Source: a virus. From it: a stretch of 41,035 bases of DNA. The position numbers and the translations under genes were made by a program. Shown in pieces: positions 1 through 41,035 of this stretch. The notes below the pieces were generated by a model. It saw nothing but the letters and a program-made list of their open reading frames with translations, searched no databases and was not told the origin of the DNA. The stretch spans positions 1 through 41,035 of IMG/VR virus record IMGVR_UViG_3300034375_004928; one strand, written 5' to 3'. Position 1 is the stretch's first letter. Every line of letters starts with the position of its first letter.

Positions 1-1
1 A

Positions 2-109
2 AATCCATTTGGTGTGGGAACTTTGGGCAACCGTGCGCTTTACCGAACAATTGGTGAAGTTGGCTGTTCATTCTTCAAAGGTCAAGGGAAGATAACAAAC
101 ATACAATGA
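2..109 (+). CDS. C-terminal end of an unidentified gene (partial, 5' end outside window)
   Basis: Reading frame 2 is open from the window edge to a TGA at 107-109 and encodes 35 residues ending in KGQGKITNIQ. The stop is followed directly by the Shine-Dalgarno sequence of the next gene (TGAGGTGATTTAGA), the same arrangement as most genes in this block, which supports it as real coding sequence. The fragment has a Gly- and aromatic-rich composition typical of a folded structural protein, and its position just upstream of small virion-protein genes would suit the major capsid protein. Too little sequence is present to claim that. Confidence 0.55.
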   Translation, partial: NPFGVGTLGNRALYRTIGEVGCSFFKGQGKITNIQ

Positions 110-120
110 GGTGATTTAGA

Positions 121-384
121 ATGGCATTTGCAACAGTAATACATTTAGAGATGAATTTAGAAGGAAACCGTAAATTAGTTTGCGGTCAAACAACGACAGA
201 CGGCACAGATGGAAACATTGAAACAGGACTTTCTTTAGTCGAAAGCCTTGTCTTTACCCATAAAGGTGCGGCAGTAGAAGCGGCGGCGGCTACTGTTAAT
301 GCTAACTTACCGCTAGCAAGCGGCGATGTAGCAATTAAATGCACAAGTGGCGATGTTGTTTATTTCCAAGCAATCGGACAGTGA
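121..384 (+). CDS. Small beta-rich virion-associated protein, unknown
   Basis: An 87-residue protein with alternating hydrophobic and polar residues, rich in Thr, Gly and Ala, without signal peptide or membrane segment. The ATG is preceded by a strong Shine-Dalgarno sequence (GAGGTGATT) that overlaps the stop of the upstream gene. Small beta-rich proteins in this position of tailed-virus head modules are often capsid decoration or head-fibre proteins, and its neighbour at 395 has a similar composition. I do not recognise a family; the decoration role is inference from position and composition only. Confidence 0.6.
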   Translation: MAFATVIHLEMNLEGNRKLVCGQTTTDGTDGNIETGLSLVESLVFTHKGAAVEAAAATVNANLPLASGDVAIKCTSGDVVYFQAIGQ

Positions 385-394
385 GGTGTTTTAA

Positions 395-751
395 TTGGCA
401 CTAGCATTTACAACAACTTTATTGCCCGACCATAAGGGCAATACACGACCAAAGGCAGTTGGTGATGAATATGTCGTTGATGCTTTAATTGATGTGACTT
501 CCCATGTAGCGACAGGAGCAACAATTAATGCTTCCGACCTCGGACTATCATCAATTCATTGCGTGACAATTTGTGGAACCGAGGGTGCAAACGCTACTGT
601 TCCATCAATTCTTACATCAGAAACAGGAACCTATACATCAACAAGTTCATTTAAGTTGATGTTCACGGCTTTAGACGGAACAAACGCAACAGTGGCTAAT
701 GATGCCGACCCTGCGTGTGCTGTCCGAGTTCGTGCTTGGGGCCTTATTTGA
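395..751 (+). CDS. Small beta-rich virion-associated protein, unknown (TTG start)
   Basis: A 118-residue Thr/Ala/Gly-rich protein, predicted to be mostly beta strands, with no membrane segment. It starts with TTG at 395: the sequence TGAGGTGTTTTAATTG places a Shine-Dalgarno core at the usual spacing and no ATG lies nearby. The segment around residues 55-110 (CVTICGTEGANATVPSI, then Thr-rich strands, then ACAVRVRAWGLI) looks like a compact beta-sandwich. Position between other small virion genes suggests a head decoration, head-fibre or minor structural protein. No family recognised. Confidence 0.6.
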   Translation: MALAFTTTLLPDHKGNTRPKAVGDEYVVDALIDVTSHVATGATINASDLGLSSIHCVTICGTEGANATVPSILTSETGTYTSTSSFKLMFTALDGTNATVANDADPACAVRVRAWGLI

Positions 752-761
752 GGTGAATTGA

Positions 762-1106
762 ATGGTGACAGTTCGATTGAGTGATAATTCATCAGTTCGT
801 CGGCTTTACATCAATCCAAAGCAAGAGATTACAAGGGAAGATGGGGTAGCCGTTCCGCTAAAATGGGCGGCTATCCGTCTTTCTGACCCGAATCTTTTCT
901 TTACTTTTGATGAAGAAGACAAGGAAGAATTGTCCAACTTGAATGAAAGGTTTTTAGGAATCTTTTCTAAAGAAATGGGTAAAGAAAGTTTAACTAGCAA
1001 GGAATTGCTTGAAGAACTTCTACCAACTCCGAAGAAAAAAATCCTTCCAAAATCACCACTTAAGAAAACTAAGGCTGTAAGTAAGCCGAAGTCTTCCTTA
1101 AAGTAG
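762..1106 (+). CDS. Small protein with Lys-rich C-terminal tail, unknown
   Basis: A 114-residue protein in two parts. Residues 1-50 form a compact segment with several aromatic residues (KWAAIRLSDPNLFFTF). Then come an acidic helical stretch and a strongly basic C-terminal tail from about residue 88 (PTPKKKILPKSPLKKTKAV). The basic Pro/Lys tail could contact nucleic acid or a partner virion protein. The start has the same stop/Shine-Dalgarno fusion (TGAGGTGAATTGAATG) as its neighbours. The long reading frame on the opposite strand over the same bases has no ribosome-binding site and is disregarded. No family recognised. Confidence 0.6.
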   Translation: MVTVRLSDNSSVRRLYINPKQEITREDGVAVPLKWAAIRLSDPNLFFTFDEEDKEELSNLNERFLGIFSKEMGKESLTSKELLEELLPTPKKKILPKSPLKKTKAVSKPKSSLK

Positions 1107-1130
1107 TGATTAGACCGACACATTAAATAG

Positions 1131-1145
1131 GCAGGGCAAACCTGC
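1131..1145 (+). promoter_or_regulatory. Small hairpin in the 61-bp gap before the 1168 gene
   Basis: GCAGG and CCTGC form a perfect 5-bp stem around a GCAAA loop. It sits in one of the few real gaps of the late operon, after an A/T-rich TTAAATA stretch (about 1123-1129) and 22 bases before the next start codon. It could be a processing or attenuation element, and the A/T stretch could be a weak promoter. There is no U-tract, so a terminator is less likely. A stem this short may also be chance. Confidence 0.25.
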
Positions 1146-1167
1146 TCTAAACAACGAAGGTGATTCA

Positions 1168-1443
1168 ATGGTAGCAGGTTGCAGAAGTAGTGGTGTTAAA
1201 ACAGCAAGTGCCTTAATTGTGAGTGGACAAGCAAAATTGATTTCAATTCATGCTTGTTCCGTTGGTGCGCCAACAGTAATTAAGGTCTATGATAATACAG
1301 CCGCAAGTGGAAAGGAAGTTGCAAGAATAACAATGCAACCCGACCAAGTTTTAGAATTTGATATGCATGGAGTATTATGCAGAAATGGTATTTATTTGGA
1401 AGAAGCCTCCGGTGCTATGGAAGTTTCTATTGAATTTGCTTGA
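1168..1443 (+). CDS. Small beta-sandwich-like structural protein
   Basis: A 91-residue protein built of regular short beta strands: CVGAPTVIKV-like strands, then VYDNTAASGKEVARI and a C-terminal EVSIEFA strand. The segment VYDN-x-A-SGKEV is common in small phage head or decoration proteins that report a change in a physical value with a jelly-roll fold; this resemblance is remembered, not searched. The Shine-Dalgarno sequence is GAAGGTGATTCAATG. It follows the only sizeable gap in this part of the operon, so it may start a sub-operon that runs into the membrane proteins and GTPase downstream. Confidence 0.6.
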   Translation: MVAGCRSSGVKTASALIVSGQAKLISIHACSVGAPTVIKVYDNTAASGKEVARITMQPDQVLEFDMHGVLCRNGIYLEEASGAMEVSIEFA

Positions 1444-1452
1444 GGTGATTTA

Positions 1453-1866
1453 ATGGCGGCATTAAACAACGATACTCGATTGGTTATGACAATTCTTTTT
1501 GTCGGAACCATTAGCGGAGCAAATGTGTATTTCTATTCAGCCTATGGTCTTAACTTTCCATATACGCCAATAGCACATTCAGTTCTTTTCGGATTGATTA
1601 CGGTTGGTGGAATCATGGTTATGAAAGCACTATTTGACTTATCACTTAATGATAAGATTGAAATACGCTTATTGGATAGGCAGATTGAAGCACACTTTCA
1701 GCGTGTAGCAAGAGAACAACAAATTAGACAGAAACTTCGTGAAAGTATGAAACAATACGGAGTAAATAAGAGGGAAGCATGGAATAATGTTTATCCCGAA
1801 ACCCCAACCGCTTCATTTGAAGAAAGCCAAATTCCAAACGAATTTTTGGCGACTATTCAACAATGA
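1453..1866 (+). CDS. Two-pass membrane protein with basic amphipathic helix
   Basis: A 137-residue protein. Two hydrophobic segments, about residues 9-30 (TILFVGTISGANVYFY) and 41-65 (SVLFGLITVGGIMVMKALF), are followed by a long charged helix (about 70-112: EIRLLDRQIEAHFQRVAREQ and onward) and a polar tail. The topology would place the helical tail on one face of the membrane. The ATG follows TGAGGTGATTTA. The next two genes encode another small membrane protein and a GTPase with a hydrophobic N-terminus, so the three could form a membrane complex; that is inference. No family recognised. Confidence 0.65.
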   Translation: MAALNNDTRLVMTILFVGTISGANVYFYSAYGLNFPYTPIAHSVLFGLITVGGIMVMKALFDLSLNDKIEIRLLDRQIEAHFQRVAREQQIRQKLRESMKQYGVNKREAWNNVYPETPTASFEESQIPNEFLATIQQ

Positions 1867-1875
1867 GGTGATTGA

Positions 1876-2100
1876 ATGGTTCTTAGTGATTTAATGGGTT
1901 TTTCCGACTCGGATTACGCATACAATCAACAAAGGGCGCATTCTGCTGATTTGTTTTTTATTAAGATGAGAGCGTGGTTTTGGGGCGGTTGCTCCACTCT
2001 ATTTTTTTTCTTAGTAGGTAATATTCTAGGAGTAGTCTTAGATATTAGTATAATGGGTAGTATTTTTGAATTATTTAAATCTTTATTTGGAGGCCATTGA
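1876..2100 (+). CDS. Small membrane protein, unknown
   Basis: A 74-residue protein with a polar N-terminus (about residues 1-30, SDSDYAYNQQRAHSADLFF) and one long or two short hydrophobic segments from residue 33 to 70 (WFWGGCSTLFFFLVGNILGV, then LDISIMGSIFELFKSLF). Its ATG follows TGAGGTGATTG, and its stop TGA directly abuts the ATG of the GTPase gene, whose Shine-Dalgarno sequence (GGAGG) lies inside this gene's last codons. Such tight coupling suggests that the two proteins are made together. A holin-like role is conceivable but nothing specific supports it. Confidence 0.6.
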   Translation: MVLSDLMGFSDSDYAYNQQRAHSADLFFIKMRAWFWGGCSTLFFFLVGNILGVVLDISIMGSIFELFKSLFGGH

Positions 2101-2769
2101 ATGTCAGTAATGGCTGGTTTCGCAATCTTAATTACAGAAGCAGTAGTTTCATTTTATAAAAAAGTTCACGCAATTAACTTTGGAGTCTATGGTTCAACAA
2201 TGGTAGGTAAAACAACCTTAAGCCATCAATTAAGAACGAGAGGTGAAGTTCAGCAAATCAACAGAAGAACAGTTGGATTAGAAAGGGCTTCAAGAAAAGT
2301 AATTAAATTTGATGGAGAATCCCATACATTAAAAAGTGCAGACATTGGTGGAGAAGCGATGTATTGGAAAGAATGGGTTAAAGATATGAAATCCCGCAAA
2401 GTAAGATACATTATTTTTATGATAGACCATAGGCACTTAGATTCACCTTCAAACTTAGACCACCAACTTGCTTGGAAATTTTTAGTAGATACAATCATGT
2501 CAAACAGATGGCCCAATGGTAAAAAGAAAAAAGATAACGATTACCCTATGGCAGTTAGTATTTGGGCAAATAAGTACGATATATGGGGAGAAAAATATCC
2601 ACTTAGAGAAGGACAGAAAATTGATAAACATGACATTTATGAGCCATTTAAATATGGAATGCGACAATTGAATGATAAAGGAATACCTACATTTAAATAT
2701 ATTGTTTCTGCGAAATCTGACCCTGAAATGGTCTATAAAGGAATTACTACACTGATAAAGGATTACTGA
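2101..2769 (+). CDS. Ras/Arf-like small GTPase with hydrophobic N-terminus
   Basis: A 222-residue P-loop GTPase. Visible motifs: G1 GSTMVGKTT (residues 31-39); a candidate switch I around RRTVGLE (about 55-61); G3 ADIGGEAMYW (80-89), resembling the D-x-G-G of Arf and SR-beta families; G4 NKYD (157-160), the guanine-specificity motif; and G5 SAK (203-205). Order and spacing are right for a complete TRAFAC small GTPase. Residues 4-19 are hydrophobic and precede the P-loop, so the protein could be membrane-anchored, like SRP-receptor beta. It is coupled to two membrane-protein genes upstream and a zinc-binding protein downstream. Its role in a virus is unknown: virion component, egress factor or modulator of host GTPase signalling are all open. 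Identity as a GTPase is secure from the motifs. Confidence 0.85.
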   Translation: MSVMAGFAILITEAVVSFYKKVHAINFGVYGSTMVGKTTLSHQLRTRGEVQQINRRTVGLERASRKVIKFDGESHTLKSADIGGEAMYWKEWVKDMKSRKVRYIIFMIDHRHLDSPSNLDHQLAWKFLVDTIMSNRWPNGKKKKDNDYPMAVSIWANKYDIWGEKYPLREGQKIDKHDIYEPFKYGMRQLNDKGIPTFKYIVSAKSDPEMVYKGITTLIKDY

Positions 2770-2773
2770 TATT

Positions 2774-3403
2774 ATGTACCAACAGCCAAATTTAATAAAT
2801 AACACGACAGCACAAAAGATGTTTTTACCTAAACTACAACAGTTTAGGTCGGCAGGTTCTATGGAAGAATACACATATACTGCACTTAAGCCTAAGAAAC
2901 AATTAAAAGAAATTAAAAAAGTTCTTCTTCCAGAAAAGAAAAAATTTATTTTTAAATATGGATATAAATTTAATTTAAAAGATAGATGTGTTGTATGTGG
3001 AATGCACCACATTTGGGAAGCCGGTGATTATTTAAGACCTCCGATACCTTTGGATAATGTCACCAAAGGAAGACCAATGAGAGGTACTTATTGTCAAAAA
3101 CACGCAGGTATTCATAAACAAATGGAAATGCTACAACAGCAGATATTAGCAGATGAACATGGTTTGGATTTCAAAGGTTTTATTCCAAAACCTAGAATGC
3201 CTAATGTGTTAAGAAGCAGCCCTTTAACTACATTAACCAAAGAACAAGTTATTTCTTTGACCTCAACCGGATGGCTTATAACGCCACCCGCATTGAAGGA
3301 AAGTGAGGGTGAGAGAGCAGAAGTTCTCCGACTTATTGCTGAAATAGAAATAAATACAGCAAGATTAAACTCAATAGTAAATAATGGTAAAAAGGAGGAA
3401 TAA
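2774..3403 (+). CDS. Cys/His zinc-binding protein, unknown
   Basis: A 209-residue protein with a basic N-terminal half and a metal site made of C72-x2-C75 with H78/H79 (CVVCGMHH) and C107, H110 and H114 (CQKHAGIHK). This spacing suits a single zinc site that bridges two loops. The rest has a proline-containing linker and a C-terminal helix (about 180-205, EGERAEVLRLIAEIEINTAR). It starts four bases after the GTPase stop, so it probably belongs to the same functional group. No nuclease signature (for example a complete HNH motif) is convincing. Function unknown. Confidence 0.65.
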   Translation: MYQQPNLINNTTAQKMFLPKLQQFRSAGSMEEYTYTALKPKKQLKEIKKVLLPEKKKFIFKYGYKFNLKDRCVVCGMHHIWEAGDYLRPPIPLDNVTKGRPMRGTYCQKHAGIHKQMEMLQQQILADEHGLDFKGFIPKPRMPNVLRSSPLTTLTKEQVISLTSTGWLITPPALKESEGERAEVLRLIAEIEINTARLNSIVNNGKKEE

Positions 3404-3405
3404 AT

Positions 3406-4077
3406 TTGGGAATTTTAGGAACAAGCAACGGAACAGTGATGAACGCTGTTCAAGCACAAGGCGACCAACAATTTAAAACTGTAAATAATCTATTATCTTT
3501 ACAAGATAACCATGTTGAAGAATTTTTCCAATATCACGGTGAGCAATTTTTAACCACTCTTGAAAAGTTGATGGAAGATGTTGTTGAAAGAGTAGTAAGC
3601 CAAATGCTTGCTAAGTTATCTTTTACAACAACAGGTTCAAAGATGACTATTGATGCTGATGCTATGAGAGAGTACGAAAGAATTACTCAAGAGAACATTG
3701 ATTTAGATATTCAAAGGATTCTTCAATCAGCCATTAACACAGAAGTAGTGAATCAAAGGAAACTTGCTAAGTCGCAATACCTCGAATCTCAAGGGTTTAG
3801 TGGTGGCGGTATGGGTGGCGGTATGAACCCTGCTGGACCCTCCGCAGGGATGGCAATAGCGGGTTTAACAGGCAACCAGCAACAATTCATGCAAGGACAA
3901 TCTGCTATGAATAACGGCAGTGGCTACCCAATTCCTCCAAGTGGAAATGATGGTTATGGTCGTCCTTATTGGATTGACCCACAAACGGGACAAATGAGTT
4001 ATGAACCACCTTCAAGCGGATTACATTTAGGTTCGGCCATTCAAAAAGGTGCGGCTTGGGCTAAATGGTTAATGTGA
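3406..4077 (+). CDS. Coiled-coil / Gly-rich structural protein with WW-like C-terminus
   Basis: A 223-residue protein. Residues 10-125 are mainly helical and probably coiled-coil. A Gly/Met-rich linker (about 130-180, FSGGGMGGGMNPAG) follows, then a C-terminal segment YGRPYWIDPQTGQMSYEPP (about 184-202). That segment resembles the last two strands of a WW domain; the first Trp is absent, so this is only a resemblance. Translation starts at TTG 3406 behind a strong GGAGGAATAAA. The low-complexity linker and position in the head/neck module suggest a virion protein. No family recognised. Confidence 0.6.
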   Translation: MGILGTSNGTVMNAVQAQGDQQFKTVNNLLSLQDNHVEEFFQYHGEQFLTTLEKLMEDVVERVVSQMLAKLSFTTTGSKMTIDADAMREYERITQENIDLDIQRILQSAINTEVVNQRKLAKSQYLESQGFSGGGMGGGMNPAGPSAGMAIAGLTGNQQQFMQGQSAMNNGSGYPIPPSGNDGYGRPYWIDPQTGQMSYEPPSSGLHLGSAIQKGAAWAKWLM

Positions 4078-4088
4078 GTTGATTCTTA

Positions 4089-5849
4089 TTGAATATTACC
4101 TACGACAATAATGATTTCCCTGTAAATTCTGGGGCCATAAAAAAAGAAATGGCTTTGTTTTTACTTAGAAATTATTTAGATATAGATTCTAACTCGTCTA
4201 GGAAATATAGACAAATTGCTAAGAATTTAGGAATTAAGAAGTTAAAAAAAGTTAATTCTAAGGATTGGAATGCTGATATTAGTAGAGAATGGACAAAAGC
4301 CCACACTACTGCACTAAACCAAATTCAAGGATTACCTATTGATGAATTAGTTTCTTTTACTAATAAAAAACTTAAAAGTTCTGGAAAGAAAAACATTGAA
4401 AGGTTATCTACTTTAAAAGGTAGAAAACTGAAAATAAAAGAACTTTCTGATGGCGACTTACTTTCTACTGCCTTCGCAGAACCTGAAGAAACAGAAAAAA
4501 GTAGAGAAAAAATAAAATTTTCAGAAAGTCAACGAAAAGAATATTTAGAACAAATTATTAAAGCAACAAAACCTACAACTAAAGTTGATACTACATCGGC
4601 TAAGTATGAAAAAGATGAAGACGGAAACAAAAAACTTACTGCTGGAACAGAAAAAACAATTACTACTAAAACATTTAAATTTTCTGAACCGACAGCAGAA
4701 GATTCTGGAAAACTTAAATTACTAGCAGATAATAATGTTAGAGGCATTTCTCTCATTCGTGCAGGGGGTAATGAACAAGCAGACACAGGGGATATTAAAC
4801 CCCTTACACAGTTTAATTATTTAAATCGTGGAAATTATAGTGACCGTTCCAAAAAAGAAAAAATTGCTTTAGCATGGGATGATAAAATAAGTTCAATGGA
4901 TAAAAGGCTTACAAATAAAGAGGCTATTGATTTTTTACGCAGTGGAATAAAAGAAACTTCTTTTGCTAATAAACTTATCATTCAATATATAAAATCCTAT
5001 AAATCAGGAGCAGAAAAAATACTACCATTCTTATCACAAAGAGGAACAAAACAAACCCAATCAAGGCTTCAAAGAGTAAGAAATCCTTTAGAACTAAAAG
5101 AAAAATTATATAATTTAGAATTTTTGTTTGGTAAAGTTTACAAAACGGATGATGAAGAACCTAAAGAATTAGAAACAATAGACGATTCCTTTGACAAATT
5201 ATTAGAGCAATATAAAGAATATAATTCTTTCAAGGATAAAAACACATCTTTAAAACAAAAAAATATGCCAAGAATAATATCGAACATGACTGTTCTTCTA
5301 AGTAAAATAAAGAGGAACATAAATCAACATAGTTCAGAACTAAAAGAAAAATTAAATTCTTTACTAGAAGTTAGAGAAAGTAAGGAAAAAAAGGCAAGCA
5401 CTTCTTCTAGGGATATTACTAAGAGTACAGATGCAAAAAAAGCCTTTGATAATTTCAAACAATGGTTTAGTTCTAAAGATGGATTTTTTGCTGACCTTAT
5501 TGATGACACTTATCATCTTTATTCTTTTGAAATTGTAGTTAAAAAAACAATTACCAAAGAAACTGAACAAGACGAAGAAGACAATACAGTAATAAAAACT
5601 ACACCTAACTATGAGTTCGTTTCTTTTAAAATATCCGAAACTCATGAAATTAGTAGGGGTAGTGCTAATACTAGAGTAAAAAGTGGAAAACAAACGGACG
5701 AACAAGGCTACTATTCTAAATATTCAAAAAGAGGTTATTCCCCTAAGTCATTGTATGACTTACCTTCTGAAGAAAAACAAAGTCTTAGGTATTTTGTAGG
5801 TTCAATACAATCAGGCATAGAAAAACTACAAAATAGACTAAATAACTAA
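4089..5849 (+). CDS. Large Lys-rich protein of unknown function
   Basis: A 586-residue, very Lys- and Glu-rich, largely helical protein without membrane segments. It probably starts at TTG 4089 (after GTGAGTTGATTCTTA); the first ATG lies well inside. Features: an N-terminal helical region (residues 15-110), a Thr-rich charged linker (about 160-200), a long helical core (about 230-450), and a C-terminal beta-containing part (about 480-560, YEFVSFKISETHEISRGSAN). A middle segment (SDRSKKEKIALAWDDKISSM) is followed by further helices. Its A/T content is higher than that of flanking genes. Position between head proteins and the adaptor suggests an internal head, scaffold or ejected protein. I do not recognise it. 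Confidence 0.55.
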   Translation: MNITYDNNDFPVNSGAIKKEMALFLLRNYLDIDSNSSRKYRQIAKNLGIKKLKKVNSKDWNADISREWTKAHTTALNQIQGLPIDELVSFTNKKLKSSGKKNIERLSTLKGRKLKIKELSDGDLLSTAFAEPEETEKSREKIKFSESQRKEYLEQIIKATKPTTKVDTTSAKYEKDEDGNKKLTAGTEKTITTKTFKFSEPTAEDSGKLKLLADNNVRGISLIRAGGNEQADTGDIKPLTQFNYLNRGNYSDRSKKEKIALAWDDKISSMDKRLTNKEAIDFLRSGIKETSFANKLIIQYIKSYKSGAEKILPFLSQRGTKQTQSRLQRVRNPLELKEKLYNLEFLFGKVYKTDDEEPKELETIDDSFDKLLEQYKEYNSFKDKNTSLKQKNMPRIISNMTVLLSKIKRNINQHSSELKEKLNSLLEVRESKEKKASTSSRDITKSTDAKKAFDNFKQWFSSKDGFFADLIDDTYHLYSFEIVVKKTITKETEQDEEDNTVIKTTPNYEFVSFKISETHEISRGSANTRVKSGKQTDEQGYYSKYSKRGYSPKSLYDLPSEEKQSLRYFVGSIQSGIEKLQNRLNN

Positions 5850-5862
5850 GGAGGTAAATAAA

Positions 5863-6981
5863 ATGGCAATTGCATCTTCCCCAAGCGACTATACTGCAAT
5901 CAATGTTGATTATTCAACAGGTAGTGGATATTATACTGATAAAGGTGCAGTATCAGATATGCTACAAGTTCCAGCATTTTCTACCTCAACTTATCCAACT
6001 CAAGCACAAGTGGGTTCAATCATTAAAAACATTGAAGGTATCATTGATGATAAAGTAAAGCGTTCTTATCGACCAATTATTTATAGAAATGAATTTCACA
6101 ACTTTGAATTTATTAGACACCCGATGCAATCTTATTATGGTGGCTATGTAGGTTTTGTTCAATTAGATACTTTGAAACTAAAGAAGGTTATTTCTTTACA
6201 AGTTTGGCAAGGAAACAGTTATCTTGAACTTGCTTCTGCCCAAGCGAGTTTAACCCTTGATACAACAGGATATAAAAATTTAAGAAGCATTACATTACAA
6301 TTACCTAACAGTGGAGATTCTTGGGTATTGTATCATCATGGTGAAGGTTCATTAGCCGCACATAATACATTCCATAATGGGTTTGGTTCAAAAACAACTG
6401 CTCAAGAGATTTGTCATTTAATTAACGAAGAATATCCTTCAAAGACAGCACAGTTCACAGGAGCAACAAGGGATAAAGTATTGACTTCTTCACCTAATGG
6501 CCTTAACATAAGTGATTTCTTCTATGCCAGCACAGACCCCGATAACGGCAACAAAGTGAACATTTCTAGCCTTTTAGCAGGGGAAGACGGCTCATATTGT
6601 ACCATCACCCTTGCAGATAAGGCGGGTCAAACCTCAAGCACTGATTCAGTTGTGTTCACTGATATGCAAGATATGAAGCGTCTTGGTTCTTTTTGGAGTA
6701 TAGGGGATGAGGGGCGCATTTTCTTCTTAAGGGACTATCCTTACCATACACAAAATTCAATCATTTGTACCTATATTGCAGGTAGTAATCGTGTTCCGTC
6801 TGCAATTCACAAAGCGGCTACTATGCTAGTTGCGGCTGAATTGCTTAGACATGACGACCAAACGATTCTAATTGCAGAAACAGGCGGCAACATCTCGACG
6901 AAGGAAAAGTATGATATACTCACAAAAGAAGCATACGATATACTCAAGGGCAAGGCCGACATGGTTTTCTTATTAGATTGA
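5863..6981 (+). CDS. Head-tail adaptor (gp6-like connector) with inserted domain
   Basis: A 372-residue protein. The N-terminal helix (about residues 43-70, TQAQVGSIIKNIEGIIDDKV) followed by a YRPIIYRNEF strand, and the C-terminal helices (about 312-370, SAIHKAATMLVAAELLRHDD), are typical of head-tail adaptors of the HK97 gp6/SPP1 gp15 type, which dock under the portal. The middle (about 140-290) is longer than in the usual adaptor and looks like an inserted beta domain. Bases about 6500-6730, which encode part of it, have visibly higher GC and different codon use. The next genes are a small helical protein and the neck/tail-terminator candidate, as expected. The Shine-Dalgarno sequence is GGAGGTAAATAAA. 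Confidence 0.6.
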   Translation: MAIASSPSDYTAINVDYSTGSGYYTDKGAVSDMLQVPAFSTSTYPTQAQVGSIIKNIEGIIDDKVKRSYRPIIYRNEFHNFEFIRHPMQSYYGGYVGFVQLDTLKLKKVISLQVWQGNSYLELASAQASLTLDTTGYKNLRSITLQLPNSGDSWVLYHHGEGSLAAHNTFHNGFGSKTTAQEICHLINEEYPSKTAQFTGATRDKVLTSSPNGLNISDFFYASTDPDNGNKVNISSLLAGEDGSYCTITLADKAGQTSSTDSVVFTDMQDMKRLGSFWSIGDEGRIFFLRDYPYHTQNSIICTYIAGSNRVPSAIHKAATMLVAAELLRHDDQTILIAETGGNISTKEKYDILTKEAYDILKGKADMVFLLD

Positions 6982-6982
6982 T

Positions 6983-7198
6983 ATGTTTTCTAAAATTGGC
7001 ATTAAAGAGTTCCAACACTATTTGGATATAGAAAAGGAACGGCAGTTAGCACTACAAGAACTTTCGGAAATACTAGGAATAGACATTACATTTAGTGATG
7101 AAGAAATAAGAAAAAATGCAGAAGAAAATTTTGCAAAAAATTTTAATAAAAAAATAGAAAAGGAGTTGAATAAATGGATGAAGTCAGCCTTCTCATAG
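6983..7198 (+). CDS. Small helical charged protein
   Basis: A 71-residue, highly charged, helix-forming protein (KEFQHYLDIEKERQLALQEL, then a Lys/Glu/Asn-rich helix). It starts one base after the adaptor stop and its 3' end overlaps the next gene by 25 bases, with the next gene's Shine-Dalgarno sequence (AGGAGTTGAATAA) inside it. Small proteins between adaptor and tail-completion genes are common in tailed viruses, but no specific function can be assigned. Confidence 0.5.
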   Translation: MFSKIGIKEFQHYLDIEKERQLALQELSEILGIDITFSDEEIRKNAEENFAKNFNKKIEKELNKWMKSAFS

Positions 7199-7683
7199 AT
7201 TTAGTTAGCAGTAATTGGTCGTCTTCTGCGACTACTTTACAAAGTGCAGGGACGATTACAGCAGACCATGTTGCTATTCCCAACTTTGTTGATGTAAGAA
7301 CATTACAAAAGAATAAAGGAGTTCGATATGATTTAACTGCTAAAGATGTTATTATCTTCTTTGAGGATTCCCAAAACATAGAATACCCTACTACCAACTT
7401 TGATGTTAGGAATGAAACCTATTCATTTACTATGCATATAAGAACCATTCACGATGAAAGGGCTGGAACTGATGCTAATTTTGGCAGGGATAGGCTAAGG
7501 GCTTTATACTTGGTCGCTCGTCATGCACTTGAGCGTAGCCGAACAGGATATACAGCGAGTGATGGGTCTAAATTTAATCAATTATTCGTAGGTTCAAGAA
7601 GTGAAAGCAATGACCGTAGTAAGCGTCTATTCGGCTATAAATTATCAGTAGAAACAAAAAGATTCGCATTAACACTCCCTTAG
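7174..7683 (+). CDS. Neck / tail-terminator-like protein
   Basis: A 169-residue protein: N-terminal helix (MDEVSLLIDLVSSNW), then beta strands with a conserved-looking core (KDVIIFFEDSQNIEY, then YSFTMHIRTIHDERAG), a helix (RDRLRALYLVARHALERSR) and C-terminal strands. This order (helix, sheet carrying short strands, long helix, strands) fits tail-completion or tail-terminator proteins, which cap the tail tube and join it to the neck. The gene position, directly before the major tail tube gene, agrees. Sequence similarity alone is not decisive, so this is a position-supported assignment. Confidence 0.5.
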   Translation: MDEVSLLIDLVSSNWSSSATTLQSAGTITADHVAIPNFVDVRTLQKNKGVRYDLTAKDVIIFFEDSQNIEYPTTNFDVRNETYSFTMHIRTIHDERAGTDANFGRDRLRALYLVARHALERSRTGYTASDGSKFNQLFVGSRSESNDRSKRLFGYKLSVETKRFALTLP

Positions 7684-7712
7684 TAAGTTTGTAAAGGAAA
7701 GGAGAGGATAAC

Positions 7713-9296
7713 ATGGCAGTAGAAAACAGCAGTATATTTTTAGGTAGCGGCGCAACGATGACTTTAGTTCCAGAATTGGACTTTTTCTTCAAGGCGGAAA
7801 CAACAAGTACAACAGCAATTCAAATTGAAACAACTAATGCAGTTCAGTTTCAATTAGTTCCTAATCTTTATGTTGGTTGTACCTTAGATTGGTACGATAA
7901 CGGTGTCTATACTTCTTCTCACACAATTACTGCAAATGACCATGATACCTTTACAATTACACCTGCTACGGGTGCGGCGGTTGTCACTGCTGATGATGAA
8001 TTTGTTTTAAGAGCGTATGGTTCACCTTGTCCTGCTCCCGATTCAGATAATGACGGAACAGGTAAAACAAGACTTCATGCTGACAATTGGCTTGGTTTGA
8101 TTGAAACCGCTTCCTTCCCAAACATCGAAGTTGAAATGAAACAACTAAATCTTTCTCTTGGTGGTTCTCGAAATTTTACTCACCAATACAAAGGCATTGA
8201 AACTGCTTCCGGTGGTAATCTTGCATTGGTTTGTAATCAAGTCACTTGGCTTTATTATGCTTTAGGCAAGTGTACCGAATTAAGTTTTGGTGGTGGAACT
8301 TCTGCTTCAAACCACCCAACTAATTATCACACAGGAACAGCCGCACATAAGTTGTATTTCCACGGAACCTCGAATACTTCTCATGTTGATGAAGGTCCGT
8401 TTATTTATCGTGTTGGTCAAGCAAGTTATGGAGAAAATCATATTATTCCCCCTTTGCTTTTTACTGTTGATGATACCGTTGCTGATTTAGATTCTGCTAC
8501 TTATCCTGTTGCGGCAACAGGTCAATACATCACATACAAGTTTGAAGAAACAAATGGCGCACATTTGCCATCATTTGCACTTGAGTATTCATTGACCAAA
8601 GATGTGGCAAATAATTTCCAAGCAGACCAAGATGCAGATGCAGAAGACATTAACTTTGTTCGTGTAGCAAGAGGTAATCGTGTCAATACTTTGACAATGA
8701 CCGCTAATGAAAACGAAGAAGTTAAAATGACTTTAGATTTGAATACAAGAGCAGTGACTCCTATTCCACAAACATTAGCAAGCCCAAGCACAGGCTATGA
8801 ATCAAGAGGTGGACAAACTGCTAATTCTGGGCTATTTAACTTCACAGCAGAACCAACGCACTTAGAACCATTCTTCTTTTCGGATGGAACTATTAGCGTT
8901 TATGGGCAACAATTCCTAAAGATTACAAATTTCACTTTAACAATTAACAACAATCTTCAAGATAAGAGATTCATTGGTGCTGGTAATAAAAGCATTAAAG
9001 AAGGGATTCCTTCACAAAGAACTTATGAGATTGCTCTAACTGCTCTTGTGACAGATGATAAATTGTTCACTGAATTATTAAACCAAGATGAAAATAATGA
9101 TACTGCACAATCTATTGATTTGGTATTTACAAAAGATAGTGGAGAATCATTTACTCTTGCTTTTGATGATTATTTCACAAGTGCTAATACTTGGACAGTT
9201 CCCGAAGATAAAGGAGCAATTACAGTTGAAGCAACTTTAATGCCAAGAACTTTAACGAATTGCACTACTACAACTCATTGGGTATTACAGGGATGA
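7713..9296 (+). CDS. Major tail tube protein
   Basis: A 527-residue beta-rich protein with a good Shine-Dalgarno sequence (GGAGAGGATAAC) before ATG 7713. The C-terminal half (about residues 290-520) looks like a tail-tube beta-barrel: LEPFFFSDGTISVYGQQFLK, TNFTLTINNNLQDKRFIGAG, RTYEIALTALVTDDKLFTEL, then a final GAITVEATLMPRTL strand. It stands between the neck gene and the tail chaperones, the canonical location. It is longer than a minimal tube protein (about 150-250 residues), so the N-terminal half may form a surface-exposed decoration domain. A transcription terminator candidate follows 140 bases downstream, as expected after a highly expressed gene. Confidence 0.65.
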   Translation: MAVENSSIFLGSGATMTLVPELDFFFKAETTSTTAIQIETTNAVQFQLVPNLYVGCTLDWYDNGVYTSSHTITANDHDTFTITPATGAAVVTADDEFVLRAYGSPCPAPDSDNDGTGKTRLHADNWLGLIETASFPNIEVEMKQLNLSLGGSRNFTHQYKGIETASGGNLALVCNQVTWLYYALGKCTELSFGGGTSASNHPTNYHTGTAAHKLYFHGTSNTSHVDEGPFIYRVGQASYGENHIIPPLLFTVDDTVADLDSATYPVAATGQYITYKFEETNGAHLPSFALEYSLTKDVANNFQADQDADAEDINFVRVARGNRVNTLTMTANENEEVKMTLDLNTRAVTPIPQTLASPSTGYESRGGQTANSGLFNFTAEPTHLEPFFFSDGTISVYGQQFLKITNFTLTINNNLQDKRFIGAGNKSIKEGIPSQRTYEIALTALVTDDKLFTELLNQDENNDTAQSIDLVFTKDSGESFTLAFDDYFTSANTWTVPEDKGAITVEATLMPRTLTNCTTTTHWVLQG

Positions 9297-9301
9297 TTTA
9301 A

Positions 9302-9424
9302 ATGGTTTCATATCATGAAAAATACCTTGCTAAACTTGCTAAGAAAAAGGCTTCTTCTAAAAAGAAGAACGCCAAGAAAGATACTCCAAAGGTGACTCCA
9401 AAAACGGAATCTAAACTAGAGTAA
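9302..9424 (+). CDS. Lys-rich 40-residue miniprotein
   Basis: ATG 9302 opens a 40-residue frame ending at TAA 9424. Thirteen of the 40 residues are lysine, with runs KKK at 14-16 and 20-22. It starts five bases after the tail tube stop, and the preceding GGGATGATTTA resembles the local Shine-Dalgarno consensus with one changed base. The charge pattern is like short basic nucleic-acid-binding or tail-lumen proteins. No family can be assigned to such a short low-complexity sequence, and its reality rests on position and ribosome-binding site. Confidence 0.45.
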   Translation: MVSYHEKYLAKLAKKKASSKKKNAKKDTPKVTPKTESKLE

Positions 9425-9433
9425 TCATATTCC

Positions 9434-9466
9434 ACCAACACACCGTTTGTTTGTTTGTTGGTTTTT
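9434..9466 (+). terminator. Hairpin plus T-tract terminator after the tail tube unit
   Basis: ACCAACA (9434-9440) and TGTTGGT (9456-9462) pair as a perfect 7-bp stem with a 15-base loop that is T-rich, followed by a T run (9462-9466). It lies in the 55-base gap between the Lys-rich miniprotein and the tail chaperone gene. Archaeal termination depends mainly on T-tracts, and both the loop and the tail supply them. Partial termination here would leave tail tube mRNA more abundant than downstream tail mRNA. Not proven. Confidence 0.45.
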
Positions 9467-9479
9467 GAAGGTGGATAAT

Positions 9480-9851
9480 ATGTTGAATAATAAAAAAATT
9501 ATATCAGATAAGAGTGCTTTATTTGCACTCACAGAAGCGAAGGAACACTATGTTAAAGTGTCACCTGAAACAGAAGAATACCTTAAGGTTTGGGTAAAGG
9601 AACCCACTTGGCTTGAAGCCGAGAAAGCCTTAAATTCAGTTATGAAGATTGACCAAAGAACTCAATCCTTTGATATTGATTTACAAGCCATGTATAGATA
9701 CATGGTTGAGAATTTTATTGAAAAGACTGAACCATCACTTTCCACTCTCGATATGCTACGATTAAGTCCGTATGTCGGGAATCAATTAAAAGAAATACTT
9801 CCTAATCCTATGTCTATGATGCAGGAGGATGAAGAAAAAAAGGATGATTAG
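9480..9851 (+). CDS. Tail assembly chaperone, gpG-like
   Basis: A 123-residue acidic helical protein. The reading frame extends further 5', but the ATG at 9480 is the start with a proper ribosome-binding site (GAAGGTGGATAAT). It sits between the tail tube and tape measure genes, ends in an acidic tail (QEDEEKKDD) and overlaps the following small gene by 23 bases. This is the classical gpG/gpT arrangement, where gpG and the frameshifted gpGT protein coat the tape measure during tail assembly. Assignment rests mainly on synteny and the overlap architecture. Confidence 0.6.
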   Translation: MLNNKKIISDKSALFALTEAKEHYVKVSPETEEYLKVWVKEPTWLEAEKALNSVMKIDQRTQSFDIDLQAMYRYMVENFIEKTEPSLSTLDMLRLSPYVGNQLKEILPNPMSMMQEDEEKKDD

Positions 9852-10071
9852 GGGGGCAGTTAGGGGTAAAGAAACTTCCCCAAAAATTGCATCCTTAATG
9901 GTTGTCTATATGCTTTCAAAAGCATTAGGAATAAGTCCCTTAGAAGTCTACAAAATGCCGGTTAGTTTAGTCACTGATTTACTAATGGTTCACTCAGCAG
10001 TTGAAGAAATAAAATCAGAGGAAATGGATAAGATTACAAAGAAAGCGGAGAATGCTAAATATGGTCGATGA
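9829..10071 (+). CDS. Tail assembly chaperone, gpT-like (probably expressed by frameshift)
   Basis: An 80-codon frame, +1 relative to the gpG-like gene and overlapping its 3' end. The mature segment (SPKIASLMVVYMLSKALGIS and onward) is helical, as in gpT domains. Independent initiation is poor: GGAGG directly abuts the ATG at 9829, and the second ATG (9844) is 15 bases past the GGAGG. A ribosomal frameshift at the A7 run would instead give a gpGT fusion. The gene ends inside the start region of the tape measure gene, as usual. Confidence 0.55.
   Translation: MKKKRMIRGAVRGKETSPKIASLMVVYMLSKALGISPLEVYKMPVSLVTDLLMVHSAVEEIKSEEMDKITKKAENAKYGR
9835..9841 (+). other. Candidate -2 ribosomal frameshift site (A7 run)
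   Basis: In the gpG frame the codons are GAA AAA AAG (9834-9842). Slipping back by two lets the two tRNAs re-pair on AAA (9835-9837) and AAA (9838-9840), so both Lys tRNAs stay cognate or near-cognate, and reading continues as AGG ATG ATT AGG into the gpT frame. A -1 slip on the same run meets TGA at 9845 at once. A -2 shift in this gene pair is known for phage Mu. Whether it operates here is inference. Confidence 0.45.
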
Positions 10072-11893
10072 AATTCAACGGGCTTCGAGTTCTTTAAAAG
10101 AACTCAATGATAATGCTTTAGCCGGTGAAAAGATTTTTTCCGGCTTTCTTGGCACAATGGTTGAAGTTGCTGCTGGAACGGAAGGAGCAAGTAAAGCATG
10201 GACTACTTTAAGTCGTTTAACTTCTGGAAGCCCGATATGGAAATTACAGAACAAAGCAAGAGCATACCTTTCTATCTTGGCTGGTTTTCAAGAAAGAGCG
10301 TTAAGAGCAGAAAACGCACAAAGAATGCAAAATAAAGCGGCTGTTGATGCTATTCTTAATGCTGATAAATTAAAATTAGAATACATGGAATTAGTAAGAA
10401 CTTTTTCAAAGGTCAATATGGGAATAGGAGAATATACTTCCGAACAAGAGGCAGCATTACAAAGCACAGTTGCCTTTTCCGAAGCAATTATGGCTGGCAA
10501 AAGTAAAAATGAAGCATACGGTGATTCTTTAATATCCTTAAGAAAACTAACGATGGAAAATTCAAAAGAAGTTAGAGATTTTTTAAAAGTTAGAAAAAAA
10601 GCCGCAAAGTTTGAAGAAAATCTACAAACGGCTAAAGGAAGAGGAAGAATAAAGGCTGGAATACAAAGCCAAAAAAGAAAAGCATATTCTATGCTAACGG
10701 GCGAAGATAGCAGAAAAAAAGATACTTCTTTTGGTATGACAGCAAGAGATTCAAGCAAAGGCTTTGGTAAAGCCCTAAAGGGTGTTTTTATTGGCTCATT
10801 TTCTAAAGGACTTAAAGATTTAAACGCCTTAAGAAAAAATGGCAACAGTAGGAAAAAAATAATGGACACATATATTACCATGAGAACAATAAGTAGCAAA
10901 TTTGCAATAGGTTTTCAAAAACGGATGCTAAAGGTAGTTATGAGCGCAGGTCCATTACTTACAATGGCATTCAAAGGATTTGTATTTCTTATATTAGGAG
11001 TAATAGCATTTATGGTTTTTGCTAAAGTAGCGTATGATATTTTTAATACTATTAAAGATTTTGGAGCATTTGATAATATAAGCAATATTTTAACTTCTGT
11101 TGTTTCAATTATCGGAAAAATATTTTCCGTCGTTGGAGCATTTATTGAAGGTGACTTTACAGCCATGCTTGATTACTTAAGTAGTATTGTATCAGATATA
11201 ATTGATATTGCTTTAAATGCTGCATTAGCAGCCACAAAGATAGGATTTGGAATTTTAGTAGGAGCATTTTATTCTTTGATAGATTTTGTTGATTATGCTT
11301 TATTGCAAGGTAATTTTTTCACTGTTATTGCTCCGCTATTACTTAAAATAGGGGCTGTTTTGTTAGTGGCTTACTTTGTAAAGTATATGATTGCTCAAGC
11401 ACTACTGCTCGTTGGTATTTATGCCCTACCTATTTTAATAGGTGTTGTTGTTTTAGCAGCACTTGTAGCAATATATAGGAAATTTGAAGGTTCTAGAACT
11501 TTTAAATTAGTTGCTACTGCATTAACTTTTGCGCTTGTTGTGGGGGCATTTTTGATAGGGCTACCCGCTATTATCGGTGTTCTTATTGGAGCATTAATTA
11601 TAGGAATTGCTCGTAAATTTAATCCATTCAAAAAGGCTATGGGTGGAACAAGTCACGGAGGAATGACACTTGTTGGAGAGCAAGGGCCAGAATTAGTCAA
11701 TTTACCTGCTGGCGCACAAGTTAAAACCAATTCGCAAACAAATAGAATGATGGGTGGAACTACCGTAAATAACTACATTACCATCAATGCAAAAGATACA
11801 TCTAAGGCAGAAATGCGTAGGATTGCGACTGAACTCGGTAATATGATTAACACCAAGATGAATAGAACAGGTGCTACTCGAACAATGAGATGA
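10061..11893 (+). CDS. Tail tape measure protein
   Basis: About 610 residues. The start is taken at ATG 10061, ten bases behind GGAG; the ATG at 10052 in the same frame abuts that GGAG and is less likely. The N-terminal half is helical and charged, and the middle (about 290-515) has long hydrophobic segments typical of tape measures. The C-terminus carries the familiar motif GGMTLVGEQGPELVNLPAGA (about 530-549), followed by TTVNNYITINA. Tape measures set tail length and are ejected into the host. At roughly 0.15 nm per residue this predicts a tail near 90 nm (inference). A long antisense frame across the first half is a shadow. Confidence 0.85.
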   Translation: MVDEIQRASSSLKELNDNALAGEKIFSGFLGTMVEVAAGTEGASKAWTTLSRLTSGSPIWKLQNKARAYLSILAGFQERALRAENAQRMQNKAAVDAILNADKLKLEYMELVRTFSKVNMGIGEYTSEQEAALQSTVAFSEAIMAGKSKNEAYGDSLISLRKLTMENSKEVRDFLKVRKKAAKFEENLQTAKGRGRIKAGIQSQKRKAYSMLTGEDSRKKDTSFGMTARDSSKGFGKALKGVFIGSFSKGLKDLNALRKNGNSRKKIMDTYITMRTISSKFAIGFQKRMLKVVMSAGPLLTMAFKGFVFLILGVIAFMVFAKVAYDIFNTIKDFGAFDNISNILTSVVSIIGKIFSVVGAFIEGDFTAMLDYLSSIVSDIIDIALNAALAATKIGFGILVGAFYSLIDFVDYALLQGNFFTVIAPLLLKIGAVLLVAYFVKYMIAQALLLVGIYALPILIGVVVLAALVAIYRKFEGSRTFKLVATALTFALVVGAFLIGLPAIIGVLIGALIIGIARKFNPFKKAMGGTSHGGMTLVGEQGPELVNLPAGAQVKTNSQTNRMMGGTTVNNYITINAKDTSKAEMRRIATELGNMINTKMNRTGATRTMR

Positions 11894-11897
11894 TATT

Positions 11898-12530
11898 ATG
11901 GGCTATGTATATTTAAAAACACAAGCATACAGTGGCAGTGACTTGTCCATTAACACAATACCATTAGATGTTTCTAGTGTTGGAATAAGTGTTTCTAAAA
12001 CAATTCCTGCTTTCCCTGTTCCATTATCAGGTGTTGCTGTTGGCGAGTCTATTACTGCGGCTTTAGATTTAGGAATGGCAACAAAAAACATTTCTTTAAG
12101 TGGTACAATAACAGATACTTCAATTACAAAAACAATTGGAGGAACAAATACAACATTAACATTTACAGCACACGAAGTTGCACAAATGATTGCGGCTGGT
12201 GTTGATTCGACAGGTTTTGCTAAGAACCAAGCCTTTTCTGAATTAGTTATTTTAATGCCATCATTTGTTGATAGTGAGTATTCTGCAAGAGCAGGAATAG
12301 ACACAACTGATAGAAGTACGGGAACTTTAATTCCATTAACATTCGGTTCAAGAGGTGGAGCAAATTCAAAGGATAATTTAGGCGTTCCCACTCCATTCTC
12401 AACATTTCCAGATGCTTCTACTGATATTGGCTTAACAGGATTCGTTAGAAGTTTTACTTGTAATTTTGAAGCAGAATCCTTTGATTTGACTTTTAGTTTA
12501 GAGTTTGAAGTTGCAAGTATTGTTCCTTGA
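11898..12530 (+). CDS. Distal tail / baseplate-like protein
   Basis: A 210-residue, Thr/Ser-rich, beta-dominated protein right after the tape measure. It contains alternating strands (ISVSKTIPAFPVPLSG, then KNISLSGTITDTSITKTIGG) and a helix (AHEVAQMIAAG). The C-terminus is RSFTCNFEAESFDLTFSLEF. Proteins in this slot normally cap the distal end of the tail tube (Dit or tail-tip proteins) or connect it to the hub. No family motif is decisive, so the call is based on position and predicted fold type. The antisense reading frame over this gene is disregarded. Confidence 0.5.
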   Translation: MGYVYLKTQAYSGSDLSINTIPLDVSSVGISVSKTIPAFPVPLSGVAVGESITAALDLGMATKNISLSGTITDTSITKTIGGTNTTLTFTAHEVAQMIAAGVDSTGFAKNQAFSELVILMPSFVDSEYSARAGIDTTDRSTGTLIPLTFGSRGGANSKDNLGVPTPFSTFPDASTDIGLTGFVRSFTCNFEAESFDLTFSLEFEVASIVP

Positions 12531-12539
12531 GGTGATTAA

Positions 12540-13643
12540 ATGTACGATGTATTAACAGGAAAACAAAGAGCATTAGTGTTCCCTGTTATGTGTAATGCAG
12601 ATGTTAAGATTGATTACTCAGACAATGTTCCAGATTCAGCAGATGATGTTGGTTATGGTATTTGGTCGCATGGTGGTGACTTTACCTTTGAGGCCATTGT
12701 GACTCCTTATGATATTAATGGGGCCGCTATTGCATCTTTAAGAGGAAGAACATTAAGCAATACTAAAAAAATAATGCCACATGCTGCTTCAAGTTCACAA
12801 AGCAATAGATACCTCCCAATAGCAGATGCTCTTACCCATGAAATGAGAATCTTTTCTAGCACTAATTTTTACATTTCTCTTAAAAATGCAACGACAACCA
12901 ATGCAAATCAACCTGCTGAATATAAAATTTTAGTTGGAATAAAATTAAGTAGTGGTGCAGTTCAAGAATTTACTACCGATAATGTTGTTATTATACCAAC
13001 TAAGGATAGGGCTTGGACTTACACTTCAACAGGATTATATGGATTTAATGAAGAAGGAAGAATTGAATATGATTTTGCCGCACTTGTGGATTCAAACTTT
13101 TCTTCGGGTGGAACTACAATTAGTTGTTCTTCGGTTGTTTCCGATACCATCTCCGAAGGTGAGCCGTTGTTCATCCGAGATGGGTACGATTTTACGGCCA
13201 TAGGGACCGTTTCTTCGACTGATACCTCCGCCAACACCATCACACTCGGCAGTGCCTACAATGCCGATATTTCCTCATCAACTCAATTACTACGAAGGAC
13301 TTATGCCGACCCAACCTATATCAACAATTCATTTCATATCGCTTGCACCTATGATGAAACTGCTAAAGAATTAAACATTTACTTTAATGGCTTATTGGTT
13401 AAAACTGGAACTCATGCACAGTCCGGTACATTTTCATTTGAAGATGAAGATTTATTTATTGGGGCCAATGGTAATAGAGAAGTTGGTATGAGTTCAGCAA
13501 TAGATAACAAACAATTTATGGGAGAAATGCATGAAATGTGTTTAACCTCAGTAATTCGCAGACGCTTTCCATCTATTACTAATTTACACCCGAATTATAA
13601 CGATACATTATTTTACTTTAGATTTGAAGAGGTGGACTTATGA
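12540..13643 (+). CDS. LamG/concanavalin-like tail-tip protein with inserted module
   Basis: A 367-residue protein with the pattern of a LamG/ConA-like jelly roll. An N-terminal strand GGDFTFEAIVTPYDINGAA (about residues 43-61) matches the F-T-x-E-A-W-V entry strand. A C-terminal part, SFHIACTYDETAKELNIYFN (about 263-282) followed by DLFIGANGNREVG and FMGEMHEMCLT, matches the H-V-A-x-T-Y-D...L-Y-V-N-G...I-G core. Between them lies an extra barrel-like module (about 183-250). The bases encoding it (about 13085-13300) are clearly richer in GC than the flanks, suggesting later acquisition. Such folds commonly bind carbohydrate, here possibly host surface glycans. Its stop overlaps the hub gene start (ATGA). 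Confidence 0.6.
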   Translation: MYDVLTGKQRALVFPVMCNADVKIDYSDNVPDSADDVGYGIWSHGGDFTFEAIVTPYDINGAAIASLRGRTLSNTKKIMPHAASSSQSNRYLPIADALTHEMRIFSSTNFYISLKNATTTNANQPAEYKILVGIKLSSGAVQEFTTDNVVIIPTKDRAWTYTSTGLYGFNEEGRIEYDFAALVDSNFSSGGTTISCSSVVSDTISEGEPLFIRDGYDFTAIGTVSSTDTSANTITLGSAYNADISSSTQLLRRTYADPTYINNSFHIACTYDETAKELNIYFNGLLVKTGTHAQSGTFSFEDEDLFIGANGNREVGMSSAIDNKQFMGEMHEMCLTSVIRRRFPSITNLHPNYNDTLFYFRFEEVDL

Positions 13644-16600
13644 CATTAGATGTATTTAATGAAGGTATGTTCGTCGCAACAAGCCAACCAAGTTCGGGAA
13701 CAGTTGCCTCCTATAATTTTGATGTTCCTACAAATCCAGTAATGACTACTCTCTCTACATCATTTACAAGTGGAGATGTTTTATTTTCTGCCATATATAC
13801 CGATGATAGTGAAGAAAGTGCTTTTAATGAAGTAATAAGTAGTGCTACATTACAAGCAGAATACGAAAATCTATCAGTGACAAAAGGATTCAATATTCAT
13901 TGTTTTGATACTGTTTCTTCAACAGGTGTTAGTTTAGCGACAATAGATGCCGCAACCGGCTCACCTAATATAAACACTCACTATTACTTTGTTTTAATTC
14001 ATTCCGACGACCATCTAAAACATCATTTTGCTAGAATTACAGAAATTAAAACTAGTGATGTATTAGGTGACTCTTTTGACTTTGAGCCAAAATTAGGAAA
14101 TGAAATTGCTCAAGGAACTAAATTTAAATTATACAAAGGGCCGGCAATTACTTCAAAGGGCGTTGCTTTTTCAGCAGGTATTAAGCAAGACCTAAAGACT
14201 TCATTACAAGTAGCAAGACCTCACTTTTGGTTTGTTAATGATTCTTTAGATAAAGATAATCAATTAGACCACAATACTAAATATTTTGCTAGAATAGATG
14301 GCGAGGGTGACGGAAGTAGCATTACATTAAATACTGCGGCAAATAGAGTTGCATTCCTAACAGTTTCCGATTATAAAGAAAAGGTAGTTGATTACAGTAA
14401 ATTTTCATTAAACGCCACTAGCCATGACACTTTAGAAAGACTAGATTATTTATTTCATAAGTATGGTAATACCTTTACTGCTACAACAGTAGCCGGTTCT
14501 GCTGAACTTACAATTACCGGCGGTAGTATGGATTCTACACTAATGTTCAAAGGTTTATCATTACAAGGAACAGGTATTAAAACAGGAACTAGTGGAACAG
14601 GAACAAATAAGTTCTTGTCTTTAGATTCAAGTAGTTCAACTAATAAAATAATTATGGAATTTGCAGCACATGGTAGTGCGACAATTACTGTGACAATGTT
14701 TGATAACGAAAGGTCTAATATTGGAACTGATGATGCAGATTATGATAATTATATTGAACATGCAAATAGAGATGTTGCTGATGCTGATGCAAAGAATGAC
14801 TTATCCGGCCCTACAAGATATTTACATTATGATTACTCTCCAACTAAAAACAATTCTACTATTAATGTTGTTGATTTAGAAGTTCAAGAATCTATTGGCA
14901 ACAAATCAAGTTATGCTGATTTAAAAATCTCCGACCCTTATCGTATCTTATCAAAGAAAATAATTAACTATGATGCCTTGCGAATAAGGCAAATGGTTCA
15001 TAGGGGCGACTTTAATGATTGGATTTCATTTGGAGCAACAATAACTTCATACACCTCTAAGAATGGTAGTAATCAACCACTTTATGCTATAAACACTCCT
15101 GTTGATTTAAGAGATTATTTAAATGTTAATGATGAAGTTTTAATCAATTCTAGAGTAATGATTGTGGTTGATTTAGATGCATCAAATCTTAGATTTAGGA
15201 CTGAGAGTAGATTAGAAACAGAATCTATATTTACTACTTCCACTAACTTAGAATCAATTGCGGCAGATACTGAAATTTATAGAAGAGCATGGAATACAAC
15301 AGATGGTACTCTTTTGACAGGAATGAAAATGATTGATGGTAGAGAGGGCGGTTTAACTATTTCTTTAATCAGTGATGAGTTTTCTCAATTAGAGGCAACA
15401 GTCACTTCGTATGTTTCTCAAACTGGATTATTAACCATATCTCTATTTAATCAAGGCTACGATACTAAGACAGCATTAGATAAAATGTCTGGGCAATATA
15501 TGATTTACAATGAAAAATTAAATGGTAGGATTACAAACCTCAAACAAGAAAAAGTTGATGGTGCTACCATAATGAATATCAATGGTGCTGATAAACTTAA
15601 AGAATTACTTGACCCAATTATAGAAAAAAATACATTGTTCTCAAAAGATATTGTGTATTCAACGGACAGCCCATATAATAAAGTCACAGCATTAGGAGCA
15701 AATGCAACAACTGAATTTACAAACAATACTTTGACTTTAAGTGGAAGCACTACACTAATTACAGGGGATAAAATATTTGCTAAGACGACTAGTGGCTCAA
15801 TGGTATATCTTGGAGAAATATCTTCCGGTGGAACAGGAACTTCCTTTTCATTTACTACTACCTGTAAAGGAGAAGTAGACACTAAAGCAGCATATAAAGC
15901 GTCAACAAAATATACGGTATTCAATAAAGCATTATCTTCTAATGCATTTGTTTCTTCTGCTACTAGTCTTTATGGTACTGCAAATAAAGGTCTTTTCTTT
16001 GAAAGTGGTACTACATTAGTGGATGGCGTCGAAACTGTTTCTCTTCCACCATCTTCTATAAATACTACTAATCCAAAATCAAGGGGATATTACTTAAGTG
16101 AAGCAAAGAACATGAAATCAGATAATCTCTTCCAAGCAAGATTAGATGATAATGCTTCAAGTAAATCATATTCCACCTTTGATACAGTTAATACACTTAT
16201 TGATTTTAATATTCTTTCTATTCAAGAAGTAGAAGGAAACCAAGTTATTGAAATCGCTCCACACATTCCATTAACATTGGCTAGAGTAGATAATAACTTC
16301 GGTAATACACAAGATATTGATGTTAAAATTCCTTTAGGGACTTTAAGTTCTGCGGCTGTTGCTTCCAGTGGGAATACCTATTTAGAAACAACTTCAATTC
16401 TTAGTTTATCTAGCACAACATTCCCAAGAAGGTATCATGGAAAGCCTTTGTATATTTCTGATGTTTTTGCAGGATTCATAGTACAAGCCAATTATTTTGG
16501 TGGCAACACTACAATTAGAATTTATATTGATAGAGTAATACCCGATGCAGATAATGGCTCTACATTACACACATTAGATGGTGGTTTGTTAAGAGATGGT

Positions 16601-19600
16601 AATTCTACGACAAATACTACAAATGAAACGACTAAATTAACTCATGAACTTTCAATATTAAATGGAGCGCATTTACACGGTGGTAAGATTATTGCACCTT
16701 TACACCCAAGTAGGAGCGCATCTTCAAGTGATGATGGAATGTATAACATTCTGGATATACCTTATTATTTTAATACGGGTACTTATTCAAAAACATTTGC
16801 TGATAGAACAGGTGCTTCGTATTACAGAATTATTAACTTAGAAAAAGGTAATGTGAATAACATTAAATCCAAAGTGACCTCTTATGCTGCATTTGGTGAT
16901 TTAACTTATTATGCAAGTATTATCAATAAGATTCCATATTACGCTTCTTCATATAAATTTAATCCTGCTTTCTATATTGATAGTGGATTACAAGATAATT
17001 TAACGGGTGTCAATAAAACAGATAATCCAGTTCGAGCGCACTCATTGATACAAACTAGGGGTTATGTTCCACCAAGCGGTTCTAAATTCTTTGATACTAT
17101 TGTTCATCCAACGGGTTCTGCCGCACTATATCTTTTACCGCCCGACCCCCATACTAACACAAGTGAATTAAAAACACCCTATGTAGCCAAAGACATTATT
17201 CAACAACCTGACCCTAAAGTAGCAAGAATGTTTTTATTCGTAAATTCTGACTTAAGAGCATATTCATCAACAAGAAAAGACAGTCTATTGTATTCTGGAC
17301 AAACTAGAGATATTACTTCTTATAACCTTCTTGCATTAACCGAACCAATAACAACTGAATCTTCAAACCCAAAAGATAATACTGGTGTCACAACTAAAAC
17401 AATAACACATAAAGATGGTAATTATTCATCGACTTCAATTATATCCAGCGACAAAACACTTTCTTCCTTAAATCGCTTTAGTATGATGCGTTTAACTGAA
17501 CTTTGTTTTGATTGGGCATTTAACCAATTTGACCCAGAAAATCCCCCTGCTGGTAATAAAACTCTTCCTGTGTTTTATTATCCACATGTTAGTATTGTTA
17601 GTTTAGGAAATATTTCTAGTATCAGTGGAACTCAAATTGATATGACCGCCATTATTACTATTGCTAATGGTGATTATATCTTGGATAGTGAAGGAAGGTA
17701 TATAGGTACGGTTTCCTCTAGTTCTACAATTTCAGGTAGTTTTACAAGAATCGTGACTACCGCCACAGCATATAAAACAAATGGTAATGCTTACTTTACT
17801 GGCGCAGGTGCTCAAAAAGTAATAGTTGCTACTGCTGAAGAAAAGGCTTTAATTTCTGGACATGGAGAAGTAGATACCTTTGTTAGATTTGGTAAAGAAA
17901 TACACATGCTTAGAAGTGCAGTTATTAACAATGCTGATGATGCTGTTAATAATGATATAGAAGGATATGGCACAAAAAAATCAGACGGCAGTAGTGGGGG
18001 TAGTGAATGGTCCGACCATTACGGCGTTGCTTTAGGGCATCAAAGCGCACCTGCTACAAAAGACCACAATACTTATGCTCCAATAGGAATAGAAGGAGAT
18101 AGCAAATTAGCAGAATCTTCAGCACTAGACCATCATCCATCTAAACTTTTCCAATTATTTGATGATTTAGATGATTTTACTGCCAATACAGATGCGGCAG
18201 GAGTGACAAGTGCTGATGAACTGTATATTAAAAGTTGGTTGCCTGTATTTTTAGATAGATTTAAAATAGAAGGAGGAAGTCAATTAGTTGATTCTGGAAT
18301 GGTTGGTGCTGAAATAACCGGTGCCAATAAGTATAGAGATAGCACTTCAACAAATAAAATAGGATTAGTTGGATTTGCATTAAATGAAAAATTTGCAGAT
18401 AAAGAAACCTTGGACCATTCTGCAAATATAACTTATTCTAATACAGCAGATGGAGCGATGTTAGCATTCAAACCAAGACTAAAAATAGATACAAGTGCTC
18501 ATTATGATGGTTCTAATAGCCCAGATAAAGCAATAGGAGCATCCGATATTATTAGGTATTTTATTCCTGCAAGTGGTGAACATACTTGGCTAAAGTTTGT
18601 TGATTTAACTGGAACATATTTAGCATCAACAATAGGTAAATATGTGGATAGCGGTGGAACACAGGGAAGTTTAACCACAGGCCAAACTAAAAGTCTTAAT
18701 GACGCAACTCCAACAACATTAGCATATGTTATTTCTCACGAAATAGACCACAGCAACGGAACTGAAACTCACATTATTGTCACGGATAGAAGTTTAACAA
18801 GTGATTATTATAGAGTCCTTCAACCAAATCATACTTTTTCATATGATTATTCACCCAAAAAGATACAACTAAATACTCTTTCTTCTTCTTATACTAAAAA
18901 ACCATACTCTCAAGAAATGTATAGTGGAATCAATGCATATCAATTACAAAATGCTAAAGGAGATAGGGATTTACAAGGAAATAATGAAGGTATTTTATCA
19001 ATGTATGTTTTAGTAGACATTGAAAATTTATCCTCAGATACAGAAACTGTTGTCACTACTGACTCAATGGATAACATATTAGAAAATAAAAGTGGAAAGT
19101 ATTGTGTGAGTGACGGAGAAAATGTATATTCTACTGAACTAACATATGAAAGCGTTTCTTCACATGAAAAGTTTATTTCCTTTTCACAAATTAAAGAAAC
19201 AATTGGTGTAGTTTCAGTTTCGGAAATTACATCAATTACGGTTGGTGGAGAGTCACCAATTGACACCAATTCAAAAAGAGCCATGATTGGTTCTGTCGTT
19301 AGTATTTGCCAAGAAGCAGACGACCTCATAGAAGAATTGCTTGAAGAACAAGACACACCATTTACTATCACAAAAGAAACTTATCCTCTTTTCGTTGCTC
19401 CTAACTTTGACGGCATCAGTATCTTTGAAGCAATTAACTTCTTGCTAAGAAAGAAAGAACAGACCCTAATACAAAAGAATGAAACCTTTGAAATAAAACC
19501 AAAAGACTCATCTGGCTTTTACAATGACCTACTCATTAGCGATAACGGCGATATTAGAATCTATGAATACGAAGTGTTAGATAGCACATTTGAAGAATAC

Positions 19601-20206
19601 AATGAAATCATAGTCAATGGTAAATCTCACAAATCTAAGAAACAAGACCTAAGAAGCGTTAAGAAGGTTGGAAGAAAAACACTCAAGGTCTTTGAAAGAA
19701 AACTAACAACTCAAGAAGAAGTTGATACGAGAGCAAAGGAACTTCTTATTCTACATAAAGGCGACAATAAAAAACTTAGAATTAAAATAGGACATAATAA
19801 TATAAGCCAAATACAAGTTGGTGATGTTGTCAATGTAGAAGTTAAACAGGAAAACATACCTAGAAATCAATACATCGTTTTAGAAATTACCCACCTAATG
19901 ACCGGCTTACTTGAATTAGAATTAGGTAAATACAGCAAACAGTTAGAAGATAGATTTTCCGAACTTACTGTTGATGTTGATACTGCTCAGACATTACAGA
20001 ATACTAAAAACAATGAGCAATCAACTGTTCTTGGTTTCTTAGAAACTGTTAAAATTAAACCAATTAGATTATTAGTTCGCAAACGAGCAACAACGGGTTC
20101 AATGACACTTGGATTCACGACAGCATTAAATACAGGAACAGCACCACTTGGATTCACAGGTGGGGCCACAATCACCTATACAGACTTAGTGGAGGAAGAA
20201 TTTTGA
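13640..20206 (+). CDS. Giant tail hub / baseplate protein (2188 residues)
   Basis: Two regions look like halves of a gpD/gp27/gp44-type tail hub. One is about residues 565-660 (DGREGGLTISLISDEF, then LNGRITNLKQEKVDG and a DKLKELL helix). The other is about 1855-2150 (SVSEITSITVGG, GISIFEAINFLLRKKEQTLI, EEYNEIIVNGKSHKSKKQDL, TTQEEVDTRAKELL, and a SQIQVGDVVNVEV strand). Between them are about 1200 extra residues with several barrel-like modules, for example around 1322-1385 (GDYILDSEGRYIGTVSSSS). The N-terminal 500 residues are also beta-rich. The hub organises the tail tip; the insertions probably form a surface-exposed host-binding structure. No cleavage or lytic domain was recognised. Confidence 0.6.
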   Translation: MTLDVFNEGMFVATSQPSSGTVASYNFDVPTNPVMTTLSTSFTSGDVLFSAIYTDDSEESAFNEVISSATLQAEYENLSVTKGFNIHCFDTVSSTGVSLATIDAATGSPNINTHYYFVLIHSDDHLKHHFARITEIKTSDVLGDSFDFEPKLGNEIAQGTKFKLYKGPAITSKGVAFSAGIKQDLKTSLQVARPHFWFVNDSLDKDNQLDHNTKYFARIDGEGDGSSITLNTAANRVAFLTVSDYKEKVVDYSKFSLNATSHDTLERLDYLFHKYGNTFTATTVAGSAELTITGGSMDSTLMFKGLSLQGTGIKTGTSGTGTNKFLSLDSSSSTNKIIMEFAAHGSATITVTMFDNERSNIGTDDADYDNYIEHANRDVADADAKNDLSGPTRYLHYDYSPTKNNSTINVVDLEVQESIGNKSSYADLKISDPYRILSKKIINYDALRIRQMVHRGDFNDWISFGATITSYTSKNGSNQPLYAINTPVDLRDYLNVNDEVLINSRVMIVVDLDASNLRFRTESRLETESIFTTSTNLESIAADTEIYRRAWNTTDGTLLTGMKMIDGREGGLTISLISDEFSQLEATVTSYVSQTGLLTISLFNQGYDTKTALDKMSGQYMIYNEKLNGRITNLKQEKVDGATIMNINGADKLKELLDPIIEKNTLFSKDIVYSTDSPYNKVTALGANATTEFTNNTLTLSGSTTLITGDKIFAKTTSGSMVYLGEISSGGTGTSFSFTTTCKGEVDTKAAYKASTKYTVFNKALSSNAFVSSATSLYGTANKGLFFESGTTLVDGVETVSLPPSSINTTNPKSRGYYLSEAKNMKSDNLFQARLDDNASSKSYSTFDTVNTLIDFNILSIQEVEGNQVIEIAPHIPLTLARVDNNFGNTQDIDVKIPLGTLSSAAVASSGNTYLETTSILSLSSTTFPRRYHGKPLYISDVFAGFIVQANYFGGNTTIRIYIDRVIPDADNGSTLHTLDGGLLRDGNSTTNTTNETTKLTHELSILNGAHLHGGKIIAPLHPSRSASSSDDGMYNILDIPYYFNTGTYSKTFADRTGASYYRIINLEKGNVNNIKSKVTSYAAFGDLTYYASIINKIPYYASSYKFNPAFYIDSGLQDNLTGVNKTDNPVRAHSLIQTRGYVPPSGSKFFDTIVHPTGSAALYLLPPDPHTNTSELKTPYVAKDIIQQPDPKVARMFLFVNSDLRAYSSTRKDSLLYSGQTRDITSYNLLALTEPITTESSNPKDNTGVTTKTITHKDGNYSSTSIISSDKTLSSLNRFSMMRLTELCFDWAFNQFDPENPPAGNKTLPVFYYPHVSIVSLGNISSISGTQIDMTAIITIANGDYILDSEGRYIGTVSSSSTISGSFTRIVTTATAYKTNGNAYFTGAGAQKVIVATAEEKALISGHGEVDTFVRFGKEIHMLRSAVINNADDAVNNDIEGYGTKKSDGSSGGSEWSDHYGVALGHQSAPATKDHNTYAPIGIEGDSKLAESSALDHHPSKLFQLFDDLDDFTANTDAAGVTSADELYIKSWLPVFLDRFKIEGGSQLVDSGMVGAEITGANKYRDSTSTNKIGLVGFALNEKFADKETLDHSANITYSNTADGAMLAFKPRLKIDTSAHYDGSNSPDKAIGASDIIRYFIPASGEHTWLKFVDLTGTYLASTIGKYVDSGGTQGSLTTGQTKSLNDATPTTLAYVISHEIDHSNGTETHIIVTDRSLTSDYYRVLQPNHTFSYDYSPKKIQLNTLSSSYTKKPYSQEMYSGINAYQLQNAKGDRDLQGNNEGILSMYVLVDIENLSSDTETVVTTDSMDNILENKSGKYCVSDGENVYSTELTYESVSSHEKFISFSQIKETIGVVSVSEITSITVGGESPIDTNSKRAMIGSVVSICQEADDLIEELLEEQDTPFTITKETYPLFVAPNFDGISIFEAINFLLRKKEQTLIQKNETFEIKPKDSSGFYNDLLISDNGDIRIYEYEVLDSTFEEYNEIIVNGKSHKSKKQDLRSVKKVGRKTLKVFERKLTTQEEVDTRAKELLILHKGDNKKLRIKIGHNNISQIQVGDVVNVEVKQENIPRNQYIVLEITHLMTGLLELELGKYSKQLEDRFSELTVDVDTAQTLQNTKNNEQSTVLGFLETVKIKPIRLLVRKRATTGSMTLGFTTALNTGTAPLGFTGGATITYTDLVEEEF

Positions 20207-20565
20207 TAACTGACTTATTACGAGATAAACTTGCGGCCTATATTTTAACTTTAGCAAATCACACAAATGCAGAAGGTGATGTTGGATTAGGTGGTAATTC
20301 AACAAGTCCAGCCGCAACCACATTAGATGTTCCTTTAGGTGTCACTACTTCACAATATGTCGCAACACGCTCCGGCGACAATGTAATTGAAATTAAAATA
20401 ATGGTTGAAGGTGCAAACATTACAGGTAAAGTTATTCGTGAAGCAAGTTTCGGAGGAAACGATGGTTCAACTGATGAAATGTTATCAAGAGTTAATTTTG
20501 AAGGTGTTGGCCCTTTTGCGTCAAACGAACAATTAGAAATATTTTTAATGTTAGAGGTGGAATAA
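20203..20565 (+). CDS. Small baseplate/fibre-linker protein, unknown
   Basis: A 120-residue protein starting at TTG 20203, behind GGAGGAAGAATT and overlapping the hub stop by four bases. An N-terminal helix (LLRDKLAAYILTLANHT) is followed by strands (NVIEIKIMVEGANITGKVIR, then a C-terminal LEIFLMLEVE). The pattern of N-terminal helix plus beta-sandwich and the position between hub and fibre suit an adaptor that attaches the fibre to the baseplate. No family recognised. Confidence 0.5.
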   Translation: MITDLLRDKLAAYILTLANHTNAEGDVGLGGNSTSPAATTLDVPLGVTTSQYVATRSGDNVIEIKIMVEGANITGKVIREASFGGNDGSTDEMLSRVNFEGVGPFASNEQLEIFLMLEVE

Positions 20566-20566
20566 G

Positions 20567-22237
20567 ATGGTAGAAAATAACCCGCATAAGATTTCAACAA
20601 TGGGAAGAGGAACTTTAGCAGCAATTACAGACGCTTCAGATTTTCCCCATACTGGTTTAATTAAAGGTCTTTCCCAAATGGCAAGACAAAATATAGTAGT
20701 AAAGGGGTCAAATGATTCGGCTTCACACGATTTCAATATAACACAGGCTACTAGCGGGAATGTTATTCAAGTTGCTCAAGGAAGTTATTTGAGAGATGGT
20801 AAATTATACACTGCAAGTGCGGCTAATTTTACTATTGGTACAACAAGTAATGATACTAGTTTATTAGCCCATACAGAATTTGATAAGGGCTATCACTTAT
20901 TGGTGATAAATTCTTCAAATGCTATAAAAATAAGACAACCAACTGTGGCAGATAAAGTTCCCGATTATACCTCCGGCGACACAATTATTGCTATAATTGA
21001 AGTTTCTTCCACCACAGGTGATGGAACGAGAAATATTCAATTCTTAACAAGTGATAAAACAGATAACAGTGTAAGTATTGCCTATACTGCATCAAATACA
21101 TATACAGAAACAATGTCTATTGTTGGAACTAATGATAGAACAGTATTTAGAAATACAATTGCTAATGCTGACATTAGATTCATATTGGCTGATAATACTG
21201 CCGATGAAAAGTTTGAGGTTGTGACTGATGATGATTCGGACGGAGATGGAGATACTACCGTCTTTTCAATTGACGGTCAAGGTTTAGTGAGTATTACAGG
21301 AGTTGATAAAAATGATGCTGACTTAGTTATTTCAAAAGATGTTGCTGGAAGTATTGGTAGGGCGGGTATTTCTTTAATTTCAGATAACTCAACAAATGGT
21401 CAATCTGGAAGATTAACTCTCGAAAGAACTGCCGGTTCCAGTTTTATTGGAATGGATATTGCTACTGATTCAAGAGATGGAATTAGAATTTTAACAGGAG
21501 ATGGTTCGGAAACCGAAAGAATGAGAATAAACGATGATGGAAAAGTAGCGATAGGTACGGCTACCGTTGATACTAATTCTTTATTGGCAGTTGAAGGAGC
21601 CATTTCTCTTGATGAAATTAGCGCACCTACAAATACAGCAGATAGAGGACAACTCTACACTAATGCAGATAATGAACTACACATGATTGACGGTGCGGGA
21701 ACTGATACTGTTTTCTTAAAGAGTGGAAAGCATTCTATTTGGGTTCCTTCATCAGCCATGACCCCATTAACAACAAATGGTTGTTCTGTATTGACACAAG
21801 TTGAAATGACAGCAGGTAGGCCGGAACTACAAGTATTGGATTTTGCCGCAGATGCAGATGATTTTTGTCAATTTACGGTTGCATTCCCTAAATCTTGGAA
21901 CGAAGGAACAGTGACATTTCAACCATTTTGGACTGTCACAGGAACAAATACAGGAACAGCCGTTTGGAATTTGACGGGTATAAGTGTTGATGATAACTAT
22001 GCAATTAATAGCGGTTATCCTTCAATAGCCGCTACCGGAGCAAAAGCACATAGCGGTACTTCTAATGACCTCAATACTAGTCCAGAAAGCGGAGCATTAA
22101 CAATAACAAATGCTTCTGTTGATAGTGTGACCTACTTTAGATTAAGTTTAGATACGAGTTCTAGTTCACAAACAGGAACAGTTCGTCTTATTGGCCTTAA
22201 ATTATTCTATGATATTAATGCGGGGAATGACGAGTGA
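20567..22237 (+). CDS. Tail fibre protein
   Basis: A 556-residue, Thr/Ser/Asp-rich elongated protein. The N-terminal domain (about residues 1-170) likely attaches to the baseplate. The central part has short repeated beta elements typical of trimeric fibres, including a Ca-binding-like DDDSDGDGDTTVFSID stretch (about 218-233) and the widespread fibre motif ERMRINDDGKVAIGT (about 307-321). The C-terminal domain (about 385-556, IWVPSSAMTPLTTNGCS and onward) looks like a globular tip domain and would contact the host receptor. This is a confident fibre by composition and position; receptor specificity cannot be read. Confidence 0.7.
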   Translation: MVENNPHKISTMGRGTLAAITDASDFPHTGLIKGLSQMARQNIVVKGSNDSASHDFNITQATSGNVIQVAQGSYLRDGKLYTASAANFTIGTTSNDTSLLAHTEFDKGYHLLVINSSNAIKIRQPTVADKVPDYTSGDTIIAIIEVSSTTGDGTRNIQFLTSDKTDNSVSIAYTASNTYTETMSIVGTNDRTVFRNTIANADIRFILADNTADEKFEVVTDDDSDGDGDTTVFSIDGQGLVSITGVDKNDADLVISKDVAGSIGRAGISLISDNSTNGQSGRLTLERTAGSSFIGMDIATDSRDGIRILTGDGSETERMRINDDGKVAIGTATVDTNSLLAVEGAISLDEISAPTNTADRGQLYTNADNELHMIDGAGTDTVFLKSGKHSIWVPSSAMTPLTTNGCSVLTQVEMTAGRPELQVLDFAADADDFCQFTVAFPKSWNEGTVTFQPFWTVTGTNTGTAVWNLTGISVDDNYAINSGYPSIAATGAKAHSGTSNDLNTSPESGALTITNASVDSVTYFRLSLDTSSSSQTGTVRLIGLKLFYDINAGNDE

Positions 22238-22704
22238 GTTTTGGTTATGTTGTTCTTGGTTTCAATTCTTATCCTAAAAGGGGAGAAGCCGCACCTTCTT
22301 CTCTTTTAATACAAGATGCCGCAGGTAATGATAATAGATTTACTACTACTATCGGAGCATCTGTCGCACATGATAATGATTTTTCAAATCCCTATATTGT
22401 AGCGGGATTAGCAGGTTCTACTATTACTTTTGGATTTTATTCACAAGTTGTAGGAAATGTAAATACTTTTCAATGGTCTGTTTTGAATATTAACGACCCG
22501 CAAGGAGTTATTGCTTCATATAGTTCAACTCCAAGTAGCGGGAGTATTACAGGCCCAACAACTGTTAATTGGACAAATTTAGCAATTACCTTAGCCGGTT
22601 CTATAAGTGGTGGTTCTATGGCAGAATTTGAAGTTAGAGTCGTTGCTACCAATGATGGCGGCTCAGATACATCGAACTATACATTAACTTTCTTAAGTCC
22701 ATGA
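22234..22704 (+). CDS. Ig-like domain protein at the end of the fibre unit
   Basis: A 156-residue protein with GTG start at 22234 overlapping the fibre stop (GTGA). Strands with the pattern AEFEVRVVATNDGGSDTSNY near the C-terminus, and NTFQWSVLNINDPQGVIASY before it, are typical of Ig-like/fibronectin-type sandwiches that decorate tails and capsids. The N-terminus (MSFGYVVLGFNSYP) has no signal peptide. A tail-tip or fibre-associated adhesin is the most economical reading. Confidence 0.55.
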   Translation: MSFGYVVLGFNSYPKRGEAAPSSLLIQDAAGNDNRFTTTIGASVAHDNDFSNPYIVAGLAGSTITFGFYSQVVGNVNTFQWSVLNINDPQGVIASYSSTPSSGSITGPTTVNWTNLAITLAGSISGGSMAEFEVRVVATNDGGSDTSNYTLTFLSP

Positions 22705-22808
22705 TAAAAAAAGAATTAATCATAAAGATGTTGCTATTTATAATTGCAATATCTTACTTCATTTTTCTTTGGATAGGCCCTACCTTAGTGGGCAATCGTT
22801 ATGGTTAG
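22701..22808 (+). CDS. 35-residue single-pass membrane miniprotein
   Basis: ATG 22701 overlaps the upstream stop (ATGA) and opens a frame to TAG 22806-22808. The protein is MIKKELIIK followed by a hydrophobic helix (about residues 10-29, MLLFIIAISYFIFLWIGPTL) and a short polar end. As the last gene of the late operon it is in a position where small lysis proteins can occur, but archaeal virus lysis genes are poorly known and the role is not established. Confidence 0.5.
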   Translation: MIKKELIIKMLLFIIAISYFIFLWIGPTLVGNRYG

Positions 22809-22822
22809 TAAAGTAAGAAGTT

Positions 22823-22834
22823 CAAAAATTTTTG
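22823..22834 (+). terminator. Weak T-tract terminator for the rightward operon
   Basis: CAAAAATTTTTG is a 12-base perfect palindrome with a T5 run (22829-22833), 15 bases after the last + strand stop. T-tracts are the main signal for archaeal transcription termination. It is adjacent to the oppositely oriented terminator of the leftward operon, so the two convergent transcripts probably end here. Confidence 0.4.
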
Positions 22835-22837
22835 CAT

Positions 22838-22869
22838 AAAAAAAGGCGAGCCGACCCGTTAGGGCCGAC
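22838..22869 (-). terminator. Hairpin plus U-tract terminator of the leftward operon
   Basis: In the - strand transcript GUCGGCCC (from 22869-22862) pairs with GGGUCGGC (22857-22850) around a UAAC loop: eight pairs, two of them G-U. UCGCC and seven U (22844-22838) follow. On the + strand the G-U pairs become C-A mismatches, so the signal is directional. The TAA stop of the zinc-ribbon gene (22859-22861) sits in the loop. It follows the last gene of the replication block. Confidence 0.6.
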
Positions 22870-23017
22870 CCGCTATTTCTGTTTTTACACTCCAAATACT
22901 CCTACACTCTCTACATTCCCACAATTTTACTTGGTCACTTGAACCAACATAAAACCCTAAGATACGCTTCGCAAGCGTATTCTTTCCGCAATACTTACAA
23001 GTTTGTTTTAAACTCAT
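22859..23017 (-). CDS. Zinc-ribbon miniprotein
   Basis: A 52-residue protein with two CxxC knuckles: C7-x2-C10 (CKYCGK) and C35-x2-C38 (CRECRS), the layout of a small zinc ribbon. The ATG at 23017 overlaps the stop of the upstream membrane miniprotein. It could bind nucleic acid or a host transcription component. Within the gene, ATACGCTT and AAGCGTAT (22962-22980) form a perfect 8-bp inverted repeat with a 3-base loop, possibly a transcript-stabilising hairpin. The stop codon is inside the terminator hairpin loop. Confidence 0.6.
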   Translation of the reverse strand: MSLKQTCKYCGKNTLAKRILGFYVGSSDQVKLWECRECRSIWSVKTEIAGRP

Positions 23018-23169
23018 TTATTCTCGCCTTGTTTATCTTCACCAAGTAGTCTGCTAATGTACTCTTCCACGCTTTTTTCAGTGATATTAGAACCACCAAA
23101 TGCTGCGAAGAATAGCAACGAAACTACTATCAAGAAGATAAACAAGCCAAACCATTCTGCTGTGGACAT
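23014..23169 (-). CDS. 51-residue single-pass membrane protein
   Basis: The frame starts at ATG 23169, overlapping the last base of the exonuclease stop (TAATG), with GGAGTTGATT as the ribosome-binding site. Residues 6-25 (WFGLFIFLIVVSLLFFAAFG) are a clear membrane helix, followed by an acidic amphipathic tail (about 28-51, TEKSVEEYISRLLGEDK). The orientation with a cytoplasmic tail could tether replication factors to the membrane; that is speculation. No family recognised. Confidence 0.6.
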   Translation of the reverse strand: MSTAEWFGLFIFLIVVSLLFFAAFGGSNITEKSVEEYISRLLGEDKQGENK

Positions 23170-23762
23170 TACCAATCAACTCCTAAATCTATAAACTCTT
23201 CTTTTTCAATAGAGAATGCTTTTACTATGCCGTTTTCTTTACCATAACTCCAAAGGTCATAAACTAATTGAGTATCTTTCATACAATACTCAACCACTTC
23301 ATCGTATTTACCCATTTTCCATAACTTAGGAGCATCTGCACTATCCATCAGTTTGAAATCATCCATAGTACATTTGACTAAGTTCTTCAGTTGAAACCTT
23401 TCGCCATGACCCTTGAGTAAATCTTTGCTTGTGTCTATGTATTTATTCTCCTTTAAATATTTATGAATACAGTATATATCCATAGAATCCCTAAGTATAG
23501 GCAAATCAAATGCCGCTAAATTATGACCTAATAATTTACCACCCTTTTGAAGATGTTCGTCTAAGTCATACTTTAACTGTTGTAAAGACTTTACAATGTG
23601 ACCGCTTTTGGCGAAAGAATCAACAGGTTCATCAACATAAACAGTTCCTGTATTTCCATCCCAAGTGGCAACTGTTGAAACTTGAAACATATGAGTATTA
23701 GCAAATCCGCCAATCTCATGTGACATATTCTTTGTTTCAATATCTAATGCTAAAACGGACAT
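23169..23762 (-). CDS. DEDDy-type 3'-5' exonuclease (RNase H fold)
   Basis: A 197-residue exonuclease. ExoI: LALDIETK with D7 and E9. ExoII: GHNLAAFDLPIL with D86. ExoIII: YCMKDTQLV with Y159 and D163 (YxxxD), so the family is DEDDy, as in the proofreading domain of family B polymerases. It would remove nucleotides from 3' ends of DNA (or RNA). The start is taken at ATG 23762, which follows CGTGATTTCA, a variant of the local Shine-Dalgarno consensus; the upstream GTG in the same frame overlaps that site. The virus polymerase has its own exonuclease domain, so this is an additional activity for repair, recombination or degradation of nucleic acid. Confidence 0.8.
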   Translation of the reverse strand: MSVLALDIETKNMSHEIGGFANTHMFQVSTVATWDGNTGTVYVDEPVDSFAKSGHIVKSLQQLKYDLDEHLQKGGKLLGHNLAAFDLPILRDSMDIYCIHKYLKENKYIDTSKDLLKGHGERFQLKNLVKCTMDDFKLMDSADAPKLWKMGKYDEVVEYCMKDTQLVYDLWSYGKENGIVKAFSIEKEEFIDLGVDW

Positions 23763-23767
23763 TGAAA

Positions 23768-23989
23768 TCACGAACCGTTAGTCCATAGTTTAGAAATCTT
23801 TGCGCTTTCTTCATCAACGGGTTCTTCTACGCCAATTCTGCGTTTAAGGAATGCCACAATGTTTGTGTTTGCTACTGATAGCATACTGCAACATTCCCAA
23901 CCCTCATCACCGTAAGTATCTAATGTTTCTATAATAACTTTCGGTCCCTTCGTAATGTCAAAAACGACATATGTATTTTCGTATTTCAT
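23768..23989 (-). CDS. DUF4177-like small protein
   Basis: A 73-residue protein with the pattern of DUF4177: a first strand (NTYVVFDI), a helix with TLDTYGDEGWECCSM (the conserved L-N-x-x-G-x-E-G-W-E-x-V-S core), and a final strand ending in FLKRR. Family members are small and of unknown biochemical role. It overlaps the ATPase stop by four bases (ATGA) and has a GGAGG ribosome-binding site. The call rests on the G-D-E-G-W-E segment. Confidence 0.5.
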   Translation of the reverse strand: MKYENTYVVFDITKGPKVIIETLDTYGDEGWECCSMLSVANTNIVAFLKRRIGVEEPVDEESAKISKLWTNGS

Positions 23990-25497
23990 CTGCTTTCCTC
24001 CTTTAGTTTCAAATATGGTGAACGACCTATCTTTTTCATATCAAAGAACCTTTCATATTCATTCCATATCCTGTATATTTGAGCCTGTGATTTACCTATT
24101 GCAGTTTGAAGTTCCTGTAAGAATAAAGTCTTGTTGATGTATGGTTCCTTTACTGTTGCCATTTTGTCATAAACATTGATAAACTCTTCTTTATGGGAGA
24201 TTACAGAAGACTTCGGCCCTTGCTGTCGTAGGCTTCGCTCAAGCCATTCAACCAATGTCTTATAACATTGTCGGGTAATGGCCCCTGCTTGCCTAACATT
24301 TTGACCTGTCACACGGTATCTTAGGTCTTTATTTTTAATAGCCGGTGCTTGAGCAATACTACATAGCACTGACATTTTAATTAAAATTTTAAGTAGCCGA
24401 GTAATAAAATTGCTAGCGACTTCTCTTACGAACAAACCGCTAGAATTAATAAAGTTCATCATGCTTTCATATTCTAACATTAGAACTTCTCTAAAATCAT
24501 CTGTATAAACCATTGTGTCCATAGCAGTTCCTCCATCTTCAAGAACTTCCTTATAGTGCGCTTGTAGCGTATTATAAATGTTCATAATTGCCTTTGTAAA
24601 GTCTTCGATTGGCCCTTCAACATCTTCATAAATACCGGCTTTGAGTATCTGTTGCTTTCTCATTTTATCTAAAACGGCTTCGGGAACTTCCCAAATAAAG
24701 CATAGCATTCTTTGAAGGAGTCCCTTTTCAGTCATAATAGAATTTAGTTCCTTTGGTGGATAAGTCATAGCAAGAACACTTCTTTCAGAAAAGCACTCGA
24801 TTAAGTTTCCATCCACTAAAATTTTACGCATAACCCAACTCTCACCGTGTAAAGTATTCATCATAGTATTCAATAAAACCACAGTATCTTGCTGGTGTTG
24901 GCTAGGGCTAAATACGCCGGAATATTCAAACTCATCGTAATGGACAAAACCATGCCCTTGTAAGGCTCCCGAAAAGAATTTCTCCACCCATCTTCCGGTA
25001 GGTCTTTCATTCCCTTCATCGTCTTCGTCCATTACTTGTATGTTTTTCCATGTTCCTATTAAAGCCGCACTTGTAGCGACTTGAACGGAAAAGGTATCAA
25101 ATTGCTTTGCTTTAGAATTACCGTCTTCGTCAATAACATTTCTATCTATTGGATGAGTCCCTTGTTTATTTATTCTGGCAAATACATTTTTTGCAATAGG
25201 CCCAGTAAAATTATACAATGTTGACTTACCTGAACCGGAAGTTTGTATTTGACACGAATGTATTCGTGTATCTTCAATATTTCTACCATTTGGTATCTTC
25301 ACAAAGTCTTTACATATTTGTCCAAGCAAAGCAAAGAAATTAATCACTGCTGGTACTTCATTAAAGTGAGCAACCTTTACTGCTGACTCTTGATAAAGTC
25401 TAACAATTTCAGGTAGTTTCTCACTAAAAGATGCTGTATTTTCTTCGTGGTTTTTTAGGAAAGTTTCTTCCCATTCTTCATCATAATCTTCATTCAT
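23986..25497 (-). CDS. AAA+ ATPase, putative replicative helicase
   Basis: A 503-residue P-loop ATPase. Walker A is QTSGSGKST (residues 85-93) and Walker B is GFVHYDEFE (183-191, D188/E189). A sensor-like strand SVLAMTYPP precedes an Arg-containing GLLQRMLCFIWEVP segment. The C-terminal 60 residues form a winged helix (KTLFLQELQTAIGKSQAQIY). This arrangement resembles DUF3987-type and other viral MCM/SF3-like helicases associated with primases. Standing two genes downstream of the primase, and with no other helicase in view, it is the best candidate for the replicative helicase. The ATPase call is firm; helicase activity is inferred. Confidence 0.65.
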   Translation of the reverse strand: MNEDYDEEWEETFLKNHEENTASFSEKLPEIVRLYQESAVKVAHFNEVPAVINFFALLGQICKDFVKIPNGRNIEDTRIHSCQIQTSGSGKSTLYNFTGPIAKNVFARINKQGTHPIDRNVIDEDGNSKAKQFDTFSVQVATSAALIGTWKNIQVMDEDDEGNERPTGRWVEKFFSGALQGHGFVHYDEFEYSGVFSPSQHQQDTVVLLNTMMNTLHGESWVMRKILVDGNLIECFSERSVLAMTYPPKELNSIMTEKGLLQRMLCFIWEVPEAVLDKMRKQQILKAGIYEDVEGPIEDFTKAIMNIYNTLQAHYKEVLEDGGTAMDTMVYTDDFREVLMLEYESMMNFINSSGLFVREVASNFITRLLKILIKMSVLCSIAQAPAIKNKDLRYRVTGQNVRQAGAITRQCYKTLVEWLERSLRQQGPKSSVISHKEEFINVYDKMATVKEPYINKTLFLQELQTAIGKSQAQIYRIWNEYERFFDMKKIGRSPYLKLKEESR

Positions 25498-26189
25498 ATT
25501 TTCACCTTCTTTTCGGAATTTAGAGTGTTTAATATTCGTGAGGCCAATACTTGACCCACTCCATCGAGGTACTGCAATTCCTCTTCTGTTTGTTCTCCTA
25601 TCTCCATGATAGAACCATATTCTTTAATTAAGATTTTGGCTTTTTTAATTGACACTCCTTTAATACTTGTGAGAACATCAAGTCTTAAATCATCAGTGCT
25701 GACCCTTTTGAATACTTCGGGTCGTATAACATCTCGCTGTATGGGTTTCATTTTACATATTGCCGTAATTATTAGGGATGCTTCTTCTTCTGTTGGAACC
25801 CAAAATGCTTTTACATCTGTATCTAATGTTATTCTGCCTATTGCTCCTAGAAATTTATTATTTAACATAATACTTCTAGCAGGTTCCTGTATGTTAGCCT
25901 TGCTATATTTTTTAACATTAAATATGGCTTCGGCAATATCACCATATATAATAACAACATTAGTTTTGTAATGTCTATCCATGTTATCTATTTGTGTCCA
26001 CAATCTTTTACTTATCACTGAACCCAAAAAATCAGTTGTTGACTTTGCTTCAAAACAAACATCGTCAAAAATATAATCTCCAATTTCTAACCATTTCTTT
26101 TCAGTTTGAATATTCAAACCCTTCGCTTTACTCTCAACTAGTTTTACTAGTTTAGAACCTTCTTTTTCTCTACTGTCTATAATTAACAT
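25494..26189 (-). CDS. ERCC4-family structure-specific nuclease with HhH2 domain (XPF/Hef-like)
   Basis: A 231-residue nuclease. The N-terminal ERCC4 domain has D5 (IDSREK), a GDY segment (37-39), and E47-A-K49 with D53 (FEAKSTTDFLGSV, the equivalent of ERK...D). A RLWTQIDNM helix (62-70) follows. The C-terminus (about 178-225) carries two helix-hairpin-helix motifs (IKGVSIKKAKILI and LDGVGQVLASRIL). Compact XPF-like nucleases cut branched DNA, forks and flaps, usually as dimers. The second residue of ERK is changed to Ala. The gene overlaps the primase by seven bases; the ribosome-binding site is GGAGGAACAAG. Confidence 0.85.
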   Translation of the reverse strand: MLIIDSREKEGSKLVKLVESKAKGLNIQTEKKWLEIGDYIFDDVCFEAKSTTDFLGSVISKRLWTQIDNMDRHYKTNVVIIYGDIAEAIFNVKKYSKANIQEPARSIMLNNKFLGAIGRITLDTDVKAFWVPTEEEASLIITAICKMKPIQRDVIRPEVFKRVSTDDLRLDVLTSIKGVSIKKAKILIKEYGSIMEIGEQTEEELQYLDGVGQVLASRILNTLNSEKKVKI

Positions 26190-27244
26190 ACTTGTTCCTC
26201 CTTATCTAAAAAGGTCGGGTATCGCCAACACTTCCCCACGCAATACCCATCGGGGATTAGCACTGTTTTACAGAATGGTGTTTTGTAATTACCAAACACT
26301 GTAAATCGTGCGTGTTTTCTTGTTTCATATTCATTCCAATCTAGCCAAATCTCTTCATTCTCTTGTACTAATTCTTTAATTTCTTTTACTATTATGTCTA
26401 ATACTTTTTGTTTTTCTGCTATTGTTTGTAATGGTCTTCGTTGTGTTAGTAAATCTCTATACCAAGAAACTAAATATGCTCTCGCCATGTGCGATGGATT
26501 CTCAACCATAATAGCACTGTGCAAACAAGGCAGTATTGGCAATTTACCAGAATAATTAGGTACTGAAATCTCACCTTCAACCGCTTCGATAGGGGGTGCG
26601 ATGGGAAACTTGGCCTTGATTTTGCCACCCTTCTTGAAGGGTATAAGCCTCATACTTGATGCTAAAGAAAGAATGTGGCTTACATCGTTTGAAAGGTCTT
26701 CTTCGACTAGAGGAATACAAAAATAAGGATTGCCTTCATTATCAGAAGAAGACATATTAACTGTATTTGGCACACGCCTTAATCGTGTTGTTTGTCCGAC
26801 CCTATCATCAAGCGTTATGTCCTCACCTACTTTTGAAATCAAGTATTTTTTAATTTGACGAAAAAAGGTTTGAATACTTCTCATATCTTCTGCGGGTTCT
26901 CCAAAAATAAACATATGAAAACCACGACCTGAGAAAAATAAAGTATATTCAAATTGTTGTTCTAATACTAATTCCATAACAATACACACATCACGGTAGG
27001 CTTTCTCAATCTTTTCTCCATGTGCATCAAAGTCTAAGAATATTCTATCTAGTATAACTGAGGAATCTATTTTTGCAGTTTCAGAAAAATGCTCAAAATC
27101 ATAAACAGTAGTATAAACATTCGTCCTATTGTTTTGTGCATTCACAAAATTGATATACTCATTCTTCGAGAATACTATTTTTCTTTTCATCTGTGGTGCG
27201 TTCTTGATGTGGCTCCCCGCCCATACTTCCCTCGGATATTTCAT
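26183..27244 (-). CDS. Archaeal-type primase, PriS-PriL fusion
   Basis: A 353-residue protein combining both primase subunits. The N-terminal AEP catalytic domain has motif I RIFLDFDAHG (D71, D73), motif II FFSGRGFHMFIFG (H110) and motif III around LDDRVGQTTRLRRVP. The C-terminal part (from about residue 236) has four cysteines with the spacing of the PriL iron-sulphur domain: C240 (LPCLHSAIM), C325 (YKTPFCKT), C335 and C339 (YCVGKCWRYP), plus the SHMARAYLVSWY helix. It would synthesise primers for the viral PolB. The start is ATG 27244, seven bases after GGAGGT; an ATG two codons upstream (27250) is an alternative. Confidence 0.85.
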   Translation of the reverse strand: MKYPREVWAGSHIKNAPQMKRKIVFSKNEYINFVNAQNNRTNVYTTVYDFEHFSETAKIDSSVILDRIFLDFDAHGEKIEKAYRDVCIVMELVLEQQFEYTLFFSGRGFHMFIFGEPAEDMRSIQTFFRQIKKYLISKVGEDITLDDRVGQTTRLRRVPNTVNMSSSDNEGNPYFCIPLVEEDLSNDVSHILSLASSMRLIPFKKGGKIKAKFPIAPPIEAVEGEISVPNYSGKLPILPCLHSAIMVENPSHMARAYLVSWYRDLLTQRRPLQTIAEKQKVLDIIVKEIKELVQENEEIWLDWNEYETRKHARFTVFGNYKTPFCKTVLIPDGYCVGKCWRYPTFLDKEEQVC

Positions 27245-27533
27245 TTTCATTACCTCCAAAATCAACTGTTGCTGTGTTCAGCATTATTCTAATTACTCCG
27301 GCAATTTCACCGGAGAGTTTTGTTTTTATTGCATTTCGCATAACATCTTCAAATGTATGTCCAACGAAACCTTCGTTTATTTTTATTTCTCTGATTAAGT
27401 CAAACCTCTCACTAAGTTTCGACTCGCTATAAATTTCATTAGCGAGCGAGTCGATAGTTTGTTTGAGATTAGATATTTCTGAGAATGTCCAAGACCTTGC
27501 CAATACCTTTAATTTGATTATTTCATTGTTCAT
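27159..27533 (-). CDS. Hypothetical protein upstream of the primase
   Basis: A 124-residue mainly helical protein. The start is taken at ATG 27533, behind GAGGCGATTAAAT, a one-base variant of the local consensus; a longer version would need a TTG. Segments: helices about 10-45 (FSEISNLKQTIDSLANEIYS), a middle TFEDVMRNAIKTKLSGEIAG helix, and an acidic, Gly-rich disordered tail from about residue 96. The 3' end overlaps the primase gene by 86 bases, an unusually long overlap for this operon. It might be a primase or replisome accessory protein by context. No family recognised. Confidence 0.55.
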   Translation of the reverse strand: MNNEIIKLKVLARSWTFSEISNLKQTIDSLANEIYSESKLSERFDLIREIKINEGFVGHTFEDVMRNAIKTKLSGEIAGVIRIMLNTATVDFGGNENEISEGSMGGEPHQERTTDEKKNSILEE

Positions 27534-27657
27534 ATTTAATCGCCTCAAATCTATTTAGAAGTGCCTCAGCATATCCTCTAATATCATCATCGTATCTTCC
27601 TAAGTGGGAAAGGATGGTTATTGCGTCTTCTGCTATTTTATACATATTATCAGACAT
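27523..27657 (-). CDS. 44-residue helical miniprotein
   Basis: ATG 27657 opens a 44-codon frame to TGA 27523, overlapping the next gene start by 11 bases; the next gene's ribosome-binding site lies inside this frame. The sequence is amphipathic-helical (YKIAEDAITILSHLGRYDDD, then RGYAEALLNRFEAIK). It starts four bases after the nuclease stop. Its tight packing argues that it is translated, but its own ribosome-binding site is weak and no function can be given. Confidence 0.45.
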   Translation of the reverse strand: MSDNMYKIAEDAITILSHLGRYDDDIRGYAEALLNRFEAIKYEQ

Positions 27658-27661
27658 AATA

Positions 27662-28591
27662 TCAAACCCATGTGTCTTCTTGTGCCGCTTCACAAATTCC
27701 AAAGAAACTACAAAAGGAACAAGTCTTGTAATAGAATTTTGTAGGAAATTGCTTCATTTCATAGGCTCTTAGTAATTTTGCGATACTATACATAACCGAA
27801 GTCATTGACCGTTTCTTAACAGGTTGTGCAAAGACATAGTTTGATACAGGATAATACCAACCCCAATGAGTCACCGGTATATTCGGGTCAAGTCCATTCT
27901 TAATTAAGACTTCGGGTTCTGCATTTTCAATAAGCAATTGATAAAATGCCATCTCTTTACGCATCATTCCCGCCTTATAATCTTTCCACGGACCTGTTTT
28001 AAATTCAAAAGGAACATAGCCACCGTTTTCTAGGAAGATTCTATCAATAATTCCTTGAATATGAATCTTATAATCCCTTTGTAAAGTGAATGGTTCATAA
28101 CCAAGTGACGCATCTCCCTTATATGGGCCTTGAGGAATGGTTATTTCCGCATCGAATTTACCTTCATTACAAACAGGTAAATATTCTTCTGTCTTATTTT
28201 CAGTTCTCGATTCCAAGTATCGGCTAGTTTCAAACGATGCTATGTTTAGAGAAATATCATAGTATTCATCAATGGGTGTTAATGCTGTAATGTATTCACC
28301 TACTTCATCAGCACTCATACCTTCTGCTTTTTTAACATCGAACTCATTAAAAAAGTCCTCTCTATGATTATGCAAGACCGTTCCTTTACGCATAGCCTCC
28401 GTTTGGTCTTGAGGCAAACGCTGGATATAAGAAAAGTCATACTTTTTATTGCACCAATCAAAGGAGCCAAGAGAAGACTTGGTTATTTTTAAGATAGGCT
28501 TTGTCGGGTCACTGTAATTTTCAGGTTTCCAATCGTATGTAAATTCATCCATTGATTTAATCACTGCTTCATATTTTTCATCATCGTTCAT
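27662..28591 (-). CDS. Cas4/AddB-like PD-(D/E)XK nuclease with Fe-S cysteines
   Basis: A 309-residue RecB-family nuclease. Motifs: SSLGSFDWCNKKY with C47, GTVLHNHRED (H74), GIIDRIFLENG with D183, VPFEFKTG with E196 and K198, and the AFYQLL helix (Q218). The C-terminal cluster C291-x2-C294-x5-C300 (CSFCSFFGIC) with C47 gives the four ligands of the iron-sulphur cluster seen in Cas4 and AddB. The expected activity is 5'-3' or single-strand exonuclease for end processing or recombination. It directly follows the PolB C-terminal gene. There is no CRISPR array, so a replication or recombination role is more likely than adaptation. Confidence 0.85.
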   Translation of the reverse strand: MNDDEKYEAVIKSMDEFTYDWKPENYSDPTKPILKITKSSLGSFDWCNKKYDFSYIQRLPQDQTEAMRKGTVLHNHREDFFNEFDVKKAEGMSADEVGEYITALTPIDEYYDISLNIASFETSRYLESRTENKTEEYLPVCNEGKFDAEITIPQGPYKGDASLGYEPFTLQRDYKIHIQGIIDRIFLENGGYVPFEFKTGPWKDYKAGMMRKEMAFYQLLIENAEPEVLIKNGLDPNIPVTHWGWYYPVSNYVFAQPVKKRSMTSVMYSIAKLLRAYEMKQFPTKFYYKTCSFCSFFGICEAAQEDTWV

Positions 28592-29476
28592 TTAAAACCA
28601 CTCATCCAATTTTTTTTGTATTTTTCCTGTTCTTATGCTAGATAAGTCCCAATCCATCGCTCGATAAATCGGCTCGGCCTTTTTCAAGACCTGTTGTGCA
28701 TAGTGTTCCCAATCTGGTTCACAAGCACTAAAGTCTTCGTAAGTTATGCCTGAAATGTATTCAGCATTTCTTTTCTCCTTTGTTAAAGGATGGATGAAGG
28801 TGTCCATTGATTTAATTTTTAGATACAAATAAGTATCATCAAAATCAGTTTGATTTTTCTGCTGAACATATAGAACTCCAGCAATACCCGAACCTATGCT
28901 CGGTTTCTTTCCAGAAAAGGTCACAAAGTTTTTCGTGTCTTCTCCGCATTTTTTACACCACTTTAAATCTAAACATTCATTCAAGTGGTATTTACTACCA
29001 CATTCATTACATTTAACATTAAAGCGTTCCTTTCTCAATCGGCTTCTTTTTATAACTGATTCTATTTCTAATTGTCCAGAAATTACTGACGAATAAACTG
29101 CATTTAACTTAGCATTAATCTTAGAAAGGGGTTCTTGATTGACCCACATTTTAAGAACATCTGTTTGAACTGACTTAGATAATTTTGTTTCGCTCACTCT
29201 TTTAGCAGTGAAGCCGGTCATTGTAAATTTAGGCTTTTCTAACCATTCTCCATCATCCCAAGCAACCATTCCTGCATTTCTGTTTTTCGTAGTTCCTACA
29301 CCTAAAGCAGAATAATACTTCTCGAACTCCAATACAACAGGGTGTTGCTCTAATCCCATTACATTAGGAAAGTGTTCCCTAACAGACGATTCAATTTCTT
29401 TGATGGCAACTTTAGCCGACTCAACAGAATCTATTTGAACATAGATTGAATCCGTATGTCCATAAACCACTTTCAT
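28592..29476 (-). CDS. polB: Family B DNA polymerase, C-terminal part (motif C, thumb, PIP box)
   Basis: A 294-residue protein carrying the rest of the polymerase. Motif C is VVYGHTDSIYV (residues 3-13), where the canonical YGDTDS has His instead of the first Asp; the second Asp is kept. The thumb follows, with RSRLRKERF and GSGIAGVLYVQ segments as in archaeal PolB, but with an extra zinc ribbon between them (C156, C159, C174, C177; CNECG...CKKCG). The C-terminal eight residues QKKLDEWF (287-294) are a textbook PIP box for PCNA. The start is ATG 29476 behind TTGGTGAGTAAA; a longer frame would need a TTG. The protein must pair with the product of 30787-32424 to form an active enzyme. Confidence 0.88.
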   Translation of the reverse strand: MKVVYGHTDSIYVQIDSVESAKVAIKEIESSVREHFPNVMGLEQHPVVLEFEKYYSALGVGTTKNRNAGMVAWDDGEWLEKPKFTMTGFTAKRVSETKLSKSVQTDVLKMWVNQEPLSKINAKLNAVYSSVISGQLEIESVIKRSRLRKERFNVKCNECGSKYHLNECLDLKWCKKCGEDTKNFVTFSGKKPSIGSGIAGVLYVQQKNQTDFDDTYLYLKIKSMDTFIHPLTKEKRNAEYISGITYEDFSACEPDWEHYAQQVLKKAEPIYRAMDWDLSSIRTGKIQKKLDEWF

Positions 29477-29477
29477 T

Positions 29478-29570
29478 TTACTCACCAATTAAAGATAACA
29501 TAGCCCCTATTGGGGCCACTATTGTAATAATAATAATTGCAAAAATAATTTCAATAAACTTACCTATCAT
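29478..29570 (-). CDS. 30-residue membrane miniprotein (PolB island)
   Basis: ATG 29570 to TAA 29478 encodes MIGKFIEII followed by a hydrophobic helix (IIIITIVAPIGAMLSLIG). The start is behind the strongest local ribosome-binding site (GAGGTGATTAA), which overlaps the preceding stop, so expression is likely despite the size. Its stop overlaps the ribosome-binding region of the PolB C-terminal gene (GGTGAGTAAAATG), so its translation could be coupled to that of the polymerase. Confidence 0.6.
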   Translation of the reverse strand: MIGKFIEIIFAIIIITIVAPIGAMLSLIGE

Positions 29571-29574
29571 TTAA

Positions 29575-29745
29575 TCACCTCAAGTAATATGCGAACTTAG
29601 AAGCAGGAGCCTCATGTTCTTGTTGTAGTTCTTGAATTGCTTTATACATCTTAACAAGATGTTCGTTCTCTTTATAGAGAACCTCCAATTCTTCTTCAAG
29701 CCTCTTAAGTTTCTTTTCTATTTCTTTTATTCCTATTTCTTTCAT
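29575..29745 (-). CDS. 56-residue coiled-coil protein (PolB island)
   Basis: ATG 29745 to TGA 29575. Residues 4-44 form a strongly charged heptad-like helix (IEKKLKRLEEELEVLYKENE), a probable coiled coil, followed by a short polar end. The ATG overlaps the stop of the upstream gene (ATGA). The product could oligomerise or bridge proteins. No family assignable. Confidence 0.55.
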   Translation of the reverse strand: MKEIGIKEIEKKLKRLEEELEVLYKENEHLVKMYKAIQELQQEHEAPASKFAYYLR

Positions 29746-29873
29746 ATTATCACCGTCATTATGGTTATAATGGTTGCTATATTTACGATATTTACCATCA
29801 TCAATATCTTATTGCTTTTAGCAATCATTAGAAGAAGTTCTTCTAGTAATTCGTTGGTTTTATCCATCATCAT
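29742..29873 (-). CDS. 43-residue membrane miniprotein (PolB island)
   Basis: Starts within ATGATGATG at 29873 (three in-frame Met codons) and ends at TGA 29742. The N-terminus is an acidic helix (DKTNELLEELLLMIAK). The C-terminal half is hydrophobic (MMVNIVNIATIITIMTVII) and could insert in the membrane. Start and stop overlap both neighbours in ATGA fashion. A and T dominate, so chance is possible, but the overlaps argue for a gene. Confidence 0.5.
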   Translation of the reverse strand: MMMDKTNELLEELLLMIAKSNKILMMVNIVNIATIITIMTVII

Positions 29874-30013
29874 ACATCTTCCTCCTTGAGAATTATAGCG
29901 TTCCTCTTTAAGTTGTTCATCATCTTAAGAATGTCACGAATTTCTTCTTTCGTGATTTCCCAAGTTTCATCAGTATCATACGATACTTTTACTGTAATTA
30001 ATTTAGTCTTCAT
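29870..30013 (-). CDS. 47-residue protein (PolB island)
   Basis: The start is ATG 30013, with GGAGGAAAACGG in front; a longer in-frame version would lack such a site. A first strand (KTKLITVKVSYDTDE) is followed by a helix (TKEEIRDILKMMNNLKRNA) and a short strand (IILKEED), a beta-alpha-beta outline. It overlaps the preceding wHTH gene by 11 bases. No family recognised. Confidence 0.55.
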   Translation of the reverse strand: MKTKLITVKVSYDTDETWEITKEEIRDILKMMNNLKRNAIILKEEDV

Positions 30014-30227
30014 CCGTTTTCCTCCAATACCTATTTGCTTTTCCAATTCTCTTCTTGACACAGATTTGGTTTAGGTAGTAAGCAACAGACCACGGACTAG
30101 AAACATAATTCGTATTTTTACGATTATCTAAAATTATTCCATGAATTTCTTTTGCTGTAAAAGGCTCAGGTACATCGACAATTGCCTGTTCAATCCAAAC
30201 TTTCATTCTATTGTTAATCTTTGTCAT
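30003..30227 (-). CDS. Small winged-helix-like protein, paralogue of 30229-30420
   Basis: A 74-residue basic protein beginning at ATG 30227 behind GGAGGAAGTAAA; a frame extension upstream is not needed. It aligns by eye with the preceding gene product: FTAKEIHGIIL versus FTLDELRGAII, then SVAYYLNQICVKKRIGK versus QLAHYCKRHARKV, and the ending YWRK versus YRRK. The helix-turn-helix outline with a C-terminal R/K-rich wing suggests DNA binding. Tandem duplication within the island is likely. The targets may be viral promoters. Confidence 0.55.
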   Translation of the reverse strand: MTKINNRMKVWIEQAIVDVPEPFTAKEIHGIILDNRKNTNYVSSPWSVAYYLNQICVKKRIGKANRYWRKTDED

Positions 30228-30228
30228 T

Positions 30229-30420
30229 TTACTTCCTCCTATAAACTCCATCATCAACTTTTCTTGCGTGTCTTTTACAATAGTGTGCCAACTGTGTTCT
30301 ATTTCCAATATAGATACTCTTGCCTTTCTTGTTAATAATAGCACCCCTAAGTTCATCAAGGGTAAATGAACCACTAAATGTGTCCATCGCTTCTAATATC
30401 CATCGTTCTATTAATTTCAT
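30229..30420 (-). CDS. Small winged-helix-like protein
   Basis: A 63-residue basic protein. An N-terminal helix (LIERWILEAMDTF), a second helix (TLDELRGAIINKKG) and a recognition-like helix (NRTQLAHYCKRHARKV) are followed by a short wing ending in VYRRK. The start ATG 30420 overlaps the upstream stop (ATGA). Similar to the next gene and, less strongly, to the 36431-36727 product. Such minimal wHTH proteins are frequent in archaeal viruses as regulators. DNA binding is inferred from fold outline and charge. Confidence 0.55.
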   Translation of the reverse strand: MKLIERWILEAMDTFSGSFTLDELRGAIINKKGKSIYIGNRTQLAHYCKRHARKVDDGVYRRK

Positions 30421-30527
30421 TCTTCTTCACCCGTTATTTCTTTTATTATTCTTTCGGCTTCACATAATTTACAGTGAATCCTTGCCTCGAATTGAGGATT
30501 GTGTTTTAATGGTTTTTTACATTTCAT
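30417..30527 (-). CDS. 36-residue Cys/His miniprotein (PolB island)
   Basis: ATG 30527 to TGA 30417. Contains C3, H9, H18, C19 and C22 (MKCKKPLKHNP, then IHCKLCEAE), enough to bind one zinc ion, followed by an acidic helix. A good ribosome-binding site (GGAGATGAAAGT) precedes the start, and ATGA overlaps occur at both ends. Function unknown; a tiny zinc finger contacting nucleic acid or protein is plausible. Confidence 0.5.
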   Translation of the reverse strand: MKCKKPLKHNPQFEARIHCKLCEAERIIKEITGEEE

Positions 30528-30790
30528 ACTTTCATCTCCTTTATGTTCTCTATTGTTTTATAGAAAGGGGCTAACAATTTATCATCTGCAAAATGAATAG
30601 TTGCTAATGTCGTAAAAATAAAATCCCAATGAGGATTTAACTCCCATTTACTCTCAACTGTTTTGTATTCTGTCCACTTAGGTTCTAGTAGTTTATGAAC
30701 TTCTTCTCCTAAAAGATTCTTCCAATCAGTTTCGGGAGAGTGTGTTAATTCACACATAGTTGCTAAAAAACTGTAAATGTCACTTCTCAT
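30524..30790 (-). CDS. Hypothetical protein at the PolB break
   Basis: An 88-residue, Trp-rich helical protein (DWKNLLGEEVHKLL, then SKWELNPHWDFIFTTL). The ATG overlaps the stop of the PolB N-terminal gene (GGATGAGAAG), so it is the first gene after the break in the polymerase. It does not resemble any intein or homing endonuclease piece. Role unknown. Confidence 0.55.
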   Translation of the reverse strand: MRSDIYSFLATMCELTHSPETDWKNLLGEEVHKLLEPKWTEYKTVESKWELNPHWDFIFTTLATIHFADDKLLAPFYKTIENIKEMKV

Positions 30791-32424
30791 CCTTCCATCT
30801 CCTTTGCTTTAAATGCCGCTAATCTAATTGCTTCTCTAGCACTAGCAGTAATACTAGCGGCTAAATCTACATCAGCCCAACCAAATCCTTGATAGGCTAC
30901 AATTCCGTAAAATGAAGCCATTAGGCGTTTTACTGCCATTTGATTGTTATGCCACTTTACTTCTTCCTTAGAATCTCCGGCCTCTCTTGCCTGTCGCATG
31001 AGCCGCTTATATTCATTCCGCAAAGTCTTCAATTCAAGAACGGCTCTTGGCAATAAACCAAGTTTATCTGTTTTGTAATAAAGTGTGTGTTCTCTTGTTG
31101 TTTCTGAGAAATCTCTTGGTGTTAGAATATTAACACCAAATTCAGTAGGTTCGTTTGATTTAGTTTCCCATGAAATATTGCGAGCAATCATCATTGATGG
31201 GTACAATCCTGCAAAATCAAAAGCCGCTACATTAAGATGTAGTCCGTTCGTTCCTTCACTAAGAGGGTCATAAATCATAGCACCTTCATAATCCTGTCTT
31301 TCAATATTTTTATCACCCGTTGGTGCTTTCCAAGTAGCATTCCTCATAAAATATATCGAACCCATATTACTTGCATAGAAACAAGATTCAAACGGAGCGC
31401 ACAGTAATCGCTGTAATGAGATAATTGCTTCGCTACAAAAGTTTGTTTCATCAATTTCAACCATTAACTCAACATCAACTAAAGCATATTTAAGATATGT
31501 TTCTGTATCTTCGAGCCAAGCCCTGCGATAAAATTCATTTGGGTCTGGGAATTTCTTAGACACTAACTTAGTTTTACCAAGAACTTCTTCAGAAATATAG
31601 TTTAAAGACATTGATGGTAATGTTCCTCTTTGTGAATCATTCCACTGTCGCTCAAAAGCAAGGTCTAAATTGAGGGTTATGCGGCCCCCTATGGGCTGTT
31701 GGACCGGACTGAACCCACTTTCACCTTTAGTGAAAACAAGGCCGTTAGGGGTCTTCTTTACCCCTTCTATGCGGTTAATTGGTGACATGAGCATGGGGTT
31801 AATTCCCAAAGCACAGCACCTTTCAAGCAATTTTGGAATATCTGCAAAATTACCAAACCATGCAATTAACATATCGGGGTCTTTATTTACCATAACTCGA
31901 ATAAAGGATTCAATCATTTCCTTTTCATCATCAAAGAACAACGGTTGCTCTCCTTCATAATTAGGGAACCAAGCCCATTGATAGTATTCTTTATCATAAT
32001 TATCGTACATTACAATAGTAGTAATTTCATCATGGTGTTCTCCACCTTGTTGCCATTCCATATCCCAATACCATTTACGAAGTTCGTATTCCGGCATTTC
32101 GTGAATCTTATCAACAGCATATCTGTTAGTAATAGAAACATCTGCTTCAAAGGTCTTGTTCCATTTTTTACGGGCTTTGTAAATATCACTAGCCTTTTCA
32201 ACAACAACCTTTTGTAAAGGCTTACCTTGCAAAGAAACCCAATCGCCTTTAATATACTTAAATGGTCGGGTAATGTGACGGCTTGCTGAATAATCATCAA
32301 ACCTAAACTCTCCGTCTTCTATAAAGAAGTAAGGGTCGAAAGCCTCAAGTTTAAATTTACGCTCGCCATTTTCTCGCCATGCTGTGTATATGTGTTTTTC
32401 GTCTAAGCATTTACTAATTATCAT
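30787..32424 (-). CDS. polB: Family B DNA polymerase, N-terminal part (exonuclease, motifs A and B)
   Basis: A 545-residue protein. Proofreading exonuclease motifs: ExoI WYWDMEW (D121, E123), ExoII WFGNFADIP (D195) and ExoIII YALVDVEL (Y313, D317). Polymerase motif A is AAFDFAGLYPSMM (D403). Motif B is KRLMASFYG (499-507), with Ala-Ser in place of the common Asn-Ser. The frame stops at EMEG, exactly where motif C should begin; motif C is in the separate gene at 28592-29476. The start is ATG 32424, after GGTGGTAATTAAA; the GTG further upstream overlaps the site. No intein sequence is visible at the break. It should be active only when assembled with its partner. Confidence 0.9.
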   Translation of the reverse strand: MIISKCLDEKHIYTAWRENGERKFKLEAFDPYFFIEDGEFRFDDYSASRHITRPFKYIKGDWVSLQGKPLQKVVVEKASDIYKARKKWNKTFEADVSITNRYAVDKIHEMPEYELRKWYWDMEWQQGGEHHDEITTIVMYDNYDKEYYQWAWFPNYEGEQPLFFDDEKEMIESFIRVMVNKDPDMLIAWFGNFADIPKLLERCCALGINPMLMSPINRIEGVKKTPNGLVFTKGESGFSPVQQPIGGRITLNLDLAFERQWNDSQRGTLPSMSLNYISEEVLGKTKLVSKKFPDPNEFYRRAWLEDTETYLKYALVDVELMVEIDETNFCSEAIISLQRLLCAPFESCFYASNMGSIYFMRNATWKAPTGDKNIERQDYEGAMIYDPLSEGTNGLHLNVAAFDFAGLYPSMMIARNISWETKSNEPTEFGVNILTPRDFSETTREHTLYYKTDKLGLLPRAVLELKTLRNEYKRLMRQAREAGDSKEEVKWHNNQMAVKRLMASFYGIVAYQGFGWADVDLAASITASAREAIRLAAFKAKEMEG

Positions 32425-32425
32425 T

Positions 32426-33193
32426 TTAATTACCACCGGTATAGGGTGCTTTTAATATCTTTCTGTTGTTGGCTACAATGAGCAAAGGAAACTCATCTTT
32501 TACATAAAAGTTAAGTTCTTGTCCTTTCTCAAAGAATCTGTGTAATGGGCCGGAATATTCCAATGTTGCCGCATCTCCAATATGTGATTCTAATTCGAAT
32601 TTTTCTTCGTATTTGTTAGAAACACTAGTCGTGCTTGAGAAGGTTAATTCACCATTTTCAAAGTTCAATTTGAATACTCCACTCTTAACTAATTCACAAA
32701 GACTAATTGCTTCATTGAAATCATCTCTATTTAATTTAAAAGCACCTTCAAACTTTGAAGAACCAAAAGCCCAAAGTTTTTCTAGTTCCTCTTCATAAGA
32801 AATATGTTTTACCATTTCACGAATACGGGTGATGGCTTCCATGTTTGGGTGATTAACAACCATAGGTAAAGAAGCAACTTTACTTCCAGAAGTTAATTTC
32901 AAAAAGTCACCGGTTTCAAAATGTACTGCTTCACCAAACTTTTTCAAATAAGGAATAATTAAATCTGCATTACCTATGAAAGAACCATTCTCAATACCAG
33001 CAACCGTTAAAGTGATATTCATACCGAATGTCAAGTCACCATTCCACAAATCTAAATTGTTTCCTTCGAGTACCATATAAAAATAGTTTCCCATTTTAGA
33101 TGAACTAAGACCACCATTACCAAGATACTTTCCTTTACCCTGAATGTCTGTCAAAGCATTTTCCATCTGTTTGTTATCTACTGCAAATTTCAA
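32426..33193 (-). CDS. pcn: DNA sliding clamp (PCNA)
   Basis: A 255-residue two-domain clamp, the usual length for archaeal PCNA. The C-terminal signature is FYVKDEFPLLIVANNRKI, equivalent to the conserved region that ends PCNA domains (D-x-P-L-x-I). Domain 1 starts MKFAVDNKQMENALTDIQ and the interdomain region lies around residues 110-130. It starts at TTG 33193, behind GGGAGGGAAAGA, overlapping the RadA-like stop (TTGA). It would bind the PIP boxes seen on PolB and the RFC-large-like ATPase encoded in the same operon. Sequence is divergent from cellular PCNA. Confidence 0.8.
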   Translation of the reverse strand: MKFAVDNKQMENALTDIQGKGKYLGNGGLSSSKMGNYFYMVLEGNNLDLWNGDLTFGMNITLTVAGIENGSFIGNADLIIPYLKKFGEAVHFETGDFLKLTSGSKVASLPMVVNHPNMEAITRIREMVKHISYEEELEKLWAFGSSKFEGAFKLNRDDFNEAISLCELVKSGVFKLNFENGELTFSSTTSVSNKYEEKFELESHIGDAATLEYSGPLHRFFEKGQELNFYVKDEFPLLIVANNRKILKAPYTGGN

Positions 33194-33954
33194 ATCTTTC
33201 CCTCCCTTAATTCAGGAACACCGTTCCATTGAATATTAGGGGGAGTTCCTTCACGCACAGTCCATTTCTTTCCAACTAAATTACCGTTGGTTCTAGAAGC
33301 CATTAATTCAGCAGTAAAATGCAACTCGTTCTTTACCTTCTTCTTTGAGCAGTAAATCTCTTGTTCCAACATTCCTCCCCAATTTCTCCAAACAGGTCGC
33401 ACACCAACAGCAATATTATCAATATACTTTTCTGCTTCATGGGTAATATAAACTACATCGCAATTCATATTGAAAATCATCCTCATTAAAGTATCGAATG
33501 TTTTATTCCTATTACCATACTGAAACGGCATAATCTTTGTCACCACTCTTGGGTTAGGATTAACTTTTAACATACAACTTTCAAACCAAGTATCGACGCC
33601 ATCTATGACGAATACAATATCTTCACCTGCTTCCATTTGTTCTTTAGCAAAGGTAATAAAATCCTCGGAATTTTTTTCACTTTTATCAAAATCTATAATG
33701 TTATCTTTTCGCATTACAATAGGGCAATATACATTGATTCGTTCTGTTGCATCATGACAGGTTTTATGTGTTGAATCTGCGCCATTATCCCAATCAAGAA
33801 CATAAATGTTCTTATCGGGGAAGTCTAATGCAATTCCTGTTTTTCCGGTTTTGGGTTCTCCCCAAATACCTAATACCAATCGTGGTTTTCGTTGCGCTCT
33901 TTTTTGAGCCATCAATTCTTTAAAATTTGTTTTTTCTTTCTTATTCCCTAGCAA
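33190..33954 (-). CDS. RadA/Sak4-like recombination ATPase
   Basis: A 254-residue single-domain RecA-fold ATPase. Walker A is GEPKTGKTG (about residues 32-40), Walker B is DIVFVIDGVDTW, and a sensor strand DVVYITHEAE follows. It lacks the N-terminal HhH domain of cellular RadA, like the phage Sak4 annealing/recombination proteins. It lies between an ssDNA-binding candidate and PCNA. The start is uncertain: TTG 33954 follows AGGTGATTGGC at normal spacing and is chosen; GTG 33963 in the same frame would overlap the Shine-Dalgarno core. Confidence 0.75.
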   Translation of the reverse strand: MLGNKKEKTNFKELMAQKRAQRKPRLVLGIWGEPKTGKTGIALDFPDKNIYVLDWDNGADSTHKTCHDATERINVYCPIVMRKDNIIDFDKSEKNSEDFITFAKEQMEAGEDIVFVIDGVDTWFESCMLKVNPNPRVVTKIMPFQYGNRNKTFDTLMRMIFNMNCDVVYITHEAEKYIDNIAVGVRPVWRNWGGMLEQEIYCSKKKVKNELHFTAELMASRTNGNLVGKKWTVREGTPPNIQWNGVPELREGKI

Positions 33955-34207
33955 GCCAATCACCTATATCATTTTCATCTATATCTACATCTTTACCATT
34001 AGCGGCACACCAAGATTTGATAATACCAAGTAGTTCATTCTTCGATGAGCAAATAAACCTTGTTTCCTTAGTTCCAATGTGGAACTTCATAAAGTATTCA
34101 CCCTTCCTTTTATCATTTTCATTCCAAGTTAAAAAGTCAACCTTTTGCAAATCTGCAATATAACTTTCTCCCTTTAGAATGAATTTATTTTCTATTACAT
34201 CATTCAT
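33941..34207 (-). CDS. Small hypothetical replication-block protein
   Basis: An 88-residue protein with an N-terminal beta part (KFILKGESYIADLQKVDFLT, then GEYFMKFHIGTKETRFI) and a C-terminal helix (NELLGIIKSWCAANGK) with an acidic end. A very good ribosome-binding site (AGGAGGAAAAATAA) precedes ATG 34207. The 3' end overlaps the RadA-like start. The strand pattern could be a small OB-like or ubiquitin-like fold; not recognised. Confidence 0.55.
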   Translation of the reverse strand: MNDVIENKFILKGESYIADLQKVDFLTWNENDKRKGEYFMKFHIGTKETRFICSSKNELLGIIKSWCAANGKDVDIDENDIGDWLARE

Positions 34208-34304
34208 TTATTTTTCCTCCTTAGAGAGTAGGCATCGCACCTACCCGAATGTCATTCATTGGAATACACTTACACACGCACTTAAGAATATTAGTTTAAC
34301 TTAC
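34208..34304 (-). promoter_or_regulatory. Intergenic region with possible promoter and hairpin
   Basis: At 97 bases this is the longest gap of the leftward operon. In the - strand direction it contains an A/T-rich stretch (CTAATATTCTTAAG, about 34280-34293) that could be a TATA element, and a hairpin GTAGG...CCTAC (34228-34244, 5 bp plus a possible G-U pair) just upstream of the AGGAGG ribosome-binding site. A second promoter for the RadA-PCNA-PolB unit, or an attenuator, could reside here. No upstream BRE is clear. Confidence 0.3.
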
Positions 34305-35528
34305 TCAAAACCAATCGTAAGATTCTTCAACCGGAGAATTGACTTCAACCGGAGAACCTCGCTTTTCAGTCACAAGAACTGCTGATACATTGATAGTCAC
34401 AGGTTCTGCAACGCCATCAATCATTCTTTGAGAAGTTCTACCAACAACAATAACTGAAGAACCAATACCAAAATCAATATCAATGTGTTCAGGAATCCAA
34501 CAAGTAGTCATGTTAGATTCATTCTCGTAGTCAAATTCAGCATTCAAATCAGTAATATTCAAAATACGATTGCCGTTTGAAGTAGGCATCATATTCATAT
34601 TACACACAGTACCATCGGTGACGACAAAGCGTTCCTTTGAAGGAAGAGTTTGCATTGTGATATGCGCCCTATCAATTTCAACTAATGGTGATAGATGCTT
34701 TTCATACGCTTGAGCAAGCGTACTAACAAAGTCAAATTCAGAAACATCTCGATAGTCTGAGTTTTCTGGGTCCAATTCAGAATTGGCAATTAGACTGTTC
34801 TTTGTTGTCATAGTCATTCCGTAGAGATTAGTTCCGTCATCGGAAGGAATTGCAACAAAGTGCATGAACTCATAACAATTAGGAGTAAATTCAACTCCGC
34901 CTTGATTCTTGTATGAGAATTGATATGACTTCATTTCGCCACCATCAACACTTCCATAGAAGATACCACTTCGTCGCATTTGTTCCAAAGGCAAAGGCTT
35001 ACCATAATTACGGTTTTCTCCACCATTCATGTATGCTTTGGTATTATCCAAAGGAATGACCATTACACCATCTGGCATTTCTTCCGCACCTTCCGGTAAA
35101 TCAGCAACCATTCGTTCTTGATATTCACCATTATGATAACGGCTAATCATCCACTTACCCAAAGCATTTTGAGTAGCAATTGCTACATGGCCTTCATTCA
35201 AAGCATTATCCGAATCACGGTTGTATTCTTCCTTTGCTCTATTACGGTTCCAACTCATCATATCTCTTGGTGCTTCCAAAGCAACAAAGAAACCAAAGCA
35301 CTGCTTAGTTAGAGAATTACTTCCAGAACTTTGCGTTGTTTGACCTTGTTTTGAGCGACGAATAACTTGTGCGGCAAAATTTCGCCAAAGGCCCAAACCT
35401 AAGTTATCATTTACCTCAATGTTATTCTCAGCACAAATGCTGGTGTATTTTTCAGTTGCTTCCTCCACAGTCATATTCATGTGTTGTGCGCTCTTTTCTA
35501 TTTCGTTTTGCATTATTTCGCTTAACAT
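34305..35528 (-). CDS. OB-fold ssDNA-binding protein candidate (RPA-like)
   Basis: A 407-residue protein. The C-terminal part (about residues 345-390) has an OB-like strand series (HIDIDFGIGSSVIVVGRTSQ, then VTINVSAVLV). The sequence ends in an acidic-aromatic tail (EESYDWF), like the partner-binding tails of SSB/RPA-type proteins. The N-terminus is helical (SEIMQNEIEKSAQHMNMTVE); the middle contains long beta regions and a YMNGGENRNYGKPLPLEQ segment. It sits between the clamp loader and RadA-like genes, where a replication ssDNA-binding protein is expected and no other candidate is present. The assignment is mostly contextual. The ribosome-binding site is GGAAGTGAAAAT. Confidence 0.45.
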   Translation of the reverse strand: MLSEIMQNEIEKSAQHMNMTVEEATEKYTSICAENNIEVNDNLGLGLWRNFAAQVIRRSKQGQTTQSSGSNSLTKQCFGFFVALEAPRDMMSWNRNRAKEEYNRDSDNALNEGHVAIATQNALGKWMISRYHNGEYQERMVADLPEGAEEMPDGVMVIPLDNTKAYMNGGENRNYGKPLPLEQMRRSGIFYGSVDGGEMKSYQFSYKNQGGVEFTPNCYEFMHFVAIPSDDGTNLYGMTMTTKNSLIANSELDPENSDYRDVSEFDFVSTLAQAYEKHLSPLVEIDRAHITMQTLPSKERFVVTDGTVCNMNMMPTSNGNRILNITDLNAEFDYENESNMTTCWIPEHIDIDFGIGSSVIVVGRTSQRMIDGVAEPVTINVSAVLVTEKRGSPVEVNSPVEESYDWF

Positions 35529-35547
35529 ATTTTCACTTCCTTTTTTT

Positions 35548-36468
35548 TCAGATTAGTTGTCCAACCATCCATGATAGTAATACTTTCGGAGTCATGGTAG
35601 TTGAACGATATTCGCTTTCTCCGACTGTTCTTAACAGTTTATACTTGGTAGTATTATCCAAGCCATCCGAAGCAATTACAGCATTATGCAAACCTAAACA
35701 GATTTGTTTAACGCTACGACCTTCATAAATAATTTTATGAAGGTCTGCAAGTGCTTTGTTTGGATTCTTATTTAAGATTTCAATTAGTATTTCATTGTAT
35801 TCCTGATGAGATGTTTCGATTTGTTTTGATAACGAGAAGCCCGATGATTTGGCCGCTTGTATCTCAGTAATCGCCCTGCGTAAGTCACCATCCACCTCAT
35901 ATATGAAGGTTGCCAACTCATCATCAGCAAAGACATTTATTTGCTCTTTTTGAAGTATTGATTTGATTACTTCAAAAATGACTTCATTAGTGAGTGGCTT
36001 AAAATGATAGTTAGCACACCTGCTTTGTAATGCGTGGATGATTTTACTTCTATCATTACAAGTGATAATGAATCTAATATTAGACGCATAACGCTCCATG
36101 ATTCTTTTCAGTGCGTTCTGTGCATCATTAGTCATACCATCCATCTCATCTAATAACATTATTCTAAATGCTACATCTCCTATTGTTCCACTTTGTGCAA
36201 CATTTTTAATCATAGTTCTAACTGTTTCAAGTCGTCTATCATCGGAAGCATTTACTTCTACATAGTTATCTTTGAATCTATCCTTCAAGAAATCCTTCGC
36301 TAACGCAATTGCCGCACCTGTTTTACCATTTCCGGGATTTCCGTATAATAAAACATTAGGCATATTATTCTCTTCAACCCAACTTTGGGCATCCATAACA
36401 AAGTGTTCTTGTCCTACAATTTCTCCAATCTTATTGGGCCGGTATTTTTCTGTCCATAACATTTTCAT
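35548..36468 (-). CDS. rfcS: Replication factor C small subunit (clamp loader)
   Basis: A 306-residue AAA+ clamp-loader ATPase. The N-terminus MLWTEKYRPNKIGEIVGQE is the classical RFC box. Walker A is GNPGNGKT (43-50), Walker B LLDEMD (D107/E108), sensor 1 FIITCND, and the SRC motif is at 149-151. The C-terminal collar helices follow. It loads PCNA at primer ends, as a multimer together with a large subunit. Length and motifs are those of archaeal RFC-S. The next genes upstream supply the likely large subunit. Start at ATG 36468 overlaps the upstream gene by 38 bases. Confidence 0.93.
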   Translation of the reverse strand: MKMLWTEKYRPNKIGEIVGQEHFVMDAQSWVEENNMPNVLLYGNPGNGKTGAAIALAKDFLKDRFKDNYVEVNASDDRRLETVRTMIKNVAQSGTIGDVAFRIMLLDEMDGMTNDAQNALKRIMERYASNIRFIITCNDRSKIIHALQSRCANYHFKPLTNEVIFEVIKSILQKEQINVFADDELATFIYEVDGDLRRAITEIQAAKSSGFSLSKQIETSHQEYNEILIEILNKNPNKALADLHKIIYEGRSVKQICLGLHNAVIASDGLDNTTKYKLLRTVGESEYRSTTMTPKVLLSWMVGQLI

Positions 36469-36727
36469 CTTCCTCTTTTAATTTCCATATTGTTTGTTTG
36501 GTTTCATTACAGAAACCGTTTTTAGTTGCCATACCTCTAAGAAGCATAGCAAGTTGTGTGATAGTCGGGTTATCATGCCTTGTGTTAGTTTTCAATTTTT
36601 TTCTTCCCTTTCTATATCCTGTAATAGAAGGTCTAGTTTCTAACTCAAACATAACTTCCGATGTTGTTAGTTCTCTATTTTCTTCTAAAATAATTTTTAT
36701 TCTTTCTTTAAGTCTTTTTTGTTTCAT
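36431..36727 (-). CDS. Small winged-helix-like protein between clamp-loader genes
   Basis: A 98-residue, strongly basic protein. An N-terminal helix (LKERIKIILEENRELTTSEV), a basic loop (GYRKGRKKLKTNTRH), a second helix (PTITQLAMLLRGMATKNGF) and an ending TIWKLKEED wing resemble the small wHTH pair at 30003-30420, with the same T-x-x-Q-L-A helix core. It overlaps RFC-S and the RFC-large-like gene at both ends. A DNA-binding regulator or a replication accessory protein is possible. Confidence 0.5.
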   Translation of the reverse strand: MKQKRLKERIKIILEENRELTTSEVMFELETRPSITGYRKGRKKLKTNTRHDNPTITQLAMLLRGMATKNGFCNETKQTIWKLKEEDENVMDRKIPAQ

Positions 36728-37578
36728 AGGTAATCCCCCAATGTTGTTTGCTGAACCTTAATAGGGTCAGTCTTTTTTCTTCTTCTCTTTTCTCCTAATT
36801 TTAGGATACGACATTCGCCGTTATTTAACTTAGATTTTGCATACGCTACAAATTCTTCGTCCTTAACAAATTGCTTAAGCAATCTTTCTTCCCCTGTTTT
36901 AATACCCACTCTCTTAATTAGTTTGGGTTTCTGTGAATACTTCCCACGCTTAGGCATTTTTACCTGTCCTAAAGTTTTACCTCCATGACAGTATGCCAAC
37001 ATTTCGTAAAAGTAAATCTGTGACCATCTTCGTTTAACTACACCATCAACAAATAATAATTTGTTTGGGTGCATATTCTCAACTAACCAAGACAACACTT
37101 GAGTATCGGAAGGTTTGTTGTGTTTTAATATCTTTGCCACTAAATCTCTATCTGATTCTTTTAGAAACATAGAAACCAATGAATAGGTGTCTTGGTCAAG
37201 AGTTAGAGGTTCTTGTGAGCGAGGTGCTATATCTAATACTTTCTCTCTAAGAAACTTATTAGAACCTGCTCTTTTAATCTGACACATTGCTTTAATGTCT
37301 TTAGGTACAGACTTCTCATTCAAAGAAGTGATTATAACTTGACCTCTAAACTTTCTAAGAACATTGAGAATAGCATCCTTCTTTGGTTTAATATGAATAT
37401 CTTCAATAATGATACCGTTATCTATTGGTAGAGAGCCTAAATCTTTAATGTCCATTTCATCAGCATAGCAAAGAAAAGCATCGGGTAGCATACTTCTTGC
37501 CTTTGTAGTTTTACCTGTGCCTGTCTTTCCGGTTAAGAGTATTGGTCTTTTTAAATCCATTGTTGTAAATCCCAACAT
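36724..37578 (-). CDS. Small RFC-large-like AAA+ ATPase with C-terminal PIP box
   Basis: A 284-residue P-loop ATPase. Walker A is LLTGKTGTGKTTKA (about residues 15-28), Walker B GIIIEDIH (54-61), and a sensor-1-like strand VIITSLNE follows. The middle is helical, and a basic region (RRRKK, about 266-270) leads to a C-terminal PIP box, QTTLGDYL (277-284). Archaeal RFC large subunits also end in a PIP box and stand beside RFC-S; this one is much shorter than cellular RFC-L (about 480-500 residues). Function as the clamp-loader large subunit is inferred from the PIP box and location. The start overlaps the previous stop (TAATG). Confidence 0.6.
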   Translation of the reverse strand: MLGFTTMDLKRPILLTGKTGTGKTTKARSMLPDAFLCYADEMDIKDLGSLPIDNGIIIEDIHIKPKKDAILNVLRKFRGQVIITSLNEKSVPKDIKAMCQIKRAGSNKFLREKVLDIAPRSQEPLTLDQDTYSLVSMFLKESDRDLVAKILKHNKPSDTQVLSWLVENMHPNKLLFVDGVVKRRWSQIYFYEMLAYCHGGKTLGQVKMPKRGKYSQKPKLIKRVGIKTGEERLLKQFVKDEEFVAYAKSKLNNGECRILKLGEKRRRKKTDPIKVQQTTLGDYL

Positions 37579-37979
37579 TAAACCCCCTTCAACTCAAAAA
37601 GTCTTTCAAGACCTTCTAATTGCAAGTGGCGACCATTGGAAACAATGTCCACACATTCTCTAAATGTAGTCCACTCATTGTTAGCATCAGGTAGTTCTTC
37701 GGGTACTAACTGCATCAACTTAAACAATGTCTTTATTCCCCCTATTCTAAGGATAGGTCTTGGCCTACCTTTATGTTCTGCTTCTTTATACTTAGAATCA
37801 ATTTGATGTTGTTCAAGACTTCTCTTTATAGCAAGAAGAAAATCACTGTCTGCTCTCAAGTTAATTCTAAGTCTTACTCTATACCCTATTTGAGAAGTAT
37901 CATTTTTTTCTAGGTAAATGTCAGTTTTAGACATTCCTAACATAATTCCTATTAACATATCTTTACTATACATATTCAT
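37578..37979 (-). CDS. LAGLIDADG-like (possibly catalytically inactive) protein
   Basis: A 133-residue protein. The sequence YRVRLRINLRADSDFLLAIKR followed by HQIDSKYKEAEHKGRPRPIL and GGIKTLFKLMQLVP has the strand-helix pattern of the C-terminal half of LAGLIDADG homing-endonuclease domains. The N-terminal helix IGIMLGMSKTDIY stands where the LAGLIDADG helix would be, and lacks the acidic catalytic residue. A domesticated DNA-binding protein of this fold is likely, not an active homing enzyme. It is embedded in the operon between the histone-fold and clamp-loader genes, with overlaps on both sides. Confidence 0.45.
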   Translation of the reverse strand: MNMYSKDMLIGIMLGMSKTDIYLEKNDTSQIGYRVRLRINLRADSDFLLAIKRSLEQHQIDSKYKEAEHKGRPRPILRIGGIKTLFKLMQLVPEELPDANNEWTTFRECVDIVSNGRHLQLEGLERLFELKGV

Positions 37980-38425
37980 TCCTCTTTCTTTGCATAATCA
38001 TTATGGTCGGGCCAATAGCCTTCAACTTGCATATTAGTTTCCAACCAAAAGAAGTGAGCCGCTTCAATGGTATCTTTACCACGAATTACAGCATTTCTTT
38101 CAGCATTAGCAACCATGTTTCGTATGGCGGTATCTGTCCATTCCTTCAATAGCCTAATTGCACCATGACTGATTGATAAATCAGTTTCACTCGTAGCAAT
38201 CTTACGAAGACTGAAAGTAGTATTCATCTTGTATTTTTCAGCAGGTTCCGGTTCGGGTGTAATAAACTCTTTATCTTTGAAATAAGGAACAAGCGTTGCC
38301 TTCATCTTTTTTGGCCTACCTTGTGTTGTAGTCACATCTTTTAAATGAGCATACCCGTCTTTATCAATATCAATACATGAGTATGTCTTAAAGTCAATTA
38401 CTGTTAATCCTCCTACTTCAATCAT
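37976..38425 (-). CDS. Histone-fold protein with AT-hook-like N-terminal arm
   Basis: A 149-residue protein. Residues about 70-127 match the archaeal histone layout: a short first helix (TFSLRKIATSE), the long second helix (SHGAIRLLKEWTDTAIRNMV and onward), and the loop/helix RGKDTIEAAHFFW, which aligns with the G-R-K-T-I-x-x-x-D-I segment of histones. The N-terminal part carries QGRPKKMK (36-43), resembling the AT-hook core GRPKK. Thus it could package or bend viral DNA, or compete with host chromatin. Longer than cellular archaeal histones (about 65-70 residues). Start ATG 38425 overlaps the ligase stop. Confidence 0.55.
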   Translation of the reverse strand: MIEVGGLTVIDFKTYSCIDIDKDGYAHLKDVTTTQGRPKKMKATLVPYFKDKEFITPEPEPAEKYKMNTTFSLRKIATSETDLSISHGAIRLLKEWTDTAIRNMVANAERNAVIRGKDTIEAAHFFWLETNMQVEGYWPDHNDYAKKEE

Positions 38426-39951
38426 TTCAATCTCTCCACATCTTCAATAGTGTTAATGTCTGCTACGAACTTATCGTCACGGATTCTTTTCATCCGAGGG
38501 AAACGCAAACCAATATTTCCCTTTGCATCAGTGCTAACCAAATCGGCCTTTACTTCCAAAACAATTCTTGGAAGGAACTCATATCGTCCATCAGAAAAGT
38601 TTTCCACAATCTTTCTAAGTTGTCCGGTTAATGTAATTAGTTGTAAATCGGAAAAGCCCGTACCAATTGAACCTATGTTTGTAAAACCATTATCAGACTT
38701 TACTCCGATTTCAAATGTACCAAATACATTTGACCTACGACCTTCCCCATAAGATGCCGCAAGAATAACCACATCTAATTCAATTTGTGGCGGTTTGTAT
38801 TTTGCCCAACCTGTGCTTCTTTTGCCCGCTTCGTATGGCATAGAAGCATCCTTTACAATAATACCTTCAAACCCATCATTTATTGCTTGATGGTAAAAAG
38901 CCATAACATCTCCTTCTTTATCCATACGGTGCGCTTGGTCTGGGTTTGATTTAAAAATCTCTAATCGTTCAAAATAAGATAAGTCCATAAGGGTGCGCTC
39001 TCCCCACTTCAAACAGTCGAAGATAACCCACCGTACCGGCACTCTATTCATGGCCTCGGTATGGTCTTTAGAATGCACTCTCGTACCCATTTTCTTATGC
39101 TCATCGGGCGTTCCGTCCTCTTTGATTGGGTAGATTTCACCGTCGAAAATCGCTTGCATAACTTCGTAATTACTTATGAGTTCTGCAACATCAGCGAATT
39201 GAGGGGTCACGATATTACCTTTACGATTAAAGATAATTACATCTTCTCCATCTTTGTGGATTTGATACCTATTACCATCATACTTATAATCAACGATTCT
39301 GTTTTTAGGCCACTTATTCATAGGCACTTCTTTTGCTAGCATAGGTTTAATGAACTTACCATGAGTTAAATTACACGGAGGTTCTTCTCCACGCTCATAG
39401 TGAGATACTACGCTTTCGATTGAATTAAAATTACAATGCTTCTTAACGATAGCCTGTTTCTTATTAAAGTGCTTTGCAATAATTTTCTTTACTACTCCAT
39501 CCCGCAAACCATTTCTTGTTGTTTTCAACCAATAGCGAATGAACCATTTTGCTTCTAAGGCAGATAAGTCTGCTAAGAAAGAATCAACTGTTCTATACGC
39601 CTCGGAATCTACACCTGCACAATCTAATGAAAGAATCCTGTAAAATGTAGCAAGACTGTGTTCTGTTTGAGTCACTGCTGATGGGTCAAGATAATAAATA
39701 GCATCGCCTAAATCATCATGGACATTATATTCTTGTTCGATTTCATCATCAAAACAGTTATACATTTTAGTTAGCCACTTCTTTGCTTTCGCAAGCCCAA
39801 TATTATTGGATGGGTATTCTTGCGAAAGAATAGCAAAGAATGTTGCTTTGTCTTCAAAATTCTCCAGTTCCCTCGAAATTAGCGTTGCTTGTTGTGTTGG
39901 AGTCAATAACTCCGTCGCTTCTAATAATCTCGTAAATTTTTTCATTGTCAT
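38422..39951 (-). CDS. lig: ATP-dependent DNA ligase
   Basis: A 509-residue ligase of the archaeal/eukaryal LigI type. Adenylation motif I is KYDGNR (223-228; nucleophile K223), motif III FDGEIYP (269-275), motif IIIa VIFDCLKW, motif IV EGIIVKD (362-368, with E362 and K367), and motif V GWAKYKPP (381-388). An N-terminal DNA-binding domain (1-200) and a C-terminal OB domain with the FPRMKRIRDDK segment complete the fold. It seals nicks in Okazaki fragments and repair, using ATP. The length is slightly shorter than cellular archaeal ligases (about 560). Start at ATG 39951, after AGTGATTATAG. Confidence 0.95.
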   Translation of the reverse strand: MTMKKFTRLLEATELLTPTQQATLISRELENFEDKATFFAILSQEYPSNNIGLAKAKKWLTKMYNCFDDEIEQEYNVHDDLGDAIYYLDPSAVTQTEHSLATFYRILSLDCAGVDSEAYRTVDSFLADLSALEAKWFIRYWLKTTRNGLRDGVVKKIIAKHFNKKQAIVKKHCNFNSIESVVSHYERGEEPPCNLTHGKFIKPMLAKEVPMNKWPKNRIVDYKYDGNRYQIHKDGEDVIIFNRKGNIVTPQFADVAELISNYEVMQAIFDGEIYPIKEDGTPDEHKKMGTRVHSKDHTEAMNRVPVRWVIFDCLKWGERTLMDLSYFERLEIFKSNPDQAHRMDKEGDVMAFYHQAINDGFEGIIVKDASMPYEAGKRSTGWAKYKPPQIELDVVILAASYGEGRRSNVFGTFEIGVKSDNGFTNIGSIGTGFSDLQLITLTGQLRKIVENFSDGRYEFLPRIVLEVKADLVSTDAKGNIGLRFPRMKRIRDDKFVADINTIEDVERLK

Positions 39952-40078
39952 CTATAATCACTTCTCCTTTGTTTATTTTTATAATTAATTCTTTTAGAAG
40001 GTTGCTTATCTTTCCTTCGTTCTTTTCTGAATAAGACCACATAGCGTTTGCTAAGTATTCCCAATCACTCTTCTTCAC
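39854..40078 (-). CDS. Hypothetical small protein upstream of ligase
   Basis: A 74-residue helical and acidic protein (NAMWSYSEKNEGKISNLLKE). The start is taken at GTG 40078, which has AGGTGGTCTTA in front; a GTG three codons upstream would overlap the site. The C-terminal 25 residues (YEIIRSDGVIDSNTTSNANF) are encoded across the start of the ligase gene, an overlap of 98 bases. The ligase ribosome-binding site lies within this frame. No family recognised. Confidence 0.45.
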   Translation of the reverse strand: MKKSDWEYLANAMWSYSEKNEGKISNLLKELIIKINKGEVIIDDNEKIYEIIRSDGVIDSNTTSNANFEGTGEF

Positions 40079-40400
40079 TAAGACCACCTATTAATCTTGT
40101 GAAATTAACATTCATCATGTGAACAGCATTTGCTTCTTGGACTTTATTAAGTGTTAGAAACTTATCTGCCATTGTCATTAGTGTTGCTTGACTGATAAAA
40201 ATCGCATACTTAGAAAGTTCTTCGTCTGTTTGTATTTCCCAATACATAACATATGTTGATTTGGTGTATTGGTTAGATTTACTCATTGTAGCAAATTGCT
40301 GATTGAATAAATCAAGCCATCTACCTTCAAGTTTCTTTCTCATTCCTTTAGCCCAAATGTTCATGGACTTATCTGTTTGCCAATGTTCTTCATAATTCAT
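40065..40400 (-). CDS. Small helical protein, unknown
   Basis: A 111-residue protein with a basic N-terminal region (SMNIWAKGMRKKLEGRWLDL), a middle beta stretch and a long C-terminal helix (SKYAIFISQATLMTMADKFL). The sequence TLNKVQEANAVHMMNVNF at the end could fit the loop and third helix of a histone fold, but the resemblance is weak. Overlaps at both ends (ATGA-type) place it in the operon. Ribosome-binding site AGGAGGAAGA. Confidence 0.5.
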   Translation of the reverse strand: MNYEEHWQTDKSMNIWAKGMRKKLEGRWLDLFNQQFATMSKSNQYTKSTYVMYWEIQTDEELSKYAIFISQATLMTMADKFLTLNKVQEANAVHMMNVNFTRLIGGLSEEE

Positions 40401-40723
40401 TCTTCTTCCTCCTTATTTTGATTTAGTGCTTGCTTCACAAGAGCCACATTTGTTCTTTCCTGTTCCATGAACAAATTTATGACATTCATAAATTTAATTG
40501 AACAACTCTCAATGTGATGCTTTTGAACTCTACAACCCTTGCCTGTGTTTGTTTCGTAAAGCATTTGTTCTTCAACATACTGAGCAAATAAATCTACAAT
40601 AGCACTTGCCTTTGAAGCAAATCTAGGAACAGCACCGTTTCCATATTGCCTATTTTGATTTGCCTTGCGAACACTTTTTCTTGCCTGTGATTCTGCTATT
40701 CTTTTTTCTTGAAATTCACTCAT
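40397..40723 (-). CDS. Small basic helical protein, possible histone-like fold
   Basis: A 108-residue protein with a basic N-terminus (RIAESQARKSVRKANQNRQY), a helix ASAIVDLFAQYVEEQMLYET, then GKGCRVQKHHIESCSIKF and an acidic tail. The middle could be read as helix 2, loop and helix 3 of a histone fold (G-K-x-x-R-V-x-x-x-x-I), but helix 2 would be about five residues short. Overlaps the PC4-like gene by eight bases. The basic tail suggests DNA contact. Unassigned. Confidence 0.5.
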   Translation of the reverse strand: MSEFQEKRIAESQARKSVRKANQNRQYGNGAVPRFASKASAIVDLFAQYVEEQMLYETNTGKGCRVQKHHIESCSIKFMNVINLFMEQERTNVALVKQALNQNKEEEE

Positions 40724-40919
40724 CTAAAACCCTCTTTAGTACACTTAATAGTTTCTTTGCTTCTTCCATATTCAAACGAATACCTTTCCTTGTTGGCTTG
40801 TTGTTAGAGTGCCAACGAATATCCAAGACTTTGATATTATAATACTCTCCTGTTTTAATAAGAATCTCATCTGTTGAGTTTCTGGCTATTGTTCCTTTGG
40901 TTTCAAAATCATCACTCAT
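40716..40919 (-). CDS. PC4-like ssDNA-binding / transcription coactivator protein
   Basis: A 67-residue protein consisting of one PC4-like domain: strands ILIKTGEYYNIKVLDIRWHS, a basic loop KPTRKG and the helix IRLNMEEAKKLLSVLKRVL. The K-G-I-x-L-x-x-E-x-x-K-x-L segment is the family signature. PC4-type proteins bind ssDNA and melted promoters as dimers; a viral one could assist late transcription or replication. It overlaps both neighbours by eight bases (ATGAGTGA). Confidence 0.7.
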   Translation of the reverse strand: MSDDFETKGTIARNSTDEILIKTGEYYNIKVLDIRWHSNNKPTRKGIRLNMEEAKKLLSVLKRVLDE

Positions 40920-41034
40920 TGAACCACCCCTGTTTGAATTTATCTAATTCCTTTCTTGAAGTAAAGTATCTTGGTGTATCTAAATCATCAAGTCTATTAA
41001 CAATCCAACAAGAACCACCTAAAGAAGATACTTG
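40912..41034 (-). CDS. C-terminal end of a gene entering from the right edge (partial)
   Basis: The frame is open from the window edge and ends at TGA 40912, encoding 40 residues (QVSSLGGSCWIVNRLDDLDT, then PRYFTSRKELDKFKQGWFNE). The stop overlaps the PC4-like start by eight bases. The fragment contains an LDDLDTPRYF stretch and ends in a short basic helix, but is too short to identify. It confirms that the leftward operon continues to the right of the window. Confidence 0.55.
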   Translation of the reverse strand, partial: QVSSLGGSCWIVNRLDDLDTPRYFTSRKELDKFKQGWFNE

Positions 41035-41035
41035 A

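Follow-up and report, generated by a model that had tools for sequence, protein, structure and literature searches.

A small GTPase gene in a conserved five-gene cassette of tailed viruses of Poseidoniales archaea

Genomic setting of the GTPase gene

We analysed a 41,035-nucleotide stretch of viral DNA (IMG/VR record IMGVR_UViG_3300034375_004928, positions 1 to 41,035; hereafter the window). It is a piece of a magrovirus genome; magroviruses are viruses of Poseidoniales archaea. Magrovirus genomes place a polymerase, a ligase and an ERCC4 nuclease opposite the head-tail module (PMC10160649; PMC10768690). The window has this Magrovirales layout, with a family B polymerase, an ATP-dependent ligase, and ERCC4-type and PD-(D/E)XK nucleases on the opposite strand. 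In near-full-length relatives from the window's lineage the polymerase is split, and several of them also encode a chaperonin. Both features have been reported for Aoguangviridae, suggesting that the window's lineage belongs to this family.

The major capsid protein (MCP) gene is followed by small head genes, the block of genes described here, a putative head-tail connector, and genes for a neck protein, the major tail protein, a tail assembly chaperone and the tape measure protein. A family search from the putative connector also recovers halovirus ORFs at the same position, equivalent to HVTV-1 gene 125. A 2188-aa ORF located 3' of the tail genes (window 13640-20206) is probably a tail or receptor-binding protein.

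The block contains a cassette of five genes in fixed order (Table 1). These encode a two-pass membrane protein (MP1), a one-pass membrane protein (MP2), a small GTPase, a zinc-knuckle protein and a helical protein. The MP1 and MP2 genes precede the GTPase gene, mostly without gaps. The GTPase ORF is intact, and its ATG abuts the TGA of the preceding gene. The MP1 motif D-T-R-L..M-T-I-L-F-V-G is conserved in 153 relatives, and a soluble RAHSAD motif in MP2 is near-invariant (156 relatives).

Searches of Pfam and PDB with the zinc-knuckle and helical proteins returned nothing convincing, and the cassette contains no recognisable GAP, GEF or roadblock-type regulator. The end of the helical protein gene (window 3949-4011, PYWIDPQTGQMSYEPP) resembles a WW domain, with a Pfam WW match in 4 of 13 relatives (best E 2.8e-4). 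MP1 is not supported as a homologue of gp124, a membrane protein of HVTV-1 (hhalign probability 0.3%).

Table 1. Features at the GTPase locus, numbered from the first nucleotide of the window.
Feature	Position	Strand	Description and basis
C-terminal end of major capsid protein (context)	1..108	+	NPFGVGTLGNRALYRTIGE..ITNIQ-stop matches the magrovirus MCP C-terminus aligned with HVTV-1 MCP
Cassette gene 1 (MP1)	1453..1866	+	137 aa; two predicted membrane passes and charged C-terminal tail; hydropathy; always with the GTPase
Cassette gene 2 (MP2)	1876..2100	+	74 aa; one predicted membrane pass; hydropathy; conservation in 156 relatives
GGAGG, Shine-Dalgarno-like	2089..2093	+	7 bases 5' of the GTPase start; sequence
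Cassette gene 3, small GTPase (the finding)	2101..2769	+	222 aa; motifs, conservation, Pfam/NCBIfam matches, AlphaFold2 model, Foldseek
N-terminal helix, residues 3-22, ahead of strand 1	2107..2166	+	Model, hydropathy, near-invariant Glu13
G1/P-loop GSTMVGKTT, residues 31-39	2191..2217	+	Sequence; GKTT invariant in both virus lineages
Switch-I Thr57 within RTVG	2269..2271	+	R56 and T57 invariant in both lineages
G3/switch II, D81-I-G-G-E...W89..W92	2341..2376	+	D81, G83, G84, W89 and W92 invariant in both lineages; position 85 is Q/E/D
G4 NKYD, residues 157-160	2569..2580	+	NKxD invariant in both lineages
G5 SAK, residues 203-205	2707..2715	+	Invariant in the window's lineage; MATR instead in the second lineage
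Cassette gene 4, zinc-knuckle-like protein	2774..3403	+	209 aa; C-x2-C ... GTYC-x2-H; invariant C72, C75, C107, H110
Cassette gene 5, helical protein	3406..4077	+	223 aa; TTG start; conserved NNLLSLQxNHVEEFFQYHG and C-terminal AWAKWL
Hypervariable follower gene, outside the conserved cassette	4089..5849	+	586 aa here, 377-1153 aa elsewhere; mostly unalignable across relatives
Putative head-tail connector (right border, context)	5863..6981	+	PHROG 17057 match, E 3.2e-14; this PHROG has no known function

The GTPase has a predicted Ras-superfamily fold

A sequence-only reading of this DNA had proposed that the gene encodes a complete small GTPase with five G motifs in order. All five are present, and GKTT, RT(V/E)G, DxGG, NKxD, SAK, Trp89 and Trp92 are essentially invariant among 159 distinct relatives. 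The window protein matches the Pfam families Roc (E 0.0019), SRPRB (0.005), MMR_HSR1 (0.008) and Ras (0.01) and the NCBIfam family TIGR00231 small_GTP (0.0014), in each case below the curated cut-off. These sub-cut-off scores mark a limit of sensitivity and are not a biological criterion. More divergent relatives match MMR_HSR1 (E 1.2e-5) and SRPRB, Roc and Arf (8e-5 to 2e-4). The profile search thus recovered small-GTPase families and not terminases or packaging ATPases, as the sequence-only reading had led us to expect, with the window protein itself under the curated cut-offs.

A first AlphaFold model, built from an alignment of 39 close, near-identical relatives, had a pLDDT of 54.6 and no significant fold match. 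A widened alignment of 51 diverse sequences yielded an AlphaFold2 model with pLDDT 74 and pTM 0.74. This model has the expected GTPase fold, with elements in the order helix, b1, a1, b2, b3, a2, b4, a3, b5, a4, b6, a5, the canonical G-domain topology. Among the 1572 PDB matches returned by Foldseek at E<=0.001, the top 50 consist entirely of Ras, Rab, Arf and G-alpha proteins. Target-normalised TM scores include 0.75 for Arl2, 0.72 for Rab5c and 0.69 for the Asgard protein GerdArfR1 (8oum, rank 4). Placement of the window protein as a genuine Ras-superfamily small GTPase (TRAFAC class) is therefore well supported by its predicted fold and motifs. The protein likely binds and hydrolyses GTP and would act as a nucleotide-controlled switch, judging from its sequence. 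A terminase, packaging or generic P-loop ATPase, the last already set aside in the earlier reading, is ruled out by the invariant NKxD and by the best 50 Foldseek matches, all of them GTPases. A separate terminase is also present in the second lineage described below.

The GTPase has part of the Arf switch-II signature: D81-x-G-G-[QED], W92 (at Asp+11) and GKTT are invariant, while the pre-Asp Trp and the Arg are absent. The interswitch from Thr57 to Asp81 spans 24 residues in the window GTPase; the corresponding length is 19 residues in human Arf1 and 22 in H-Ras. Because it lacks the short interswitch, which in Arf proteins permits the toggle, the GTPase cannot be filed under Arf. As modelled, it mixes Arf-like features (GKTT, DxGG...W and the N-terminal helix) with Ras/Rab-like ones (the long interswitch and SAK).

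The position of the catalytic Gln (residue 85) is Glu in the window GTPase. Across the window's lineage it is Gln in 39 and Glu in 120 of 159 distinct sequences, with three Q/E changes on the most parsimonious tree, and in the second lineage the Q/E/D counts are 25/19/6. The Ras variant Q61E is known to hydrolyse GTP. By analogy, Gln and Glu at this position would both be compatible with hydrolysis.

The N-terminus has a median 19-residue hydropathy of 1.62 and a moment of 0.30 in the window's lineage. The same region is far less hydrophobic in the second lineage (0.99), and Glu13 within the helix is kept in 158 of 159 relatives of the window protein. Because of this near-invariant Glu13 and the low hydropathy in the second lineage, we find no convincing transmembrane segment. 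The proposed likeness to the membrane anchor of SRP receptor beta is not supported: conservation of the helix does not extend to a transmembrane character, and SRPRB is only one of several sub-threshold matches.

Conservation and occurrence of the GTPase

At least 368 IMG/VR stretches encode relatives of the window-type GTPase. Selection on the gene is strongly purifying: among near relatives dN/dS is ~0.03-0.05, with dN of 0.02-0.05 against dS of 0.7-1.1. Of the genes compared in near relatives, conservation is highest for the GTPase (80%) and the helical protein (79%), with 34 to 66% for the rest.

The GTPase has no match in PHROGs and no credible match in 50,697 annotated phage records, in line with the sequence-only reading, to which small GTPases of this type were not a known part of tailed-virus structural operons. 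Small-GTPase switches were not known as core parts of tailed viruses. A pattern search of 84,980 bacterial and archaeal species genomes recovered no close cellular relative. The only match was a viral contig inside a bacterial MAG labelled Maricaulis (L088; NZMJ01000024.1, 12.2 kb), which encodes an 80%-identical GTPase and is probably a misbinned magrovirus contig. Another relative lies on a 184.7-kb contig (L060; IMGVR_UViG_3300021958_000021), about twice the usual magrovirus size, which is either a larger virus or an assembly concatemer.

The main texts of the magrovirus papers covered here mention no GTPase, and an earlier annotation elsewhere is possible. To our knowledge, archaeal tailed viruses were not previously known to have a conserved GTPase cassette.

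The five genes are inherited together

Among loci of the window's lineage for which both flanks are available, 161 contain all five genes in the same order, 5 contain none, and mixed cases number 0. Because the GTPase served to find most of the 161 loci, its presence there follows from the search itself, and certain loci are pieces of a single contig that overlap. What is informative is that the remaining four genes always accompany the GTPase and are missing when it is missing. The gene is conserved in synteny inside a structural operon, a setting in which the sequence-only reading had missed the five-gene cassette and its two predicted membrane proteins.

We obtained a GTPase-independent sample by searching with the capsid protein and ranking by distance to HVTV-1. 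In this search, 34 loci have both flanking genes; the GTPase is present in 29 and absent in 5. A cassette-free sister clade has the block and the hypervariable gene replaced by one unrelated protein of ~1000 aa. In three contigs of this clade (61-94 kb), neither GTPase profile found a match, and the GTPase is also absent from the haloviruses HVTV-1 and HCTV-1. The existence of a sister magrovirus clade without the cassette implies that its function is dispensable or replaceable. A single gain of the cassette in one magrovirus clade, considered on an MCP tree, is too simple a history: L120, labelled cassette-free, carries the cassette elsewhere in its genome.

A second magrovirus-like lineage carries the cassette

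A whole-record search identified a 106.9-kb magrovirus-like virus with a GTPase 32-33% identical to that of the window. This virus encodes a two-pass membrane protein with a charged tail, a one-pass membrane protein, the GTPase, a zinc protein and a helical protein. A further scan identified 56 second-lineage loci, many of them on contigs of 100-110 kb; genomes of this lineage measure 100-109 kb. All five genes are present in 54 of the 55 second-lineage loci with a GTPase; their order is constant, and a terminase gene mostly comes next. The second-lineage cassette lies elsewhere in the late region, upstream of the terminase and portal genes. In one second-lineage genome that was read through, the capsid gene is ~20 kb from the cassette.

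Profile-profile comparison (hhalign) between the lineages gave 99.9% probability for the GTPase (3e-36), 96.6% for the zinc protein (5.8e-10) and 77% for the helical protein (E 2e-5), where mismatched (off-diagonal) pairs used as a control reached ~16% or less. Such comparison confirms, at the level of sequence profiles, homology of the GTPase and zinc protein between the lineages and supports homology of the helical protein. MP1 and MP2 gave no profile-profile sequence match between the lineages and are alike in order, size and topology only. Since their homology is not demonstrable, the membrane link rests on these three likenesses. Residues invariant across both lineages include GKTT, R56-T57, D81-x-G-G, W89, W92 and A-N-K-x-D, among others.

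The second-lineage chaperonin scores far above that of the window's lineage on Cpn60_TCP1. From this score, the second lineage appears to fit the thermosome-type clade of PMC5332604 and the 108-kb Apasviridae. Many second-lineage loci also have a short AbrB-like ORF (SLRTTVP..W) between the GTPase and zinc genes (for example L310:10767 and L313:10101).

Comparison with known small-GTPase systems

Like Arf and Asgard ArfR proteins, the viral GTPase has GKTT, D-x-G-G-Q/E, a Trp at Asp+11 and a helix directly before strand 1. Unlike them, it has the 24-residue interswitch, a G5 motif of SAK or MATR, and no N-terminal Gly for lipidation; sequence identity is ~20% or less. The fold, long interswitch and SAK motif are shared with Ras and Rab proteins, and many second-lineage GTPases contain GGQERF, similar to the GQERF of Rab switch II. 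The viral GTPase differs from Ras and Rab in having DxGG in place of DTAG, an N-terminal helix and no C-terminal lipidation tail. SRP receptor beta is likewise a small GTPase found beside membrane proteins, with a sub-threshold Pfam match, but the viral protein has no consistent transmembrane anchor and no recognised SR-alpha partner.

Ras-superfamily proteins are also encoded by giant viruses such as pithoviruses (listed in BFVD), although the matches are weak and these viruses have eukaryotic hosts. We know of no comparable five-gene cassette in giant viruses. Among tailed viruses, Druskaviridae (HVTV-1) share the order of MCP, small head genes, one membrane protein, connector, neck and major tail protein, but have no GTPase and no zinc or helical protein of the cassette families.

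Possible roles of the cassette

The switch is invariantly linked with two membrane and two soluble proteins, in two lineages and at two genomic positions, and a membrane-docked control complex best explains this linkage. Our leading, still tentative, proposal is that the GTPase switches a membrane-docked five-gene module whose action comes late, in assembly or release of the virus. The GTPase would be made late alongside the virion genes and would alternate between GDP- and GTP-bound forms. One of these forms would dock on the archaeal cell membrane from the inside, using the N-terminal helix together with those parts of MP1 and MP2 that face the cytoplasm. The docked GTPase would then recruit the zinc-knuckle and helical proteins, bringing the five products into physical interaction. 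This recruitment may time or place a late membrane step, either anchoring of the assembly site or particle exit.

The main rival, which we regard as rather unlikely, places the five products in the virion. A GTPase in the head or neck would then act at entry, with the membrane proteins forming or stabilising a passage through the host membrane and the GTPase controlling its opening or genome delivery. In the window's lineage the cassette lies between the capsid/decoration genes and the connector, a usual location for virion proteins, and terminase and portal genes lie downstream of it in the second lineage. Its position relative to the head genes is not fixed, however, and Druskaviridae and a sister magrovirus clade lack the cassette yet make virions of the same kind. 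In the window, the cassette directly precedes the connector region, a location that would also suit a role of the GTPase at the head-tail junction, as a regulator of assembly or a chaperone whose clients are the zinc and helical proteins; membrane contact would then be incidental. In favour of this role are the tight linkage of the GTPase with the two soluble proteins and the detectable homology of exactly these three products between lineages. We nevertheless consider it unlikely, given that the two membrane proteins are equally linked (161/161) and that the second-lineage module is far from the capsid gene.

The GTPase could instead mimic a small-GTPase or membrane system of the host, or interfere with one, such as that for division or surface organisation. 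Small GTPases commonly act at membranes, and the fold resembles the Arf and Rab families. The strict linkage with four other viral genes argues for viral partners, and with the patterns used no close cellular relative emerged from the species genomes, making such interference improbable. Least probable of all, and by our estimate very much so, is a pseudo-GTPase that serves as a structural part without switching. The Glu in place of the catalytic Gln would fit such a role in the window protein, but all nucleotide-binding motifs and the switch-I Thr are conserved, and Q, E and D alternate repeatedly at the catalytic position, a pattern compatible with hydrolysis that is tuned and not lost.

Membrane traffic in eukaryotes is characterised by regulated small GTPases, and recent work has followed Arf-type switches back to Asgard archaea (review PMC12554972). 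A broader extension of the membrane-docked module, which we consider possible but doubtful, is that tailed viruses of Poseidoniales have a small-GTPase membrane system of their own. In such a system, a switch of Arf type, equipped with its own membrane receptors and effectors, would direct the assembly or exit of virions to the host membrane. The system would predate the split of the two magrovirus lineages or be shared by transfer and, if true, would represent a trafficking-style mechanism in a prokaryotic virus. A conserved and strictly linked GTPase in widespread marine archaeal viruses suggests nucleotide-switched steps late in the viral cycle, which tailed phages are not known to need. 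The five-gene set is directly expressible and testable, and the GTPase can serve as a marker gene for these uncultured viruses.

Insertion sites and a shared protein tag

The borders of the GTPase gene are insertion hot spots in the window's lineage, with inserts between MP2 and the GTPase in 21 loci and between the GTPase and the zinc gene in 42 loci. The MP1-MP2 and zinc-helical borders almost never have inserts, and the window itself has none. The inserts are cargo-like genes that carry a short tag, and by eye they resemble acetyltransferases, metallopeptidases and nucleotidyltransferases.

The tag is mostly N-terminal and is common to many unrelated proteins (for example L019:9479-9988, L067:2139-2714 and L016:3814-4317, and L293:10057-10425 in the second lineage). 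In the window's lineage, MWx[DN][IL]LK occurs in 84 of 5542 ORFs, compared with 0.45 expected by shuffling, and these ORFs form 28 sequence clusters. A SPLDxAWxILK-type tag in the second lineage has 176 matches in 1251 ORFs (1.0 expected). We rejected a functional tie between the GTPase cassette and the N-terminal MWx[DN]ILK tag because cassette-free magroviruses (L333, L341, L345) are tagged too; HCTV-1 has no tag. From its sequence distribution, this looks like a magrovirus-wide targeting or packaging tag.
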